Source: Pseudoxanthomonas spadix
Lineage (GTDB): Bacteria; Pseudomonadota; Gammaproteobacteria; Xanthomonadales; Xanthomonadaceae
Reading direction: 5' to 3'
NCBI RefSeq assembly: GCF_003703395.1
Contig: NZ_RDQN01000006.1
Span: 62,001 to 126,000 of the forward strand
Length of the DNA: 64,000 nt
Made by a program: the position numbers and the translations under genes
Part shown: piece by piece, positions 1 to 64,000 of the stretch
How the letters are laid out: the number at the start of each line of letters is the position of its first letter
How positions within the stretch are numbered: the stretch's first letter is position 1
The notes under the pieces: model-generated
What the model saw: only the letters and a program-made list of their open reading frames with translations
What the model was told of the DNA's origin: nothing
Database searches by the model: none

Positions 1-221
1 GGCGGCGCCACGATGATCGGGCCGACGCGTACCACCCGGGCGTAGTCCTCGTTTTCGCTGCCGCGCCGGTCACCGTAGTCACCGTCTGAGCGAAAGCTGC
101 GTGCGTCCTCGCCCGGATCGCCATGGGCCTGGCGGTAATAGTCTGCGTAGCGCGACTGTGCCTGGGCATGACCCATGCAGGCCAGGCCAAGCAGTGCGAC
201 GACAAGCGTGGCGCGGATCAT
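1..221 (-). CDS. Exported protein, partial (C-terminus outside window)
   Basis: Only the first 73 codons lie in the window. The start is the ATG at 219-221, with an AGGAGA ribosome site 7 nt upstream. The N-terminus is a clear signal peptide (MIRATLVVALLGLACMGHAQA, cleavage likely after AHA or AQA). The mature start is polar, rich in Asp, Arg and Tyr, and contains ENEDYARVVRVGPIIVAPP. An ARV-x-V-xP-type segment after a signal peptide is seen in glycine-zipper (2TM) outer-membrane proteins of xanthomonads. That assignment is a guess, because the diagnostic part lies outside the window. Confidence 0.6.
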   Translation of the reverse strand, partial: MIRATLVVALLGLACMGHAQAQSRYADYYRQAHGDPGEDARSFRSDGDYGDRRGSENEDYARVVRVGPIIVAP

Positions 222-656
222 GCAGTGTCTCCTGCGCCGTTGCGGCGCGCGCGCATCGTCGAGCTGCTTGGGTGAAACAGTCCTGAACCGCTCCATCAGC
301 CGTGCCCGCATGTAGCGACGCGATCGGCCAGGGTCGCGCAAACAGACCTCTCGCGCGCGGCCACAAGGGCCACGCGTGCCGAGTCAATCAGCCGACGATC
401 TCGCTTTTTCAGGCGCATGGGCTGACGGTGAGGCGTTGGACGGCGGCCAGTTTCAGGCCTTGGGTTCCCGGCGATGTCCCTGACCGCCAACGGACCGGTC
501 ATCTGTGGTCCTTGCCTCGCCTTTGGTCGCAATCGGCGCGAAAAGCCGAGAAAAAAGCCTGTTTTCCCCTTGGCGGCACGTCACTCTTGGCCTACATTCC
601 GCATGCCGACCGTTTCGGCTCGAATACTTCACCCAACACGGTACAACAGGAGCCAT
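222..656. other. 435-bp intergenic region upstream of the HU gene
   Basis: No convincing gene is present: open frames here are short, lack ribosome sites and look like chance frames in GC-rich DNA. It lies between divergent genes and must hold both promoters. The only element I can place is the candidate HU promoter at 570-598. An A-rich patch (about 541-560) lies just upstream of it and could act as an UP-like element. Confidence 0.5.
570..598 (+). promoter_or_regulatory. Candidate sigma70 promoter of the HU-like gene
   Basis: TTGGCG (570-575) and TACATT (593-598) are separated by 17 bp, about 58 nt before the ATG of the HU-like gene. Both hexamers match the consensus only partly, so this is an inference from spacing and position. 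Confidence 0.35.
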
Positions 657-1043
657 ATGGCAAAGACCACCAGCAAGAAGGCAGCACCGAAGAAGGCCGC
701 CAAGACCGCCGCCAAGCCGGCCGCTCCCAAGCCGATCAAGGAAGCCCTGACCAAGTCGGGTCTGGTCGCCCACATCGCCGACAACAGTGGCGTTGCCCCG
801 AAGGACGTGCGCGCCGTGATGGCTGCGCTGCAGTCGGCCATCCAGGGCTCGGTCAGCAAGAAGGGCGCAGGCAGCTTCACCTTGCCGGGCCTGCTCAAGA
901 TCAAGACCGTCAGCGTTGCCGCCAAGCCCAGGCGCAAGGGCATCAACCCCTTCACCAAGGAAGAGCAGTGGTTCGCCGCCAAGCCGGCTTCGACCAAGCT
1001 CAAGGCCACCTTCATGAAGAGCCTGAAGGATGCCGCCGCCTGA
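657..1043 (+). CDS. HU-like histone-like DNA-binding protein with Lys/Ala tail
   Basis: 128 aa. Residues 1-25 form a Lys/Ala/Pro-rich tail resembling histone H1-type tails (repeats of KKAA and KPAAPK). From about residue 26 the protein resembles the HU/IHF family: a helical dimerisation part (IKEALTKSGLVAHIADNSG), then beta-strand and arm regions (GAGSFTLPGLLKIKTV, RRKGINPFTKEE). The ATG at 657 has AGGAG at 648-652. An in-frame ATG at 474 would add an uncharged 61-residue stretch not expected in HU, so 657 is preferred. HU proteins bend and compact DNA as dimers. The gene is followed at once by a strong terminator, so it is probably monocistronic and well expressed. Confidence 0.85.
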   Translation: MAKTTSKKAAPKKAAKTAAKPAAPKPIKEALTKSGLVAHIADNSGVAPKDVRAVMAALQSAIQGSVSKKGAGSFTLPGLLKIKTVSVAAKPRRKGINPFTKEEQWFAAKPASTKLKATFMKSLKDAAA

Positions 1044-1071
1044 TCCTTGGCGCGGCTTCCTGCATCACCTG

Positions 1072-1105
1072 CTCGGGACGGCTTCAAGCCGTCCCGAGTG
1101 TTTTT
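1072..1105 (+). terminator. Rho-independent terminator of the HU-like gene
   Basis: An 11-bp perfect stem (CTCGGGACGGC at 1072-1082, GCCGTCCCGAG at 1088-1098) with a 5-nt loop is followed by TG and five T (1101-1105). It sits about 30 nt after the stop codon. Confidence 0.9.
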
Positions 1106-1176
1106 GAGGCCGATCTTCTGGCCAGCCCGTGCCCATTGACCGTGTACTCATTGCGCTGCAGGCAGGCTTGAGGCCC

Positions 1177-1767
1177 ATGCAACCGGCCCTCGACATCGCC
1201 ACGCCCACCCGGCACGCACGGCGCGTGCTGGCGCCGATGATCTTCCTGGCGATGCTGGGCTTTGCCGCCGGGTGGGCCTGGAGGCAGCCATTGCTGGACA
1301 CGCCCAGGATGCTCTGGCGCATCAGCCGGATGCCGCCGGCCACGGCGCTGCCTTCGCCGGTCCAAGGGGTGCCGGCCAGGGCGATCGCGGCAACCTTCGG
1401 CGCGCCGCGCGGCAGCACCCGCACCCATGCCGGGGTGGACATCTTCGCCAGCCGCGGCACGCCCGTGCGCAGCGCCACGGCCGGCATCGTGATCACGGTC
1501 GACGAGCGCGGACTGGGCGGAAAGCAAGTCTGGATCCTGGGGCCGGGCCGCGAGCGCCATTACTACGCGCACCTGGATGGCTGGGCCGAAGGCCTGCACG
1601 AAGGACAGAGCGTCCTGCCCGGCGACCTGCTCGGCCATGTCGGCACCACCGGCAACGCGCGCGGCACGCCGCCGCACCTGCACTACGCGATCTACGGGCG
1701 TCAGGGCGCACGCGACCCACTGCCGGCATTGCGCGCGTGGCCGGGGCAGGACCCGCCGGAACACTGA
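1177..1767 (+). CDS. M23 family metallopeptidase, membrane-anchored
   Basis: 196 aa from this ATG; an in-frame GTG at 1129 would add 16 residues. One transmembrane segment lies at about residues 18-34 (VLAPMIFLAMLGFAAGWAW). A LytM/M23 domain follows, with the zinc ligands H84 and D88 (motif HAGVD) and the HxH motif at 167-169 (HLHY). The family are zinc endopeptidases, or regulators, acting on peptidoglycan in the periplasm. All key metal ligands are present, so it is likely active. It is short for the family and has no coiled coil or LysM domain. It starts soon after the HU terminator, so it needs its own promoter, which I could not place. Confidence 0.8.
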   Translation: MQPALDIATPTRHARRVLAPMIFLAMLGFAAGWAWRQPLLDTPRMLWRISRMPPATALPSPVQGVPARAIAATFGAPRGSTRTHAGVDIFASRGTPVRSATAGIVITVDERGLGGKQVWILGPGRERHYYAHLDGWAEGLHEGQSVLPGDLLGHVGTTGNARGTPPHLHYAIYGRQGARDPLPALRAWPGQDPPEH

Positions 1768-1843
1768 GTCACGCCCCACTCGGTCGCGGCCGCGGCAACA
1801 GCCTCCTACCTTGGAACCCTGTTCCCCAGTCGTCGTGTTCGCC

Positions 1844-2143
1844 ATGAGACCCCGGCCGCACCGCTACCGCATCACTGTCACGCCCGTCGAGGAAGACGGC
1901 CATCCATGCCACCATCGCTGCAGCATCGAATTCGAACATCGCGCCAGCCAGGACTGGATGCAGCTGCTGGAGACACTCCAGCGCCATCGCCAGCTCAGTG
2001 CCGACGAGCGCGCCGGCACCCTGATCAGCAGCCGCCTGCTGCACGACATCGCCCAGCGTCACCGCGATGCCGGCGGGGACCTTTTCGCCCCGCTGCAACC
2101 GGCCCTGGAGCGCTTCATCGCCGGGCTTGATCCGCGCCGTTAG
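1844..2143 (+). CDS. DUF3861 family protein
   Basis: 99 aa, cytosolic. The N-terminus (HRYRITVTPVEEDG, then CSIEFEHRASQDW) resembles the small DUF3861 family of proteobacterial proteins of unknown function. There is no signal peptide or membrane segment. A Leu/Arg-rich helical C-terminal half (LLETLQRHRQLSADERAG) follows. I chose the ATG at 1844; the frame is open further upstream, but nothing resembling a domain lies there. Function unknown. Confidence 0.65.
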   Translation: MRPRPHRYRITVTPVEEDGHPCHHRCSIEFEHRASQDWMQLLETLQRHRQLSADERAGTLISSRLLHDIAQRHRDAGGDLFAPLQPALERFIAGLDPRR

Positions 2144-2273
2144 AAGACGGCTGCGCATCGCCGATGCACAGGGCAGGGTGCGCAACTGGTCGGGCTGGTA
2201 CCGGCTGCGGCGCAGGATCGGCAACGACGGCTGGCAGATTTCCACCGCCTCGATGCGGCCGCAGCTTGATTGA
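2127..2273 (+). CDS. Possible small basic protein, 48 aa
   Basis: An open frame overlaps the end of the DUF3861 gene and could start at a TTG at 2127. The predicted peptide is basic and aromatic (WSGWYRLRRRIGNDGWQI), more protein-like than typical chance frames, and ends 70 nt before the next gene. There is no clear ribosome site and no family I recognise. It may be a remnant of a longer gene. Confidence 0.25.
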   Translation: MIRAVRRRLRIADAQGRVRNWSGWYRLRRRIGNDGWQISTASMRPQLD

Positions 2274-2342
2274 AGCCCGGTTCACCGGCCGCGCCTATGG
2301 TGTGGCCAGCGCACCGGGCGCCGCGACCAGCCAAGGACATCC

Positions 2343-2924
2343 ATGCAGACCTCGAACATGACCTCCCTTCGCGCCGCGCTGGCCGCCGCGGCCCTGGTGG
2401 CCGCTTCCATCGCCGCCGCATGGGCGCAGACCGGGCCTTCCAGCGAGCTGGCCGTCTCGGCCGCGCAGGTGCAGGGCTACCTGCAATCCGAATTCCCGCG
2501 CGATTTCCAGGCGCTGGGCGGGCTGGTGTCGATGACCGCCAGCAATCCGCAGCTGAGCATCCCGGCCGACGGCAATCGGGTGCAGATGCAGTTCGACGCC
2601 AGCAACGGTGGCGACGCCCTAGGCCGGGTGTGGCTGAGCAGTGGCCTGCGCTACGACCCGCAGGCGATGGCGCTGTACCTGGACGCGCCCCGCGTGGACC
2701 GGGTGGTGCCCGCGTCCGGCCAAGAACTGCGCGAACGCGACCGCCAACTGGTCAGCCTGTTCCTGCAGGACTACGCCAGCAGCGAGCCGCTGTACAGGCT
2801 CGACCCCCAGCTGCTGGCCAGCTTCGGCAAGGTGCGGGTGGAATCGGCGCGCGTGGCGAACGGGCGGATCGTGGTGCAGTTGAACCAGCCGGTCAGCGCG
2901 CCCGACCTGAGCGAAGCGCAATAG
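2343..2924 (+). CDS. DUF1439 (YceB-like) exported protein
   Basis: 193 aa with a signal peptide ending near AAAWAQ (residues 23-29). No lipobox cysteine is visible, so unlike E. coli YceB it is probably soluble in the periplasm. The body resembles DUF1439: an amphipathic start (QVQGYLQSEFPRDFQALGG), a beta-rich section and a C-terminal VRVESARVANGRIVVQL. The fold family (BPI/LbtU-like lipid binders) suggests an envelope role, but function is unknown. A second in-frame ATG at 2358 would give a tighter signal peptide. It stands alone between a small gene and a convergent PfpI gene. Confidence 0.65.
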   Translation: MQTSNMTSLRAALAAAALVAASIAAAWAQTGPSSELAVSAAQVQGYLQSEFPRDFQALGGLVSMTASNPQLSIPADGNRVQMQFDASNGGDALGRVWLSSGLRYDPQAMALYLDAPRVDRVVPASGQELRERDRQLVSLFLQDYASSEPLYRLDPQLLASFGKVRVESARVANGRIVVQLNQPVSAPDLSEAQ

Positions 2925-3024
2925 GTTGCATCCACCCGTCAGTGCCCATCCGGCCATGACCCAGCGGCCCGCGCAGCAAGCACGGTGAATTGGCCGCGTT
3001 TGGTTGTCTGTGTATCCAACTGGA

Positions 3025-3564
3025 TCAGCCAGCAACAGCGTTTGCGATCGCTTCGCTGAAAGCGGGAATGTCGCCTGGGTTGCGACTGGTGATGATGTTG
3101 CCGTCCACCACCACTTCGCTGTCCTGCCATTGGGCGCCGGCATTGGACAGGTCGGTCTTGAGCGAGCCCCACGAGGTCAGCTTGCGGCCCTTGGCCAGGC
3201 CACTTTCGACCAGCATCCAGGGGCCATGGCAAATCGCTGCCACTGGCTTGTCGGCTGCGGCAAAGGCCTTGACGAAGTCCACGGCCGTGACCTCCTGGCG
3301 CAGATGGTCAGGGTTGATCACCCCGCCCGGCAGCACCAGCGCGTCGTAGTCGCTGGCCGCGACCTGGCCCAGCACCTTGTCCACCGGGACCGCCTCGCCC
3401 CAGTCCTTCTTGTCCCAGCCGCGGATGCTGTCCTTGCCCGGCAGCGAGACCACGTCCACCCTGGCGCCCATGGCTTCCAGGCGCCGCTTGGGTTCGGTGA
3501 GCTCGGACTGCTCGAAACCATCGGTGGCCAGCACCGCGATCGTCTTGCCGGTGAGATCGGTCAT
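3025..3564 (-). CDS. DJ-1/PfpI type-1 glutamine amidotransferase-like protein
   Basis: 179 aa. Typical PfpI/YhbO architecture: N-terminal strand with FEQSE (E18), LPGG at 78-81, and the nucleophile elbow AICHGPW with C112 and H113. Members act as general-stress proteins with chaperone, deglycase or peptidase activities, which are debated. The ATG at 3564 has GAGGA about 8 nt upstream; a longer frame upstream carries no homology. It faces the DUF1439 gene tail to tail. The catalytic Cys and Glu are intact. Confidence 0.88.
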   Translation of the reverse strand: MTDLTGKTIAVLATDGFEQSELTEPKRRLEAMGARVDVVSLPGKDSIRGWDKKDWGEAVPVDKVLGQVAASDYDALVLPGGVINPDHLRQEVTAVDFVKAFAAADKPVAAICHGPWMLVESGLAKGRKLTSWGSLKTDLSNAGAQWQDSEVVVDGNIITSRNPGDIPAFSEAIANAVAG

Positions 3565-3679
3565 GGGAAGAGTCCTCTGTGAAGAATGGAACCCCCATGC
3601 TCGACCCTCCCCCATTGGCCCGCCATGAACGTTGAGCGCCACGCTTGCAGACGCGGCACGAACGTCTGCAGCGGCGCGC

Positions 3680-4465
3680 TCACCCCATGTGCCAGCCATG
3701 GCTGACCAGGATGCTCTGTCCGGTCAGCGCGTTGCTGGGGAACCGGCACAGGAACAGCACCGTGGTGGCCACGTCCTCCAGCGTGGTGAAGGTGCCATCG
3801 ACGGTGTTGCCCAGCATCACCCGCTGGATCACCTCCTGTTCGCTGATCCCCAGGCTTGCGGCCTGCTCGGGGATCTGCTTTTCCACCAGCGGCGTGCGCA
3901 CGAAGCCCGGGCAGACCACGTGGCTGCGCACGCCATGCGCGCCGCCTTCCTTGGCCAGGGTGCGGGCCAGGCCCAGCAGCCCGTGCTTGGCGGTGACGTA
4001 GGCCGACTTCAGCGGCGAGGCCTCGTGCGAATGGGCCGAGCCCATGTAGATCACCGTGCCGCGCTTGCGCGCATACATGCCAGGCAGCACCGCCTTGGTG
4101 GTCAGGAACGCGCCATCCAGGTGGATCGCGAGCAGCTTTTTCCAGGCATCGAAGGGAAAGTCCTGGATCGGATGGACGATCTGCACGCCGGCATTGGCAA
4201 TCAGGATGCCCACCGGGCCAAGCGCCTGTTCGACCTGGGCGATGCCGGCGTTGACCGCGGCCTCATCGGTGACGTCCATCGCCACGCCCAGCGCGCGGCC
4301 ACCTGCGGCCTGGATTTCGCCCGCCGCAGCTTGCGCGCCTGGCAGGTTCAGATCGGCGATGGCCACCTGCGCGCCGGCCTGCGCCAGTGCCTGGGCCAGG
4401 GCCTTGCCGATGCCGCTGGCAGCGCCGGTGATGACGGCCACCTGGCCATCGAGGGAACCGGACAT
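3680..4465 (-). CDS. 3-hydroxybutyrate dehydrogenase (SDR family)
   Basis: 261 aa, the normal length. Short-chain dehydrogenase hallmarks are complete: cofactor motif TGAASGIG (13-20), NAG (91-93) and catalytic triad S143, Y156, K160. The stretch [21 protein letters not shown] and the C-terminal [13 protein letters not shown] are characteristic of NAD-dependent D-3-hydroxybutyrate dehydrogenases, which interconvert 3-hydroxybutyrate and acetoacetate in ketone body/PHB turnover. No PHB synthase or depolymerase lies nearby, so the substrate may be external hydroxybutyrate. Confidence 0.85.
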
Positions 4466-4584
4466 GGAGCACCTCCACAGATGCGGGGAAGGGCCCAGTG
4501 TCTCCCAGCACCGGTGACCGCCGCGCGACTACGCCGCAATGCGATCGCTGAACTCCAGCAGCAGCTGTTCACGCATGGCAGGCT

Positions 4585-5052
4585 TCAGCGCTTGGGCTGG
4601 AGCATGGTCCCGGTGCACTTGCTCGAGCCGCAGCGACAGGCCCAGATCTTCTTCAGGCGCGGGGTATGGCGCTCGGCCAGGGTGATGCCGTAGTTGTAGG
4701 TCAGCTCCTCGCCCGGCCTGATGTTGCGCAGGGCCTCGATCACCACCTTGTCCTTGCGCCGGTCCGGACCGTCGTGTTCTTCGATCAGCGCCTCGCAGTT
4801 GGGATCGCAACTGTGGTTGATCCAGCGCGCGCTGTTGCCGCCGCGGGTGCCGTCGATCACGTACTTGTCATTGAGCGTGAACAGGAAAGTGTGGCCGCTT
4901 TCCACATCACCGCCGCTGCCACGATCGGCCTGGGCGTGGGTGCGCCGTTGGCCCTTGTATTCGATCAGCCGTTCGCCCTTCTTGATGGGCGCGATCGCAA
5001 ACATGCCGTTGCCGTGGATGGTGGATTTGCGGGTGGCGATCTTGCGCGGCAT
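4585..5052 (-). CDS. SET domain protein-lysine methyltransferase
   Basis: 155 aa, essentially a bare SET domain with a post-SET tail. It shows GNGMFA (14-19), the pseudoknot motif NHSCDPN (79-85), ELTYNYG (116-122), and a post-SET zinc cluster CxCx4C at C139, C141 and C146. These match eukaryotic-type SET enzymes that methylate protein lysine using SAM, and all binding and catalytic motifs look intact. It carries no signal peptide or secretion domain, so it probably acts on a cytosolic protein or is moved by an unrecognised secretion signal. It stands alone. The start at 5052 begins directly with the SET fold; no strong ribosome site is visible. Confidence 0.85.
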   Translation of the reverse strand: MPRKIATRKSTIHGNGMFAIAPIKKGERLIEYKGQRRTHAQADRGSGGDVESGHTFLFTLNDKYVIDGTRGGNSARWINHSCDPNCEALIEEHDGPDRRKDKVVIEALRNIRPGEELTYNYGITLAERHTPRLKKIWACRCGSSKCTGTMLQPKR

Positions 5053-5238
5053 CGAAGCGTCCGGAGGAGAAGTCTTCAGACATTGTGGCGGCGCGGCGCG
5101 CTTGCTGCCAATCGCGGTCCGGCATTCATGCCGATCGGGTCAGCCGAGCGCAGGCCAAGCCCGGGTCTGGCCCTGAGGGCACCGCGACCTCCTGCAGGCA
5201 GGGCAGCTTACGTTTTTACCAGCGATCTGCTCGGACCC

Positions 5239-5559
5239 TCAGTCGCGCACGAGTCTGTCCAACAGAACCGACTGGAGGTCACGCCGGCTGTCCAATACGG
5301 CTAGCACGAGCACCGAATGCGCTTGGATGCGGTAGATGATGCGCCAGGGCCGTTCGATGAGTTCGCGATAATGCCGCACGTCCACCGCACATAGCTCGGG
5401 TACTGGGCGACCTCGCGCCGGGTGGTTCTGCAAGGCCTCCGCCCGCCGTTCAAGCCGGTCGAGGACGGCGGCGGCATCGGCAGAACTCTCCTCGGCGATG
5501 TAATCGATGATCGCCGCCAAATCCCGGCGCGCGGTGCGGGTCCAGAGGACGTCAGTCAC
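5239..5559 (-). CDS. ParE/RelE-family toxin
   Basis: 106 aa. Typical ParE layout: N-terminal helical hairpin (ARRDLAAIIDYIAEESSADAA), then RPWRIIYRI and a C-terminal strand VLVLAVLDSRRD. ParE toxins inhibit gyrase, whereas RelE cleaves mRNA on ribosomes; this sequence is closer to ParE. The start is a GTG at 5557-5559 with only a weak AGAAAGA upstream. In an intact operon the toxin would be translationally coupled to the antitoxin, but here a 167-bp palindromic element lies between them, which probably lowers toxin expression. The toxin frame itself is intact. Confidence 0.82.
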   Translation of the reverse strand: MTDVLWTRTARRDLAAIIDYIAEESSADAAAVLDRLERRAEALQNHPARGRPVPELCAVDVRHYRELIERPWRIIYRIQAHSVLVLAVLDSRRDLQSVLLDRLVRD

Positions 5560-5574
5560 TCTTTCTGCCGGGCC

Positions 5575-5741
5575 CTAGTACCGCAACCCGAAGATATCGA
5601 AACGTGAAAGCGCGGCTTCAAGCCCAGGGCGGCGTTGCAAGCCTTGCCAAGGCGGCCTGCCTTGGCGGCAGCTTGCGCCTTGCCCTGGACTTGAATCCAT
5701 CGCCTTCACCATGTTCCGTTATCTCCGGGTTACGGTACTAG
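5575..5741. mobile_element. MITE-like palindromic element between antitoxin and toxin
   Basis: The segment is one long imperfect inverted repeat. Its ends read CTAGTACCG (5575-5583) and CGGTACTAG (5733-5741), and 26 of the outer 31 positions pair. Pairing continues inward through CAAGCCCAGGGC and GCCCTGGACTTG to a centre near 5658. It contains no gene. The terminal CTAG (or TA) could be the target-site duplication. Removing the element and one CTAG restores a continuous antitoxin frame whose stop overlaps the toxin GTG start by 8 nt. This is the structure of a non-autonomous miniature element; no related transposase is in the window. Confidence 0.75.
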
Positions 5742-5996
5742 CCGCTGACGCAGATCATCGAAGACAGCCTTCTGCGGGGACACATCGCCCTGCTGAACGT
5801 CCGCTTCGCCCTGCACCATGAGCTTGAGCATTAGCAGGCTTTCCTGCTGGCGCTGGTATTGCGCGTAGTCATGCAGCACGGCGCTGGCGCGCCCGTTCTG
5901 GGTCAGCACCACGGGCCGCGGATGCTCCTGGAGTTCCTTCAGCAGACGACTGGCCTGCGCCTTGAACTCGCTCAGACTCATGACAGTGTCGATCAT
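5730..5996 (-). CDS. PHD/YefM-type antitoxin, tail altered by element insertion
   Basis: 88 aa from the ATG at 5994-5996; a TTG at 6008 is an alternative. The N-terminus (SLSEFKAQASRLLKELQEH, PVVLTQNGRASAVL) is the typical PHD DNA-binding fold. The C-terminal part (after residue 55) should bind the toxin. The last residues L-V-P and the stop codon are encoded by the end of the palindromic element, so the native tail has been replaced. Without the insertion the frame would read on as LGPGRKSD. It pairs with the downstream ParE toxin, and a palindromic operator lies just upstream. Confidence 0.8.
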   Translation of the reverse strand: MIDTVMSLSEFKAQASRLLKELQEHPRPVVLTQNGRASAVLHDYAQYQRQQESLLMLKLMVQGEADVQQGDVSPQKAVFDDLRQRLVP

Positions 5997-6007
5997 CGAT
6001 GGCACCA

Positions 6008-6022
6008 AATTCAGACTGAATT
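6008..6022. promoter_or_regulatory. Likely autoregulatory operator of the PHD/ParE pair
   Basis: A perfect palindrome with 7-bp arms and a 1-nt centre (AATTCAG A CTGAATT) lies 11 nt upstream of the antitoxin ATG. A possible -10 (TAGTAT on the minus strand, 6030-6035) sits next to it. PHD antitoxins bind such short palindromes to repress their own operon. Confidence 0.5.
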
Positions 6023-6136
6023 CGATCCGATACTAACATCGGCGCAGGAACGTGTCAGTACGGTGCCGGGCGGTCCGGATCGGTCCGCGCAAAGGCAGGG
6101 GACAGATCCGGTCTGGCCTGGGTCCCGCGGAAAGAG

Positions 6137-6142
6137 TACAAT
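6137..6142 (+). promoter_or_regulatory. Candidate -10 box of the suf operon
   Basis: TACAAT lies 29 nt before the sufR start. No good -35 is visible at 16-18 bp, which would fit an activator- or repressor-dependent promoter. SufR/IscR-type regulators usually bind over their own promoter. Confidence 0.35.
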
Positions 6143-6171
6143 TTCGGTCCGCTTTAGCCGTTGCCCCCATC

Positions 6172-6639
6172 ATGCTGCGCGTCACCAAGCTCACCGATTA
6201 CGCCACCGTGTTGCTGACTGTGCTGGCCAGCCGCGCCGGCGAAGTGCTCAGCGCGACCGAGCTGGCCGAGGCCTCGGGCCTGGAAGCCACCACCGTCAGC
6301 AAGGTGCTCAAGCCCCTGGCCCAGGCCGGTCTGGTCGAAGGCCTGCGCGGCGTTCATGGCGGCTATCGGTTGGCGCACGCGGCCGGTGACATCACCCTGA
6401 TGCAGATCATCGAGGCCCTGGAAGGGCCGCTGGCGATCACCGAATGCAGCCAGCACGATAGTCAGTGCGGCATTGCCCAGCAGTGCGGGGCCCGTACCAA
6501 CTGGCGGCTGATCAACGACGTGGTCGCCGATGCCCTGCGCGGCATGACCCTGGCGCAGATGCTGCACCCGGCGCCGTTTTCCCCTTCCACCCATGTCCAC
6601 ACGCGGCGGCGCTCCATCACCGCGCGTGTGGCCAGCTAA
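6172..6639 (+). CDS. sufR: SUF system Rrf2-family Fe-S regulator
   Basis: 155 aa. Rrf2/IscR-like winged helix: [19 protein letters not shown], then the recognition helix region [17 protein letters not shown] and the wing GVHGGYRL. Three cysteines, C92, C99 and C105, match the spacing that holds a [2Fe-2S] or [4Fe-4S] cluster in IscR. It senses Fe-S status and represses or tunes the suf genes just downstream, 17 nt before sufB. The frame is open further upstream, but the family start [11 protein letters not shown] fixes the ATG at 6172. Confidence 0.9.
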
Positions 6640-6656
6640 ACCGTAGGCAGCCCAAC

Positions 6657-8126
<1,470 letters not shown>

Positions 8127-8346
8127 CCTGTTTCCTTCTCCCCTCGGGAGACAAATCGGCAGGATTGCCGATCTGCACGGCGAAGCCGCCCGGAGGGTGA
8201 AGCACATGGATGTGCCGAATGCATGCGGCGCCAAGCAAGGGTCCGGGCGAAGCCACAGGCATCAACACCCTGTGGCGCTTTGCTGCGAACCCTCACCCCA
8301 ACCCCTCTCCCGGTGGGAGAGGGGCTCAATCACTGGACCCAAGAAC
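8127..8346. repeat. Repetitive extragenic element inserted between sufB and sufC
   Basis: The gap holds several nested stem-loops: ATCGGCA/TGCCGAT (about 8155-8172), GCACAT/ATGTGC (about 8202-8215), GCCACAGG/CCTGTGGC (about 8249-8273) and CCCCTCTCCC/GGGAGAGGGG (8301-8323). The last, with its flank CCCTCACCCCAA, belongs to a C-rich family seen again at 20.9 and 36.2-36.3 kb. No reading frame is convincing. The suf operon is otherwise very tightly packed, so this looks like a later insertion. Confidence 0.7.
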
Positions 8347-9111
8347 ATGTTGAAGATCGACAACCTCCACGCCTCCGTCGCCGGCAAGGAAATCCTCAAG
8401 GGCCTGTCCCTGCAGGTGAAAGCGGGCGAAGTGCACGCCATCATGGGCCCCAACGGCGCGGGCAAGTCCACCCTGGCCAACATCCTGTCCGGGCGCGAGG
8501 GCTATGAAGTCACCGCCGGCACGGTGGAATTCGAAGGTGCCGGCCTGCTGCAGCTGGAGCCGGAACAACGCGCCGCCGCCGGCATCTTCCTGGCCTTCCA
8601 GTACCCGGTCGAAATCCCGGGCGTGAACAACACCTACTTCCTGCGCGCCGCGCTCAACGCCCAGCGCAAGGCGCGCGGCGAAGCCGAGCTGGATTCGATG
8701 CAGTTCCTCAAGCTGGTGCGCGAGAAGCTGGCGGTGCTGCACCTGAAGGACGAGCTGCTGCATCGCGGCGTCAACGAAGGCTTCTCCGGCGGTGAGAAGA
8801 AGCGCAACGAGATCTTCCAGCTGGCCGTGCTGGAGCCGAAGCTGGCGATCCTGGACGAAACCGATTCGGGCCTGGACATCGATGCGCTCAAGGCCGTGGC
8901 CGATGGCGTCAACGCGCTGCGCTCGGCCGGCCGCTCGTTCCTGGTCATTACCCATTACCAGCGCCTGCTGGACTACATCAAGCCGGACCTGGTCCACGTG
9001 CTGGCCGATGGCAGGATCGTGCAGAGCGGTGGTCCGGAACTGGCCCTGGAACTGGAAGCCCACGGCTACAACTGGATCAAGGACCGCATCACGCCGGAAG
9101 CGGCGGCATGA
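8347..9111 (+). CDS. sufC: Fe-S cluster assembly ATPase SufC
   Basis: 254 aa ABC-type ATPase: Walker A GPNGAGKST (34-42), signature FSGGEKKRNEI and Walker B LAILDETDSGLD, all intact. SufC binds SufB and SufD and drives the conformational change needed for cluster assembly. The chosen ATG (MLKIDNLHASV) matches the family start. The stop overlaps the sufD start by 4 nt (ATGA). Translation from the upstream frame would run through the repeat element and is unlikely. Confidence 0.95.
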   Translation: MLKIDNLHASVAGKEILKGLSLQVKAGEVHAIMGPNGAGKSTLANILSGREGYEVTAGTVEFEGAGLLQLEPEQRAAAGIFLAFQYPVEIPGVNNTYFLRAALNAQRKARGEAELDSMQFLKLVREKLAVLHLKDELLHRGVNEGFSGGEKKRNEIFQLAVLEPKLAILDETDSGLDIDALKAVADGVNALRSAGRSFLVITHYQRLLDYIKPDLVHVLADGRIVQSGGPELALELEAHGYNWIKDRITPEAAA

Positions 9112-10370
9112 GCGCGCTGCTGGACTCGCTCGCATCGGCTTTCCACGGCGACAGCGCGCGCCGCACCGTGCTGGATGAGGCCCTGGCCGCCGGCCTGCCG
9201 ACCCAGCGCGAGGAGGCCTGGAAGTACACCTCGCTGCGCGCGCTGGAGCGCCGCAGCTTCGCCCCGGTCCAGGCCGCACCGCCGGTCGATGCGGCGCCGA
9301 TCGCGCACATCCCGGCGCCGCGCCTGGTGTTGGTCAACGGTCGCCATGTCGAAAGCCTCAGCGATCTTTCCGGCCTGGCCGACGGCATCAGCGTGCAGCG
9401 CCTGTCGCAGGCGCTGGCCGAAGGCGGCGATGCGGCGCGCTTCCTGGCCCGGCGCTTCGAGCGCGGCGATGAAGTCTTTGCCCGGCTCAATGCCGCCCTG
9501 GCCACTGAAGGGGTGCTGGTACGCGCCGAGGCCGGCGTGCAGGCCGCCACGCCACTGCAGCTGGTCTTCATCGGCGCAGCCGATTCCACTGACCGCGCCT
9601 GGCACCTGCGCCACCTGATCGAGCTGCGCGCAGGCGCGCAGCTGCGGGTGGTCGAGCACCACCTCGCCGCAGGCGAGCACGCGCACCTGGCCAACACGCT
9701 GACCCACGTGCACCTGGCCCAGGGCGCGCAGCTGGTCCACGCCCGCCTCCAGCACGAGTCCGACAAGGCCACCAGCCTGCTGCGCACCGATGCGGTGCTG
9801 GCCCGCGAGACGGTCTACAGGCGGCTGGACCTGGAACTGGGCGCAGCCCTGTCCCGCCATGAACTCAACGTCCGCCTGGAAGGCGAACACGCCCGGCTGG
9901 AAGCCAACGGCGTGCTGCTGGCCGGCGGCCGGCGTCATCTGGACACCCGCCTGGGCATCGACCACATCGCCCGCGACACCGGCTGCGCGCTGACCTGGCG
10001 CGGCCTGGGCACCGGCCGCGGCCGCGCGGTGTTCCACGGTGGCATCCTGATCCGCCAGGGCGCCGACGGCACCGACGCACGCCTGTCCAACAAGAACCTG
10101 CTGCTGTCCGACGACGCCGAGATCGACACCCAGCCGGTGCTGGAAATCCACGCCGATGAAGTCCAGGCCGCGCACGGGGCCACCGTCGGCCGCCTGGATG
10201 CCAATGCGCTGTTCTACCTGCGTTCGCGCGGCCTGCCGCTGGAGCAGGCCCAGCGTCTGCTGACCGCCGCGTTCTGTCGCCAGCCGCTGTCGGTGCTGGG
10301 TGATGATGCTTTGGTCGCGCAGCTGGTCCAAGCGCTGGACGCCGCGTTGCATCAGGCAGGTGCGGCATGA
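9108..10370 (+). CDS. sufD: Fe-S cluster assembly protein SufD
   Basis: 420 aa, beta-helix paralogue of SufB and third part of the SufBC2D complex, thought to help iron entry. The C-terminal part (FHGGILIRQGADGTDA, NKNLLLSDDAEIDTQPVLEI, ATVGRLDANALFYLRSRGL) is the conserved SufD core, including the functional His in AAHGATVG. The Ala- and Arg-rich N-terminal helical region is diverged, as is usual. Overlapping ATGA junctions on both sides imply translational coupling with sufC and sufS. Confidence 0.93.
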   Translation: MSALLDSLASAFHGDSARRTVLDEALAAGLPTQREEAWKYTSLRALERRSFAPVQAAPPVDAAPIAHIPAPRLVLVNGRHVESLSDLSGLADGISVQRLSQALAEGGDAARFLARRFERGDEVFARLNAALATEGVLVRAEAGVQAATPLQLVFIGAADSTDRAWHLRHLIELRAGAQLRVVEHHLAAGEHAHLANTLTHVHLAQGAQLVHARLQHESDKATSLLRTDAVLARETVYRRLDLELGAALSRHELNVRLEGEHARLEANGVLLAGGRRHLDTRLGIDHIARDTGCALTWRGLGTGRGRAVFHGGILIRQGADGTDARLSNKNLLLSDDAEIDTQPVLEIHADEVQAAHGATVGRLDANALFYLRSRGLPLEQAQRLLTAAFCRQPLSVLGDDALVAQLVQALDAALHQAGAA

Positions 10371-11644
10371 ACACCAGCGAAAACATCGGCACCGCCGGGG
10401 TGCAGGACCGCGAAGCGGCCACCGCGCAAGCGCCGGACTGGAACCGGGTCCGCATGGACTTCCCGCTGCTGACCCGCGCGGTCAACGACAAGCCGCTGAT
10501 CTACTTCGACAACGCCAACACCTCGCAGAAGCCGGTGCAGGTGATTGCCGCGGTGGACAGCTTCTACCGCAACCAGAACGCCAACGTCAGCCGCGCGGTC
10601 CACGCGCTGGGCAGCGAGGCCACCGATGCCTACGAAGGCGCGCGCAACAAGCTGGCCCGCTTCATGGGCGTGCGCGGCGATGCGCTGATCCTGTGCAGCG
10701 GCACCACCTTCGCCATCAACCTGGTGGCCTATGCCTGGGCGCTGCCAAACCTGAAGCCCGGCGAGGTCATCCTGGTCTCGCGCATGGAGCACCACGCCAA
10801 CATCGTGCCCTGGCAGCTCATCGCCCAGCGCACCGGCGCAAGGATCCAGGTGGCCGAGATCCTGCCCGATGGCAGCCTGGACCTGGAGGCGCTGTACAAG
10901 GCCATGACCCCGCAGGTGAAGCTGCTGGCGATCACCCATGTCTCCAACGTGCTGGGCACGGTCAATCCGGTGCGCGAGATCTGCAGGGCCGCGCGCAAGG
11001 CCGGCATCGTCACCGTCGTGGATGGCTCGCAGGCCGCCCCGCACCTGCCGCTGGATGTGGCCGCGATCGGCTGCGACTTCTACGCGGTCACCGGCCACAA
11101 GATCTGCGGCCCGACCGGTACCGGTGCGCTGTGGGGCCGGCGCGAACTGCTCCAGGCCATGCCGCCCTTCATCGGCGGCGGCGAGATGATCAAGGAAGTC
11201 AGCTTCGAGCACTCCACCTTCAATGACGTGCCGTACAAGTTCGAGGCCGGGACGCCGAACATCGCCGGCTTCGTCGGCCTGGGCGCGGCGCTGGATTACC
11301 TGGAAGGCGTGGGCATGGCTGCGATCCGCGCGCGCGAGGCCGAACTGCTGGCGCATCTGACCGAGGAACTGAATCGGATCGACGGCCTGCGCATCTTCGG
11401 CACCGCGCCGGACAAGGCCGCCGTGGTGTCGTTCCTGGTCGAGGGCGCCCATGCCCACGACCTGGCCACGCTGCTGGACCTGGAAGGGGTGGCGGTGCGC
11501 TCGGGCCAGCACTGCGCCCACCCGCTGCTGCAGTACTTCGGGGTGGCCGCCACGCTGCGTGCCTCGCTGGCCTTCTACAACACCCACGAAGAGATCGAAG
11601 GCTTCGTGAGTGCGTTGCGCAAGGCGCGCATGCTGCTGGGCTGA
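10367..11644 (+). CDS. sufS: Cysteine desulfurase SufS
   Basis: 425 aa class-V PLP aminotransferase. The PLP lysine is K245 in VTGHKICGPTG and the catalytic cysteine is C383 in RSGQHCAHP. It removes sulfur from cysteine as a persulfide for the SufBCD scaffold. The first 25 residues (MNTSENIGTAGVQ..) are an extra leader relative to E. coli SufS. No sufE or sufU gene follows, so the persulfide acceptor must be encoded elsewhere. The start overlaps the sufD stop (ATGA). Confidence 0.95.
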   Translation: MNTSENIGTAGVQDREAATAQAPDWNRVRMDFPLLTRAVNDKPLIYFDNANTSQKPVQVIAAVDSFYRNQNANVSRAVHALGSEATDAYEGARNKLARFMGVRGDALILCSGTTFAINLVAYAWALPNLKPGEVILVSRMEHHANIVPWQLIAQRTGARIQVAEILPDGSLDLEALYKAMTPQVKLLAITHVSNVLGTVNPVREICRAARKAGIVTVVDGSQAAPHLPLDVAAIGCDFYAVTGHKICGPTGTGALWGRRELLQAMPPFIGGGEMIKEVSFEHSTFNDVPYKFEAGTPNIAGFVGLGAALDYLEGVGMAAIRAREAELLAHLTEELNRIDGLRIFGTAPDKAAVVSFLVEGAHAHDLATLLDLEGVAVRSGQHCAHPLLQYFGVAATLRASLAFYNTHEEIEGFVSALRKARMLLG

Positions 11645-11656
11645 GGAGCTTCAAGC

Positions 11657-11722
11657 GTGGGAGCCGCCATGGCGGCCAAGAGGCTTCATCGCGCGCCTCA
11701 TCGCCGCCATGGCGGCTTCCAC
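11657..11722. repeat. REP pair (two inverted palindromic units)
   Basis: Two copies of the unit GTGGGAGCCGCCATGGCGGC face each other (left arm from 11657, right arm ending 11722 as GCCGCCATGGCGGCTTCCAC). Each unit is itself palindromic around CCATGG. The same arrangement recurs at 62414-62480. It sits just after sufS and could end or stabilise the suf transcript. Confidence 0.75.
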
Positions 11723-11755
11723 GATGAATGCGATCAGGCGCCTGCCCGCGCGTTT

Positions 11756-11761
11756 TACAAT
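11756..11761 (+). promoter_or_regulatory. -10 box 6 nt before the GNAT start (leaderless promoter)
   Basis: TACAAT is separated from the ATG at 11768 by exactly 6 nt, so transcription should begin at or next to the start codon. No ribosome site is present, which fits a leaderless mRNA. Confidence 0.5.
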
Positions 11762-11767
11762 GCGCCC

Positions 11768-12295
11768 ATGCCCGCCCTGACTTATCGCGACGCCACGCTC
11801 GCCGACATCGACGCCATCACGGCGCTGGTGACTTGTGCCTATCGCGGCCCGGCCAGCCGGGTCGGCTGGACCACCGAGGCCGACCTGCTCGAGGGCAACC
11901 GCATCGACCGCGGCGTGCTGGAACACGATCTCACCCGCCCCGACAGCCGCGTGCTGCTGGCCGAACGCGATGGCGTGCTGCTGGCCTGCGCGCATGTGGC
12001 CATCGAGGATGGCGCCGGCTATTTCGGCATGTTCTCGGTGCGTCCGGACCTGCAGGGCGGCGGCATCGGCAAGCAGGTCCTGGCCGAAGCCGAGCGCATC
12101 GCCCGCGATGAGATGGGCGTGGAGCGCATGCGCATGACCGTGATCGACCTGCGCGAGACCCTGATCGCCTTCTACCAGCGCCGCGGCTACCTGCGCACTG
12201 GCATCTTCAAACCGTTCCCGTATGGCGATGCGCGCTTCGGCACGCCGCTGCGCGATGACCTGCGGTTCGAGGTGCTGGAAAAATCCCTTGTCTAG
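11768..12295 (+). CDS. GNAT family N-acetyltransferase
   Basis: 175 aa GNAT fold: N-terminal YRDATLADIDAITALV, acetyl-CoA loop in VRPDLQGGGIGKQVL (Q/R-x-x-G-x-G/A pattern) and the late FYQRRGYLRTG. Such enzymes acetylate amines of small molecules or proteins; the substrate is unknown. The ATG at 11768 is favoured by the -10 box just upstream, although the frame is open into the REP repeat. It is followed 9 nt later by the Rieske gene. GNAT plus Rieske after sufS appears to be a family-level arrangement, suggesting but not proving a link to Fe-S metabolism. Confidence 0.85.
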   Translation: MPALTYRDATLADIDAITALVTCAYRGPASRVGWTTEADLLEGNRIDRGVLEHDLTRPDSRVLLAERDGVLLACAHVAIEDGAGYFGMFSVRPDLQGGGIGKQVLAEAERIARDEMGVERMRMTVIDLRETLIAFYQRRGYLRTGIFKPFPYGDARFGTPLRDDLRFEVLEKSLV

Positions 12296-12304
12296 GAGCG
12301 GCCC

Positions 12305-12640
12305 GTGAGCGAACCGTGGACCTTGGTCTGCGCCACCGAGGAACTGCTGCCCGGCGAAATGCGCGTGGCCTTTGACGAGGTCACCGGCGCGGCGATCGTG
12401 GTGTTCAACCTGGACGGCGAGCTGTACGCGCTGGAAGACCGCTGCAGCCATGCCGAGTTCGAACTCTCGGCGGCCGGGACCTTCGACACGCAGGCCGGCA
12501 GCATCGAGTGCATGCTGCATGGCGCGCGCTTCGACATCCGCACCGGCACGCCGCTGTGCGGGCCGGCCTACGCGCCGGTGCCCAGGTTCCCGGTCAAGGT
12601 CGAACACGGCGGAGTCTGGGTGCGCGACGACCGCGATTGA
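12305..12640 (+). CDS. Rieske [2Fe-2S] ferredoxin-like protein
   Basis: 111 aa. The Rieske motifs CxH (C47, H49) and CxxH (C69, H72) are present in DRCSHAEFELS and ECMLHGARFD, so it should bind one [2Fe-2S] cluster. It resembles the small ferredoxin component of non-haem oxygenases, but no oxygenase is nearby; a role as electron carrier for Fe-S biogenesis is plausible. It starts with GTG at 12305, with AGGAG about 7 nt upstream, within 10 nt of the preceding stop. Confidence 0.88.
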   Translation: MSEPWTLVCATEELLPGEMRVAFDEVTGAAIVVFNLDGELYALEDRCSHAEFELSAAGTFDTQAGSIECMLHGARFDIRTGTPLCGPAYAPVPRFPVKVEHGGVWVRDDRD

Positions 12641-12971
12641 GTGGCCGCGCAGGACCGGACAACCCGATCAGCCGATTCCATGCGCCACCGGCCGCGTGCA
12701 GCGGAATGTGCGGTGCGGGCGCGCACCCGCCCTGCCCACCGCCATGGCCGGCGAATTCGGTCCACCTCACCCAAGGTTGCTAATACAAATCGTTCTCATT
12801 ACAATGCGGCGATTCAGGGGCAGCCGTTTGCCGTCGCCGGCCCGTCCGGAGCGAGCGACCGGCCTGCCCCGGCCCGACCCCGTGCACAAAGCATGAGGTC
12901 GGCTGCCCGCACTCCCGTCAGCCGTCGCCAATGGGGGAATCCGCTTTCACTCCATTGGAAGAACGTCCGAC
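12641..12971. other. 331-bp intergenic region with the iron operon promoter
   Basis: No gene is supported. The region contains the Fur-type promoter at 12777-12805 and then a leader of roughly 160 nt before the TonB receptor start. I see no recognisable riboswitch or terminator in the leader. Confidence 0.5.
12777..12805 (+). promoter_or_regulatory. Promoter with overlapping Fur-box-like site for the iron operon
   Basis: TTGCTA (12777-12782) and TACAAT (12800-12805) are spaced by 17 bp. The spacer region 12782-12800 reads AATACAAATCGTTCTCATT, which resembles a degenerate Fur box of the type common before TonB receptors (about half of the 19 positions match the E. coli consensus). Fur-Fe2+ bound here would block RNA polymerase, giving expression under iron limitation. 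Confidence 0.6.
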
Positions 12972-15365
12972 ATGTACATCCGCTCCCGCAAGCACACTTC
13001 TGCCCGTCCCCTGGCCGTGGCCGCGCTGGCCACATCGCTGGCCCTGGCCCTGCCGGGCGCGGCGTGGGCTGGCGCGGCCACGCCGGTGGACACCGACACC
13101 GACACCGACAGCGGCGCCAAGCACGAGGACCACAAGGACAAGGCGCACCAGCACCAGCCCCAGCCCCAGACCCTGGCCCAGGTCCAGGTCACCGGCTCGC
13201 GGGTGCGCGACTACTCGGCCGAGCAGGTGTCCTCGGACAAGTTCACCCAGCCCATCCTGGACACCCCGCAGACCCTGCAGGTGATCACCAGCGCCCTGTT
13301 CACCGAACAGGGCGCCACCACCCTCACCGAGGCCCTGCGCAACTCGCCGGGCGTCGGCACCTTCTATGCAGGCGAGAACGGCAACACCTCCACCGGCGAC
13401 ACGATCTACATGCGCGGTTTCGACACGTCCGGCAGCATCTTCGTCGATGGCATCCGCGATACCGGTTCGATCTCGCGCGATGTGTTCAACATCCAGCAGG
13501 TCGAAGTGCAGAAGGGCCCGGCCGGCACCGACACCGGCCGCTCCGCGCCGACCGGCTCGATCAACCTGGTCACCAAGCACGCGCAGCTGCAGGACGCCAC
13601 CTCCGGCACGGTCAGCGCCGGCGTTGACGGACAGCGGCGCGCCACCACCGACTGGAACCACACGCTCGATGCCAGATCCGGCACCGCGCTGCGCGTGAAC
13701 GGCATGTGGCAGGACAGCGACGTCCCCGGCCGCGACCACGTGCAGAACAAGCGCTGGGGGATTGCTCCGTCCCTGGCCGTCGGCCTGGACACGGCCACCC
13801 GCTTCCACCTGGACCTGCTGTACGTCGAGCAGGACAACATCCCCGACGGCGGCGTGCCGACCATCGGCCTGCCCGGCTGGACCGCGCAGCCCGGCCTGGC
13901 GCAACTGGCAGGCCGGCCGGTGGATCCGGAGAACTTCTATGGCACCGGCGCCGACCACGACGATGTCACCACGCAGATGGCCACGTTCCGCGTCGAGCAT
14001 GACTTCTCCGACACGCTGAAGCTGACCAACACCGCGCGCTGGGGCAAGACCGAGCAGGACTACCTGCTGACCTCGTTCACCGGCACCGGTGGCACCGCCG
14101 CCGATCCGCTGGCCGGCAACATCAAGTGGACCGACATCGACGACCGGTCGACCTACACGCTGGCGCGCAACCTGCCCACCTTCAAGGACCAGGAAAACAC
14201 CATCCTCACCGACCAGGTCAACCTGCGCGCGGACTTCAACACCGGCCCGGTCGTGCACAACCTCAGCACCGGCCTGGAGTTCACCCGCGAGGAGCAGAAG
14301 ACCCGCGGCCAGGCGGTCACCGGCGGCACGGCCTGGACCGCGGCCAGCCTGTACGACCCGGACTGGAACGCCACCGGTCTGGCCTGGGCACCCAACGGCG
14401 CCGACAGCCAGGGCAAGACCACCACTTCCTCTGCCTACCTGTTCGACACGATCAAGTTCGGCGGGCAGCTCCTGGTCACCGCCGGGCTGCGCGTGGACCA
14501 TTACAAGACGGACTTCAGCAGCCTGGTCGCCTGCGGTAGCCGCGGCGCCCCGGCCTGCGGCGCCCTGGCCGCCGGCAGCATCGTGCAAGGCGTCGATGCC
14601 GACGCCTCCGACACCCTGTTCAACTGGAAGCTGGGCGCGGTCTACAAGGTCGCCGACCTCGTCAGCCTGTACGCCAACTACGCCATTTCCCAGCAGCCGC
14701 CCGGTGGCAACAACTTCACCTTCAGCAACTCGGCCAGCAGCCTGGACAATCCCAACCTGGATCCGCAGAAGGCCAGGACCGCCGAGATCGGCAGCAAGTG
14801 GAACCTGCTCGACGACGGCCTGCTGTTGAGCGTTGCCTTGTTCCAGACCGAGGTCACCAACGAGCTGGTCCAGGACCCGACCGATACCGCGGTGTATTAC
14901 CAGACCGGCAAGAAGAAGGTCGAAGGGATCGAACTGTCGGCCGTGGGCAAGCTGACCGATCACTGGTCGCTGTCGGCTGGCTATACCGCCATGAACACCA
15001 GCGTGGAGGAGGGCGCGGCGGTGACCAGCGACGGCTCCAATAACCTGAGCTACACCCCGGACGATGCCTTCACCGCCTGGAGCACCTATCGCCTGCCGTT
15101 CGGCCTGACCGTGGGCGGCGGGGTGCGCTATTCCGGGCGCATGCACCGCGGCACCGATGGCGCGGTGGGCACCCCGGCATTCACCAAGTCCTACACCGTG
15201 TGGGACGCGGTGGCGACTTACACGGTCAACCCCCACCTGGACCTGCGCCTCAACGCCTACAACCTGTTCGACAAGGAACACGTGGTGGGCATCAACAAGA
15301 GCGGCTACCGTTACACGCCCGGCGCGCCGCGCACCGTCATGCTCAGCGCGGACTTCCGCTTCTGA
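12972..15365 (+). CDS. TonB-dependent siderophore receptor (Fiu-like)
   Basis: 797 aa outer-membrane receptor. A signal peptide ends near GAAWAG (30-34). An unusual segment follows: an Asp-Thr repeat (residues 40-47) and a His-rich stretch (H51, H54, H59, H61). The TonB box is around LAQVQVTG (68-75). The plug shows [34 protein letters not shown] and [12 protein letters not shown] 22-strand barrel follows, ending [17 protein letters not shown] with the terminal aromatic needed for barrel assembly. Partnering with PiuC downstream points to a Fiu/PiuA-type catecholate receptor. Fur control is likely. Confidence 0.9.
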
Positions 15366-15462
15366 GCCGGCATTGACCCCTTTCGGCCGGGCGACCGGCC
15401 ACCACGGGCACGGCGCAGGGTCCGCTCTTCCCGCGCCCGCCTCGCAAGGCAGGAAACCGCCC

Positions 15463-16152
15463 ATGCTGCTGCACGTACCCAGGATCCTCGACGCCGACCA
15501 GCTCGCCCAGATCCGCACGGCGCTGGACGCGGCCGAGTGGGTCGACGGCCGCCAGACCGTCGGCGCGCAGGGCGCGCAGGTCAAGCGCAACCAGCAGCTG
15601 CCGGATGCCTCGCCACTGCGCGAGCGGCTGGGCCAGCAGGTGCTGGCAGCGCTGGAGCGCAACCCGCTGTATTTCGCCGCCGCACTGCCGTTGCGCACCC
15701 TGCCGCCGCGCTTCAACCGCTATGCCGGAGGTGGCGAATACGGCTTCCATGTCGATGGCTCGGTGATGGCACTGGAGCGCCCGGGCCAGGCGCGCGGCCA
15801 GCTCCGCTCGGACCTGTCGTGCACCCTGTTCCTGTGCGAACCGGAGGAGTACGACGGCGGCGAGCTGGTCATCAGCGACACCTACGGCGAGCACGAGGTG
15901 AAGCTGCCGGCCGGCGACCTGATCCTGTATCCGTCCAGCAGCCTGCACAGGGTCGCCCCGGTCACCCGCGGGGCGCGGCTGGCCTCGTTCTTCTGGGTGC
16001 AGAGCATGGTCCGCGACGACAGCCGCCGGCGCCTGCTGCTGGAGATGGACACCGCCATCCAGGCACTGGCCCGCACCGGCGCCGACCAGCCATCGGTGCT
16101 GCAGCTGACCGGCGTCTATCACAACCTGCTGCGTGGCTGGGCCGAAGTGTGA
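15463..16152 (+). CDS. piuC: Fe(II)/2-oxoglutarate-dependent dioxygenase (PiuC/YbiX)
   Basis: 229 aa PKHD-type hydroxylase. It has the iron ligands HVD (H/D pair in YGFHVDGSV) and the distal His in [15 protein letters not shown], with R in the last motif for 2-oxoglutarate. PiuC is regularly encoded beside Fiu/PiuA receptors and is linked genetically to siderophore-type iron uptake, but its substrate is not established. The ATG at 15463 matches the family start MLLHVPRIL. Its stop overlaps the GTG of the PepSY gene (GTGA). Confidence 0.92.
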
Positions 16153-16775
16153 GGCCTGCGTTTTCGGCCCAGCAACGCCGTGGCTTCTGGCTGCGTACGC
16201 TGCACCAGTGGCACTGGATCAGTTCGGCGCTGTGCCTGGTCGGGATGCTGCTGTTCGCCGTCACCGGCATCACCTTGAATCATGCGGCCAGCATCGAGGC
16301 CAAGCCGATGGTCAGCCGGCGCACGGCCACCGTCCCGGCCGCCTTGCTCAAGTCGCTGGGCACGCGCCAGCAAGGCAATGCGCCGTTGCCCAAGGTGCTG
16401 TCGGACTGGCTGGAGGGCGAGCTGGACATCGGCCTGTCCGGACGCCAGGGCGAATGGTCGGCCGAGGAGGTCTACCTGTCCCTGCCGCGTCCCGGCGGCG
16501 ATGCCTGGCTCTCGCTGGACCGGGCCAGCGGCGCAGTCGAGTACGAAGGCACCGACCGCGGCTGGATCTCCCTGCTCAACGACCTGCACAAGGGCCGCAA
16601 CGCCGGCACGGTGTGGAGCTGGTTCATCGATCTTTTCGCGCTGGCCTGCCTGGTGTTCTGCATCACCGGCCTGTTGCTGCTGCAGCTGCATGCCGGCCAG
16701 CGCCGCATGACCTGGCCGATGGTTGGCCTGGGTCTGCTGGTGCCGCTGGTGCTCGCCCTGATCTTCATCCACTAA
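16149..16775 (+). CDS. PepSY-associated transmembrane protein
   Basis: 208 aa starting at GTG 16149, overlapping the piuC stop by 4 nt. TM helix 1 is at about 24-43, a periplasmic PepSY-like domain at about 50-150, and TM helices 2 and 3 at about 155-178 and 190-207. Histidines at or near membrane ends (H19, H22, H45, H147, H181) could bind haem, as in PepSY ferric reductases such as FoxB. The operon suggests it passes electrons across the inner membrane from the flavodoxin reductase to the periplasmic DUF2271 protein. The haem assignment is inference. Confidence 0.8.
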
Positions 16776-16801
16776 AGGCTCCTTTGAAGGACACCTGCGC
16801 C

Positions 16802-17329
16802 ATGACCAAGACCGTTCCGCTCACCCTGACCATTGCGCTCAGTGGCTTGCTGGCCATGCCGGGCTACGCCACCACGCTGCAGGTCAAGCTGGAGATCCCC
16901 ACGCTCAACGTCGCCGAGTACCACCGCCCCTACGTGGCGGTCTACGTGGAAGACGCCAACGGCAAGGCTGCCGCCAACCTGGCGGTGTGGTACCAGCACC
17001 AGGACAACAGGGAAGGCCACGGCAGCAAGTGGCTGCCCGACCTGCGCCAGTGGTGGCGCAAGTCCGGCCGCAGCCTGGAGCTGCCGGTGGACGGCGTGAC
17101 CGGCCCGACCCGCCCGGCCGGCGTGCACACCCTGGATGTGGCCGCCAATGCGCCGCAGCTGGCGGGCCTCAAGCCCGGCAGCTACACGCTGGTGGTGGAG
17201 GCGGTGCGCGAGGTCGGCGGCCGCGAACTGGTCAAGGTGCCCTTCACCTGGCCGGCCACCGCCGCGCAGGCCGCCAGCGGCCAGGGCAGCAGCGAGCTGG
17301 GCGCCATCTCGCTGGTGGTCAAGCCGTAA
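16802..17329 (+). CDS. DUF2271 periplasmic protein, probable flavinylation target
   Basis: 175 aa with a signal peptide (cleavage near GYA-T, residue 23). The body matches DUF2271: [37 protein letters not shown]. At 97-103 it reads DGVTGPT, close to the Dxx(S/T)GA(S/T) motif to which ApbE attaches FMN; T103 would be the acceptor. The usual Ala is Pro here. ApbE is encoded two genes downstream, so the pair is a credible enzyme and substrate. The likely role is a periplasmic one-electron carrier reducing ferric siderophore. Unflavinylated alternatives remain possible. Confidence 0.8.
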
Positions 17330-17364
17330 CCCATCTTTCGACGCAATCCATTGGAGCATCCCGC

Positions 17365-18177
17365 ATGAAGCGTTCCCTGATCCTGATGCTGGCCCTGGCC
17401 ACCGCCACCGCCTCGTTCTCCGCCGCCGCCCACAAGATGTGGCTGCTGCCTTCGGGGACCACCTTCTCCGGCGCCGAGCCGTGGCTGACGGTGGATGCGG
17501 CGGTGTCCAACGAGCTGTTCCACTTCGATCACATGCCGCTGGGCCTGGACGAACTGACCATCACCGCGCCCGACGGCAGCACCGTGCAGGCGCAGAATGC
17601 CGCCACCGGCAAGTACCGCAGCGTGTTCGACGTGGCGCTCACCCAGGAAGGCAGCTACCGGGTGGCCATTGCCAGCGACGGCCTGTTGGCCGCGTGGGAA
17701 GACCAGGACGGCCAGCGCAAGCGCTGGCGCGGCACGCCGGCCGATTTCGCCGCCAAGGTGCCCAGGGACGCCAGGAACCTGCAGGTTTGGCAGAACGCGA
17801 TGCGCGTGGAGACCTTCGCCACCCACGGCGCGCCCACCACCACCGCGCTCAAGCCCACCGGCGTGGGCCTGGAACTGCTGCCGGTGACCCATCCCAACGA
17901 CCTGTTCGCCGGCGAGGCGGCCAGCTTCAGGCTGGTCCTGGACGGCAAGCCGGCGGCCAACCTGCAAGTCAGCGTGATCCGCGGCGACACCCGCTACCGC
18001 AACGCGCAGGAAGAGATCAAGGTCAGCACCGATGCGCAGGGCACCTTCAGCGTCACCTGGCCGCAGCCCGGCATGTACTGGCTCAACGCCAGCGCCGAAG
18101 ACGCCAAGACCTCGCTGCCACAGGCCAGCCAGCGCCGCCTGAGCTACGTGGCCACGCTGGAAGTGCTGCCGCAATAA
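17365..18177 (+). CDS. DUF4198 periplasmic protein
   Basis: 270 aa. The signal peptide ends at SAAA (19-22), so the mature protein should begin with His23 (HKMWLLPSG). A free N-terminal His is a classic metal ligand (as in CopC), and further His follow in FHFDHMPLG. The C-terminal half looks like an immunoglobulin-type beta domain ([47 protein letters not shown]). DUF4198 proteins are common beside metal transporters. In this operon it may bind iron or copper or stabilise the flavoprotein. Start ATG at 17365, 35 nt after DUF2271. Confidence 0.8.
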
Positions 18178-18247
18178 GCCGCGCAAGGCACGGTCGCGGC
18201 CGGCGCAGAGCCGCCGCAAGGTACGTGCCACGCATGTCGAACGCCTC

Positions 18248-19219
18248 ATGATGCCCAGCCCGCTCGCCGCTTCCCGCACCCTGGCCACGCTCGGCGGCCA
18301 GACCATGGGCACCACCTGGTCGGCCAGGCTGGCCATTCCTTCGCACCTGGATCTGCATCGGCTGCAGGACCTTCTGCAGGGTGAACTGGACCGGGTGGTC
18401 GCGCAGATGAGCACCTGGGAAGCCAACTCCGCGCTGAGCCGCTACAACCGCGCAGCCGCAGGCAGCTGGCAGGTCCTGCCCGAGGATTTCGCCAGGGTGA
18501 TGGCCGCCGCGCTGCGCATCGCGCGCGACAGCGAAGGTGCGTTCGATCCCACGGTGGGCGCGCTGGTGCATGCCTGGGGCTTCGGTGCCGGCGGCGGCAC
18601 GCCCGCGCTGCCGCCGGAGCAGACACTGCAACAGGCACGCGCGCGTCCACGCTGGTCGCAGCTGGCGCTGTGCGGGCAACCGTTGGCACTGCTGCAGCCC
18701 GGCGAGGTGCAGCTGGACCTGTCGGCGATCGCCAAGGGCTACGCGGTCGACCTGCTGCTGCAGGCGCTGGGCCGCCGCGGCATCGACGATGCGCTGGTGG
18801 AGGTGGGCGGCGAACTGGCCGGCCGCGGCCGCAAACCGGATGGCACGCCCTGGCGGGTGCTGGTGGAAACCGGGGCCGACGAACACGCCACCCTGCCGGC
18901 GCGCGTGCTGGCGCTCGATGGCCTGGCGGTGGCGACCTCCGGTGATCGCTGGCACCGGTTCGAACACGACGGCGTGCGCTACGGCCACACCCTGGATCCG
19001 CGTTCGGGCCGGCCGGTGCCGCAGGCGGCGGCGGTCACGGTGGTCATGCACAGCGCGATGGAGGCCGATGCCTGGGCCACCGCGCTGACCGTGATGGGCG
19101 CCGAGGCCGGGCTGCGGTTTGCCCAGGCGCGGCAGATGGCGGCACGCTTGGTGGTGGCCTCGGCCAGCGGCATCCAGGAACACATGAGCGAGCGCTTCGC
19201 CGCGCTGCTGGCGGCATGA
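18248..19219 (+). CDS. apbE: FAD:protein FMN transferase ApbE
   Basis: 323 aa. ApbE/RnfF signature: TMGTTWSAR (19-27), EGAFDPTVGALV, LDLSAIAKGYAVD, ALVEVGGELAGRG and HTLDPRSGRPV. It uses FAD to attach FMN to Ser/Thr in Dxx(S/T)GA(S/T) motifs of exported proteins, Mg2+-dependent. No signal peptide or lipobox is apparent at this start, although ApbE normally works in the periplasm. Either the N-terminus is a non-classical anchor or the export signal is unusual. The stop overlaps the next start (ATGA). Confidence 0.92.
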   Translation: MMPSPLAASRTLATLGGQTMGTTWSARLAIPSHLDLHRLQDLLQGELDRVVAQMSTWEANSALSRYNRAAAGSWQVLPEDFARVMAAALRIARDSEGAFDPTVGALVHAWGFGAGGGTPALPPEQTLQQARARPRWSQLALCGQPLALLQPGEVQLDLSAIAKGYAVDLLLQALGRRGIDDALVEVGGELAGRGRKPDGTPWRVLVETGADEHATLPARVLALDGLAVATSGDRWHRFEHDGVRYGHTLDPRSGRPVPQAAAVTVVMHSAMEADAWATALTVMGAEAGLRFAQARQMAARLVVASASGIQEHMSERFAALLAA

Positions 19220-20856
19220 GCAGCGCGCCCCGCGCCCGCCTGTCCGGCGCCGGGCTGGGCAACGGCCTGGCGCTGCTCGCGCTGGTTGTGCTGGCGGGCT
19301 TGCTGTTCACCTGGCAGCCCGGGCCCTGGTGGCCCGGTCCGCCAAGGCCGACGCGCTGGATCGGCGCCGGCGCGGCGGTGCTGGCCTGGCTGGGACTCAG
19401 CGGCGCACTGCTGTGGCGCGCGCGGGCCAGGCGCACGCCGGTCGTGACGGCCGCACAGGTGCAACAGGTCGACACCGACACCGTCCTGGTCGCCCATGCC
19501 AGCCAGACCGGCCTTGCCATCGAACTGGCCGTGCGCACCGCGCAGTCGCTGCGGGAAGCCGGCCTGCAGGCGCAGGTGCAATCCCTGGCCTGGCTGGATG
19601 CGCCGGCGCTGGCGCGCTACCGACGGGTGCTGTTCGTGGTCAGCACCACCGGCGAAGGCGATCCGCCGGACCTGGCGCTGGAATTCGTGCGCACCGTGAT
19701 GGCCCGTGCCGAGCCGCTGGACACCCTGCACTATGCGGTGCTGGCACTGGGCGATGCGAGCTACGCGCACTATTGCGCCTTCGGCCGGCAGCTGGATCGG
19801 TGGCTGCGCAGCCGCGGGGCGGTCCCGCTGTTCGACCGAGTCGAAGTGGACAACGCCCAGGCCGCCGCCCTGCGCCACTGGCAACACCAGCTGTCGCTGC
19901 TGGCCGGCAAGGCCGAGCTGGGCCATTGGCGGGCGCCGGTGTACCAGGCCTGGACGCTGCGCGCCCGCCACCTGCTCAATCCGGGCAGCGTCGGCGGGCC
20001 GGTCCATCACCTGGAGTTGATCCCGCCGGCGGCGCTGCCGCACTGGCAGGCCGGCGACCTGGTCGAGATCCTCCCGCGCCACCCACCGCAGCTGGTGCAG
20101 GCCTGGCTGCGGCGCACCGGCCTGGATGGCGACACGCCGGTGCTCATCGAGCAGCCCCCGGTGCCCCTGGCACAGGTGCTGGCCGCGCGCCAGCTGCCCG
20201 ATGCCCTCACCGGCGATGTGCACGCGCAGGCCCTGGCCGACGATCTGCCGCTGCTGGCGCATCGCCAATACTCAGTGGCCTCGGTGCCGGCCGATGGCGC
20301 GCTGCACCTGTTGCTGCGCCGCGTGCAGTGCGCCGATGGCCAGCTCGGCCTGGCCAGCGGCTGGCTGTGCAGTCACGCGCCGCTGGGCGCGCCGATCGCG
20401 CTGCGGCTGCGGTCCAATCCCAACTTCCATCCACCGGCCCCGTCCACGCCGCTGATCCTGATCGGCAACGGCACCGGCATCGCCGGGCTGCGCGCCCTGC
20501 TCAAGGCGCGCATCGCCGCCGGTGCGCGCCGCAACTGGCTGCTGTTCGGCGAACGCCAGCGCGCCCACGACCTGCACTACGGCCAGGACATCCACAGCTG
20601 GCAGGCGCAGGGCTGGCTGGAGCGCCTGGACCTGGCGTTCTCGCGCGACGATGCGCCGCCGCGTTACGTGCAGGACGCCCTGCGCCAGGCCGCCGCACCC
20701 CTGCAGGCGTGGATCGCCGACGGCGCTGCGGTGTATGTGTGCGGCAGCGTGGACGGCATGGCACCCGGTGTCGAAGCGGTCCTGCACGAGACCTTGGGCC
20801 AAGCGCTGGTGGAGCAGCTGCGCATGCAGGGCCGCTATCGCCGTGACGTGTACTGA
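19216..20856 (+). CDS. Membrane-anchored flavodoxin/FNR reductase (sulfite reductase alpha-like)
   Basis: 546 aa. Two TM helices at about 14-32 and 48-67 are followed by Arg-rich RARARR, which places the rest in the cytosol. A flavodoxin domain (about 88-225) has FMN loop ASQTG and STTGEGDPP. A CysJ/FNR-type reductase domain (about 245-546) has FAD motif RQYSVAS, NADP loop IGNGTGIAGL and C-terminal YVCGSVDGMAPGV. It should pass NADPH electrons through FAD and FMN to a membrane partner, here the PepSY protein. It is last in the operon and is followed by palindromic repeats. Confidence 0.88.
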   Translation: MSSAPRARLSGAGLGNGLALLALVVLAGLLFTWQPGPWWPGPPRPTRWIGAGAAVLAWLGLSGALLWRARARRTPVVTAAQVQQVDTDTVLVAHASQTGLAIELAVRTAQSLREAGLQAQVQSLAWLDAPALARYRRVLFVVSTTGEGDPPDLALEFVRTVMARAEPLDTLHYAVLALGDASYAHYCAFGRQLDRWLRSRGAVPLFDRVEVDNAQAAALRHWQHQLSLLAGKAELGHWRAPVYQAWTLRARHLLNPGSVGGPVHHLELIPPAALPHWQAGDLVEILPRHPPQLVQAWLRRTGLDGDTPVLIEQPPVPLAQVLAARQLPDALTGDVHAQALADDLPLLAHRQYSVASVPADGALHLLLRRVQCADGQLGLASGWLCSHAPLGAPIALRLRSNPNFHPPAPSTPLILIGNGTGIAGLRALLKARIAAGARRNWLLFGERQRAHDLHYGQDIHSWQAQGWLERLDLAFSRDDAPPRYVQDALRQAAAPLQAWIADGAAVYVCGSVDGMAPGVEAVLHETLGQALVEQLRMQGRYRRDVY

Positions 20857-21105
20857 CGCCTGGGCCGCAGCCGGCTCCGGAACATTGATGTGTCCTCGTC
20901 GGCATCGCCCCCTCACCCCGACCCTCTCCTCCGCGAGCGGGGAGGACCGTAGGGCGGGTCTTGACCCGCCACCACGAGGACCGTAGGGCGGGTCTTGACC
21001 CGCCACCACGACGACCGTAGGGCGGGTCTCGACCCGCCACCGCAGCCGAAGTGATTACCGATGGCGGGTCAAGACCCGCCCTACGTCGTCGGCTGGCCGC
21101 AGCGC

Positions 21106-21144
21106 AAAAAGAACCGCCCGGATGCGTGCGGCGCATCCGGGCGG
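21106..21144 (-). terminator. Rho-independent terminator, copy 1 (minus strand)
   Basis: A 13-bp perfect stem (21114-21126 with 21132-21144, loop 5 nt) is followed on the minus strand by TTCTTTTT (complement of 21106-21113). It points away from comEA and is the distal member of a duplicated pair. Confidence 0.8.
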
Positions 21145-21373
21145 AGTACTTCCCTGTCGGCATCGTGCCTGGTCCGCCGGCGTCCTGCCTTCCCTCGTCT
21201 CCACCCAGCCAGGGCCGTAGGGCGGGTCTCGACCCGCCACCACGACGACCGTAGGGCGGGTCTCGACCCGCCACCACGACGACCGTAGGGCGGGTCTCGA
21301 CCCGCCACCGAGGCCGAAGTGATTACCGATGGCGGGTCAAGACCCGCCCTACGTCGTCGGCTGGCCGCAGCGC

Positions 21374-21412
21374 AAAAAGAACCGCCCGGATGCGTGCGGC
21401 GCATCCGGGCGG
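21374..21412 (-). terminator. Rho-independent terminator, copy 2 (minus strand), nearest to comEA
   Basis: Identical hairpin and T tract to copy 1, offset by 268 bp. It lies about 185 nt beyond the comEA stop and is the likely first terminator for that transcript. Confidence 0.8.
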
Positions 21413-21596
21413 AGTACTTCCCTGTCGGCATCGTGCCTGGTCCGCCGGCGTCCTGCCTTCCCTCGTCTCCACCCAGCCAGTGGTGCGGAGGTACGTCCCT
21501 GTCGGCGTCCTTGCCGTGTCACTGTGGCGTCCTGCCCCGTGGCTCGCTGCGGTGCTGCCTGCGCCGCTGCGTCCGTGACGTGTTTCTAGGAGTCTC

Positions 21597-21932
21597 CTAG
21601 CGGCGCGCCACCGGCTTGGCCGGCGCGGCGGCGGCCGGCTTCTTCGGCGCGGCGGCCGAACGGCCCACTTCGATGCGGTCGCGGTTCTTCTCCACGGTCT
21701 TCAGGCCGATGCCCTTGACCATGGCCAGTTCCTCGGCGCTCTTGAACGGCCCGTTGGTCTTGCGGTAGTCGACGATGGCTTGGGCCTTGCTCGCGCCGAC
21801 ATTGAGCAGCACGGCATCCAGCGCGGCGGCATCGGCGGTATTGATGTTGACCCGGGTGTCGGCGGCGTGCGCGGCGGCGACCAGCACCAGCGACAGCAAC
21901 AGCGACTTGATCAGGATGGAAATGGATTTCAT
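21597..21932 (-). CDS. ComEA-like helix-hairpin-helix DNA-binding protein
   Basis: 111 aa. A signal peptide ends at AHA (residue 24). A double helix-hairpin-helix follows: VNINTADAAALDAVL, VGASKAQAIVDYR, VKGIGLKTVEKNRDRI. The Ala/Pro/Lys-rich tail (SAAAPKKPAAAAPAKPVARR) adds positive charge. ComEA proteins bind incoming DNA in the periplasm during natural transformation, pulling it in by a ratchet. The ATG at 21932 has AGGAG upstream; the frame continues upstream without homology. Other competence genes are not adjacent. Confidence 0.85.
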   Translation of the reverse strand: MKSISILIKSLLLSLVLVAAAHAADTRVNINTADAAALDAVLLNVGASKAQAIVDYRKTNGPFKSAEELAMVKGIGLKTVEKNRDRIEVGRSAAAPKKPAAAAPAKPVARR

Positions 21933-22141
21933 GGCAACGCTCCTTGTGGCGATGAGTTCAGTGGTTGGTGGGGCGGTTTCCGAAACCGACGCGGTGCGTC
22001 GTCCGGTGTGCACAGTCTCAGCGTCGGCACAGGCTCACGCCATCGGTGCAGGCCCGGGCGCGATGCCGGGAAACATCCCGCTGCCGGGTAGGAAAAGTCC
22101 GACGCCGCATCCGGCGGGGGTTGGGTACAGGCCCGGCCGCG

Positions 22142-22147
22142 TAAAAT
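22142..22147 (+). promoter_or_regulatory. Candidate -10 box of the M20 peptidase gene
   Basis: TAAAAT lies 24 nt before the chosen ATG. TTGGGT at 22121-22126 could be a -35, but the spacer would be only 15 bp. Confidence 0.35.
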
Positions 22148-22171
22148 CCAGTTTTGACTCGCAGGACCCGC

Positions 22172-23662
22172 ATGGATACCGCACGCCTGGACCAGTTCGT
22201 GGCTGGCCTGTGGGACGAGGACATCGTCCCGCAGCTGGTCGAATACATCCGCATCCCCAACAAGTCGCCGATGTTCGACGCCGACTGGGTCGCCAATGGC
22301 TACATGGCCCAGGCCGTGGCCCTGATGGAAACCTGGGCGCGCGCCCAACCCATCGCCGGGATGCAGGTCGAGGTGATCGCGCTCGAGGGCCGCACCCCGC
22401 TGATCTTCCTGGATATCCCGGCCAGCGGCGAAGGCACCGGCGAGGATTGTGTGCTGCTGTACGGCCACCTGGACAAGCAGCCGGAGATGACCGGCTGGGA
22501 ACAGGGCCTGGGCCCGTGGACGCCGGTGATCAAGGGCGAGCGGCTCTACGGACGCGGCGGCGCCGATGATGGCTATGCGCTGTTCGGTTCGCTGGCCGCG
22601 ATCATGGCGCTGCAGGAACAAGGCCTGCCGCACGCACGCTGCGTGATCCTGATCGAGGCCTGCGAGGAATCGGGCAGCTACGACCTGCCGGCCCATGTCG
22701 ATCATCTGGCCGAGCGGATCGGCAAGCCCTCGCTGGTGGTGTGCCTGGATTCGGGCTGCGGCAACTACGAACAGCTGTGGTGCACGACCTCGTTGCGCGG
22801 CATGGCCGGCGGCAACTTCACCGTCAGGGTGCTCAGCGAAGGCGTCCACTCTGGCGATGCCTCGGGGATCGTGCCCTCCAGCTTCCGCCTGCTGCGCCAG
22901 CTGCTCTCGCGCCTGGAGGACGAAAACACCGGCTCGATCCTCATCCAGGACCTGTTCGTGGAGATCCCGGCCGAGCGCCTGGAGCAGGCGGCCAGGGTCG
23001 CCGCGGTGCTGGGCAGCGAGGTCTACGACAAGTTCCCGTTCCTGCCCGGCATGACCCCGATGGATCCGGACCTGACCGAGCTGGTGCTCAACCGCACCTG
23101 GCGCCCGGCGCTGTCCATCACCGGCGCCGACGGGTTGCCGGCGCTGGCCTCGGCCGGCAATGTGCTGCGCCCGCACACCGCGGTCAAGATCTCGCTGCGG
23201 CTGCCGCCGACCCTGGACGGCAAGCGTGCCGGCGAGATCCTCAAGGACGTGCTGCTGCGCGACCCGCCCAACGGCGCCCAGGTCGAGCTGGTGCTGGAGA
23301 AGTCCTCGACCGGCTGGAACGCCCCGGCGCAGTCGCCATGGCTGACCGAGGCGATCGAATCGGCCTCGCAGGCGGCCTTCGGCAAGCCGGCGATGTACAT
23401 GGGCGAAGGCGGCACGATCCCGTTCATGGGCATGCTGGGCGAGAAGTTCCCCGGCGCGCAGTTCATGATCACCGGCGTGCTGGGGCCGCACTCCAATGCG
23501 CATGGTCCCAACGAGTTCCTGGACATCCCGATGGGCAAGCGGGTCACGGCCTGCGTCTCGCAGGTGCTGGCCGCACACCGGGCGGCCAGCGTCGCCGGGC
23601 TGACCAGCGGGGTGGCCGCGGTGGCCGGCGGTCAGGCCCATGGCGCGCACGGCTGCTGCTGA
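22172..23662 (+). CDS. M20 family metallopeptidase
   Basis: 496 aa, cytosolic. Di-zinc site pattern: H99 and D101 (GHLDKQPEM), bridging D132 (GRGGADDGYA), catalytic Glu165 and zinc ligand E166 (EACEESGSYDLPAH), then a dimerisation lid (FTVRVLSEGVHSGDASG) and late His (GPHSNAHGPNEFLDI). It resembles CNDP/dipeptidase-type M20 enzymes that cleave dipeptides. The C-terminal tail AHGAHGCC is unusual. An in-frame TTG at 22154 is less likely than the ATG at 22172. Single-gene unit with its own promoter. Confidence 0.88.
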   Translation: MDTARLDQFVAGLWDEDIVPQLVEYIRIPNKSPMFDADWVANGYMAQAVALMETWARAQPIAGMQVEVIALEGRTPLIFLDIPASGEGTGEDCVLLYGHLDKQPEMTGWEQGLGPWTPVIKGERLYGRGGADDGYALFGSLAAIMALQEQGLPHARCVILIEACEESGSYDLPAHVDHLAERIGKPSLVVCLDSGCGNYEQLWCTTSLRGMAGGNFTVRVLSEGVHSGDASGIVPSSFRLLRQLLSRLEDENTGSILIQDLFVEIPAERLEQAARVAAVLGSEVYDKFPFLPGMTPMDPDLTELVLNRTWRPALSITGADGLPALASAGNVLRPHTAVKISLRLPPTLDGKRAGEILKDVLLRDPPNGAQVELVLEKSSTGWNAPAQSPWLTEAIESASQAAFGKPAMYMGEGGTIPFMGMLGEKFPGAQFMITGVLGPHSNAHGPNEFLDIPMGKRVTACVSQVLAAHRAASVAGLTSGVAAVAGGQAHGAHGCC

Positions 23663-23782
23663 GCAAGCCGCGCGGTCAGGCAACCCCTCGAACGGCCGCC
23701 CGGTGCGGCCGTTCGACATTCAGGCGCCTGTGGCCGCGGCGCTGGCTATGATCGACACTTCCCTTCGCCAAGAGGCCTGCAC

Positions 23783-24067
23783 ATGGACAACCTGTTCGGC
23801 AGCGACAGCTGGCTCTACATCATCCTGGTCGGTTTCGTGGTCGGCCTGCTGGCGCGGCTGATCACCCCGAACAACGGCCGCATGGGCTGCCTGTTCACCA
23901 TCGTGCTGGGCATCGCCGGCGCGCTGCTGGCCGGCTGGTTCGGCCGCAGGATGGGCTGGTACGCGGCCGGCGAGCCGGTCGGCTTTGTCGGTGCGCTAAT
24001 CGGGGCGGTGGTGATCCTCGGGCTCGGCACGCTGTTCACCCGACCGCGCGGAAGCAACATCAGATAA
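23783..24067 (+). CDS. GlsB/YeaQ/YmgE family membrane protein
   Basis: 94 aa with three hydrophobic segments (about 9-29, 34-53, 66-86). The Gly-rich pattern LVGFVVGLLARLITP and GCLFTIVLGIAGALLAGWFGR is typical of this transglycosylase-associated family, which is induced by stress in several bacteria. Molecular function unknown. A TATGAT (23747-23752) about 30 nt upstream could be its -10. Confidence 0.88.
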   Translation: MDNLFGSDSWLYIILVGFVVGLLARLITPNNGRMGCLFTIVLGIAGALLAGWFGRRMGWYAAGEPVGFVGALIGAVVILGLGTLFTRPRGSNIR

Positions 24068-24146
24068 CCAGCCCGCGGTCACTGAGCGGCTAAATGCGAA
24101 CAGGCCATCGGCGCGCGCCTGCCAGCAGGCCTGGTCGGGGCGTGGA

Positions 24147-25511
24147 TCACCCCTTGTTGCCGTGCCGCGCCTGCAGAGCCCTTTCGTGGTCGAGCCAGTT
24201 CTCGTCCTTGTTGCTCAGGAAGAAGATGTAGACCAGCAGCGACACGAACATCACCGCCGTGGCGTAGAGGATGAAGCCGGTCATGTGGCCGCTACTCTTG
24301 GCGGCCTGGTACAGCATCGGCGCGGTGCCGCCGAACAGCGAGTTGGCCAGCGCATAGCCCAGGCCCACGCCCAGCGCGCGGATGTAGGTGGGGAACAGCT
24401 CCGCCTTGACCACGGCATTGATCGAGGTGTAGCCGGTGAGGATCACAAAGCCCACCACCAGGATCGCAAATGCCGAGCCGGCCGAGGTCTGCTGCGGCAG
24501 CGCAGTGATCAGGTACCAGGTGTAGAGCACGCTGCCGACGCCGAAGAACACCAGCAGGCTCTTGCGGCCCACGATATCCGACAGCCAGCCACCCACCGGC
24601 TGCAGCAGCATCAGGATGGTCAGGGCGATCAGGTTGAGCACCGTGCCGGTCATGACATCGTCACCGGCAAACAGCGTCTGGATCATCTTCGGTCCGGTCA
24701 CCGAATAGGTGTAGAACGCGAGCGTGCCGCCGGCGGTGATCATGAAGCACAGCAGCAGCGGCCGCCACTGGTGGACGATCAGCTCGCGCAGCGAGCCGGA
24801 CCTGCGCGCGCCGCTGGACCTGGCCTCTTCAATGGCCGCCGACGGGAGCGATTCGTCCATGGTCCGACGCAGCCAGAACACCACGATCGCCGAGATGCCG
24901 CCGATGCCGAAGGCCACCCGCCAGCCCCAATCGGACACCTGCTGCCTGTCCAGCAGCGACAGCATGATGAACAAGGTCAGCTGGGCCAGCACGTGGCCGC
25001 CGACCAGGGTCACGTAATGGAACGAGGACAGCAGGCCGCGGCGTCCGGGCATGGCCGCCTCGGACATGTAGGTCGCGCTGGCGCCGTACTCGCCGCCGGT
25101 GGCAAAGCCTTGCAGCAGCCGTGCAAGCAGCAGGATGATCGCCGCGCCATAGCCGATGCTGGCCGCGGTCGGCACCACTGCGATGCCGAACGAGCAGATC
25201 GCCATCAGCGTCACCGACACGGTCAGCGCAGCACGGCGCCCGTGGCGGTCGGCAAACCGGCCGAAGAACCAGGCCCCGATCGGACGCATCAGGAAGGTCA
25301 CCGCGAAGATCGCCCACACATAGAGCGTGGCGTTCTTTTCCTCGGGCGAGAAGAATTTCGATTCGAAGTAGGTTGCGAACACCGAGTAGACGTAGACGTC
25401 ATACCACTCGACCAGATTGCCGGCCGAACCCTTGAGCGTGTTCGAAATGGAGCGACGCAGGCTCTTTTGAGTGTCGTGCATGGGCATTGCTGCAGAAATC
25501 GGTGTGCTCAT
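24147..25511 (-). CDS. MFS transporter, metabolite:H+ symporter family (KgtP/ProP-like)
   Basis: 454 aa with about 12 TM helices. MHS signature elements: NLVEWYDVYVYSVFATYF near the N-terminus, motif A GRFADRHGRRAAL after TM2 and a second copy GGWLSDIVGRKSLL, and GFATGGEYGASATYMSE in TM4-5. The family imports dicarboxylates, 2-oxoglutarate, citrate or osmolytes with protons; the sequence is closest in feel to alpha-ketoglutarate permeases, but the substrate cannot be read from sequence. Single gene, opposite in direction to its upstream neighbour. Confidence 0.88.
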   Translation of the reverse strand: MSTPISAAMPMHDTQKSLRRSISNTLKGSAGNLVEWYDVYVYSVFATYFESKFFSPEEKNATLYVWAIFAVTFLMRPIGAWFFGRFADRHGRRAALTVSVTLMAICSFGIAVVPTAASIGYGAAIILLLARLLQGFATGGEYGASATYMSEAAMPGRRGLLSSFHYVTLVGGHVLAQLTLFIMLSLLDRQQVSDWGWRVAFGIGGISAIVVFWLRRTMDESLPSAAIEEARSSGARRSGSLRELIVHQWRPLLLCFMITAGGTLAFYTYSVTGPKMIQTLFAGDDVMTGTVLNLIALTILMLLQPVGGWLSDIVGRKSLLVFFGVGSVLYTWYLITALPQQTSAGSAFAILVVGFVILTGYTSINAVVKAELFPTYIRALGVGLGYALANSLFGGTAPMLYQAAKSSGHMTGFILYATAVMFVSLLVYIFFLSNKDENWLDHERALQARHGNKG

Positions 25512-25656
25512 GCGGGTGCCTCGGTGTCATGGCCTTGAAGATCGGAACTGCGTGTCCGTCGCGAGGCCGGGGCCGGTGGCACCCGCGCACTCGCCGGGCA
25601 TGATGATCAGCCTGTCGTAAGCGGCACGCGATGGGGGTCGCGCTTGACAAACGCCG

Positions 25657-25680
25657 AAGGCCCGTGCGATCGCGGGCCTT
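25657..25680 (-). terminator. Terminator hairpin downstream of xanB
   Basis: The stem AAGGCCCG/CGGGCCTT (25657-25664 with 25673-25680) lies about 40 nt past the xanB stop. On the minus strand it is followed by only a short T-poor run (CGGCGTTTGTC), so it is a weak intrinsic terminator. Confidence 0.6.
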
Positions 25681-25718
25681 GGACTTATGGCCATGCGGCG
25701 GGCGGACCCGCAGCGCGT

Positions 25719-27122
25719 TCAGCTGCGCCCGTACTGGTCCTGGAAGCGCACGATGTCGTCCTCGCCCAGATAGCTGCCGGACTGCACTTCGATCAGCTCC
25801 AGCGGCAGGCGGCCCGGGTTCTTCAAGCGGTGGGTCACGCCCAGCGGAATGTAGGTGCTCTGGTTTTCGGTCAGCAGGATGACCTCCTCGCCCCGGGTCA
25901 CCTCGGCGGTGCCGCTGACCACGATCCAGTGCTCGGCGCGGTGGTGGTGCATCTGCAGGCTCAGCGTGGCACCGGGATTGACCGTGATGCGCTTGACCTG
26001 GAAACGCGCGCCCATGTCGATCGAGTCGTAGGCGCCCCACGGCCGATAGACCTTGCGGTGCAGGACCGCCTGGCTGCGCTCATCGTGCTTGAGCTGGGCC
26101 ACGACCTTCTTGACCTCCTGCACGCGGTCCTTCCTGGCCACCAGGATCGCGTCGTCGGTTTCCACCACCACCACATCATCCAGGCCCACCAGCGCGACCA
26201 GGCTCTCGGCATAGACGTAGCTGTTGTGCGTATCGATGGTGATGACATCGCCGGCGCAGGCATTGCCGTTGGCGTCCTTGTCGGTGACTTCCCACAATGC
26301 CGACCACGAACCGACATCATTCCAGCCCACGTCCAGCGGCAGCACCTTGGCATCGGCGGTCTTTTCCATCACCGCGTAATCGATCGAATCGGACGGCGAG
26401 GCAGTGAAGGCCTCCTTGTCCAGGCGGATGAAGTCGCCATCGCGCTTGGCCTTTTCCAGCGAGGTGCGGACCGCGGCGACCATCTGCGGATTGAACTTCT
26501 GCAATTCCTCGACGTAGCGGCTGGCCTTGAACAGGAACATGCCGCTGTTCCAGAAGTAGCTGCCTTCGGCAAGATACCTGGCGGCAGTCTGGGCGTCGGG
26601 TTTTTCGACGAAACGCAGCACCGGCTGCGCGCCCTGGCCGCCACCGGCCTGGATGTAGCCAAAGCCGGTCTCCGGGCTGCTGGGAACCACGCCGAAGGTC
26701 ACCAGCGCGCCGGCCTCGGCCGCCGGAACGGCCTGCTCGACCGCATCGCGGAACGCCTGCGGATTGCTGATCACGTGATCGGACGGCAGCACCAGCAGCA
26801 GCGGGTCGGCGCCGTCTTCCAGCGCACACAGCGCGGCGGCGGCAATGGCCGGCGCGGTGTTGCGGGCGACCGGCTCCAGCAGGATCCGCGGCTGCGGTGC
26901 CTTGATCTGGCGCAGCTGTTCGGCCACCAGGAAGCGGTGGTCCTCATTGGCCACCACCAGCGGCGGCAGCGAGGTCAACGGTTCGACCCGGCGCCAGGTG
27001 GCCTGGACCATCGTGTCCCGGCCACCGAGCGGCAGGAACTGCTTGGGATAGGCCTCGCGCGAGAGCGGCCACAGGCGCGTTCCGGAACCGCCCGACAGCA
27101 GAACGGGCTGAAGCTGGGTCAT
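25719..27122 (-). CDS. xanB: Mannose-1-P guanylyltransferase / mannose-6-P isomerase
   Basis: 467 aa bifunctional type II enzyme. The N-terminal nucleotidyltransferase has [18 protein letters not shown] (11-28), LPSDH and FVEKP. The C-terminal cupin has the isomerase zinc motif [15 protein letters not shown]. It converts fructose-6-P to mannose-6-P and mannose-1-P to GDP-mannose, the precursor for O-antigen, xanthan-type polymer or GDP-rhamnose. The partner phosphomannomutase xanA is not adjacent. The ATG at 27122 gives the family start [18 protein letters not shown]; the longer open frame overlaps the divergent amgK. Confidence 0.93.
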
Positions 27123-27196
27123 ATCGGGAAGTCTCGTATGGGGGATACGGGGCCGCAGTGTACCCTGCGCACCCGAATCCGAATGCGGCATGGCGC

Positions 27197-28219
27197 ATGA
27201 ACCAGACGTCTTCTTCACCGGGCAACGCCCGCGGCGCGCAGCGCCTGCAATGGGCACGGACCGCGCTGGAAGATCCTGGCGCCACCCTGGAACGGGCCAG
27301 CATCGATGCAGGCCAGCGCAGCTACTGGCGAAGCGCCGGCCAGGGCCCGTCGCGGATCGTGATGGATTCACCACCGGGCCTGGAAGACGTGCGCCCCTGG
27401 CTGCACTGGCATGGGGTCCTGGCCGCCGGCGGGGTGCGCCTGCCGCAGGTCTTGGCACGCGACGTGCAGGCCGGTTTCCTGCTGCTGGAAGACCTGGGCC
27501 AGCCGACCCTGGCGCAAAGGCTCAGCCGCGATGGCTCCGATGCCGATGCCTGGGTCGATGCCGCCATCGCCCAGCTGCTCACCCTGCAGGCAATCGTCCC
27601 GCCCGAAGGCACGGGCGTGTTCGGCGAGGCACTCCTGCAGCGTGATGCGGGCCTGTTCGAAGAATGGTTCCTGCGCCGCCACCTGGGCCTGGAACTGGAC
27701 GGCGAGCCCAGCCAGGGGCTGCACCTGGTCCAGCGCCGGCTGATGGACAACGCGCTGTCCCAGCACAGGGTGCTGACCCATCGCGATTTCATGCCGCGCA
27801 ACCTGATGCCGGTGCTGCCTGGGCCGGCGGTGCTGGATTTCCAGGATTGCGTGATCGGCCCGGTCGCCTATGACCCGGTGAGCCTGTTCAAGGACGCGTT
27901 CCTGAGCTGGCCGCTGGCGCGCGTGGATGGCTGGCTGCTGCGCTACCACGCACGGGCCCTGGCCGCCGGCGTGGCGGTGCCGAGATCACCGGACATTTTC
28001 CTGCGTGATGCCGACTGGATGGGCGTCCAGCGACACCTGAAGATCCTGGGCATCTTCTGCCGCCTGCATTACCGCGACGGCAAATCGCAATACCTGGCTG
28101 ACCTGCCGCGCTTCATCGGCTACCTGGACCAGGTGCTGCCCCGTCATCGGCCGCTGCAGCCCCTGCAGCGGCTGCTCGATGCGCACATCCGCCCCGCCCT
28201 GCAGGCCCGCGTGGCATGA
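27197..28219 (+). CDS. amgK: N-acetylmuramate/N-acetylglucosamine kinase AmgK
   Basis: 340 aa aminoglycoside-phosphotransferase fold. Catalytic loop [11 protein letters not shown] (H195, D197) and metal-binding D214 in [15 protein letters not shown]. It phosphorylates the anomeric C1 of MurNAc released during cell-wall turnover. The pairing with murU (4-nt overlap) identifies it and defines the MurNAc salvage pathway that bypasses de novo UDP-MurNAc synthesis and lowers fosfomycin sensitivity. Divergent from xanB with a 74-bp gap. Confidence 0.92.
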
Positions 28220-28950
28220 AGGCACTGATCTTCTGCGCCGGGCTGGGCCAGCGCATGCGTCCGCTCACCGACACCACACCCAAGCCGCTGCTGGAAGCCG
28301 GTGGTGCACCCTTGGTCGTGTGGCACCTGCGCAAGCTGGCGGCGATGGGCATCACCGAAGTGGTGATCAACCTGAGCTGGCTGGCCGAACGTTTCCCGCA
28401 GGTGCTCGGCGATGGCAGCGCCTTTGGCGTGCACATCGCCTGGTCGTGCGAGGGTGCGGTACCGCTGGAAACCGGCGGCGGCATGCTGCAGGCGCTGCCG
28501 CTGCTGGGCAACGCGCCGTTCCTGGCGATCAATGGCGATGTCTGGACCGATCTGGATTTTTCCACGCTGCCGCGCGAACCGGCCGGTGATGCGCATCTGG
28601 TGATGATCGACAATCCGCCGCACCACCCGCGCGGCGATTTCCATTTCGACCAGGCCGGTCTGCTGCAGCCGCGCAGCGATTCGGCCGCCAACTTCACCTA
28701 TTCGGGCATCGGCGTGTACCGGCCCTCGGTGCTGCGCGACTGGCACAAGGTGTTCGAATCCAGCACCAGCCCGGGCCTGGACGGGCAGCCGCCGCGCTTC
28801 CCGCTGGCACCGTTGCTGCGCGCGGCGATGCGACGCAAGGCGGTCAGCGGCCAGCGCCATCACGGGCGCTGGACCGACGTGGGCACGCCGCAGCGCCTGG
28901 CCGAACTGGACGCACAGCTGGCCGCCGAACCCGGTCACGGCGCGGATTGA
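28216..28950 (+). CDS. murU: N-acetylmuramate-1-P uridylyltransferase MurU
   Basis: 244 aa nucleotidyltransferase. N-terminal CAGLGQRMRPLTDTTPKPLL with the GxGxRMRP loop, LETGGGMLQALPLLG, and metal-binding NGDVW. It makes UDP-MurNAc from MurNAc-1-P and UTP, the step after AmgK. Overlaps amgK by ATGA, so the two are co-translated. Confidence 0.93.
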   Translation: MKALIFCAGLGQRMRPLTDTTPKPLLEAGGAPLVVWHLRKLAAMGITEVVINLSWLAERFPQVLGDGSAFGVHIAWSCEGAVPLETGGGMLQALPLLGNAPFLAINGDVWTDLDFSTLPREPAGDAHLVMIDNPPHHPRGDFHFDQAGLLQPRSDSAANFTYSGIGVYRPSVLRDWHKVFESSTSPGLDGQPPRFPLAPLLRAAMRRKAVSGQRHHGRWTDVGTPQRLAELDAQLAAEPGHGAD

Positions 28951-28983
28951 GCGATCGCCGCGCGCAGAAGTTGCACGCGGCTC

Positions 28984-29161
28984 AGAGGCCGAGAAAAATT
29001 CGACCGCCGTAGCGAGAGCGCCGCCAAGCGTTCGTGACAAGGTGCGTTGGGGGCAAATCCGGGGAGTTTGGTGAGCCAAATGACCCGGATTTGCCCGCAG
29101 CGCGTCGCCGGCACGGGCGTTTGGCGACGGTCGCAGTAGGCGGGCGATTTTCTCAGCCTCT
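28984..29161. repeat. 178-bp imperfect palindrome between murU and hda
   Basis: Starts AGAGGCCGAGAAAA and ends TTTTCTCAGCCTCT, and pairs inward along almost its whole length through GGGCAAATCCGGG (about 29051-29063) with CCCGGATTTGCCC, to a small inner hairpin TTTGG-TGAG-CCAAA. No gene inside. Its right end coincides with the hda stop codon. Its size and structure match a MITE-like or large REP-type element, different in sequence from the one at 5575. Sitting between convergent genes it could also stop transcription from both sides. Confidence 0.7.
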
Positions 29162-29859
29162 CAACCCTCGCCGGCCAGCACCTGGCGCAGGAACGGCACG
29201 GTGACCCGGCGCTGGGCCGCCAGCGAGGCGCGGTCCAGGCGTTCGATCAGTTCGACCATCCGCGCCGGCTCGCGTGCGGTGCGGGCCAGCATCCAGTCCA
29301 CCGCGGCATCCTCCAGGGCCAGCCCCCGACGCGCAGCGCGGTCGCGCAGCAGCGCGGCCCGGCCGGCATCATCCAGTGCGCGCAGCACGATGCGGGCGCA
29401 CTGGCCCAGACGCGAGCGCAGGTCCGGCAACAGCAGGCCGATTTCATCGGGCAGGTCACTGGCGGTATAGAGCACGCCGATGCCTGCAGCGCGGGCGCGA
29501 TTGTGGAAATCGAACAGCGCGATCTCATCGCTTCGTTCGCCGGCGATGGCCTGCAGCCCGTCCAGCACCACCAGCGCATTGCGCTCCAGGCCGTCCAGCG
29601 CCTGCTGCGCGTAGCCACGCGCGGCCTGCAGCGGCAGGTAGGCGGCCGCGCGCCCGGCTTCGCCGGCGCTGGCGCAGGCGGCCAGTGCCAGGTGGGTCTT
29701 GCCGGCGCCGTGCGCGGCCGACAGGTACAGCCAGTCCGCACCGGGCACCTGGGCCAGCGCCTGCAGCTGCGCCAGGGCGCCGGCAGGTGCGTCGATGAAG
29801 CTGTCCAGACGCTGGTCCGGCGGGGTCCGCAGCGCCAGCGGCAGCTGCGGCACGCTCAT
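29161..29859 (-). CDS. hda: DnaA regulatory inactivator Hda
   Basis: 232 aa AAA+ protein of the DnaA/Hda family. The N-terminal QLPLAL (5-10) is the sliding-clamp-binding motif. Walker A is AAHGAGKTH, Walker B is ALVVLDGLQAI, and the sensor 2 arginine lies in TAREPARMVELIERLD. Hda with DNA-loaded clamp stimulates ATP hydrolysis by DnaA and prevents re-initiation. Its start overlaps the stop of the AI-2E permease gene upstream (ATGA), as in relatives. Confidence 0.93.
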   Translation of the reverse strand: MSVPQLPLALRTPPDQRLDSFIDAPAGALAQLQALAQVPGADWLYLSAAHGAGKTHLALAACASAGEAGRAAAYLPLQAARGYAQQALDGLERNALVVLDGLQAIAGERSDEIALFDFHNRARAAGIGVLYTASDLPDEIGLLLPDLRSRLGQCARIVLRALDDAGRAALLRDRAARRGLALEDAAVDWMLARTAREPARMVELIERLDRASLAAQRRVTVPFLRQVLAGEG

Positions 29860-31013
29860 GGCGGGGTCGGGTCCTGCGGGGTCGGTGGGCCTTGACCGGC
29901 GGGCGGGTCCAGCAGGACCACCGGCTGCGCGCCGGCGTAGAGCTGGCTGTGGGTGTAGCGCTCATGCGCATAGCGCAGCAGCACATTGGCCACCGCCGCG
30001 ATCGGCAGCGCCAGCAGCATGCCCACGAAGCCGAACAGCTGGCCGCAGGCCAGCACCGCAAAGATCACCGCCATCGGATGCAGGCCGATGCGGTCGCCGA
30101 CCAGCTTGGGGGTCAGGAAATAGCTTTCGAGGATCTGGCCCACGCCGAACACGATCGACACCAGCACCAGGTGCTTGATGTCGCCGTACTGGATCAGTGC
30201 GGCGATCAGGCCCATGGCCACGCCGCTGGTCGGGCCCAGGTACGGGACGAAGGTCAGCAGGCCGGCCACCAGCCCGATCAGGATGCCCAGGTCCAGACCC
30301 ACCGCCCACAGCCCGGCGCCATAGAGCGCGCCCAGGATGATCATCACCAGCAGCTGGCCCCTGAGGAAACCGCCCAGCACCGCGCTGGATTCGGCCGCCA
30401 GCTGGCTCACCGTGCCAATGTGGTCGCGCGGCACCATCGAAGCGACCCGGCCCACGAACAGGTCCCAGTCGCGCAGGAAGAAGAAGGCGATCACCGGAAT
30501 CAGCACCAGGTTGGCCACCCAGCCGAACAGCGCAAAGCCCGAGCGCGACACATAACCCCACACCGTGCGTGCCACGCCGCCGGTGCGTTCCCAGTTGCCG
30601 CGCAGCAGTTCCCAGATGTGGGTGAAGTCCAGGTAGTCGGCGATGCGCACCCTGAACCTGGCTTCCAGCCATGGTATGGCCACCGTGTAGATCCATTGCT
30701 GGTAGCGCGGCAGCGAATGGATCAGGGTGGTCACCTGGTCCTGGATCAGCGGCACCAGCAGCAGCAGCACGACCACCAGCACCAGCACCATCACGGAGAA
30801 CACCACCGCCACCGAGGTGTTGCGCGACCAGCCGCGCTCCTCGAGCCGGTCCACCAGCGGGTCACCCATCCAGCCCACGATCGCCGCGCAGGCAAACGGG
30901 GTCAGCACCGGCGAGAGGACCCACGCCAGCCAGCCCACCGCCGCGGCCACGGCCACCCATTGCAGCCGGCGCAGAAACTGCGCGATGACCTGCTGTGGCT
31001 CTTCGATGATCAT
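29856..31013 (-). CDS. AI-2E family transporter (PerM-like permease)
   Basis: 385 aa integral membrane protein of the UPF0118/AI-2E exporter family, with about 8 hydrophobic segments. Recognisable stretches are AIVGWMGDPLVDRLEERGWSR, GLVAGLLTFVPYLGPTSG and the late LPIAAVANVLLRYAHERY. Members include TqsA-type AI-2 exporters and Na+/H+ antiporters, so substrate is uncertain. The ~25-residue Pro/Ala-rich tail may be disordered. Linked to hda by a 4-nt overlap. Confidence 0.88.
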   Translation of the reverse strand: MIIEEPQQVIAQFLRRLQWVAVAAAVGWLAWVLSPVLTPFACAAIVGWMGDPLVDRLEERGWSRNTSVAVVFSVMVLVLVVVLLLLVPLIQDQVTTLIHSLPRYQQWIYTVAIPWLEARFRVRIADYLDFTHIWELLRGNWERTGGVARTVWGYVSRSGFALFGWVANLVLIPVIAFFFLRDWDLFVGRVASMVPRDHIGTVSQLAAESSAVLGGFLRGQLLVMIILGALYGAGLWAVGLDLGILIGLVAGLLTFVPYLGPTSGVAMGLIAALIQYGDIKHLVLVSIVFGVGQILESYFLTPKLVGDRIGLHPMAVIFAVLACGQLFGFVGMLLALPIAAVANVLLRYAHERYTHSQLYAGAQPVVLLDPPAGQGPPTPQDPTPP

Positions 31014-31044
31014 GCCTGCGCCGTCCTGGTCGTGCGGTGGGAAA

Positions 31045-32121
31045 TCATTTGAGATGGAACACGGCCGGATCGCCCTCGCCGCCGACCACCGGACCGTCTT
31101 CGCCGAGCATGCGCTTGAGCCCTTCCACGCCGCTGAGCAGGTCCAGGTCCGCTTCCAGCGTGTCCCCGTCCACGCGCACCGGCGCGATCCGGCGCACCAC
31201 CGCCGCCTGCTGCAGCGCAGCCGACAGCCGCAGGTAGTCCTCGCTGCTGCCGATGCCGCGGAAGATCACCCGGTAGGTGCCGGGCACGCCCCCCACGGCC
31301 TGTCTTGCGTAGCGCTTGACCAGCGCATCGGCCGCACCATCGGCGCCGCTGGCCATGGCCTGGCGGGCGTCGGGGTTGTCCACCGACCAGCTCGCCAGCA
31401 GCTTGCCGTTGTCGAGGAAATTCCAGTCCGCCACCCAGCCGGACTTGCCGCGGTACAGCTTGCCGATCAGCTGCATCGGCGGTGCATAACGGGCCGAGGC
31501 GCGCGCCACCGCGGCAGTGTCGCCGCGCCAGATGGCGCCGACCAGCGCAGCTTCGGCGGCCGAACCCTGCGGCAGGCCCAGGCGATAGCCGCGGTCCACC
31601 GCCCGGTCCAGCAACGGACGCACCGCCGCCGATTGCTGCACGCTGACCAGGCGCGGACCGCTGCCATCGTCGATGGCCAACCAGACCACCGGCTTGGGAC
31701 GCGGCTGCGGCCATACCGGCAGGCCCAGGGCATTGGCAAGCACGTCGACTTTCTGCTGATCAAAACGCGCCACCAGGGTGGTGCGGAAGGTCGGCGCGCC
31801 GCCGGCCGAGGTGCCCTGGTCCTGGCGGTAGTCATAGCTGTCCACGTAGTTGCTGGCATTGCGCAGTTCGCCGGCCACGCCCGGGCGCGAGGTGGCATCC
31901 CTGTCGCCACTGACCTTGGCCAGCACCTGGCCCAGCGCGCGGGCGAAGCCGCCGTTACGGTCCCTCTCGCTCTGGCTGGCGACGGCGACCTCGGCCTCGT
32001 ACAGGCCCTGGGCCTGGGAAACGTCGCCTTCCGTGCGCATGCCCTCCTGCGCCAGCGCAGGCAGGGCGCTCAGGAGGACGAAAAGAAAGGTGACGACGGC
32101 GAAAGCAGGCAAACGGCGCAT
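31045..32121 (-). CDS. DUF2066 exported protein
   Basis: 358 aa with signal peptide (MRRLPAFAVVTFLFVLLSALPALA). The first part (LYEAEVAVASQSERDRNGGFARALGQVLAKVSG) is a hallmark of DUF2066, found upstream of perM and hda in many gammaproteobacteria. The rest is beta-rich with no known motif. Function unknown, probably periplasmic. Start ATG at 32121 chosen because the signal peptide begins there. It is the first gene of a DUF2066-perM-hda unit and is divergent from purM. Confidence 0.8.
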   Translation of the reverse strand: MRRLPAFAVVTFLFVLLSALPALAQEGMRTEGDVSQAQGLYEAEVAVASQSERDRNGGFARALGQVLAKVSGDRDATSRPGVAGELRNASNYVDSYDYRQDQGTSAGGAPTFRTTLVARFDQQKVDVLANALGLPVWPQPRPKPVVWLAIDDGSGPRLVSVQQSAAVRPLLDRAVDRGYRLGLPQGSAAEAALVGAIWRGDTAAVARASARYAPPMQLIGKLYRGKSGWVADWNFLDNGKLLASWSVDNPDARQAMASGADGAADALVKRYARQAVGGVPGTYRVIFRGIGSSEDYLRLSAALQQAAVVRRIAPVRVDGDTLEADLDLLSGVEGLKRMLGEDGPVVGGEGDPAVFHLK

Positions 32122-32224
32122 TGAGCGTCCCGGGAACGGCGAATCGGGGGGAATTGTTGCCCGAACGGGCAGTCGCCGCCAGCAGGTGAGGTTTTTCCGG
32201 AAGCGGACACCGGCGCGCATCGCC

Positions 32225-32230
32225 TAAAAT
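32225..32230 (+). promoter_or_regulatory. -10 box of purM
   Basis: TAAAAT lies 31 nt before the GTG at 32262. An in-frame ATG at 32229 would fall inside this box, which argues for the GTG start. No PurR-like operator was recognised. Confidence 0.45.
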
Positions 32231-32261
32231 GCGCGCCTGCCTTCCGCCACCGGCCCGCCTC

Positions 32262-33329
32262 GTGACCCAGTCCAATCCGCCCGCTTCCACGCCCCTGACC
32301 TATCGCGACGCGGGTGTGGACATCGACGCCGGCAACGCAGTGGTCGAACGCATCAAGCCGCTGGTCAAGCGCAGCTTCCGCCCGGAAGTGATGGGCGGGC
32401 TGGGCGGCTTCGGCGCGCTGTTCGACCTGTCCAACAAGTACGCCGAGCCGGTGCTGGTGTCCGGCACCGACGGGGTCGGGACCAAGCTCAAGCTGGCCCA
32501 GCAGCTGGGCCGCCACGACACCATCGGCATCGACCTGGTCGGCATGTGCGTCAACGACGTGCTGGTCCAGGGCGCCGAGCCGTTGTTTTTCCTGGATTAT
32601 TTCGCTACCGGCAAGCTGGATGTGGACACCGCCGTGGCCGTGGTCGGCGGCATCGCCCGCGGCTGCGAACTGTGCGGCTGCGCGCTGATCGGTGGCGAAA
32701 CGGCCGAGATGCCCGACATGTATGCCCCGGGCGACTATGACCTGGCCGGCTTCACCGTCGGCGCGGTCGAGAAGGCCGACCTGCTGGACGGCAGTGCGGT
32801 GGGCGAAGGCGACGTGCTGATCGGCCTGGCCTCCTCGGGTGCGCATTCCAACGGCTATTCGCTGATCCGCCGCATCTACGACCGGGCCGGCCGCCCGGGG
32901 GCGCTGGATCTGGGCGGGGTGAGCCTGGAAGACGCGCTGATGGCGCCGACCACCCTGTACGTCAGGCCGGTCCTGGAGCTGCTGCGCGGCCACGGCGCCG
33001 GCCACGGCAAGCCGATCCACGCCATGGCCCACATCACCGGCGGCGGCCTGACCGAAAACATCATCCGCGTGATCCCTGAGGGCCTGGGCCTGGACATCGA
33101 CGCCCGCGCCTGGCCACTGCCGCCGCTGTTCCGGTGGTTGCAGACCGAAGGCGCAGTGGCCGACAGCGAGATGTGGCGCACCTTCAACTGCGGCATCGGC
33201 TTCGTGCTGATCGCCGCCAGGCAGGGCGTGGCGGCGCTGGAAGCCAGCCTGGATGCGGCCGGCATCGGCCATTGGCAGATCGGCAAGGTGGTGCCGGCCG
33301 GCACCGGCCAGCGCGTGCGGATCGGCTGA
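32262..33329 (+). CDS. purM: Phosphoribosylformylglycinamidine cyclo-ligase PurM
   Basis: 355 aa. AIR synthetase motifs: [88 protein letters not shown]. It closes formylglycinamidine ribotide to aminoimidazole ribotide with ATP (purine step 5). GTG start at 32262 (VTQSNPP) preferred over an ATG at 32229. purN follows after one intervening gene. Confidence 0.95.
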
Positions 33330-33343
33330 GCGGCGCGGCCTGC

Positions 33344-33949
33344 ATGAACCTCACAAAGCGCGTGGTGCTGGGCGCGCTGGCACTGATATTTGCGCTGACC
33401 TGGGTCCATCCGCTGCGACCGCTGGAACAGGCCATGCACGGCAGCCTGGCGGTGGCCGGGGTGCTGGCACTGGTCTGGATCGACCGCCGCTGGCCGCTGC
33501 GCACCGGCCACTACATCATGATCTGCGCCTTCATGGCGTTGCACAGCCTGGGGTCCCGCTGGCTGTATTCCAACGTGCCCTATGAACAATGGTTCCAGGC
33601 GCTGCTGGGCTGGTCGCCCGGCCAGGCCTTTGGCTGGAAGCGCAATCACTTCGATCGCCTGATCCACCTGCTCTACGGGGTGAGCTTCGCCCCGCCGCTG
33701 CGGCACTTTGCAGCCCAGCGCTGGCCCGCGCTGTCCATGCGCCAGGCGTTCGTGCTGGCGGTGATGGTGATCATGTGCTCCAGCCTGCTGTACGAATGGA
33801 TGGAATGGGCCATCGCCTTGACGATGTCGCCGGAAGCGGCCGAATCCTACAACGGCCAGCAGGGCGATCCCTGGGACGCCCATGCCGACATGCTGCTGGC
33901 CACACTGGGCAGCCTGCTGACCTGGCCACGCCGCCGGGACCCGGCATGA
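33344..33949 (+). CDS. DUF2238 (YjdF-like) membrane protein
   Basis: 201 aa with about six TM segments. Conserved DUF2238 features: LHSLGSRWLYSNVPYE, RNHFDRLIHLLYG, SSLLYEWMEWAIAL, QGDPWDAHADMLLATLGSLL. Histidines and acids in these motifs suggest metal or proton handling, but function is unknown. It sits between purM and purN and overlaps purN by 4 nt, so it is co-expressed with purine synthesis genes. Confidence 0.85.
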   Translation: MNLTKRVVLGALALIFALTWVHPLRPLEQAMHGSLAVAGVLALVWIDRRWPLRTGHYIMICAFMALHSLGSRWLYSNVPYEQWFQALLGWSPGQAFGWKRNHFDRLIHLLYGVSFAPPLRHFAAQRWPALSMRQAFVLAVMVIMCSSLLYEWMEWAIALTMSPEAAESYNGQQGDPWDAHADMLLATLGSLLTWPRRRDPA

Positions 33950-34602
33950 CGAGCTCGCGCATCGCGGTGCTGGCATCCGGTCGTGGCAGCAACCTGCAGG
34001 CGCTGCTGGACGCGATCGCCGCCGGCACCCTGCAGGCGCAGGTGGTCGGTGTGTTTTGCGACCGGCCCGGGGCCCCGGCGCTGCTGCGGGTGCCCTCGGC
34101 GCTGCGCTGGAGCGCTAGGCCCGTCGACTTCCCCGACCGCGATGGCTACGAACAAGCCCTCGGCGATGCGCTGGCCGCCTCGGGCGCCGACTGGATCGTC
34201 TGCGCCGGCTACATGCGGATCCTGGGCGCGGCGCTGGTCGCGCGTTTTTCCGGGCGCATGCTCAACATCCACCCATCCCTGCTGCCGCGCCACCGCGGCC
34301 TGCACACCCATGCTGCAGCGCTGGCAAGCGGCGATGCCGAACACGGCGCCAGTGTCCATTTCATCATTCCCGAACTGGATGCAGGCGCGGTGATCGCCCA
34401 GGCCCGCCTGGCGATCTCACCGCAGGACACGGCCGATTCCCTGGCCGCGCGGGTACTGGCGCTGGAGCACCGGCTGCTGCCGGCGGTGCTGCGCCTGGCC
34501 GTGGCCGGGCGCCTGGCTGAACGTGGCGGCACGGCGCTTGTCGATGGTCAGCCGATGTTTACGCCACTGACACTAGATTCCCACGATCGGCTCATGCCGT
34601 GA
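33946..34602 (+). CDS. purN: Phosphoribosylglycinamide formyltransferase PurN
   Basis: 218 aa. SGRGSNLQALL (11-21) binds the phosphate of GAR. Catalytic residues N107 and H109 (LNIHPSLLP) and D145 (IPELDAGAVI) are present. It transfers the formyl group from 10-formyl-THF to GAR (purine step 3). Overlap ATGA with the DUF2238 gene. Confidence 0.95.
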   Translation: MTSSRIAVLASGRGSNLQALLDAIAAGTLQAQVVGVFCDRPGAPALLRVPSALRWSARPVDFPDRDGYEQALGDALAASGADWIVCAGYMRILGAALVARFSGRMLNIHPSLLPRHRGLHTHAAALASGDAEHGASVHFIIPELDAGAVIAQARLAISPQDTADSLAARVLALEHRLLPAVLRLAVAGRLAERGGTALVDGQPMFTPLTLDSHDRLMP

Positions 34603-34625
34603 CCCCCCTCCAGCCGACCTTCGTG

Positions 34626-35411
34626 ATGACCAAGCTGCTCAGCGGACTCCTGCTCCTGGCCTGTGCCCTGCCTGCCCTGGCGCAGGACCCGCCCGCCGCG
34701 CCTGCGCCAACCCCGGTGGATGACGGCCAACCTGCGGACGCCATCGAATGGCAGCTGGCACCGTTCACCGCCACCTACGAGGCCTGGTACAAGGGCAAGC
34801 GCGCCGGCGATGCGACCCTGCAGGTGGTCCACCAGGACGGCAACCAGTGGCGCATGGACCTGGAGATCCGCGGCGAACGCGGGGTGGCCAGCCTGTTGCG
34901 ACTGAACATCCAGCAGAGCACGGTGTTCGATGTCAGCGGCGCCAACCACGACCAGTTCCGCCCGCTCAGCCAGAGCACGGTGCGCAAGGCGATCTTCGGC
35001 GACAAACGGCAGACCGGCCACTACGACTGGAACACCAACACCGCCCAGTGGGAAGGCAAGGTCGACAAGGACCGGGGTGCGCCTTTGCCGCTGCAGCCGG
35101 GCGACTTGAGCTCGCTGCTGCTGGACCTGGCGATCATGCGCGACGCCCGGCCGGGTGCGGCGCTGGAATACCGGGTGGTCGACAACGGCCGCGCCCGCCG
35201 GTACCAGTACGCGGTCGGGGCACAGACCGAGATCGTCCAGGTGGGCGAGATGAGCTATGACGCCATGCGCGTCCAGCGCAGCAGCGGCGGCGATCGCGAA
35301 CAGATCTTCTGGGTGGCCAACGGTGTGCCCACACCGGTGCGCATGCTCCAGCGCAACGATGGTGAAGACGCCATCGACCTGCGCCTCATCGATTACCAGG
35401 GAGTGCAATGA
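34626..35411 (+). CDS. DUF3108 exported protein, copy 1
   Basis: 261 aa with signal peptide (MTKLLSGLLLLACALPALA). DUF3108 beta-rich fold: FTATYEAWYKGKRAGDATLQV, HYDWNTNTAQWEGKV, PLPLQPGDLSSLLLDLAIMRD, and a C-terminal VPTPVRMLQRNDGEDAIDL. A GTG at 34599 overlapping the purN stop would add 9 residues ahead of the signal peptide. The family is periplasmic and of unknown function. It is followed one base later by a paralogue. Confidence 0.78.
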   Translation: MTKLLSGLLLLACALPALAQDPPAAPAPTPVDDGQPADAIEWQLAPFTATYEAWYKGKRAGDATLQVVHQDGNQWRMDLEIRGERGVASLLRLNIQQSTVFDVSGANHDQFRPLSQSTVRKAIFGDKRQTGHYDWNTNTAQWEGKVDKDRGAPLPLQPGDLSSLLLDLAIMRDARPGAALEYRVVDNGRARRYQYAVGAQTEIVQVGEMSYDAMRVQRSSGGDREQIFWVANGVPTPVRMLQRNDGEDAIDLRLIDYQGVQ

Positions 35412-35412
35412 C

Positions 35413-36102
35413 ATGAAACTTCACCTCACCCGTCCGTTGCAGCGGCTGACCGCCGCGGCCGTGCTGGCCCTGGCCGCCGCCCCGGCCCTGGCGCTGAATG
35501 CCTTCACTGCCACCTACCAGGCCAGCGCCATGGGCATGCAGGGCGAGGGCCGGATGACGTTGACCCCGCAGGGCGCCGGCAAGTGGAAATACGACCTGTC
35601 CGTGCGCAACCAGCTGGTCAACCTGACCCAGTCGACCACCTTCGAGGAGAAGGGCGGCATGTTCCGTCCGCTGTCTTCCAGCGACAGTTCGGTGGTGCTG
35701 GTCAAGCGCAAGTCGGTGAACACCCATTACGACTGGTCCAGCAAGCAGGCCACCTGGAGCGGCGACATCAAGGATCGCCGCAAGGGCCCGGTTCCCCTGC
35801 AGCCGGGCGACATGGACGCGCTGCTGGTCAACCTAGCGATCGTGCGTGACGTGCAGGCCGGCAAGCCGCTCACCTACCGCATGCTGGAAAACGGCAAGGC
35901 CAGCTCGACCAGCTACCAGACCGTGGGCAAGGAGACGATCGAGGTGGCCGGCAAGCAGCTCAGCGCGACCAAGGTCAGCCAGACCGACGGCAAGAGGCAG
36001 ACGATCGTCTGGGTGGTGCCGGACATGCCGGTGCCAGCGCGCATCCTGCAGCGGGAGGATGGCCGGGACTCCTACGACCTGACCCTGACCTCGTTCAACT
36101 AA
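35413..36102 (+). CDS. DUF3108 exported protein, copy 2
   Basis: 229 aa with signal peptide ending ALALNA. Paralogous to the preceding gene over its whole length: FTATYQASAMGMQGEGRMTL, HYDWSSKQATWSGDIKD, PVPLQPGDMDALLVNLAIVRD, MPVPARILQREDGRDSYDL. The two arose by tandem duplication and have diverged. Likely co-transcribed with purM-purN. Confidence 0.78.
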   Translation: MKLHLTRPLQRLTAAAVLALAAAPALALNAFTATYQASAMGMQGEGRMTLTPQGAGKWKYDLSVRNQLVNLTQSTTFEEKGGMFRPLSSSDSSVVLVKRKSVNTHYDWSSKQATWSGDIKDRRKGPVPLQPGDMDALLVNLAIVRDVQAGKPLTYRMLENGKASSTSYQTVGKETIEVAGKQLSATKVSQTDGKRQTIVWVVPDMPVPARILQREDGRDSYDLTLTSFN

Positions 36103-36159
36103 GCGACGGTCCTTCGGGATCCGTTTCGCGGGCGATGCGGTGTTGCCAGGAAAGCCCTG

Positions 36160-36212
36160 GATTTGCCCCCTCTCCCCCCGCTGGCGGGGGGAGAGGGTCG
36201 GGGTGAGGGGGG
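36160..36212. repeat. C-rich palindromic repeat, inverted orientation
   Basis: CCCTCTCCCCCC and GGGGGGAGAGGG pair around GCTGGC, followed by TCGGGGTGAGGGG, the reverse complement of the flank seen at 8.29 kb (CCCTCACCCC). Confidence 0.65.
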
Positions 36213-36289
36213 GAGACGAAGACCGATCCGGCCAACTTGCGCGAACGGTGCCGAAGCCCCCGGCATCGCCGCGCGCCACCGACGAAAGA

Positions 36290-36340
36290 GCCCCGCCCCT
36301 CGCCCCAGCCCTCTCCCCCGCTTGCGGGGGAGAGGGAGCC
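36290..36340. repeat. C-rich palindromic repeat, forward orientation
   Basis: CCCTCTCCCCCGC pairs with GCGGGGGAGAGGG around TT, preceded by CCCTCGCCCCAG. Same family as 8.3 kb and 36.16 kb. Confidence 0.65.
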
Positions 36341-36416
36341 AAGCGCCGGCCCTGATGCTGTGGTTGCGACCAGCCCTCCCCGCACGCGGGTAAGGGCATC
36401 TGAAAGGACGTTGCTC

Positions 36417-38044
<1,628 letters not shown>

Positions 38045-38275
38045 TCAGCCAGCTTCGTCGGGGGTGATGGTCTTGAGCTGCAGGGCGTGGATCGCACCCC
38101 CCATCAGGTCGCCCAGGGTGGCATAGACCAGGCGGTGGCGAGCCAGCGGCAGCTTGCCCCTGAAAGCCTCGCAGACCACGGTCGCTTCGAAGTGCACGCC
38201 GTCATCGCCCTGCACCTGCGCCCGGGCGCCGGGAAGGCCTTGTTCGATGAGTTCACGGATGATTTCGGCGTCCAA
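38045..38275 (-). CDS. ibaG: BolA family protein IbaG/YrbA
   Basis: 76 aa. BolA fold with the conserved H-containing RHRLVYATLGDLMGGAIHALQLKT motif and Cys in FEATVVCEAFRG. BolA proteins partner with monothiol glutaredoxins in Fe-S handling; IbaG in E. coli is linked to acid stress. The start codon is TTG at 38273-38275, supported by a strong AGGAGG ribosome site about 8 nt upstream; no ATG or GTG fits the family start. First in the ibaG-murA-EF-hand unit. Confidence 0.88.
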   Translation of the reverse strand: MDAEIIRELIEQGLPGARAQVQGDDGVHFEATVVCEAFRGKLPLARHRLVYATLGDLMGGAIHALQLKTITPDEAG

Positions 38276-38288
38276 CGGCCTTTCCTCC

Positions 38289-38294
38289 TAAAAT
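38289..38294 (+). promoter_or_regulatory. Candidate -10 box of the kdsD-lpt operon
   Basis: TAAAAT lies 34 nt before the chosen kdsD ATG and overlaps an alternative ATG at 38293, which argues against that start. Confidence 0.35.
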
Positions 38295-38328
38295 GGCCGG
38301 CCATTCTACGCCCACGCCAACCTCGCCG

Positions 38329-39336
38329 ATGCCTTCCACCGCGCACCACCGCGTTCCTGCAGACGATGCCGCCCTGGCCGCCAGTGGCCGGCGTGCCGTG
38401 CAGATCGAAGCCGATGCGCTGATCGCGCTGGCCCGGCGGATCGATGGCCCGTTCTCGGCCGCCTGCCGGGCGATCCTGGCCGGCAGCGGACGGGTGGTCG
38501 CGATGGGCATGGGCAAGTCCGGGCACATCGCGCGCAAGATCGCCGCGACCCTGGCCTCGACCGGCACCCCGGCGTTCTTCGTCCATCCCGGCGAAGCCGG
38601 GCACGGTGATTTCGGCATGATCACCGACGCCGACCTGGTCCTGGCGATCTCCTACTCGGGCGAGTCGGACGAGATCCTGATGCTGTTGCCGCTGCTGCGG
38701 CGCCAGGGCAATGCGCTGATCGCCATGACCGGCAAGCCGGCCTCGACCCTGGCCCGCGCCGCCGACGTACACCTGGATGTCAGCGTTCCGGCCGAAGCCT
38801 GCCCACTGCACCTGGCGCCCACCAGCAGCACCACCGCCACCCTGGCCATGGGCGATGCGCTGGCCGTGGCCCTGCTGGAAGCGCGCGGCTTCACCTCCGA
38901 GGACTTCGCCCGCTCGCATCCGGCCGGCAACCTGGGCCGCCAGCTGCTGCTGCACATCAGCGACGTCATGCACACCGGCCAGGAGATCCCCGCGGTCCCG
39001 GCCGAGGCCACCCTGGCCCAGGCCCTGGTCGAAATGAGCCGCAAGCGGCTGGGCATGACCGCGGTGGTCGATGCCGACCAGACGCTGCTGGGCATCTTCA
39101 CCGACGGCGACCTGCGCCGCGCCCTGGATACCGTGGGCCTGGATATCCACAGCACGTCCATCGCCTCGGTAATGACCCGCAACCCGGTCACCATCGGCGC
39201 CCAGGCGCTGGCCACCGAGGCAGCGCGGCTGCTGGAAACGCGCAACATCGGCAGTGGCCTGATCGTGGTCGACGCCGAGCGGCGGGTGATCGGCGCGCTC
39301 AATGTTCACGACCTGTTGCGCGCGCGCGTGGTGTAA
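38329..39336 (+). CDS. kdsD: D-arabinose-5-phosphate isomerase KdsD
   Basis: 335 aa. Sugar isomerase (SIS) domain with GMGKSGHIARKIAATLASTG, FFVHPGEAGHGDFGMI, ISYSGESDEI and LAPTSSTTATLAMGDALA, followed by two CBS domains (about 205-335). Converts ribulose-5-P to arabinose-5-P, the first step in Kdo synthesis for LPS. Start at 38329 preferred over 38293. Confidence 0.94.
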   Translation: MPSTAHHRVPADDAALAASGRRAVQIEADALIALARRIDGPFSAACRAILAGSGRVVAMGMGKSGHIARKIAATLASTGTPAFFVHPGEAGHGDFGMITDADLVLAISYSGESDEILMLLPLLRRQGNALIAMTGKPASTLARAADVHLDVSVPAEACPLHLAPTSSTTATLAMGDALAVALLEARGFTSEDFARSHPAGNLGRQLLLHISDVMHTGQEIPAVPAEATLAQALVEMSRKRLGMTAVVDADQTLLGIFTDGDLRRALDTVGLDIHSTSIASVMTRNPVTIGAQALATEAARLLETRNIGSGLIVVDAERRVIGALNVHDLLRARVV

Positions 39337-39384
39337 GACGCGTTGCAGTTCTCTCCAGACACCTTCACATGACGACTTGCCTTG

Positions 39385-39933
39385 ATGCCCCATTCCCACC
39401 TGCGTGAGGTCACCGATGCACTGCTGCAGCGCGCCACGCGGGTGCGCCTGGCCTGTTTCGATGTCGATGGCACCCTGACCGACGGTGGCCTGTTCCTGGA
39501 TGCCGAGGGCCGAGAGGGCAAGACCTTCCACGTGCAGGACGGACTGGGCCTGGTGCTGCTGCGTCGCAGCGGCATCGAGGTGTTGCTGGTGACCGCACGC
39601 AGCGGCCAGGTGGTCGAACATCGTGCCCGTGAGCTTGGCATCGGCGTCCACCAGGGGGTCAAGGACAAGCTGGCCCTGGTCACCGCGCTGTGCGCCGAAC
39701 GCGGCCTGGCCCTGGACCAGGTGATGTTCATGGGCGACGACCTGGCCGACCTCACCACCCTGCGCCAGGTCGGCCTGGCGGTGGTTCCGGGCAACGTGCA
39801 CGCCTGGGTCGCGCCGGCGGCGCACTGGCGTACCCGGGCCGGCGGCGGCCACGGCGCCGCGCGCGAGGCCTGCGACCTGCTCCTGGCCGCGCAGGGCCTG
39901 GCCGGCAAGTTGCGGCAGGAAGGGGCGGCATGA
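39385..39933 (+). CDS. kdsC: Kdo-8-phosphate phosphatase KdsC
   Basis: 182 aa HAD-superfamily C0 phosphatase. Nucleophile motif FDVDGTLTDG (D26, D28), VTARSG and the late MGDDLADL. Makes free Kdo. The next start overlaps its stop (ATGA), coupling it to lptC. Confidence 0.93.
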   Translation: MPHSHLREVTDALLQRATRVRLACFDVDGTLTDGGLFLDAEGREGKTFHVQDGLGLVLLRRSGIEVLLVTARSGQVVEHRARELGIGVHQGVKDKLALVTALCAERGLALDQVMFMGDDLADLTTLRQVGLAVVPGNVHAWVAPAAHWRTRAGGGHGAAREACDLLLAAQGLAGKLRQEGAA

Positions 39934-40493
39934 ACTGGCGCATGGGACTGGGCCTGGCGCTGCTGGTGGCGACCCTGCTGTTCGGCTGGTCTGCGTGGAA
40001 GAACCGCACCGGGCCGGCCGCCGCCGCGGCCCATTCCACGCAGTCCGACTACATCCTGCATGACTTCGAGATGGTCGCCCTGGACAAGGACGGCAAGGAG
40101 TCGATCACCCTGCGCGCGCCGGAAATGCGCCGCAGCGCCGCCGACCACACCTACGCCATCACCGCGCCGCTGTTCCTGATCCCCGACAGGGAGGGCGAGC
40201 ACATGGAAGTGCGCAGCAGGACCGCCTGGGTCTCGGCCAAGGGCGAAAAAGCCATTCTGCGCGACGATGTGGTGGGCAACAGCCCGCCGGGCGTGGGCGC
40301 CGCGTCGGAGTTCAGGACCAGCCGACTGGACATTTTTCCCGACCAGCACCTGGCCAGCACCGACCAGCCGGTAGTGCTGACCCGGCCCGGGGCAACGCTG
40401 CAGGGCACGGGTTTTGAAATCAACTCGCAGACCCAACAATACAAATTCAAGTCCAAGGTGAAATCGCGCTATGTCCCCAAATCCGCGCAATAA
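39930..40493 (+). CDS. lptC: LPS export protein LptC
   Basis: 187 aa with an N-terminal membrane anchor (about 5-22) and a periplasmic beta-jellyroll (DYILHDFEMVALDKDGK, FRTSRLDIFPDQHLASTDQPV). It bridges the LptBFG transporter and LptA. Overlaps kdsC by 4 nt and lptA by 23 nt. Confidence 0.9.
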   Translation: MNWRMGLGLALLVATLLFGWSAWKNRTGPAAAAAHSTQSDYILHDFEMVALDKDGKESITLRAPEMRRSAADHTYAITAPLFLIPDREGEHMEVRSRTAWVSAKGEKAILRDDVVGNSPPGVGAASEFRTSRLDIFPDQHLASTDQPVVLTRPGATLQGTGFEINSQTQQYKFKSKVKSRYVPKSAQ

Positions 40494-41019
40494 GGCCCGC
40501 CTGGCCCTGCTGGTGGCTGCTTCGCTGCTGATCACCGGGGCTGCGCTGGCCAAGAGTTCCGACCGCAACCAGCCCATGACGATCGACGCGGCCCGCAGCG
40601 AGGGCAGCTTCGAGAACGATGGTGTGACCCATCTGTCCGGCGACGTCGTGGTCGTCCAGGGCACACTGGAAGTCCACGCGGACAACGGCGAGATCCACTT
40701 CAGGAACGGCGAAATCGCACGCGCGGTCTTCACCGGCAACCAGGCGCGCATGAAGCAGGTCAATGATGACGGCACCCCGGTCGATGCGGTCGCCGATCGC
40801 ATCGACTACGACGTCATCAACAACATCGTCACCTTGACCGGCAACTACAGGATCACCTCGCCCAAGGGCTCCAACGCCGGCCAGAAGATGGTCTACAACA
40901 CGGTGACCGGCAAGATGCAAAGTGGCGGCGACGGCACCCGGGTGCACACGGTGATCCAGCCCAAGAACAAGGCCCCGACCTCGCAAACCCCTGCACCGGC
41001 CAGGCCGGGAGCCAAGTGA
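40471..41019 (+). CDS. lptA: LPS transport protein LptA
   Basis: 182 aa. Signal peptide ending GAALAKSS, then an OstA-like jellyroll ([50 protein letters not shown]). Forms the periplasmic bridge that carries LPS to LptD. The Pro/Thr/Ala tail is likely disordered. Confidence 0.92.
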
Positions 41020-41738
41020 TGCTCTCGGCGCAGGGACTGAAGAAACGCTACAGGCAGCGCGACGTGGTGGCCGATTTCGGCCTGACCCTGGAGCCGGGTG
41101 AAGTGGTTGGCCTGCTCGGTCCCAACGGCGCCGGCAAGACCACCTGTTTCTACATGATCGTCGGGTTGGTCTCTTCCGATGCGGGCAGCATCGTGCTGGA
41201 TGGTCAGGACATCACCGAGGCGCCGATGTACCGCCGCGCCAAGCTAGGCGTGGGCTATCTGCCGCAGGAGCCGTCGGTGTTCCGCAAGCTGACCGTGGCC
41301 GACAACATCCGCCTGGTCCTGGAGCTGCGCCAGGACCTGGACTCGGCCGGTGCCGAGAAGGAGCTGGCCTCGCTGATGGACGAGCTGCAGATCGCCCATG
41401 TCTCCGGGCAGCTCGGCGCCAGCCTCTCCGGCGGCGAGCGCCGGCGCGTGGAAATCGCCCGTGCCCTGGCCGCCAAGCCACGTCTGATGCTGTTGGACGA
41501 GCCCTTCGCCGGGGTCGACCCGATCTCGGTTGGCGAGATCCAGCGCATCATCACCCACCTCAAGCGCCGAGGGATCGGGGTCCTGATCACCGACCACAAT
41601 GTCCGCGAAACCTTGGGAATCTGCGACCGGGCGTATATCCTCGCCGAAGGCAGCGTCCTGGCGCAGGGGGCCCCGGACGATCTGCTGGCCAATGCCGACG
41701 TGCGCCGCGTGTACCTGGGAGATACCTTCCGGCTGTGA
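41019..41738 (+). CDS. lptB: LPS export ABC ATPase LptB
   Basis: 239 aa. Walker [10 protein letters not shown] (34-42), signature [15 protein letters not shown], Walker [13 protein letters not shown] and H-loop ITDHNV, all intact. Powers LPS extraction from the inner membrane with LptFG, which are not in the window. The ATG overlaps the lptA stop (TGATG); a GTG one codon earlier is possible. Confidence 0.95.
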
Positions 41739-41791
41739 CGCGCGTGGTGCGGCAGGCCATGCCACACCGTCCGTTCCACGGGTCCTTCCGG

Positions 41792-43240
41792 ATGAAGCCA
41801 CGCCTGCAGACATCGATGGGCCAGCAACTGGTGATGACACCCCAGTTGCGCCAGGCGATCCGCCTGCTGCAGATGTCCACCGCCGAGCTGGAAGCGGAGA
41901 TCGCCGAGGCGGTGGAGACCAATCCCCTGCTCGACTGGGCCGAGGACAGCCAGGCGCCCGATGCCCTGTCCGCCACTGGCGGCGACCCGCCGCCCGAGCG
42001 CGCCCAGGTCGAGGAACAACCCGAGCGCCCGGGCGACAGCGACGACTGGCAGCCGGAGGAAAGCCCGTGGTCCGAATCCAGCGGCGCATCCTCCGGCGGC
42101 TCGTTCGACGATGACGACCTGGGCAGCGCTGCCGAGCGGGTGGCCGAGTCGGACACCCTGCAGGACCACCTGCTCTGGCAGCTGCACCTGTCGCACCTGT
42201 CTGCGCGCGACCGCCGCATCGGCGCGGCGGTGATCGATGCGATCGAGGACGACGGCTACCTGCGCACGCCGTTTTCCGACATCGCCCAGACCCTGCTGCC
42301 GGAAATCAGCGCCGGCGAAGACGAGATCCACACCGTGCTGCGCCAGCTGCAACGCTTCGACCCGGTTGGCGTGGGCGCACGCTCGCTGGGCGAATGCCTG
42401 CGCCTGCAGCTTGACGCCCTTTCGCCCGACACGGCCGGCCGCGCCCTGGCCCTGGTGATCGCCCAGGGCCCACTGCTGGAAAAACTGCCACGCAGCGGCG
42501 TGGCCGGCCTGGCCAGCGAACTCAAGCGCAGCCAGGTCGAGGTCGAGCAGGCCGTGTCCCTGCTGCGTTCGCTCGACCCCAAGCCCGGCGTGCAGATCGG
42601 CGAACTGACCCAGGACACCTACGTGGTGCCCGACTGCGTGGTCTGGCGCCAGAAGGGCGTCTGGCGCGCGGCCCTGGCCAGCCAGCACCTGCCCCGGGTC
42701 ACCATCCACCGCGGCTACGAGTCGATGATCCGCCAGTGCAACCAGGCCGACGCCGGCTACCTGCGTGGCCACCTGCAGGAGGCCCGCTGGCTGCTCAAGA
42801 GCTTGGAAGCCCGCGGCGAGACCCTGCTCAAGGTCACCCGCTGCCTGATCCGCCAGCAGGCCGGCTTCCTGGAGTTCGGCGAACAGGCCCTGCGCCCGCT
42901 GACCCTGCGCGAGGTCGCCGGCGAGGTCGGCCTGCATGAATCCACCGTCTCGCGCGCCATCGCCCGCAAGTATGTGCGCACCCCGCGCGGAACCCTGCCG
43001 CTGCGGGCGTTCTTCGCCTCCGGGGTCAGCACCGAGGGCGGCGGCGAGGCCTCCAGCACCGCCATCCAGTCGATGATCCGCAAGCTGATCGACGCCGAGA
43101 ACCCGCGCAAGCCCTTGTCCGACGCCAAGCTGGCCGACCTGCTGAAATCCTCGGGCGTGCCGGTGGCGCGGCGCACGGTGGCCAAGTATCGTGAAGCCAT
43201 GGACATCCTGTCCTCGCACGAGCGCGTGCGCATGGCGTGA
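41792..43240 (+). CDS. rpoN: RNA polymerase sigma-54 factor
   Basis: 482 aa. Region I is Gln-rich (LQTSMGQQLVMTPQLRQAIR), then an acidic linker (about 65-120 with SFDDDDLG), the core-binding domain, the HTH region (LREVAGEVGLHESTVSRA) and the RpoN box ARRTVAKYRE (459-468). Sigma-54 directs promoters needing AAA+ activators (nitrogen, flagella, type IV pili). Upstream in-frame GTG at 41735 overlaps lptB but precedes the conserved start MKPRLQTSMGQQ. Confidence 0.95.
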   Translation: MKPRLQTSMGQQLVMTPQLRQAIRLLQMSTAELEAEIAEAVETNPLLDWAEDSQAPDALSATGGDPPPERAQVEEQPERPGDSDDWQPEESPWSESSGASSGGSFDDDDLGSAAERVAESDTLQDHLLWQLHLSHLSARDRRIGAAVIDAIEDDGYLRTPFSDIAQTLLPEISAGEDEIHTVLRQLQRFDPVGVGARSLGECLRLQLDALSPDTAGRALALVIAQGPLLEKLPRSGVAGLASELKRSQVEVEQAVSLLRSLDPKPGVQIGELTQDTYVVPDCVVWRQKGVWRAALASQHLPRVTIHRGYESMIRQCNQADAGYLRGHLQEARWLLKSLEARGETLLKVTRCLIRQQAGFLEFGEQALRPLTLREVAGEVGLHESTVSRAIARKYVRTPRGTLPLRAFFASGVSTEGGGEASSTAIQSMIRKLIDAENPRKPLSDAKLADLLKSSGVPVARRTVAKYREAMDILSSHERVRMA

Positions 43241-43407
43241 TGTCCATGGTTGGCAGCCGGTTCAGTCGCCGCCTGCCAGCTTTTGAAACCGGACGACCGG
43301 TTGCGCCACTGAACAACCGCCCAGCCCAGGAGGAACCAGCAAGGAACCCACACCGGCCCGGTTTGTCCGAGACAACCGATGCACCAACCACTGCAGGAGA
43401 CAATGCG

Positions 43408-43725
43408 ATGCGAATCGAGACCTACGGCCAGTCGATGGAAGTGACACCCGCACTTCGAGACTATGTCGAGACCAAACTCAGGCGCCTTGAACGCCATTTC
43501 GACCAGCCGCTTGAATGCCGCACGCAACTGGGCTTTTCCAAGCCCGACTACGTAGCCGAGGCCACCATTACCCTCTCCGGCCGCACCCTGCATGCCGACG
43601 CCGGTGCACAGACGATGTACGCGGCCATCGACATCCTGGCCGACAAGCTCGACCGCCTGGTCCTCAAGCACAAGCGCAAGCTGCTCGACCGCCAGCGCAG
43701 CCCGCGCGGAGAGAGCGCAGACTGA
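43408..43725 (+). CDS. hpf: Ribosome hibernation promoting factor (short HPF)
   Basis: 105 aa, short HPF type: MRIETYGQSMEVTPALRDYVETKL, then LHADAGAQTMYAAIDILADKLDRLVLKHKRK. It binds the 30S decoding site and promotes 100S dimers in stationary phase. Located after rpoN, the usual place. AGGAG precedes the ATG at 43408. The 167-nt gap from rpoN may hold its own promoter. Confidence 0.92.
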   Translation: MRIETYGQSMEVTPALRDYVETKLRRLERHFDQPLECRTQLGFSKPDYVAEATITLSGRTLHADAGAQTMYAAIDILADKLDRLVLKHKRKLLDRQRSPRGESAD

Positions 43726-43752
43726 TTGCACTGATGTGAACCCGCTGCCCGC

Positions 43753-43783
43753 AACGGCGACCGCAAGGTCGCCGTTCTCGTTT
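43753..43783 (+). terminator. Intrinsic terminator after hpf
   Basis: 10-bp stem AACGGCGACC (43753-43762) and GGTCGCCGTT (43767-43776) with GCAA loop, followed by CTCGTTT. Separates rpoN-hpf from hprK. Confidence 0.8.
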
Positions 43784-43827
43784 CCGCTCGCGCCCGGGAC
43801 GCGGTTCGGCGAGCCATCGGCACGTCG

Positions 43828-43833
43828 TATGAT
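43828..43833 (+). promoter_or_regulatory. Candidate -10 box of hprK-rapZ
   Basis: TATGAT lies 31 nt before the hprK ATG, with TTCGGC at 43805-43810 (17-bp spacer) as a weak -35. Confidence 0.4.
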
Positions 43834-43864
43834 CCAGGCTGTTTCCCCTTCGGCGCCCTGAGTC

Positions 43865-44815
43865 ATGACCTCCAGCATCTCCGCAGGCGAGCTGTTCGAC
43901 CAGATGAAGGACAAGCTGGGCCTGCGCTGGCTGGCCGGCCGTGCCGGCAGCAGCCGCACGATCGACACCACAGGCAAGGTCAAGCGGCGCCCGTCGCTGG
44001 CCGGCTACCTCAACGCCATCTATCCCAACAAGGTGCAGATCCTGGGCACAGAGGAACTGGACTGGCTGGACGGGCTGGATTCGCGCCAGCGCTGGGAAAC
44101 CATCGAGCGCATGGTCGCCGACCGCCCGCTGGCACTGGTGATCAGCAAGAACCAGCCCTGCCCTGAAGACCTGCGCGCAGCCGCCGAGGAATCGGGCACC
44201 CCGCTGTGGACCTCGCCGCGCCGCGGCCACGAACTGCTCAACTTCCTGTCCTACCACCTGGCCCGCACGCTGGCGCCGCGGGTCACGCTGCATGGCGTGT
44301 TCATGGAGATCTATTCGATCGGCGTGCTGATCACCGGCGAGGCCGGCTCGGGCAAGAGCGAGCTGGCCCTGGAACTGCTGACCCGCGGCCATCGCCTGGT
44401 GGCCGACGATGCGCCCGAGTTCACCCAGATCGCGCCGGACGTGCTCGATGGCACCTGTCCGGAACTGCTGCAGGACCTGCTGGAAGTGCGCGGCCTGGGC
44501 GTGCTCAACGTGCGCGAGATGTTCGGCGATACCTCGGTGAAGAAGAACAAGTACCTGCGCCTGATCGTGCACCTGACCCGGCCGATGACCGAACCCACCC
44601 ATCACGGCTACGAGCGCCTGACCGGCGACTCGGGCAGCCGCCACGTGCTGGACCTGGACGTGCCGCTGATCACCCTGCCGGTGATGCCCGGGCGCAACCT
44701 GGCGGTGCTCACCGAGGCGGCCACGCGCCTGCACATCCTGCGCACCAAGGGCATCGATCCGGCGGCGATGTTCATCGCCCGCCACAGCAACCTGCTGGAG
44801 CGCAGCACGCCATGA
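43865..44815 (+). CDS. hprK: HPr kinase/phosphorylase
   Basis: 316 aa. N-terminal regulatory domain, then the bacterial-PEPCK-like P-loop GEAGSGKS (158-165), and the signature [16 protein letters not shown]. Phosphorylates or dephosphorylates HPr at Ser46 according to ATP/Pi and metabolites. Its target residue is present in the HPr encoded 1.4 kb downstream. Unlike many proteobacteria, no ptsN gene lies between hpf and hprK. Confidence 0.94.
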
Positions 44816-45720
44816 ACGCCGGCGCCCAGGACCCGCCGGCCGAAGCCAGGGTCAGCCAGGCGCCCTTGGTCCTGATCGTCAGCGGCCTGTCCGGCTCGGG
44901 CAAGTCGGTGGCGCTCAAGACGCTGGAGGACCTGGACTACTACTGCGTGGACAACCTGCCGGTGGAGCTGCTGCCCGACTTCATCGGCAGCCTGATGCGC
45001 GGGGACGTGCTGCCGCAGAAAATCGCCATTGGCGTGGACGTGCGTGCCCGCCACAGCGACTTGTCCAAGCTGGCGCAGTGGCGCGCGGCGGTGGCCAGGC
45101 TCGGCCTGGAGGCCAGGCTGGTGTTCCTCGATGCCGAAGATGCAGTGCTGCTGCGCCGCTATGCCGATACCCGCCGTCGCCATCCCTTGAGCCACAGCGG
45201 CCTGTCGCTGCCCGAGGCGATCGCGCGCGAACGCGAGCTGACTCGGCCGCTGCGCCTGGAAGCAGACGTGCTCATCGATACCGGTCAGCTCAACGTGCAC
45301 CAGCTGCGCCGGCGGGTGGTGGGCGAGTTCGCCTTCGAAGGCGGCGATGCACCTTCGCTGCTGTTCGAATCCTTTGCCTACCGGCGTGGCGTGCCGGGCG
45401 ATGCGGACTTCGTGTTCGACGCGCGCGTGCTGCCCAACCCGCACTGGCAGCCGGAGCTGCGTCCGCTCACCGGCCGCGACGGCCCGGTGCGCGACTATCT
45501 GGATGCGCACCAGGACGTGCAACGCTACCTCGGCCAGGTCAGCGACTTCCTCGACACCTGGCTGCCACGCCTGCGCGGAGAGACCCGCAGCTACGTCACC
45601 GTCGCCTTCGGCTGCACCGGCGGCAAGCACCGCTCGGTCTACCTGACCGAGCGCCTGGCCGAGCACGCCCGCAGCCAGGGCTGGGAACAGGTCGCCACCT
45701 TCCACCGCGAGCTGGATTGA
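44812..45720 (+). CDS. rapZ: RNase adapter RapZ (YvcJ family GTPase)
   Basis: 302 aa. Walker A GLSGSGKS (25-32), [18 protein letters not shown], and C-terminal [19 protein letters not shown], the RNA- and ligand-binding domain. In E. coli RapZ delivers GlmZ sRNA to RNase E and senses glucosamine-6-P, linking it to cell-wall precursor supply. Overlaps hprK by 4 nt. Confidence 0.93.
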
Positions 45721-45830
45721 CCCTGCCCGCAGCCGGCTGCAGCGCTGCTGCCGATGGCTGCGCTCAAAATCCAATTGCGCAGGATGAAGAAACCCGTCCG
45801 AGGCGGTCGATGCGCAATCCATCGCTCTGC

Positions 45831-45836
45831 TAACGT
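45831..45836 (+). promoter_or_regulatory. -10 box 6 nt before the EIIA start (possible leaderless promoter)
   Basis: TAACGT, with TG one base before it (TGCTAACGT), is separated from the ATG at 45843 by 6 nt. No ribosome site precedes the ATG. Confidence 0.4.
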
Positions 45837-45842
45837 GGCAGC

Positions 45843-46235
45843 ATGACCTGCGGCCTCCTGCTCATCACCCATCCCGGCATTGGCCCCTCGCTCCTGGCGG
45901 TGGCCAACGGCCTGCTGCGCAAGCTTCCGCTCAAGACCGAGGCGTTCGAGGTGCCCTTCGACGCCGATCTGGAAGCATTGCTGCCGCAGGCTTCTGCCGC
46001 GCTGCGGCGCGTGGACGGCGGCGACGGCGTGCTGGTATTGACCGACCTGTATGGCGCCTCGCCCAGCAACCTGGCGGGCAAGGTCGCGCGCCTGGGTACG
46101 CCGGTGCGCCGGGTCTCGGCACTGAGCCTGCCCATGCTGCTGCGGGTGATGAACTATCCGGAACAGGGACTGGACCAACTCCCGGCCATCGCCGCGGCCG
46201 GCACACGCAACGGAGTGATTCTCGACGATGCTTGA
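45843..46235 (+). CDS. PTS EIIA component, mannose family
   Basis: 130 aa. Mannose-type EIIA with phosphorylatable H10 (CGLLLITHPGIG) and the active site DLYGASPSN. No EIIB, EIIC or EIID genes follow, so it is probably a regulatory phosphate acceptor rather than part of a transporter. Overlaps ptsH by 8 nt. Confidence 0.9.
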   Translation: MTCGLLLITHPGIGPSLLAVANGLLRKLPLKTEAFEVPFDADLEALLPQASAALRRVDGGDGVLVLTDLYGASPSNLAGKVARLGTPVRRVSALSLPMLLRVMNYPEQGLDQLPAIAAAGTRNGVILDDA

Positions 46236-46497
46236 ACGCAACCTCACCGTGACCAACAAACTGGGCCTGCACGCCCGGGCCACCGCCAAGCTGGTGCAGG
46301 CCGTGGCGCCATTCCGCAGCCAAGTGACCCTGGCCGCCAAGGGCCGCCAGGTCAACGCCAAGAGCATCATGGGCGTGATGTTGCTGGCCGCCGGCCAGGG
46401 CACCGCGGTCACCGTGCGTACCGATGGCGAGGATGAAGCCGCGTGCATGGAGGCGATCGAAGCGTTGTTCGAACGACGCTTCGACGAGGAAGGCTAG
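46228..46497 (+). CDS. ptsH: Phosphocarrier protein HPr
   Basis: 89 aa. H15 in GLHARATAK is the PEP-dependent site, and S46 in NAKSIMGVM is the HprK site. Both regulatory residues are intact. Takes phosphate from enzyme I and passes it to EIIA. Confidence 0.95.
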   Translation: MLERNLTVTNKLGLHARATAKLVQAVAPFRSQVTLAAKGRQVNAKSIMGVMLLAAGQGTAVTVRTDGEDEAACMEAIEALFERRFDEEG

Positions 46498-46587
46498 GGG
46501 CGTGGACGGCAGGAAATGCCGTCGCGGCGCGTTTCCGTTCGAGGCGACCGTGTCCACGACGCGCCCCCTTCGCGTGGGCACGCGCTG

Positions 46588-48306
46588 ATGCGCAGGCTGC
46601 TGCCGGGCCATGGCGCTTCGCGCGGCAGTGCCCTGGGACGTGCGCGCGTGCGCAACCCGCATGCGCTGCAGGTGGCCGAGCAGCGCATCCGCTCCAGCGA
46701 GGTCGAGCACGAACTGGCCCGCCTGCACACCGCGGTCGATGCGGCCCGTACCGAAATGCACGACCTGCGCGCGCGCCTGCATGGCGCCCTGGCGCGCGAG
46801 GTCGGCGAGTTCCTCGAGCTGCATGCCCTGCTGCTGGACGATCCGGAACTGCTGCAAGGCCTGGATGAGCTGATCCGCAAGGGCCGCTACGGCGCCGACT
46901 ACGCGCTCAGGCTGCAGCGCGACCGCCTGGCGGCGGTGTTCGAGGGCATGGACGATGCCTATCTGAGAAGCCGCATGGACGACCTGGACCATGTGATCGG
47001 CCGCATCCACGCGCACCTGCACAACCGCGCCGCCGATGCCGAGGGCCTGGCCGGCGAGATCCTGGTCGCCGAAACCGTGGCTCCCTCCGAACTGGCCCAG
47101 CTGCAGGCCCAGGGCGTGGTCGCGGTGGTCACGTCCACCGGCAGCGCGCTCTCGCACAGCGCGATCCTGGCCCGCAGCCTGCACATGCCGCTGGTGGTGG
47201 GCGCCAGCCAGGCGCTGAGCCGGATCAGCGACGGCGATGCGCTGATCGTCGATGGCGACAGCGGCCAGGTGGTGGTCGATCCGTCGGCCAGGGACCTGCG
47301 CCACTACCGCCAGCGCCTGAAGGATGCCGCCCGCGAGCAGCGCGAGCTTGACCGCCTGCGCGGCAAGCCCACCCGCACCCGCGATGGCGTGGACATCGCC
47401 CTGCATGCCAACGCCGAATCGCGCACCGATGTTGCCCAGGCCCATGCGCTGGGTGCGGCCGGGATCGGCCTGTACCGCACCGAGTTCCTGTTCCTGCAGC
47501 GCAACGCGCTGCCGGACGAGGACGAACAGTTCCGCACCTACCGCGACGTGGTGCTGGGCATGAGCGGGCGCCCGGTGACCATCCGCACCCTCGACCTGGG
47601 CGCGGACAAGGCTGACCGCACCGGCCTGGCCCTGCGCGGCGAGGACAACCCGGCCCTGGGCCTGCGCGGGGTACGCCTGTCGCTGGCCCATGGCGAGGTC
47701 TTCGATACCCAGCTGCGCGCGATCCTGCGCGCCTCCGGCTACGGTCCGGTGCGCGTGCTGGTGCCGATGGTGGCCGTGCGCGAGGAGCTGCTGGAGGTGC
47801 GCAAGCGGCTCAAGCGCCTGACCGCGCAGCTGCGCAGGGGCGGCCACGAGGTCGCCGCCGAGGTGCCGATGGGCGCGATGATCGAAGTGCCGGCCGCGGC
47901 GATCTGCGTGGAGCATTTCATCGACCTGGTGGATTTCCTGTCGGTGGGCACCAACGACCTGGTCCAGTACCTGCTGGCCGCCGACCGCAACAACGATGCC
48001 CTGGGCGAACTCTACTCGCCGCTGCGTCCGGCCCTGCTGCGGCTGCTGGACACGGTGCTGCGCACCGGTCGCGAGCACGGCAAGCAGGTCACCGTCTGCG
48101 GCGAGATCGCCGGCGATGCGGCAATGGCCCCCATCCTGCTGGCGCTGGGACTGGAGCACTTCAGCCTGCATCCGTCCAACATGCTGGAACTGCGCCGCGC
48201 CATCCGCGGCCATGACCGGGCCGCACTGCTGGCCTCGGCCGGCAAGCTGCTCAAGGCCCGCGACCGCGCCGGCATCGAACACTGGCTGGAAAAAGCCACG
48301 CGCTGA
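46588..48306 (+). CDS. ptsI: PTS enzyme I (PEP:protein phosphotransferase)
   Basis: 572 aa, the standard EI length without a GAF domain. Phosphohistidine H190 in STGSALSHSAILAR, PEP-binding LYRTEFLFLQ, and catalytic Cys in VTVCGEIAGD. The start at 46588 gives the EI-type N-terminus RRLLPGHGASRGSALGRA; an upstream ATG at 46516 would add 24 Arg-rich residues. Starts the phosphorelay EI-HPr-EIIA. Confidence 0.93.
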   Translation: MRRLLPGHGASRGSALGRARVRNPHALQVAEQRIRSSEVEHELARLHTAVDAARTEMHDLRARLHGALAREVGEFLELHALLLDDPELLQGLDELIRKGRYGADYALRLQRDRLAAVFEGMDDAYLRSRMDDLDHVIGRIHAHLHNRAADAEGLAGEILVAETVAPSELAQLQAQGVVAVVTSTGSALSHSAILARSLHMPLVVGASQALSRISDGDALIVDGDSGQVVVDPSARDLRHYRQRLKDAAREQRELDRLRGKPTRTRDGVDIALHANAESRTDVAQAHALGAAGIGLYRTEFLFLQRNALPDEDEQFRTYRDVVLGMSGRPVTIRTLDLGADKADRTGLALRGEDNPALGLRGVRLSLAHGEVFDTQLRAILRASGYGPVRVLVPMVAVREELLEVRKRLKRLTAQLRRGGHEVAAEVPMGAMIEVPAAAICVEHFIDLVDFLSVGTNDLVQYLLAADRNNDALGELYSPLRPALLRLLDTVLRTGREHGKQVTVCGEIAGDAAMAPILLALGLEHFSLHPSNMLELRRAIRGHDRAALLASAGKLLKARDRAGIEHWLEKATR

Positions 48307-48387
48307 GCGCTTGGCTGCGCGCGATGGGTGTGCACGGGCCGGTCCCTGGCGTGCGCATGCAGGGTGTCCTTTCCCTGCAGCGGGGGC

Positions 48388-48393
48388 GATAAT
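48388..48393 (+). promoter_or_regulatory. Candidate -10 box upstream of mgtE
   Basis: GATAAT is followed after 6 nt by ATGAACACCTGA, a three-codon mini-ORF, then about 62 nt to the mgtE start. No clear -35 or known Mg2+ riboswitch is recognisable. Confidence 0.35.
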
Positions 48394-48473
48394 GCGCGCA
48401 TGAACACCTGACCTGCAGCGCATCGTCCTTTGGCGAAGCGGTGCTTCCACCGACCGCACAGGGGGCCACGCGC

Positions 48474-49832
48474 ATGGCAGAAGCCGTCCGCCGCGACAAG
48501 ACCGCCCGACAGCTGCGCCTGCTGTCCGACGCGCTGGACAGTGGCCGCCTGGGCCCGGTGCGGCGTCTGGTCAACACGCTGTCCCCGGCCGAGATCGGCA
48601 ACCTGCTCGAATCGCTGCCGCCGGGCAAGCGCGAGGTGGTCTGGGGCCTGGTCGATCCGGAAGACGACGGCGAGGTGCTGGTCCACGTCGGCGAGGAAGT
48701 GCGCGAAAGCCTGCTGGCCGACATGGACCCCGATGAGATCATCGCGGCGGTCGAAGACCTGGACATCGACGACCTGGCCGACCTGGTCGAGGACCTGCCC
48801 GACACGGTCATCGACGAAGTGCTCAAGTCGATGGACCGCGAGAACCGCGAGCGCCTGGAGCAGGTGCTCTCCTATCCGGAGGATTCGGCCGGACGCCTGA
48901 TGAACCCGGACGTGGTCACGGTGCGGGCCGACGTCAACATCGAGCTGGTGCTGCGCTACCTGCGCCTGCGCGGCGAGCTGCCCGACCACACCGACCACCT
49001 GTTCGTGGTCAGCAAGAAGCACCAGTACATGGGCCGGGTGCCGCTGGCCGCACTGGTCACCCACGAGCCGTCCACGCCGATCAACCGCCTGATCGACGAC
49101 GAGCAGCCGGCGATCGGCGTGGAGGAAGGCTCGGCCGAGGTGGCGCGCAAGTTCTCCGACCACGACTGGGTCTCGGCGCCGGTGGTGGACGACAACAACA
49201 TCCTGCTCGGCCGCATCACCATCGACGACGTGGTCGACATCATCCGCGACCAGGCCGAGCACCAGGCCCTGAGCGCAGCCGGCCTGGACGAGGAAGAGGA
49301 CCTGTTCTCGCCGATCCGGCGCGCATTCCGCCGGCGCATGCTGTGGCTGGGCATCAACCTGGGCACCGCGTTCATCGCCTCCTCGGTGGTCAGTTCGTTC
49401 GAAGACACCATCGCAAGGCTGGTCGCCCTGGCCGCGTTGATGCCCATCGTCGCCGGCATGGGCGGCAATGCCGGCACCCAGGTGCTGGCGCTGATGGTGC
49501 GCGGCCTGGCGCTGGGCCAGATCGGCGGCTCCAACGTCTACGTGCTGCTGCGCAAGGAGCTGGGTGTGGCGCTGATCAACGGCCTCGGCCTGGGCACGCT
49601 GCTGGGCCTGATCGTGCTGGTCTGGTTCCGCCAGCCCGGCCTGTCGCTGGTGATCGGCATCGCCTTGACCCTGAACCTGCTCACCGCCGCGGCCGGCGGG
49701 GTGGCGGTGCCGCTGGTGCTCAAGCGCTTGGGCTTTGATCCTGCGCTGGCCGGCAGCGTCATCCTGACCACCCTGACCGATGTCATGGGCTTCATGAGCT
49801 TCCTGGGCCTGGCCACGCTGGTCCTGCTGTAA
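48474..49832 (+). CDS. mgtE: Magnesium transporter MgtE
   Basis: 452 aa. Acidic N domain (about 30-130; DIDDLADLVEDLPD), two CBS domains (about 135-260), the connecting helix and five TM helices with the selectivity region PIVAGMGGNAGTQ. A Mg2+-gated channel: N and CBS domains close it when Mg2+ is high. Start at 48474 has GGGGG near -10; an upstream in-frame ATG at 48441 lacks a ribosome site. Confidence 0.93.
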   Translation: MAEAVRRDKTARQLRLLSDALDSGRLGPVRRLVNTLSPAEIGNLLESLPPGKREVVWGLVDPEDDGEVLVHVGEEVRESLLADMDPDEIIAAVEDLDIDDLADLVEDLPDTVIDEVLKSMDRENRERLEQVLSYPEDSAGRLMNPDVVTVRADVNIELVLRYLRLRGELPDHTDHLFVVSKKHQYMGRVPLAALVTHEPSTPINRLIDDEQPAIGVEEGSAEVARKFSDHDWVSAPVVDDNNILLGRITIDDVVDIIRDQAEHQALSAAGLDEEEDLFSPIRRAFRRRMLWLGINLGTAFIASSVVSSFEDTIARLVALAALMPIVAGMGGNAGTQVLALMVRGLALGQIGGSNVYVLLRKELGVALINGLGLGTLLGLIVLVWFRQPGLSLVIGIALTLNLLTAAAGGVAVPLVLKRLGFDPALAGSVILTTLTDVMGFMSFLGLATLVLL

Positions 49833-49951
49833 GCGGCGGTGGAGGCCGGCATGCAGGCAGTGGCCGGGCGGACGGGGACCCCCTGTGCGGGATGGCTGCG
49901 CCCTGCCTCGCGCCGAGCGTCATCGTCTGGTCCGGCGTGAGCAATGAACCG

Positions 49952-50179
49952 TCAGGACTTGCTGCCTGGCCATGCAATTTGCACCTTGCGATGCTGCATC
50001 ACACAGTCACGCAGGTACAAATTGATCAGGCTTTGATACGGAACGCCTGCCTCATTGGCCATGGCCTTGAAGTAATCCACCACGTCCTCCGACAGGCGCA
50101 TGGAGACCGGCTTCTTGAGCTTGGCTGCGTACGGGTTCTTGCGGGACTTCATTTTGGAGAGATCGTATTCGGCTTTCAT
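49952..50179 (-). CDS. brnA: BrnA-type antitoxin
   Basis: 75 aa. Typical BrnA: MKAEYDLSKMKSRKNPYAAK, then MRLSEDVVDYFKAMANEAGVPYQ and LINLYLRDCV (RHH-like DNA-binding domain). Neutralises BrnT and represses the operon. ATG at 50179, 5 nt after the toxin stop; an earlier GTG at 50188 overlaps brnT. Confidence 0.9.
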   Translation of the reverse strand: MKAEYDLSKMKSRKNPYAAKLKKPVSMRLSEDVVDYFKAMANEAGVPYQSLINLYLRDCVMQHRKVQIAWPGSKS

Positions 50180-50184
50180 GGCGG

Positions 50185-50463
50185 TCACTGCCCGTAGAAG
50201 GAGCTTTCGTGTTGCGTGGCTTTGCGTGCTGAAATGATGCGGATAACGCCGCCACTGTCGCGCTCACAGTGGCAAACCAGGAGAAGATGAGCCCCGCTAC
50301 TCATGCCAAGCATGAGCAAGCGCTCCTCATCCGAGGAGTGGGATGCATCGTAGAACTGGATGGCGAACTCGTCGTAGAAGACGGATTTGGCTTCTTCGAA
50401 GGAAACGCCATGTTTGCGAAGGTTTGAGGCGGCCTTGGCCGGATCCCAGTCAAACTTGATCAT
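50185..50463 (-). CDS. brnT: BrnT ribonuclease toxin
   Basis: 92 aa, RelE-like fold. Family motifs FDWDPAKAASNLRKHGVSFEEA, FYDASHSSDEERL, VCHCER and IRIISARKAT, including the catalytic Arg/His region. Cleaves RNA and blocks translation when free. The -10 box lies only 6 nt upstream of the ATG, so the mRNA may be leaderless. Confidence 0.92.
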   Translation of the reverse strand: MIKFDWDPAKAASNLRKHGVSFEEAKSVFYDEFAIQFYDASHSSDEERLLMLGMSSGAHLLLVCHCERDSGGVIRIISARKATQHESSFYGQ

Positions 50464-50484
50464 CTGTACATTGTATGGATGATC
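50458..50484. promoter_or_regulatory. brnTA promoter and inverted-repeat operator
   Basis: 7-bp arms GATCATC (50458-50464) and GATGATC (50478-50484) flank a minus-strand -10 TACAAT (50470-50475). The left arm overlaps the brnT start codon. BrnA-BrnT complexes repress their own promoter, so this is a strong candidate operator. Confidence 0.55.
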
Positions 50485-50677
50485 GACGCCCTTGCAAGGC
50501 CTGACAGGACCTGGCTGTTCGCACAGCCGGGTCCATGAACCGCGCCGGATCGCGCACGGGATGGCCAGGCAGCCAGGCCTTGCCGCGCGCGGTCCTGGCC
50601 CCGGTCCGAGCGTCGTGCGCCACTGCGCCTGTCCGGCGACAGGCGTATAAGAACCCATCCCGTCAGGAGTGCGTCGC

Positions 50678-51235
50678 ATGAAAATCCTGCTCAAGATCGC
50701 CGCCCTGGGCCTGGTCGGCACCCTGGCCAGCGCCTCGGTCGCCTCGGCCGCGCTGAAGAACGGCACTCCGGCGCCGGCGTTCAGCGCACCGGCCTACCTG
50801 GCCGGCAAGCCGTTCACCTTCAACCTGGCCGATGCGCTGAAGAACGGGCCGGTGGTGGTGTATTTCTTCCCGGCCGCCAACACCTCCGGCTGCAACCTGG
50901 AGGCGCACCTGTTCTCCGAGGCCGTGGATGAGTTCAGGACCCACGGCGCCACGGTGATCGGCGTGACCGCCGGCAACACCGAGCAGCTGGCCGAGTTTTC
51001 CAGGAACACCGAGACCTGCGGCGGCAAGTTCGCCGTGGTGGCCGACGCCGGTGCCCGCATCGCCAGGCAATACGACGCGCTGCTGCCCATGAAGCCCGGC
51101 TGGTCCAACCGCACCTCGTATGTGATCACCGCCCAGGGCACCGTGGCCCACGCCTACTCCGACCTCAACCCGAAGCAGCACGTGCAGCAAACCCTGGATG
51201 CGGTGAAGGCGCTGGAGCACGGGAAGGACGGCTGA
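50678..51235 (+). CDS. Exported peroxiredoxin (AhpC/Bcp-like)
   Basis: 185 aa. Signal peptide ending ASAA (residues 21-25), thioredoxin-like fold with peroxidatic C72 (FFPAANTSGC) and a probable resolving C114. Reduces peroxides in the periplasm. AGGAG at 50665-50669 supports the ATG at 50678; TATAAG at 50646 is a possible -10. An exported version of Bcp is less usual than the cytosolic one. Confidence 0.85.
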   Translation: MKILLKIAALGLVGTLASASVASAALKNGTPAPAFSAPAYLAGKPFTFNLADALKNGPVVVYFFPAANTSGCNLEAHLFSEAVDEFRTHGATVIGVTAGNTEQLAEFSRNTETCGGKFAVVADAGARIARQYDALLPMKPGWSNRTSYVITAQGTVAHAYSDLNPKQHVQQTLDAVKALEHGKDG

Positions 51236-51336
51236 TCGGCCCAAGCCGGCCTGCCTGTCGTGACAGTGGCGAAGGTGCCGCCGCGTTGCCGGTGCACCCC
51301 GCCCTCCCGGATGCTCACGCCTGCCAGACTTGCCAC

Positions 51337-51828
51337 ATGTCCACGCTGAAGTACATCGCCGGCTATCCCCAGCACGTCCAGGACCAGGTCCGGGCGCTGC
51401 TCGACGCCGGCACCCTGGGCCAGGTGCTGGCGCGCCGCTATGGCGAGGGCCACGCGGTGCGCACCGACCGCCAGCTCTACGACTACACCCAGCAGATCAA
51501 GGAGCGCTACCTGCGCTCGGCCCAGCCGCTGCACAAGGTGATCTACGACGCCAAGCTGCAGGTCCTCAGGCATGCCCTGGGCACCCATACCGCGGTCTCG
51601 CGCGTGCAGGGCGCCAGGCTCAAGGCCAGCCGCGAGATCCGCATCGCCACGGTGTTTCGCCAGGCGCCGGCCGAGTTCCTCAGGATGATCGTGGTGCACG
51701 AGCTGGCGCACCTGAAGGAAGGCGAACACAACAAGGCCTTCTACCAGCTGTGCACGCACATGGCCGCCGACTATCACCAGCTCGAATTCGACCTGCGCCT
51801 GTACCTGACCCAGCTCGAACAGCGCTGA
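51337..51828 (+). CDS. YgjP-like M48 family metallopeptidase
   Basis: 163 aa. Zinc motif HELAH (121-125) with a third ligand H131 in GEHNKAFY, characteristic of the YgjP/WLM-like (DUF45) family. N-terminal YIAGYPQHVQDQVRALLD. No membrane segment. Function uncertain; relatives act on SUMO-like or DNA-repair targets in eukaryotes. ATG at 51337 begins the family region. Confidence 0.83.
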   Translation: MSTLKYIAGYPQHVQDQVRALLDAGTLGQVLARRYGEGHAVRTDRQLYDYTQQIKERYLRSAQPLHKVIYDAKLQVLRHALGTHTAVSRVQGARLKASREIRIATVFRQAPAEFLRMIVVHELAHLKEGEHNKAFYQLCTHMAADYHQLEFDLRLYLTQLEQR

Positions 51829-51959
51829 CGCGCGGCAGCCTCGGGCCGCCTGGGCTGCACCATGCCCTGCGGCGCGGTGAGCGGCGCATGCCGCGCAAAC
51901 GCTAACGCCACGTGTGCTTGCCCTGCGTGCCGGTCACGGCTGGCTGACGGCCAGGCAGA

Positions 51960-51965
51960 TAGCGT
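51960..51965 (+). promoter_or_regulatory. -10-like box 6 nt before the acyl-CoA dehydrogenase start
   Basis: TAGCGT ends 6 nt before the ATG at 51972, the same geometry as the other candidate leaderless promoters in this window. Confidence 0.3.
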
Positions 51966-51971
51966 CGCCGG

Positions 51972-52988
51972 ATGACTGGCGCTTTTTCTGCAAACAGCCC
52001 TGGATCGCCTGGACCTTCGACAACCCAGCCAGTCACCAGCGATGGGCTGGCCGCGATGGCGTTTGAGGTCCTGACGCGCACGCCGTCACTGCCGATGCCG
52101 GGCGGCGGTTCGACCTGGGCGCGCTGGCAGGCGCTGTCCGCCCTGGGTGCGCGCGACCTGTGCCTGGTCAAGCTGCTCGAGGCCCATTACGACGCGCAGG
52201 CCATCCTGCAGGAACTCGGCGGCGATCCACCGCGGCCGGGCCAGCTGTGGGCGGTGTGGGCCGCCGAACCGCCCGGGGTGACCCTGGAGTTCGCGCCGCA
52301 GGATCACCTGTCCGGCCACCTGAGCGGCGAAAAGGCCTGGTGCTCCGGCGCATCGCTGGTCAGCCATGCGTTGCTGACGGCCACCCATGACGACGCGCGG
52401 CTGTTGTGCCGCATGGCGATGGACCGCACGCGCCTGGACTACGACGACAGCCGCTGGCAAGCCGTGGGCATGGCCCGCATCAGCAGCGGCACCCTGCGCC
52501 TGCGGCGGGCGCCAGCCGAACGGGTCGGTGCGCCCGGCGCCTACCTGGCACGGCCCGGTTTCTGGCATGGCGGCGCCGGCATCGCCGCGTGCTGGCATGG
52601 CGGCGCGGTCGGGGTGGCCCAGCGCCTGCGCCGTGATGCCCGGATCGGGCGCAATCCGCACGCCGCCGCGCACCTGGGTGCGGTCGACGTCGCCCTGGCC
52701 GCGGCATCGGCCCTGCTCAAGGACACCGCGCGACGCATCGACCAACGACCGCACGATCCGCACCGTGAGGCGGTCACCCGCCTGCGCGCCTGCGTCGCGC
52801 AGGTGGCCACCGAAGTGGTCGAACGCACCGGCCGCGCCCTGGGCGCCGGCCCGCTGTGCACCGAAGGCGACCACGCCCAGCGCTGCGCGGACCTGCTGAT
52901 CTTCATCCGCCAATCCCACGCCGAAACCGATCTGCAGTGGCTGGGCGAAGCGGCCGCGCGCCGGGAGGATTGCCCCTGGACGCTGTGA
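51972..52988 (+). CDS. Acyl-CoA dehydrogenase-like flavoprotein
   Basis: 338 aa, shorter than the usual 380. Resembles the acyl-CoA dehydrogenase fold: a helical N-terminal part, a central beta section (KAWCSGASLVSHALLTA, with GSTWARWQALSALG before it), and a C-terminal helical bundle rich in Ala and Arg. The usual catalytic Glu position cannot be assigned by eye, so enzymatic activity is uncertain. First gene of a four-gene unit; its stop overlaps the PIG-L start. The substrate is unknown. Confidence 0.75.
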   Translation: MTGAFSANSPGSPGPSTTQPVTSDGLAAMAFEVLTRTPSLPMPGGGSTWARWQALSALGARDLCLVKLLEAHYDAQAILQELGGDPPRPGQLWAVWAAEPPGVTLEFAPQDHLSGHLSGEKAWCSGASLVSHALLTATHDDARLLCRMAMDRTRLDYDDSRWQAVGMARISSGTLRLRRAPAERVGAPGAYLARPGFWHGGAGIAACWHGGAVGVAQRLRRDARIGRNPHAAAHLGAVDVALAAASALLKDTARRIDQRPHDPHREAVTRLRACVAQVATEVVERTGRALGAGPLCTEGDHAQRCADLLIFIRQSHAETDLQWLGEAAARREDCPWTL

Positions 52989-53743
52989 GTCCGCGCGGCG
53001 CGCTCATCCAGGGCGGTGGCACCGGCGAATCGGAGTGGCTGGCTTCGCCCCGGCTGCGCGCCGTGCCGGCCACCAACCTGGCCCAGCTGATCGGCGATGC
53101 GCGCCGGCTGGTGGTGGTCGCGCCCCATCCGGACGATGAAGTCCTCGGCTGTGGCGGCCTGATCGCCCTGGCGGTGCAGGCGGCCGTGGATGTGGTGGTG
53201 GTCGCGCTGAGCGACGGCGAGGCCGCCTACCCCGATGATCCGCACTGGACCGGCCAACGCCTGGCGCCGGCACGGCGCGCCGAGCTCATCGACGCCTGCC
53301 GGGCGCTGGGCGTATCGCCGGCCAAGATCGTGCACGCCGGCCTGCCCGACGGCCGGCTTCGTGCCCACTTGGACAAGGCCGCGCAGCTGCTGGCCGGCCT
53401 CGTCCAGGCCGGTGATGCGGTGCTGGTGACCTGGGCACGCGATGGCCACCCCGATCACGAAGCGGCCGCCGATGCCACCCTGCGCGCCTGCGCGCAGGTC
53501 GGTGCGCGCTGCATCCAGTACCCCATCTGGGCCTGGCATTGGGGCGATCCACGGCAGCCAGCCTTTCTTGAAGGCGCCGCTGCGCGCCTGCCGCTGCCGC
53601 AGGCGGCGTGGGACGCCAAGCAGCGGGCACTGGCCTGCTTCGCCACCCAGACCGGCCACTGCACGCCCGCTCCGGCCCAGCCGATCCTGCCTGCACACGT
53701 GCTGGTCCGTTTCGGCCGCGACTTCGAGCTGCTCCTGCCATGA
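52985..53743 (+). CDS. PIG-L/LmbE family deacetylase
   Basis: 252 aa starting at GTG 52985 (GTGA overlap). Zinc motif PHPDDE (47-52), general acid/base pattern, and second zinc motif HPDH (155-158). Members remove N-acetyl groups from GlcNAc-containing substrates (mycothiol, GPI, lipids). The gene order predicts the product is passed to the following methyltransferase or glycosyltransferase. An upstream TTG at 52973 is an alternative start. Confidence 0.88.
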   Translation: MSPRGALIQGGGTGESEWLASPRLRAVPATNLAQLIGDARRLVVVAPHPDDEVLGCGGLIALAVQAAVDVVVVALSDGEAAYPDDPHWTGQRLAPARRAELIDACRALGVSPAKIVHAGLPDGRLRAHLDKAAQLLAGLVQAGDAVLVTWARDGHPDHEAAADATLRACAQVGARCIQYPIWAWHWGDPRQPAFLEGAAARLPLPQAAWDAKQRALACFATQTGHCTPAPAQPILPAHVLVRFGRDFELLLP

Positions 53744-54351
53744 ACGCCGACCCGCACGGCGCCCTCGCCCGCCAGCTCGATGCCATGCATGCGCAGGACG
53801 ATCCATTCGGCTATCGCACGCGCTGGTACGAGGCGCGCAAGCGTCAGGTTTTGCTGGCCACGCTGCCGCATCCGCACTTCGAGCGAGCCTGGGAAATCGG
53901 CTGTTCCAACGGCGAACTCACCGCCGCGCTCTCGCCGCGCTGCAGCCACCTGCTGGCCACCGACCTGTCGGCCAATGCGGTGCGCCAGGCGCGCGCGCGC
54001 AACGCCGGCGATCCGGTGGTCCAGGTGCAGCAGGCGCAGCATCCGGCGCAGTGGCCAGATGGACGCTTCGATCTGATCGTGCTGAGCGAGGTGGGCTACT
54101 ACATGCCGCCCCAGGCACTGCAGGAGGTGGCCGGGCGCATCGCCGGTTCGCTCACCGCGCACGGCCTGCTGGTGGCCTGCCACTGGCTGCATCCGTTCCA
54201 GGGCGCCTACCAGCACGGCGCGCAGGTGCATGGCGTGCTGGCTGCCGGCGTGCCGCTGCCGCGCGTGTATCGCTACCAGGATCCGGACTTCCTGCTGGAA
54301 GGCTGGAGCGCGATGCCGCAGTCGATCGCCCAGCGCGAGGGCCTGCGATGA
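53740..54351 (+). CDS. NodS-like class I SAM-dependent methyltransferase
   Basis: 203 aa. SAM-binding motif I is AWEIGCSNGELTAAL and motif II region is LLATDLSANAV; the N-terminal DPFGYRTRWYEARKRQVLLATL is typical of the NodS family. NodS N-methylates deacetylated chito-oligosaccharides in rhizobia. Here the acceptor may be the amine exposed by PIG-L. Overlaps both neighbours by 4 nt. Confidence 0.85.
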   Translation: MNADPHGALARQLDAMHAQDDPFGYRTRWYEARKRQVLLATLPHPHFERAWEIGCSNGELTAALSPRCSHLLATDLSANAVRQARARNAGDPVVQVQQAQHPAQWPDGRFDLIVLSEVGYYMPPQALQEVAGRIAGSLTAHGLLVACHWLHPFQGAYQHGAQVHGVLAAGVPLPRVYRYQDPDFLLEGWSAMPQSIAQREGLR

Positions 54352-55088
54352 TCGCGGTGCTGATCCCGGCCCATGACGAGGCAGCCACCATCGGCCGCTG
54401 CCTGGCCTCGGTCCGCGTCGCCGCCGCACATCCGGCGCTGCTGGACGAACCGGTGATCGTGGTCGTGGCGCTGGATCGCTGCAGCGATTCGACCGGGACC
54501 ATTGCGCTGGAGCACGGCGCGCGGGTGGTGGTGGTGGATGCACCCGGCGGTGTCGGTGCCGCGCGCGCGGCCGCGGCCAGGGTGGCCATCTCCCTGGGCG
54601 CACGCTGGCTGGCCATGACCGATGCCGACAGCTGGGTCCCGCCGGACTGGCTGGCAGCCCAGCTCGGCCATTGTGCCGACGCCTTCTGCGGCCTGGTCGA
54701 GGTGATCGACTGGGAGGACTACGCCGCGCCGGTGCGCGAGGCGTTCGGCCAGCGCCAGCACAGCGGCGACGACCATCCCCACGTGCACGGCGCCAACCTG
54801 GGGGTGAGCACCGAGCTGTATCTGCGCAGTGGCGGCTTCCTGCCCCTGCGCTGCAGCGAGGACGTGGCCCTGGTCCAGGCGCTGGTGCAGGTGCAGGCGT
54901 CGATCGCGCGCAAGGCCCGTCCGGCCGTTCGCACCAGCGCGCGCCGCCAGGCCCGCGCCAGCGGCGGGTTCAGCCATTACCTGCAGGCGCTGGAAGAAAG
55001 CCTGCCGGTTGAGCGGTTGCTGCCACCGCATGCGGCTGTCAAGGTGACCGCGGACCCGGCCAGCCAGGACGACGCCTTCGCCGCTTGA
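54348..55088 (+). CDS. Family 2 glycosyltransferase
   Basis: 246 aa GT-A fold. N-terminal VLIPAHDEAATIGRCLAS, metal/nucleotide motif MTDADSWVPPDW (DxD) and acceptor region NLGVSTELYLRSGGF with ED in CSEDVALVQ. No membrane helices, unlike NodC. Last gene of the cassette and ends 152 nt before the sensor diguanylate cyclase. Confidence 0.87.
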   Translation: MIAVLIPAHDEAATIGRCLASVRVAAAHPALLDEPVIVVVALDRCSDSTGTIALEHGARVVVVDAPGGVGAARAAAARVAISLGARWLAMTDADSWVPPDWLAAQLGHCADAFCGLVEVIDWEDYAAPVREAFGQRQHSGDDHPHVHGANLGVSTELYLRSGGFLPLRCSEDVALVQALVQVQASIARKARPAVRTSARRQARASGGFSHYLQALEESLPVERLLPPHAAVKVTADPASQDDAFAA

Positions 55089-55240
55089 TGCCCGGGTACA
55101 CGGGCGGGCCGCAGCGCGCCTGGTCCTCCTGGGAAAATGACCCGGTTGACTTCCGATGGCGCGGCCCCGGCACCGCCGGGCTCGGCGCCGTGATCGTCCG
55201 CACAATTCCGGCATACTCCCCGCCAGGGGATCAGAATGCC

Positions 55241-58200
55241 ATGTGCCGACTCGGTGGATTGCTCGGAATGCTGCTGTGCCTTGCCGTCCCTGCGTTCGCG
55301 CAGGCACCGGCCGGCGCCGACGGTCAGCCGCGCCCGCTGGACCTGATGGACCTGGGCGCCCCGGCGTTCACCAACTTCACCGACCGCGATGGCCTGCCCG
55401 ACGCCGGGGTGATGTCCACCTGCGTGGATCGCGAAGGTTTCGTGTGGGGCGCCACGCCCGTCGGCGTGTATCGCTACGACGGCCATCGCTGGCTGGCCAG
55501 CGATGATCCGGCCGTGGCGCACTCGGCCACCCACGTCTTCGTTGACCACGCCGGCACGCTGTGGGTCGCCTTTCGCAAGGCCGGCCTGGCCCGCTACGAC
55601 GGCGTGCGCTGGCACCCCGCCAGCACCGAGACCGGGCTGCCGTCCAACCAGATCAAGCGCTTTGCCGAAACGATCGATGCCAGCGGCGCCCACACCTTGT
55701 GGGCACTGACCTGGGACCGCGGCCTGATCCGCCTGGCCGGCGACACCTGGGAGCTGGATCCGGGCAACGCCTCGCTGCCAGCCGACCCGCTGCGCTCGAT
55801 GACCCAGACCAAAGAGCTGGGCGCGCCCGGCCGCCAGTGGCTGGGCACCAATGCGCGCGGCCTATGGTATCGCGACGCCGGTCAGACCGACTGGCATCGC
55901 TGGGAGGGTCACCAGCTCGACGCCATGCAGGTCGAGGACCTGCTGGCGGTCATGCACGATGGGCGCGAGGAATTGTGGATCTCCACCTACGTCAACGGCC
56001 TGTGGCGGATGCGCGCCGACGGCATGCGCCGCTGGAGCCAGCAGCAGGGCGACTTCCCCAGCAACGTGCTCTATACCCTGGCCAGTACCGCGCTGGCCGA
56101 CGGCAACCGCGCGATCTGGGTGGCCAGCCGTGCTGGCCTGCTGCGCGTGCAGGACGACACGCTGCAGGTGTTCAACCGTCGCCACGGCATGCACTCGGAG
56201 GTGATCCGCTCCGTCAGCGCCTGGCGCAGCCCGGACGGCCTGGACGTGCTGTGGATGGCCAACGACTCGGGCGTCTCGCGCAGCGCACTGGGCGCCAGTC
56301 CATGGGCGATCGCCTCGCTGATGGGGCTCGATTCGCTGGGCGTGTTCGGCTTTCTGGTCGAGCCTGACGGCCGTGGCGGCGAGCGGCTGTGGGTCAGCTC
56401 GGCCGGCGAAGGCCTGGCCCTGTACGAACGCGGCCAGTGGCAGCACTTCACCCAGGCCGAGGGCGTGCCGCCGGACGCCAACATCGGTTCGGTCATGGCC
56501 ACGACCGAGGCCGACGGCCGCAAGACCTACTGGGTCAGCCTGCGCGGTGGTGCACTGCTGCGTCGACGCCCGGACGATGCGCGCTTCGTCCCGATCGACA
56601 CGCCGTGGCGGCAGACCATCGGCGAGATGGTCTACGACACCCTGGTGCGCACCTACGACGGCCGCCGCGAGCAATGGTTCGCCACGCGCGAGACCGGCCT
56701 GTACCGGCTGCGCGACGGGATCTGGACCACGTTCACACCGCCCGATGCCAACGCACCGTGGCGGGCGATGCGGGTGCGCGAGGTGATCGATGGCGATGGC
56801 CGTTCGTGGCTGTGGGCGGCGACCAACCAGGGCCTGTCGCGCTTCGACGGCCAGCGCTGGGATCCGATGGCCAGGACCCTGGGCCTGCCGGAAACCAACG
56901 CGATCGGCCTGACCCAGATCGACGATGCCCAGGGCCGCCAGATCCTGTGGGTGGGCACCAGCAGCGCCGGGGTTAGCCGTGTGGATGTCACCGACCCGCG
57001 CCATCCGCGCATGCTGGCCGACGCCCTGCCCGCGCCGCCCGATCCCAGCGTCTACAACCCCGCCGCCGACAGCGCCGGGCGTGTGTACCTGTGCACCAAC
57101 AACGGCGTGCAGCTGCTCACGCCGACTGCCGGCGGCTACACCAGCCGGGTCTTCAACCGGCGCGACGGCATGGTCCACCAGGAATGCAACTACGTGCACA
57201 TGGTCGATGCGCACGACCGCTTCTGGACCGGCACGCTCGGCGGCCTGGCCGTGTACGACCCCAGCCGCGAGGTCCGCGACACCCAGCCCAAGCCGCTGAA
57301 GATCACCAGCCTGCAAATCGATGGCCGCCGCGTCACCGGGCCGGTGCTCGACGTGCCTGCCGGCACCAGGGAAATCCGGGTCGACTACGCCCTGCTGTCC
57401 TGGTATCGCGAGGCCGATTCGCGCTTCCGCACCCAGCTGGTCGGCTACGACGCCAGTCCGAGCCAATGGAGCGACCAGACCACGCGCACCTTCAACGCAC
57501 TGCCGCCAGGCCGTTACCAGCTGCGCGTGGAAGCGCACGACCACGCCAACAACGCCAGCACCCCGGTGCTGGTCACCATCGTCATGCACGCACAGTGGTG
57601 GCAGACGCTGTGGTTTCACCTGGTGATCGCACTGACGATATTGCTGCTGGTCTATGCGGTCGTGCTGCTGCGCACCCGCCACCTGCGCGCCCAGCGCGCG
57701 GCGCTGGAAGCCCACATCGCCACGCGCACGGCCGAGCTCAACCTCGCCAACGCGCGCCTGCTGGAACTGTCCTACCTCGACGCGCTGACCGGCCTGCCCA
57801 ACCGCCGCCGCCTGCTCGAAGCGCTGGAACACCCGGCCGTGCCCACCATGGCCACGCTGATCCTGATGGATGTGGACCACTTCAAGGCCTACAACGATCG
57901 CTTTGGCCATCTGGCCGGCGACCAGGCCCTGCGCCACGTGGCCGACGTGCTGCGCCAGTGCGCCGACAGCGACGTGCTGATGGCCCGCTATGGCGGGGAG
58001 GAATTCGCCTGCCTGGTGCCCGGCGACGATCCGACGCGCGGCCTGGTCCTGGCCGAATGCATCCGTCAGACGATGGCCGACTGCGCACTGGCGGTCCCCG
58101 GCCAGACCCAACTCATGCATGTGACCCTGAGCGCCGGCATCGCCCACGGGCCGCTGGCCGGCGCAGAGCAAGCCGACCGCCTGCTGCACCACGCCGATCT

Positions 58201-58315
58201 GGCCCTGTACCAGGCCAAGCGCGACGGCCGCAACCGCGTGCGCCGCCGCGACGTGCCCCTGGCACCAGCAGGGGGTGATGTGCCCGATGCCGGCGGCCCC
58301 GGCGGCATGAGCTGA
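55241..58315 (+). CDS. Two-component-propeller sensor diguanylate cyclase
   Basis: 1024 aa. Signal peptide ending PAFAQ (about 20). A large periplasmic part (about 30-690) contains repeated Reg_prop blades (such as DREGFVWGATPVGVYRYDG and GTLWVAFRKAGLARYDG), then a Y_Y_Y domain, one TM helix (about 791-811), a short coiled linker and a GGDEF domain (about 845-1000; GGEEF at 918-922). It makes c-di-GMP in response to a periplasmic ligand. No RxxD I-site is seen before GGEEF. Not fused to a histidine kinase, unlike most propeller sensors. ATG at 55241 opens the signal peptide. Confidence 0.88.
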   Translation: MCRLGGLLGMLLCLAVPAFAQAPAGADGQPRPLDLMDLGAPAFTNFTDRDGLPDAGVMSTCVDREGFVWGATPVGVYRYDGHRWLASDDPAVAHSATHVFVDHAGTLWVAFRKAGLARYDGVRWHPASTETGLPSNQIKRFAETIDASGAHTLWALTWDRGLIRLAGDTWELDPGNASLPADPLRSMTQTKELGAPGRQWLGTNARGLWYRDAGQTDWHRWEGHQLDAMQVEDLLAVMHDGREELWISTYVNGLWRMRADGMRRWSQQQGDFPSNVLYTLASTALADGNRAIWVASRAGLLRVQDDTLQVFNRRHGMHSEVIRSVSAWRSPDGLDVLWMANDSGVSRSALGASPWAIASLMGLDSLGVFGFLVEPDGRGGERLWVSSAGEGLALYERGQWQHFTQAEGVPPDANIGSVMATTEADGRKTYWVSLRGGALLRRRPDDARFVPIDTPWRQTIGEMVYDTLVRTYDGRREQWFATRETGLYRLRDGIWTTFTPPDANAPWRAMRVREVIDGDGRSWLWAATNQGLSRFDGQRWDPMARTLGLPETNAIGLTQIDDAQGRQILWVGTSSAGVSRVDVTDPRHPRMLADALPAPPDPSVYNPAADSAGRVYLCTNNGVQLLTPTAGGYTSRVFNRRDGMVHQECNYVHMVDAHDRFWTGTLGGLAVYDPSREVRDTQPKPLKITSLQIDGRRVTGPVLDVPAGTREIRVDYALLSWYREADSRFRTQLVGYDASPSQWSDQTTRTFNALPPGRYQLRVEAHDHANNASTPVLVTIVMHAQWWQTLWFHLVIALTILLLVYAVVLLRTRHLRAQRAALEAHIATRTAELNLANARLLELSYLDALTGLPNRRRLLEALEHPAVPTMATLILMDVDHFKAYNDRFGHLAGDQALRHVADVLRQCADSDVLMARYGGEEFACLVPGDDPTRGLVLAECIRQTMADCALAVPGQTQLMHVTLSAGIAHGPLAGAEQADRLLHHADLALYQAKRDGRNRVRRRDVPLAPAGGDVPDAGGPGGMS

Positions 58316-58447
58316 GCCACACGACCCGGCGGCGCACGGCCTGGTTCAATTTCCCTGACACCGCATCGGGGGACTGGGCGTAAAGTGCACGCGCGCGCCA
58401 GGCCCTGGCGATGCCAGACCGATCGACCTGCCAACTACGAGGGTGTC

Positions 58448-58546
58448 ATGAGCAAGGGGATGGACCAGAAGAAGAACCAGAAGAAAGAGCCGACCAAGAC
58501 GCTGAAGGAAAAGCGCGAGGCCAAGAAGGAAAAGAAAGGCAAGTAA
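58448..58546 (+). CDS. Very small lysine-rich protein (32 aa)
   Basis: Sequence has 13 lysines in 32 residues (MSKGMDQKKNQKKEPTKTL, then KEKREAKKEKKGK). A GAGGG ribosome site lies about 5 nt before the ATG, and a TAAAGT about 60 nt upstream is a possible -10. No hydrophobic core, so it is likely disordered and nucleic-acid binding. The reading frame is clean and the start well placed, but its reality rests on sequence features only. Confidence 0.55.
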   Translation: MSKGMDQKKNQKKEPTKTLKEKREAKKEKKGK

Positions 58547-58803
58547 TCCGCTCGGCCGTGCAAGCCTGGTCGGCTGGCCCAGGACGCGGCGGCGCCCGGC
58601 TGACACCCTGGCACTGCTTCTTTGCCCGGCGCGGCGTCGCCGCGTTGGGCGCAGTGCCCTGAGTGCAGGCGGTCGCTGGCCCCACCCGTCCTGGCCGGAA
58701 AGTGCACGGCTGACAGACCCGGCCCACATCCAGCGGGGCCATGCCTTCACGGCCGGCCGACGCCGCCGATGGCATTGATGCACCGCACCCACGCGAGACG
58801 CCC
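58547..58803. other. 257-bp gene-free spacer
   Basis: Contains a stem-loop (about 58611-58659, GGCACTGC paired with GCAGTGCC and inner GCGCGGCG/CCGCG) and no convincing gene. It may be a processing or termination structure between the two small genes. Confidence 0.4.
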
Positions 58804-58974
58804 ATGACGACACTGCGCACGACCAAGGCCATGCCACCGGATGCCCTTTTCACCCGGCCACGCGAAGACAAGCGCGCCGCCCACGCAGTGCTTCAGGACA
58901 AGCTGGACGCCTTTGAACGCGCCGGCGGACAGATCGAGAAACTCGGCACGACCGTCCCGCGCAAGACGGGCTGA
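58804..58974 (+). CDS. Small conserved-looking protein (56 aa)
   Basis: 56 aa, charged. The C-terminus DAFERAGGQIEKLGTTVPRKTG has a compact GG-x-I-x-x-LG motif that looks conserved rather than random. No signal peptide. Followed by a good terminator, which supports a real transcript. ATG at 58804; an earlier in-frame ATG at 58741 has no ribosome site. Function unknown. Confidence 0.55.
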   Translation: MTTLRTTKAMPPDALFTRPREDKRAAHAVLQDKLDAFERAGGQIEKLGTTVPRKTG

Positions 58975-58988
58975 GGCCGGCAACCAGG

Positions 58989-59012
58989 AAGGCCGGCCCG
59001 GTGCCGGCCTTT
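58989..59012 (+). terminator. Terminator after the small protein
   Basis: Stem AAGGCCGGC (58989-58997) and GCCGGCCTT (59003-59011) with loop CCGGT, ending in a short T run. Also palindromic enough to serve pyrB from the other side. Confidence 0.7.
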
Positions 59013-59119
59013 GCTGCAGCTGGACCCGCAGACTGCCCCAGCTTGCTCCTGCCGATGCACCGCCATGGCGCCGGCGCATCTGCGAAGGCTTGCACCGCAA
59101 AATTGGGGCGCAGGTCTGC

Positions 59120-60061
59120 TCAACCCAACAACATCTCCAATACCGCCATCCGGATCGCCACCCCGTTGCCCACCTGCCGCAGCACCAGCGACTGCGGCCC
59201 GTCGGCCACCTCGTCGGTGATCTCCACGCCACGGTTGATCGGCCCCGGATGCAGTACCACTGCATCGGGCGCGGCCTGCTTCAGGCGTGCGGCGGTCAGG
59301 CCGTAGTGACGGTGGTAGTCCTCCAGCGAGGTCACCAGGCCTTCTTCCATGCGCTCGCGCTGCAGGCGCAGCATCATCAGCACGTCGGCGCCCTGCAGCG
59401 CGGCGTCGAAATCGCCGGTGGTCCTGCAGCCGGCGCTGACGGCCGCCTCCGGCAGCAGGTTGTCCGGCGCGCACAGGGTGATGTCGGTGGCGCCCAGCGT
59501 GCGCAACGCCTGCAGGTCCGAGCGGGCTACGCGCGAATGCTTGATGTCGCCCACCATCACGATCTTGCGCATGGAGAAATCCGGGCCCTTGGCCTGGCGG
59601 ATGGACAGCATGTCCAGCAGGCCCTGGGTGGGATGCGAGGCGCGGCCGTCGCCGGCGTTGATGACGGCGGTGCCTTCATGCGCGTGCCGGGCCAGCATCT
59701 GCGCCGCGCCGTCCTCGGGGTGGCGCACGATGAACCCGCGCACGCCCATCGCTTCCAGGTTGCGCAACGTGTCCAGCGCGGTCTCGCCCTTGCGCGCCGA
59801 CGAGGTGGAAGCGTCGAAGTTGATCAGGTCCGCGCCCAGGCGCTGGGCGGCGATCTGGAACGAGCTGCGCGTGCGCGTAGAAGGTTCGAAGAACAGCGTG
59901 CACACCGTGCGCCCGACCAGCGTGTCGCGCTTCTGGGTGCGGCCCAGCGCGGTGTCGCGGATGGCACCGGCGCGATCGAGGATGCGGCAGAGCGTTTGCC
60001 TGGGCAGGCCCTCCAGGGTCAGCAGGTGCAGCAGGCGGCCGTCGGAATCCAGTTGGGTCAT
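59120..60061 (-). CDS. pyrB: Aspartate carbamoyltransferase catalytic subunit
   Basis: 313 aa. Carbamoyl-P motif FEPSTRTRSSF (STRT 61-64), HPTQGLLDM, and HPGPINRGVEI. Catalyses the first committed pyrimidine step. ATG at 60061 matches the family start; longer frame upstream has no homology. Follows ruvX on the minus strand with a 110-nt gap. Confidence 0.95.
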   Translation of the reverse strand: MTQLDSDGRLLHLLTLEGLPRQTLCRILDRAGAIRDTALGRTQKRDTLVGRTVCTLFFEPSTRTRSSFQIAAQRLGADLINFDASTSSARKGETALDTLRNLEAMGVRGFIVRHPEDGAAQMLARHAHEGTAVINAGDGRASHPTQGLLDMLSIRQAKGPDFSMRKIVMVGDIKHSRVARSDLQALRTLGATDITLCAPDNLLPEAAVSAGCRTTGDFDAALQGADVLMMLRLQRERMEEGLVTSLEDYHRHYGLTAARLKQAAPDAVVLHPGPINRGVEITDEVADGPQSLVLRQVGNGVAIRMAVLEMLLG

Positions 60062-60171
60062 GGGGTGCTCGTGGTGGGGCCAGGGCGACAGGCGCGCGGG
60101 GTTGGCATGGTGGGAACAGGGAATGCTGCTGGACGCGTGCCGCCGTCTGCCGTGGGCGAAAAGGCAACAGC

Positions 60172-60621
60172 TCACTCGACATGCGTGGCCTCATGCGGGG
60201 CCGCCAGCCAGCGTTCGACGATCACCGCCGCGGCCACCGCGTCCAGCGCGGCGGCATCGCGCTTGCGCCTGCGGCCCTGGGCGCGGTCCACGGCGAAGCG
60301 CTGGGCGGCTTCGACCGAGCTGGAACGCTCGTCCACCAGGACCACCGGCAGCCTGTAGCGCAGGCGCAGTTCGCGGGCGAAGGCCTGGGCGCGCTTGCGC
60401 ACCGGCTGGTCGCCGCCGTCCAGGGTCAGTGGGTCGCCGACCACCAGGCCGTCGGGCTTCCATTCGGCGCGCAGCCTGTCCAGCGCGGCCCAGTCCGGGC
60501 CGCCGGGATGCACATCGACCACGGCCAGGGCGCGCGCGCCGGTGCCAAAGGCGCTGCCCACCGCCACACCGATCCGGCGCGAGCCCACGTCGAAACCCAG
60601 CACGGTGCCGTCCAGCCTCAT
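60172..60621 (-). CDS. ruvX: Holliday junction resolvase-like protein RuvX/YqgF
   Basis: 149 aa RNase H fold: GFDVGSRRIGVAVG, VVGDPLTLDG, VVLVDERSSSVEAAQ and C-terminal DAVAAAVIVERWL with catalytic Asp. In E. coli YqgF processes 16S pre-rRNA. The yqgE-ruvX-pyrB order is conserved in gammaproteobacteria. Confidence 0.93.
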   Translation of the reverse strand: MRLDGTVLGFDVGSRRIGVAVGSAFGTGARALAVVDVHPGGPDWAALDRLRAEWKPDGLVVGDPLTLDGGDQPVRKRAQAFARELRLRYRLPVVLVDERSSSVEAAQRFAVDRAQGRRRKRDAAALDAVAAAVIVERWLAAPHEATHVE

Positions 60622-60712
60622 GGAGCCGCGCCAGCGAGCAGGGAAGGAACCGAATGCGCTGTCTGCCAGGAGCGCCAGGCGCGGGCGAGGAAGGCATTCC
60701 TGGCCCGAAGCA

Positions 60713-61279
60713 TCATGCGTGCCCGCTGTAGTCCGTCATGCGGGTCATGTCCACGCCGATCCGGCCGGCGGCGGCCTGCCAGCGCTGGTCCAGCGGCGTG
60801 GCAAACAGCAGCTCGCGATCGGCCGGCGCGGTCAGCCAGCTGTTCTCGCCCAGTTCGAATTCCAGCTGACCCGCGCCCCAGCCGGCGCAGCCCAGCGCCA
60901 CCACCGCGTTGTCCGGGCCCTGGCCGCGGGCCATGGCTTCCAGGATGTCGCGCGAAGTGGTCAGGTACAGGTCATCGCTGATCTGCAGGGTGGAATCCCA
61001 GTCGCCACCGCCGTCGTGCAGGACGAAACCGCGCTCGGGATGGACCGGGCCGCCATACAGCACCACGCGGTTGCGCAGGGCCTCATCGTCGGTGTCCAGC
61101 TGCATCTGGTGCAGCACTTCGCCCAGGGTGTACTCCGAGGCGCGGTTGACCACCACGCCCATGGCGCCGTCGTCGTCGTGCTGGCAGATCAGCGCCACGC
61201 TGCGCGAAAAACGCGGATCGTCCAGCGCGGGCAGCGCGATCAGCAGCTGGTTGGCCAGGTTGTCGGACAGCGCGGGCAT
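60713..61279 (-). CDS. yqgE: YqgE/AlgH family protein
   Basis: 188 aa. DUF179 features: [69 protein letters not shown]. Relatives were first linked to alginate regulation (AlgH); true function unknown. A TAGAAT box 6 nt upstream suggests leaderless expression. Confidence 0.92.
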
Positions 61280-61285
61280 GGGGAC

Positions 61286-61291
61286 ATTCTA
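61286..61291 (-). promoter_or_regulatory. -10 box 6 nt before yqgE (possible leaderless promoter)
   Basis: TAGAAT on the minus strand, 6 nt from the ATG at 61279. No ribosome site present. Confidence 0.5.
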
Positions 61292-61381
61292 GCCGAGCGT
61301 GGCGCCCCACCGCGTCGGGATGTTCAGGTTTTGCCGGTGCGTGCAGCGCCTGCAGCCGGCGGGTGCGCGATTCCAGGGCAC

Positions 61382-62053
61382 TTACGCCTCCAGCGCGATC
61401 GGGCAACTCACCCCGGTGCCACCCAGGCCGCAGTAGCCATTCGGATTCTTGGCCAGGTACTGCTGGTGGTAGTCCTCGGCGAAGTAGAACGGCGGTGCCG
61501 GGTAGACGATCTCGGTGGTGATCTGGCCGTAGCCAGCCTCGCCCAGGCGCTGCTGGTATGCGTCGCGGCTGGCGATGGCGGCCTGGTACTGGTCTTTCGT
61601 TTCGCAGTAGATCGCCGAACGGTACTCGGTGCCGCGGTCGTTGCCCTGGCCCATGCCCTGGGTGGGGTCATGGTTTTCCCAGAAGGTGCGCAGGATCTGC
61701 TCGCGCGAGACCTTGGCCGGGTCGAACACCACCCGCACCACTTCGGCGTGGCCGGTCATGCCGGTGCAGCTTTCCTCGTAGGTCGGGTTGGGGGTGAAGC
61801 CGCCCTGGTAGCCGACCGCGGTGGTGTACACGCCCGGCAGCTGCCAGAACTTGCGCTCGGCGCCCCAGAAGCAGCCCATGCCCAGGCCCAGGATCTCCAT
61901 GCCGGGAAACTCGCCCCGCAGCGGATGGCCATTGACGAAATGCACGTTGTGCAGCGGCAGCGGCTGGGCGCGCCCGGGCAGGGCTTCGTCTGCGCGCGGC
62001 AGGCGCTGCTTGAACGCGCCGATGCCCAGACGGTTGCTGAGTGTTTCGAACAT
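61382..62053 (-). CDS. msrA: Peptide methionine sulfoxide reductase MsrA
   Basis: 223 aa. Catalytic C61 in [34 protein letters not shown] and the C-terminal Cys in [10 protein letters not shown] as resolving residue. Repairs oxidised methionine (S-form). A ~50-residue N-terminal extension before the catalytic domain is found in the long MsrA type. GGAGG precedes the ATG. In an operon with the DUF2007 gene upstream (29-nt gap). Confidence 0.94.
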
Positions 62054-62082
62054 GGGAAACCTCCGGAGGGGAAGGAGCGCCT

Positions 62083-62349
62083 TCAGGCGGGCAACAGGCC
62101 CGCCTCGGGCAGTCCGTCGAAAGTGGGGTCTTGCGGGCCGTCCAGCAAGCCGCTGGCCTGCAGCGCCGCGCGCGCGTCCGGGAGCGCCACATCGGGCACG
62201 CAGACCCGCAGCACGCCGAACAGCGGCAGCTCGCCGCCGGCGCCCAGCAGCGATTCGCCAAACACGAACGCCGGGATGCCGGCGTCTTCCAGCGCGTGCC
62301 TGGCCAGGTGGGCGTCGAACAGGTTGTCGGCGCGATAGGCGACTTGCAT
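62083..62349 (-). CDS. DUF2007 domain protein
   Basis: 88 aa. N-terminal [29 protein letters not shown] is typical of DUF2007 (putative signal-transducing) proteins. ACAGGAG precedes the ATG at 62349. Small, cytosolic. Function unknown; co-transcribed with msrA. Confidence 0.82.
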
Positions 62350-62413
62350 GGAAGGCTCCTGTGGCCAGGGGGAAACGAGGTGCGGTGAGCATACGCGCAC
62401 GCACGTGCAGGGC

Positions 62414-62480
62414 GTGGGAGCGGCCATGGCGGCGAAGGGCTCTGTCGGTCAAGCTTCATCGCCGCCATGGCGGCTCCCAC
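62414..62480. repeat. REP pair, second copy
   Basis: Same arrangement as at 11657: GTGGGAGCGGCCATGGCGGC facing GCCGCCATGGCGGCTCCCAC, separated by about 27 bp. It lies between divergent genes. Confidence 0.75.
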
Positions 62481-62582
62481 CTGGCTTGGCTTGTCGCTGA
62501 GCGGGGCGCCGCGAAAAGCGCCCCGGGGGCGTCCTGCCGGGCAAGGCCGCGACCGAGGGCCATGGCCGGCGGGGCCATCGGC

Positions 62583-62588
62583 TAGACT
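62583..62588 (+). promoter_or_regulatory. Candidate -10 box of glnS
   Basis: TAGACT lies 29 nt before the glnS ATG. No strong -35 seen. Confidence 0.3.
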
Positions 62589-62617
62589 TGCCGATTATCC
62601 AAGTTGCCTGCCCGATC

Positions 62618-64000
62618 ATGTCCCAAGCCCCTGCCGTTCCCGCCGATTCAACCCCGGAAAAGCGCCTCGACGGCGCCTCGGCGTCGCCGGAAAAAAGGGA
62701 CTTCATCCGCCAGATCGTGCGCGAGGACCTGGCCCAGGGCCGGCACCGCAGCGTGCGCACGCGCTTTCCGCCCGAGCCCAATGGTTATCTGCACATCGGC
62801 CACGCCAAGGCGATCTGCCTGGATTTCGGCATCGCCGCCGAGTTCGGCGGGGCCTGCAACCTGCGCCTGGACGACACCAACCCGGCCAAGGAAGACCCCG
62901 AGTTCGTCGCCGCCATCCAGGACGACGTGCGCTGGCTGGGCTTTGACTGGGCCAACCTGCGCCATGCCTCGGACTACTTCGAGGTGCTGTACCTGGCCGC
63001 TGAAAAACTCGTCCAGCAGGGCGATGCCTTCGTCTGCGACCTGTCGGCCGAGCAGGTGCGCCAGTACCGCGGCACCCTGACCGAGCCCGGCCGCAACTCG
63101 CCCTGGCGCGACCGCAGCCCGGCAGAGAACCTGGACCTGCTGCGCCGCATGCGCGCCGGCGAGTTCCCCGATGGGGCCCGCACCCTGCGCGCCAGGATCG
63201 ACATGGCCAGCGGCAACATCAACCTGCGCGATCCGGCGCTGTACCGGATCAAGCACGTCGAGCACCAGAACACCGGCAATGCCTGGCCGATCTATCCGAT
63301 GTACGACTTCGCCCATGCGCTGTCCGACGCGATCGAAGGCATCACCCATTCGCTGTGCACGCTGGAATTCGAGGACCACCGCCCGCTGTACGACTGGTGC
63401 GTGGACAAGGTGGACCTGGCCGGCCATCCGGCGCTGCTGCAGCCGCTGCTGGACAAGGGCCTGCCGCTCGAGGCGGCCCGGCCGCGCCAGATCGAGTTCT
63501 CGCGGCTCAACATCAACTTCACCGTGATGAGCAAGCGCAAGCTGACCCAGCTGGTGCTCGAGGGCCTGGTCGAGGGCTGGGACGATCCGCGCATGTACAC
63601 CCTGCAGGGCCTGCGCCGGCGCGGCTATACGCCGGCCTCCCTGCGCCTGCTGGTGGACCGGGTCGGCATCTCCAAGCAGAACTCGGTGATCGATTTCTCG
63701 GTGCTGGAAGGCTGCCTGCGCGAGGATCTGGATGCCAGCGCGCCGCGGCGCATGGCGGTGGTCGACCCGCTCAGGCTGGTGCTGACCAATCTGCCGGAAG
63801 GTCATGAGGAAACCCTGACCTTTTCCAATCATCCCAAGGATGAAACCCAGGGCACCCGCCAGATCCCGTTCTCGCGCGAACTGTGGATCGAGCGCGAGGA
63901 CTTCGCCGAGCTCCCGCCCAAGGGCTTCAAGCGCCTGGTGCCGGGCGGCGAGGTGCGCCTGCGCGGGGCCGGCATCATCCGCTGCGATGAAGTGATCAAG
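62618..64000 (+). CDS. glnS: Glutamine--tRNA ligase, partial (3' end outside window)
   Basis: First 461 codons of about 560-580. Class I aaRS motifs: HIGH-type signature [16 protein letters not shown] and MSKRK (KMSKS equivalent, VMSKRKL). Distinctive GlnRS features include [10 protein letters not shown] and [16 protein letters not shown]. Charges tRNA-Gln directly, so the organism does not depend on the amidation route for this tRNA. The start [10 protein letters not shown] includes a short extra N-terminus before the catalytic core. Confidence 0.96.

Follow-up and report, generated by a model that had tools for sequence, protein, structure and literature searches.

A recurrent four-gene cassette in Pseudoxanthomonas spadix, tentatively linked to an N-methylated amino-sugar glycoside

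The window, the 64-kb stretch of Pseudoxanthomonas spadix DNA analysed here, carries four overlapping genes (g1 to g4, Table 1) that recur together in other bacteria. Our preferred reading, held tentatively and with a little less than even confidence, is that they form a patchily distributed, self-contained cassette whose product would be a small N-methylated amino-sugar glycoside for stress survival in several lineages.

Table 1. Genes and gene overlaps of the cassette (window positions).
Feature	Position	Strand	Description	Basis or length
g1	51972..52988	+	ACAD-fold flavoprotein, class-D (FMNH2-dependent) monooxygenase-like	sub-threshold Acyl-CoA_dh_1; PDB sequence matches
g2	52985..53743	+	PIG-L (LmbE) family N-deacetylase, GTG start	PF02585, 99 bits
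g3	53740..54351	+	NodS-like SAM-dependent methyltransferase	PF05401
g4	54348..55088	+	small GT2 glycosyltransferase	PF00535 (Glycos_transf_2), 51 bits
g1/g2 overlap	52985..52988	+	GTGA	4 nt
g2/g3 overlap	53740..53743	+	ATGA	4 nt
g3/g4 overlap	54348..54351	+	ATGA	4 nt

The four genes are real, lie on the forward strand where the initial annotation placed them (51972–55088) and overlap by 4 nt at all three junctions, as it had said. The order g1-g2-g3-g4 is complete in 74 of 101 loci (a total that includes the window and in which the pairs L017/L038 and L018/L036 are each one place counted twice); the GT2 gene homologous to g4 is missing from 14 of the 101 and the PIG-L gene from 10. The 4-nt overlap is kept at g2/g3 in 82/88 loci, at g3/g4 in 81/84 and at g1/g2 in 52/88, counts made with whichever start codon lay closest to the stop, a choice that favours small overlaps. 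This recurrence of gene order and overlaps is far above chance, and the initial proposal that the genes are one co-inherited unit is borne out. The unit is nevertheless patchy: it is present in 6/37 genomes of the genus and in 3/185 of the class (this genome among them), and many cassettes are located on plasmids.

The surroundings of the cassette are not conserved. None of six other Pseudoxanthomonas loci (16–18 kb each, E 1e-15) has a flanking gene in common with the window; of the window ORFs of at least 120 aa between 44001 and 64000, all those that match these loci lie in the cassette region, some antisense ORFs included. The unit thus comprises the four genes and the diguanylate cyclase lies outside it. 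The cyclase does follow the cassette, as first described (its likely ATG is at 55241, 152 nt downstream), but has no homologue beside the six other cassettes of the genus. The same comparison rules out a conserved link to it, and likewise to the peroxiredoxin and metallopeptidase genes upstream. Unrelated contexts, which the initial annotation would have taken as evidence against a common pathway, are therefore a property of the flanks, whereas the four genes themselves stay together.

The assignment of g2 to the PIG-L rather than the NodB type stands, with a score above the Pfam cut-off, and its zinc motifs are intact in all relatives aligned, window included (HPDDE 89/89, HxDH 89/89). The nearest solved structures are diacetylchitobiose deacetylases, and the relatives also include teicoplanin-type deacetylases. 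Scores against the NCBIfam BshB and MshB equivalogs (55.8 bits for BshB1, cut-off 182.5; 52.1, cut-off 195.3; 31.1 for MshB, cut-off 224.4) rule out that g2 is either enzyme. In Rubrobacter the ACAD-like and methyltransferase genes are accompanied by a NodB-type deacetylase in place of PIG-L, and a Sulfitobacter fusion protein joins GT2, NodS-like and polysaccharide-deacetylase (NodB-type) domains; a second fusion of GT2, NodS-like and deacetylase domains occurs, by annotation only, in Gloeothece. The swap and the fusion protein support amino-sugar deacetylation together with methylation. Nine of the ten loci that lack PIG-L between g1 and g3 have neither PIG-L nor a polysaccharide deacetylase within the 5–21 kb examined, and L103, which also lacks it there, has a PIG-L gene 3.2 kb away. 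PIG-L genes occur elsewhere in the genome (five genomes searched), as do polysaccharide deacetylase genes (eight searched). Among the 14 loci without a g4 homologue, four queries found another glycosyltransferase in only two. In such loci some steps are either dispensable or carried out elsewhere.

The description of g3 as NodS-like is correct for the wide family but not for NodS proper. Pfam gives Methyltransf_11 45 bits and NodS (PF05401) 41.4 bits against a cut-off of 24, whereas the NCBIfam NodS equivalog NF041650, with its cut-off at 300 bits, gives 53 (a genuine NodS reaches 353), so that g3 is not NodS itself. All six cassette-type methyltransferases scanned still have NodS as their top NCBIfam family (25–76 bits), and g3 is a close homologue of the solved structure 4isc. 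In a tree, NodS groups with most alphaproteobacterial enzymes, the Rubrobacter enzyme and one from Deinococcus (98/93), on long branches; the alternative in which NodS joins the gamma-, betaproteobacterial and actinobacterial methyltransferases is not rejected (p 0.41). Nod genes adjoin NodS in L126 and L127. The annotation of the cassette relatives inspected shows no neighbouring nod gene, and the seven window genes scanned (50669–58315) belong to families other than nod. The small glycosyltransferase g4 (model pLDDT 89.1) has a DxD motif, D92 and D94, that is invariant in 17 alignment rows. Its fold matches are scattered over many GT2 enzymes, among them the surface-glycan enzymes WrtF and TarS, and this spread gives no conclusion on the sugar donor.

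The initial label of g1, a short acyl-CoA dehydrogenase, is right as to the ACAD fold, but the Pfam domain Acyl-CoA_dh_1 scores 20.1 bits, below its cut-off of 22.4, and flavin monooxygenases are the better sequence matches. The best seven PDB matches are 5gj7/5z8t, TdsC, MsuC and DszC, with dehydrogenases at weaker E-values, and the four g1 proteins scanned against NCBIfam match nothing but SfnB and/or DszC; the window's g1 reaches 31 bits with SfnB (cut-off 431) and likewise stays below the DszC cut-off. The position of the ACAD catalytic Glu (EGT) falls on S315 by an extension made by eye, since hhalign stops a few residues earlier; in this column Glu occurs in 0/100 relatives and Ser in 83, and 1/100 has an EGT-like pattern at another place close to the C-terminus. 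The His of the TdsC GYHF stretch aligns with H72. Fold does not separate monooxygenase from dehydrogenase, because the similarity to TdsC (VIA Z 29) is tied with that to true ACADs and the Foldseek list mixes the two. In sequence g1 appears closer to flavin monooxygenases than to acyl-CoA dehydrogenases and is best read as class-D-monooxygenase-like, a group (DszC/TdsC, MsuC, SfnB, nitrososynthases) with which it has fold and sequence signal in common. Its chain, however, is at least 60 residues shorter than those enzymes, and the cassette has no gene for a reductase partner. The start of g1 is uncertain because residues 1–20 have pLDDT below 50 (90.3 overall) and relatives begin to align only at about residue 25–36. 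The idea that a redox enzyme here replaces the Nod acyltransferase is a loose analogy.

We propose that the GT2 enzyme would place an N-acetyl-hexosamine on an acceptor, that PIG-L (the NodB-type enzyme in Rubrobacter) would take off the acetyl group and that the NodS-like enzyme would methylate the amine so freed; g1 may then oxygenate the product, perhaps at nitrogen. The steps would presumably take place in the cytosol, and the product would protect against drying, osmotic or oxidative stress, possibly in P. spadix too.

The suggested role comes from the neighbourhood of the cassette in other lineages, where trehalose operons directly adjoin or enclose it (treZ-malQ-treY-glgX in Pseudomonas, otsAB in Comamonas), although it encodes no known trehalose enzyme itself. 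TreY lies in the examined flank of 22/24 Pseudomonas loci (reference locus L050 excluded) and of one Lysobacteraceae locus. Two Comamonas plasmids have the arrangement otsA-cassette-otsB, with a 4-nt overlap between otsA and the cassette, and a third Comamonas has both genes nearby. An annotated catalase is found within 10 kb of the cassette in Acinetobacter, Cupriavidus, two Sphingomonas, Novosphingobium and Sulfitobacter. Catalase or trehalose genes accompany 7/20 cassette loci against 0/20 control stretches from the same contigs, 50–100 kb away (Fisher p 0.004), a comparison biased by markers picked from cassette loci and by the non-independence of related loci. Across 30 genomes catalase linkage is weakly above chance (3 observed, 0.63 expected, p 0.026) and OtsA linkage is not (1 observed, 0.39 expected, p 0.32). 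None of 19 kinds of marker has a match anywhere in the window, and the scan of eight Pseudoxanthomonas loci gave no more than a zinc alcohol dehydrogenase, at one of them. The stress-gene context in other lineages was absent from the initial annotation.

An ordinary small cluster for a specialised metabolite, a sugar-modified natural product whose stress neighbours merely co-reside in accessory islands, would also explain the patchy distribution, the many plasmid sites, the marker-free window and the teicoplanin-type relatives of g2; we regard it as unlikely, if a serious alternative. Transport genes of varied type near some cassettes (MFS in L004, L108 and L124; RND pumps in L104, L108 and L140) fit it as well and mean that the product may be exported. 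Against it speak the otsA/otsB embedding in Comamonas, the trehalose or catalase neighbours across several lineages and the lack of a scaffold-making enzyme in the cassette.

Modification of capsule or EPS HexNAc by glycosyl transfer, deacetylation and methylation, possibly under c-di-GMP control, appears less probable again. It would account for the cyclase downstream in the window, the polysaccharide genes around the Sulfitobacter fusion protein, the three further glycosyltransferases that precede the cassette in Novosphingobium and the WrtF and TarS matches of g4. The cyclase, however, does not stay with the cassette; in 12 loci compared no neighbour is nearly as widespread as the cassette genes, the annotated loci that were read show no single recurring flippase, polymerase or exporter, and the g1–g4 sequences, as read, carry no obvious signal peptide. 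A product of the bacillithiol or mycothiol kind (a low-molecular-weight thiol or redox cofactor), suggested by the BshB1 score of g2 and by the catalase or peroxidase genes nearby in several lineages, is very improbable, since g2 stays under the BshB1 and MshB cut-offs, the cassette glycosyltransferase is GT2 whereas MshA and BshA are GT4 enzymes, and the annotated neighbourhoods read contain no MshC/BshC-like ligase name.

Known systems resemble the proposed N-methylated glycoside pathway in part. Like Nod factor assembly (NodC, NodB, NodS), the cassette combines a GT2 enzyme, a sugar N-deacetylase and a NodS-family methyltransferase, and this part of the parallel drawn initially holds, helped by the Rubrobacter swap and the fusion protein, even though g3 is not NodS; the cassette differs in its PIG-L deacetylase, its small GT2, the extra ACAD-fold flavoprotein and its mostly non-rhizobial carriers, among those inspected. 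Mycothiol and bacillithiol synthesis (MshA/B, BshA/B) likewise pairs PIG-L with a glycosyltransferase, in some lineages in a similar oxidative-stress context, whereas the cassette adds the methyltransferase and flavoprotein. The Acinetobacter desiccation cluster consists of dtpA, dtpB, dtpC and katE (PMC13232832), and the words deacetylase, glycosyltransferase, methyltransferase and acyl-CoA do not occur in the text of that paper. A partial likeness is seen at the Acinetobacter plasmid locus L004, where a large catalase lies 4.4 kb from the cassette and an 'iron-containing redox enzyme', conceivably DtpC, 0.7 kb from it; this locus has only the four cassette genes in common with the A. baumannii locus L110. 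A literature search recognised no paper on this gene combination, a weak negative as PIG-L is perhaps poorly indexed.

A bolder form of the proposal, which we consider doubtful, is an undescribed class of stress protectants: N-methylated, possibly N-oxygenated amino-sugar glycosides, conceivably on a trehalose-type acceptor, made by a four-gene plug-in to trehalose/catalase islands of Pseudomonadota and Actinomycetota whose methyltransferase has ancestry in common with Nod factor synthesis. If the pathway is as proposed, and if the 543 g1 relatives counted by scan resemble the 80 retrieved, it would be an unstudied pathway in hundreds of bacterial species, sitting in some lineages inside well-studied trehalose clusters. 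Its product could help to explain how these species survive in soil and on leaves or dry surfaces, and would point to a possible non-symbiotic use of the sugar N-deacetylation and N-methylation familiar from Nod factors.

The four overlapping genes of the initial annotation, which took them for one co-translated pathway, are present in the window (table below) and recur together elsewhere. A g1 profile search of genome contigs gave at least 543 confirmed relatives among at least 598 pattern matches, and the best 80 were taken further; plasmid loci and further loci of the genus brought the number examined to 101, the window included (two pairs are the same place). All four genes stand in the same order at 74 of these. 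The others carry g1-g2-g3 (14), g1-g3-g4 (10), g1 alone (2) or, at L003 only, a methyltransferase and a glycosyltransferase without g1. The 4-nt overlap is kept at 82/88 g2/g3, 81/84 g3/g4 and 52/88 g1/g2 junctions, counts that lean to small overlaps because the start codon nearest to the stop was picked. Twelve loci compared for neighbours had none common to nearly as many loci as the cassette genes, and six other cassettes from congeners, compared over 16-18 kb each, resemble the window in the cassette region only. Thus, the functional unit is g1-g4. The sensor diguanylate cyclase also described initially is indeed encoded directly after the cassette, as a propeller-type GGDEF protein whose start, by reading, resembles a signal peptide; no counterpart of it was found beside the six other cassettes. 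The upstream metallopeptidase and peroxiredoxin are likewise not kept with the cassette in congeners.

Features of the cassette and of related loci (window coordinates unless preceded by the label of a locus in another genome; scores from Pfam)
Feature	Location	Observation
Cassette g1-g4	51972-55088 (+)	four ORFs, 4-nt overlap at every junction (GTGA, ATGA, ATGA)
g1, flavoprotein		acyl-CoA dehydrogenase C-terminal domain, sub-threshold only (20.1 vs 22.4)
g2, deacetylase		PIG-L, 99 bits
g3, methyltransferase		Methyltransf_11 and NodS, 45 and 41 bits
g4, glycosyltransferase		Glycos_transf_2, 51 bits
GGDEF sensor	55241-58315	Propeller/Y_Y_Y sensor and GGDEF domain
Metallopeptidase	51286-51828	YgjP/WLM/SprT-like
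Peroxiredoxin	50669-51235	
Intervening stretch, Pseudomonas anatoliensis	L048:10897-16412	5.5 kb with 1270-aa ORF between g1 and g2-g4
Second PIG-L gene, Pseudomonas	L050:13051-13857	diverged, just downstream of cassette; similar at many Pseudomonas loci
GT2/methyltransferase/polysaccharide deacetylase single proteins	L122:5381-8461, L123:4940-8416	annotation; NodS-like domain checked in L122

The distribution of the cassette is patchy. It occurs in 6/37 genomes of the genus and, at E 1e-20, in 3/185 of the class (own genome included in both), and in 0/24 other genomes of the order; one congener has two. A record titled Bacillus subtilis SK7B5 (L076, JAHREJ010000006.1) has a cassette of 50% identity, with a PA2169-like neighbour matched elsewhere in Stenotrophomonas loci only; this assembly probably bears a wrong label or contains foreign DNA. 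At L110, from a 3.66-Mb Acinetobacter baumannii record that is classed as a plasmid, several drug-resistance genes in a row are found ∼ 4.5 kb away from the cassette.

Among solved structures, the g1 profile has its seven strongest matches in 5gj7/5z8t (5z8t is labelled a flavin-containing monooxygenase), TdsC, MsuC and three entries for DszC; next, at weaker E-values, come a CoA dehydrogenase entry, a nitrososynthase and other dehydrogenases. Four g1 proteins were scanned against NCBIfam, and SfnB and DszC were the sole families matched. The AlphaFold model (pLDDT 90.3) has the ACAD (acyl-CoA dehydrogenase) fold, and by structure comparison alone monooxygenases and dehydrogenases tie. H72 of g1, present in 99/100 sequences (a gap in the remaining one), aligns with the histidine of the TdsC GYHF stretch, which we take to be catalytic in DszC; a literature search on that role gave nothing. 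The catalytic glutamate of the dehydrogenases aligns, in an alignment extended a short way by eye, to S315, a column with Glu in 0/100 g1 sequences. From these alignments and the monooxygenase relatives we read g1 as a putative oxygenase-like flavoprotein rather than a beta-oxidation enzyme.

Both PIG-L motifs, HPDDE and HxDH, are found in 89/89 g2 sequences, and the nearest solved relatives are diacetylchitobiose deacetylases. The small GT2 enzyme (model pLDDT 89.1) matches many GT2 structures. The methyltransferase is closely homologous to structure 4isc (135 bits), labelled just 'Methyltransferase', and has 32 bits with the NodS structure 3ofj. NodS was the top NCBIfam family for 6/6 such methyltransferases, but their 25-76 bits fall short of the cut-off of 300; a true NodS scored 353. 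A first tree gave no settled placement; in a second, with long branches, NodS grouped with most alphaproteobacterial enzymes, Rubrobacter and Deinococcus enzymes and fusion domains (98/93), and its placement with the other methyltransferase set was not rejected (p 0.41). As a working principle, the parallel with NodB, NodS and NodC drawn initially is plausible; it does not extend to family membership. Rubrobacter indicoceani (three of the proteins checked) has a polysaccharide deacetylase in place of PIG-L, ahead of an ACAD-like gene and methyltransferase; an FAD oxidoreductase and a glycosyltransferase come after these. One Sulfitobacter indolifex protein is built of GT2, NodS-like (84.6 bits) and polysaccharide deacetylase domains, and a Gloeothece protein, by annotation only, joins GT2, methyltransferase and polysaccharide deacetylase; these are candidates for Nod-like sugar modification by a single protein outside rhizobia. 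Counting against the parallel, ten Paraburkholderia, Burkholderia and Cupriavidus loci lack PIG-L between g1 and g3; at nine, neither PIG-L nor polysaccharide deacetylase was found in the 5-21 kb covered, and the tenth, L103, has PIG-L 3.2 kb away. Another glycosyltransferase was found at 2 of the 14 loci without a g4 homologue.

Stress genes neighbour the cassette in several lineages. Comamonas antarctica and C. endophytica carry it between otsA and otsB, with a 4-nt overlap with otsA; outside this block and the ferritin-like gene after it, the two species have different genes. At a third Comamonas locus (L082), otsA and otsB likewise occur in the flank. Pseudomonas L050 has a treZ-malQ fusion, treY and glgX, then the cassette, and TreY flanks 22/24 other Pseudomonas loci. 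Annotated catalases lie < 10 kb away in Acinetobacter johnsonii, Cupriavidus basilensis, two Sphingomonas, one Novosphingobium and one Sulfitobacter, with catalase matches near three Luteimonas, one Xanthomonas, one Stenotrophomonas and one Lysobacteraceae locus, and a catalase-family gene near the L003 pair. Ku or LigD matches occur in Novosphingobium, Bradyrhizobium, Comamonas, Pseudomonas and Stenotrophomonas. The 5-10 kb flanks showed neither catalase nor trehalose genes in Roseomonas, Paracoccus, Rubrobacter, Pandoraea, Kitasatospora, Actinoplanes, Caballeronia, Paraburkholderia loci with g1 or most Xanthomonadaceae. The marker scan covered 99 loci, leaving out L003, L107 and the window, which, scanned separately, matched no stress marker, catalase and trehalose included; neighbours of L124, L125, L128, L129 and L140 come from annotation only.

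Within 20 kb of 31 cassettes in 30 genomes, TreY was found 5 times (0.19 expected, p 2e-6; four in Pseudomonas), catalase 3 times (0.63, p 0.026) and OtsA once (0.39, p 0.32). Compared with 20 stretches 50-100 kb off on the same contigs, 20 cassette loci had catalase/trehalose genes at 7/20 versus 0/20 (Fisher p 0.004) and any of 19 markers at 9/20 versus 0/20 (p 0.0006), matches to a marker's own source locus removed; these p-values are indicative only, since the markers were chosen because they were seen near cassettes and the loci are non-independent.

Full-text searches turned up no paper that we recognised as an account of these genes in combination, a weak negative, as 'PIG-L' itself never matched. 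Excerpts of two papers describe the Pseudomonas syringae treY/Z operon as glgA, treZ, malQ, treY, glgX (PMC8982409) and an A. baumannii desiccation operon as dtpC-katE (PMC13232832); the names of the cassette enzymes have no match in either set of excerpts. We suggest that the cassette most likely makes a small N-methylated amino-sugar glycoside, a putative product that would be tied to stress survival in at least several lineages.
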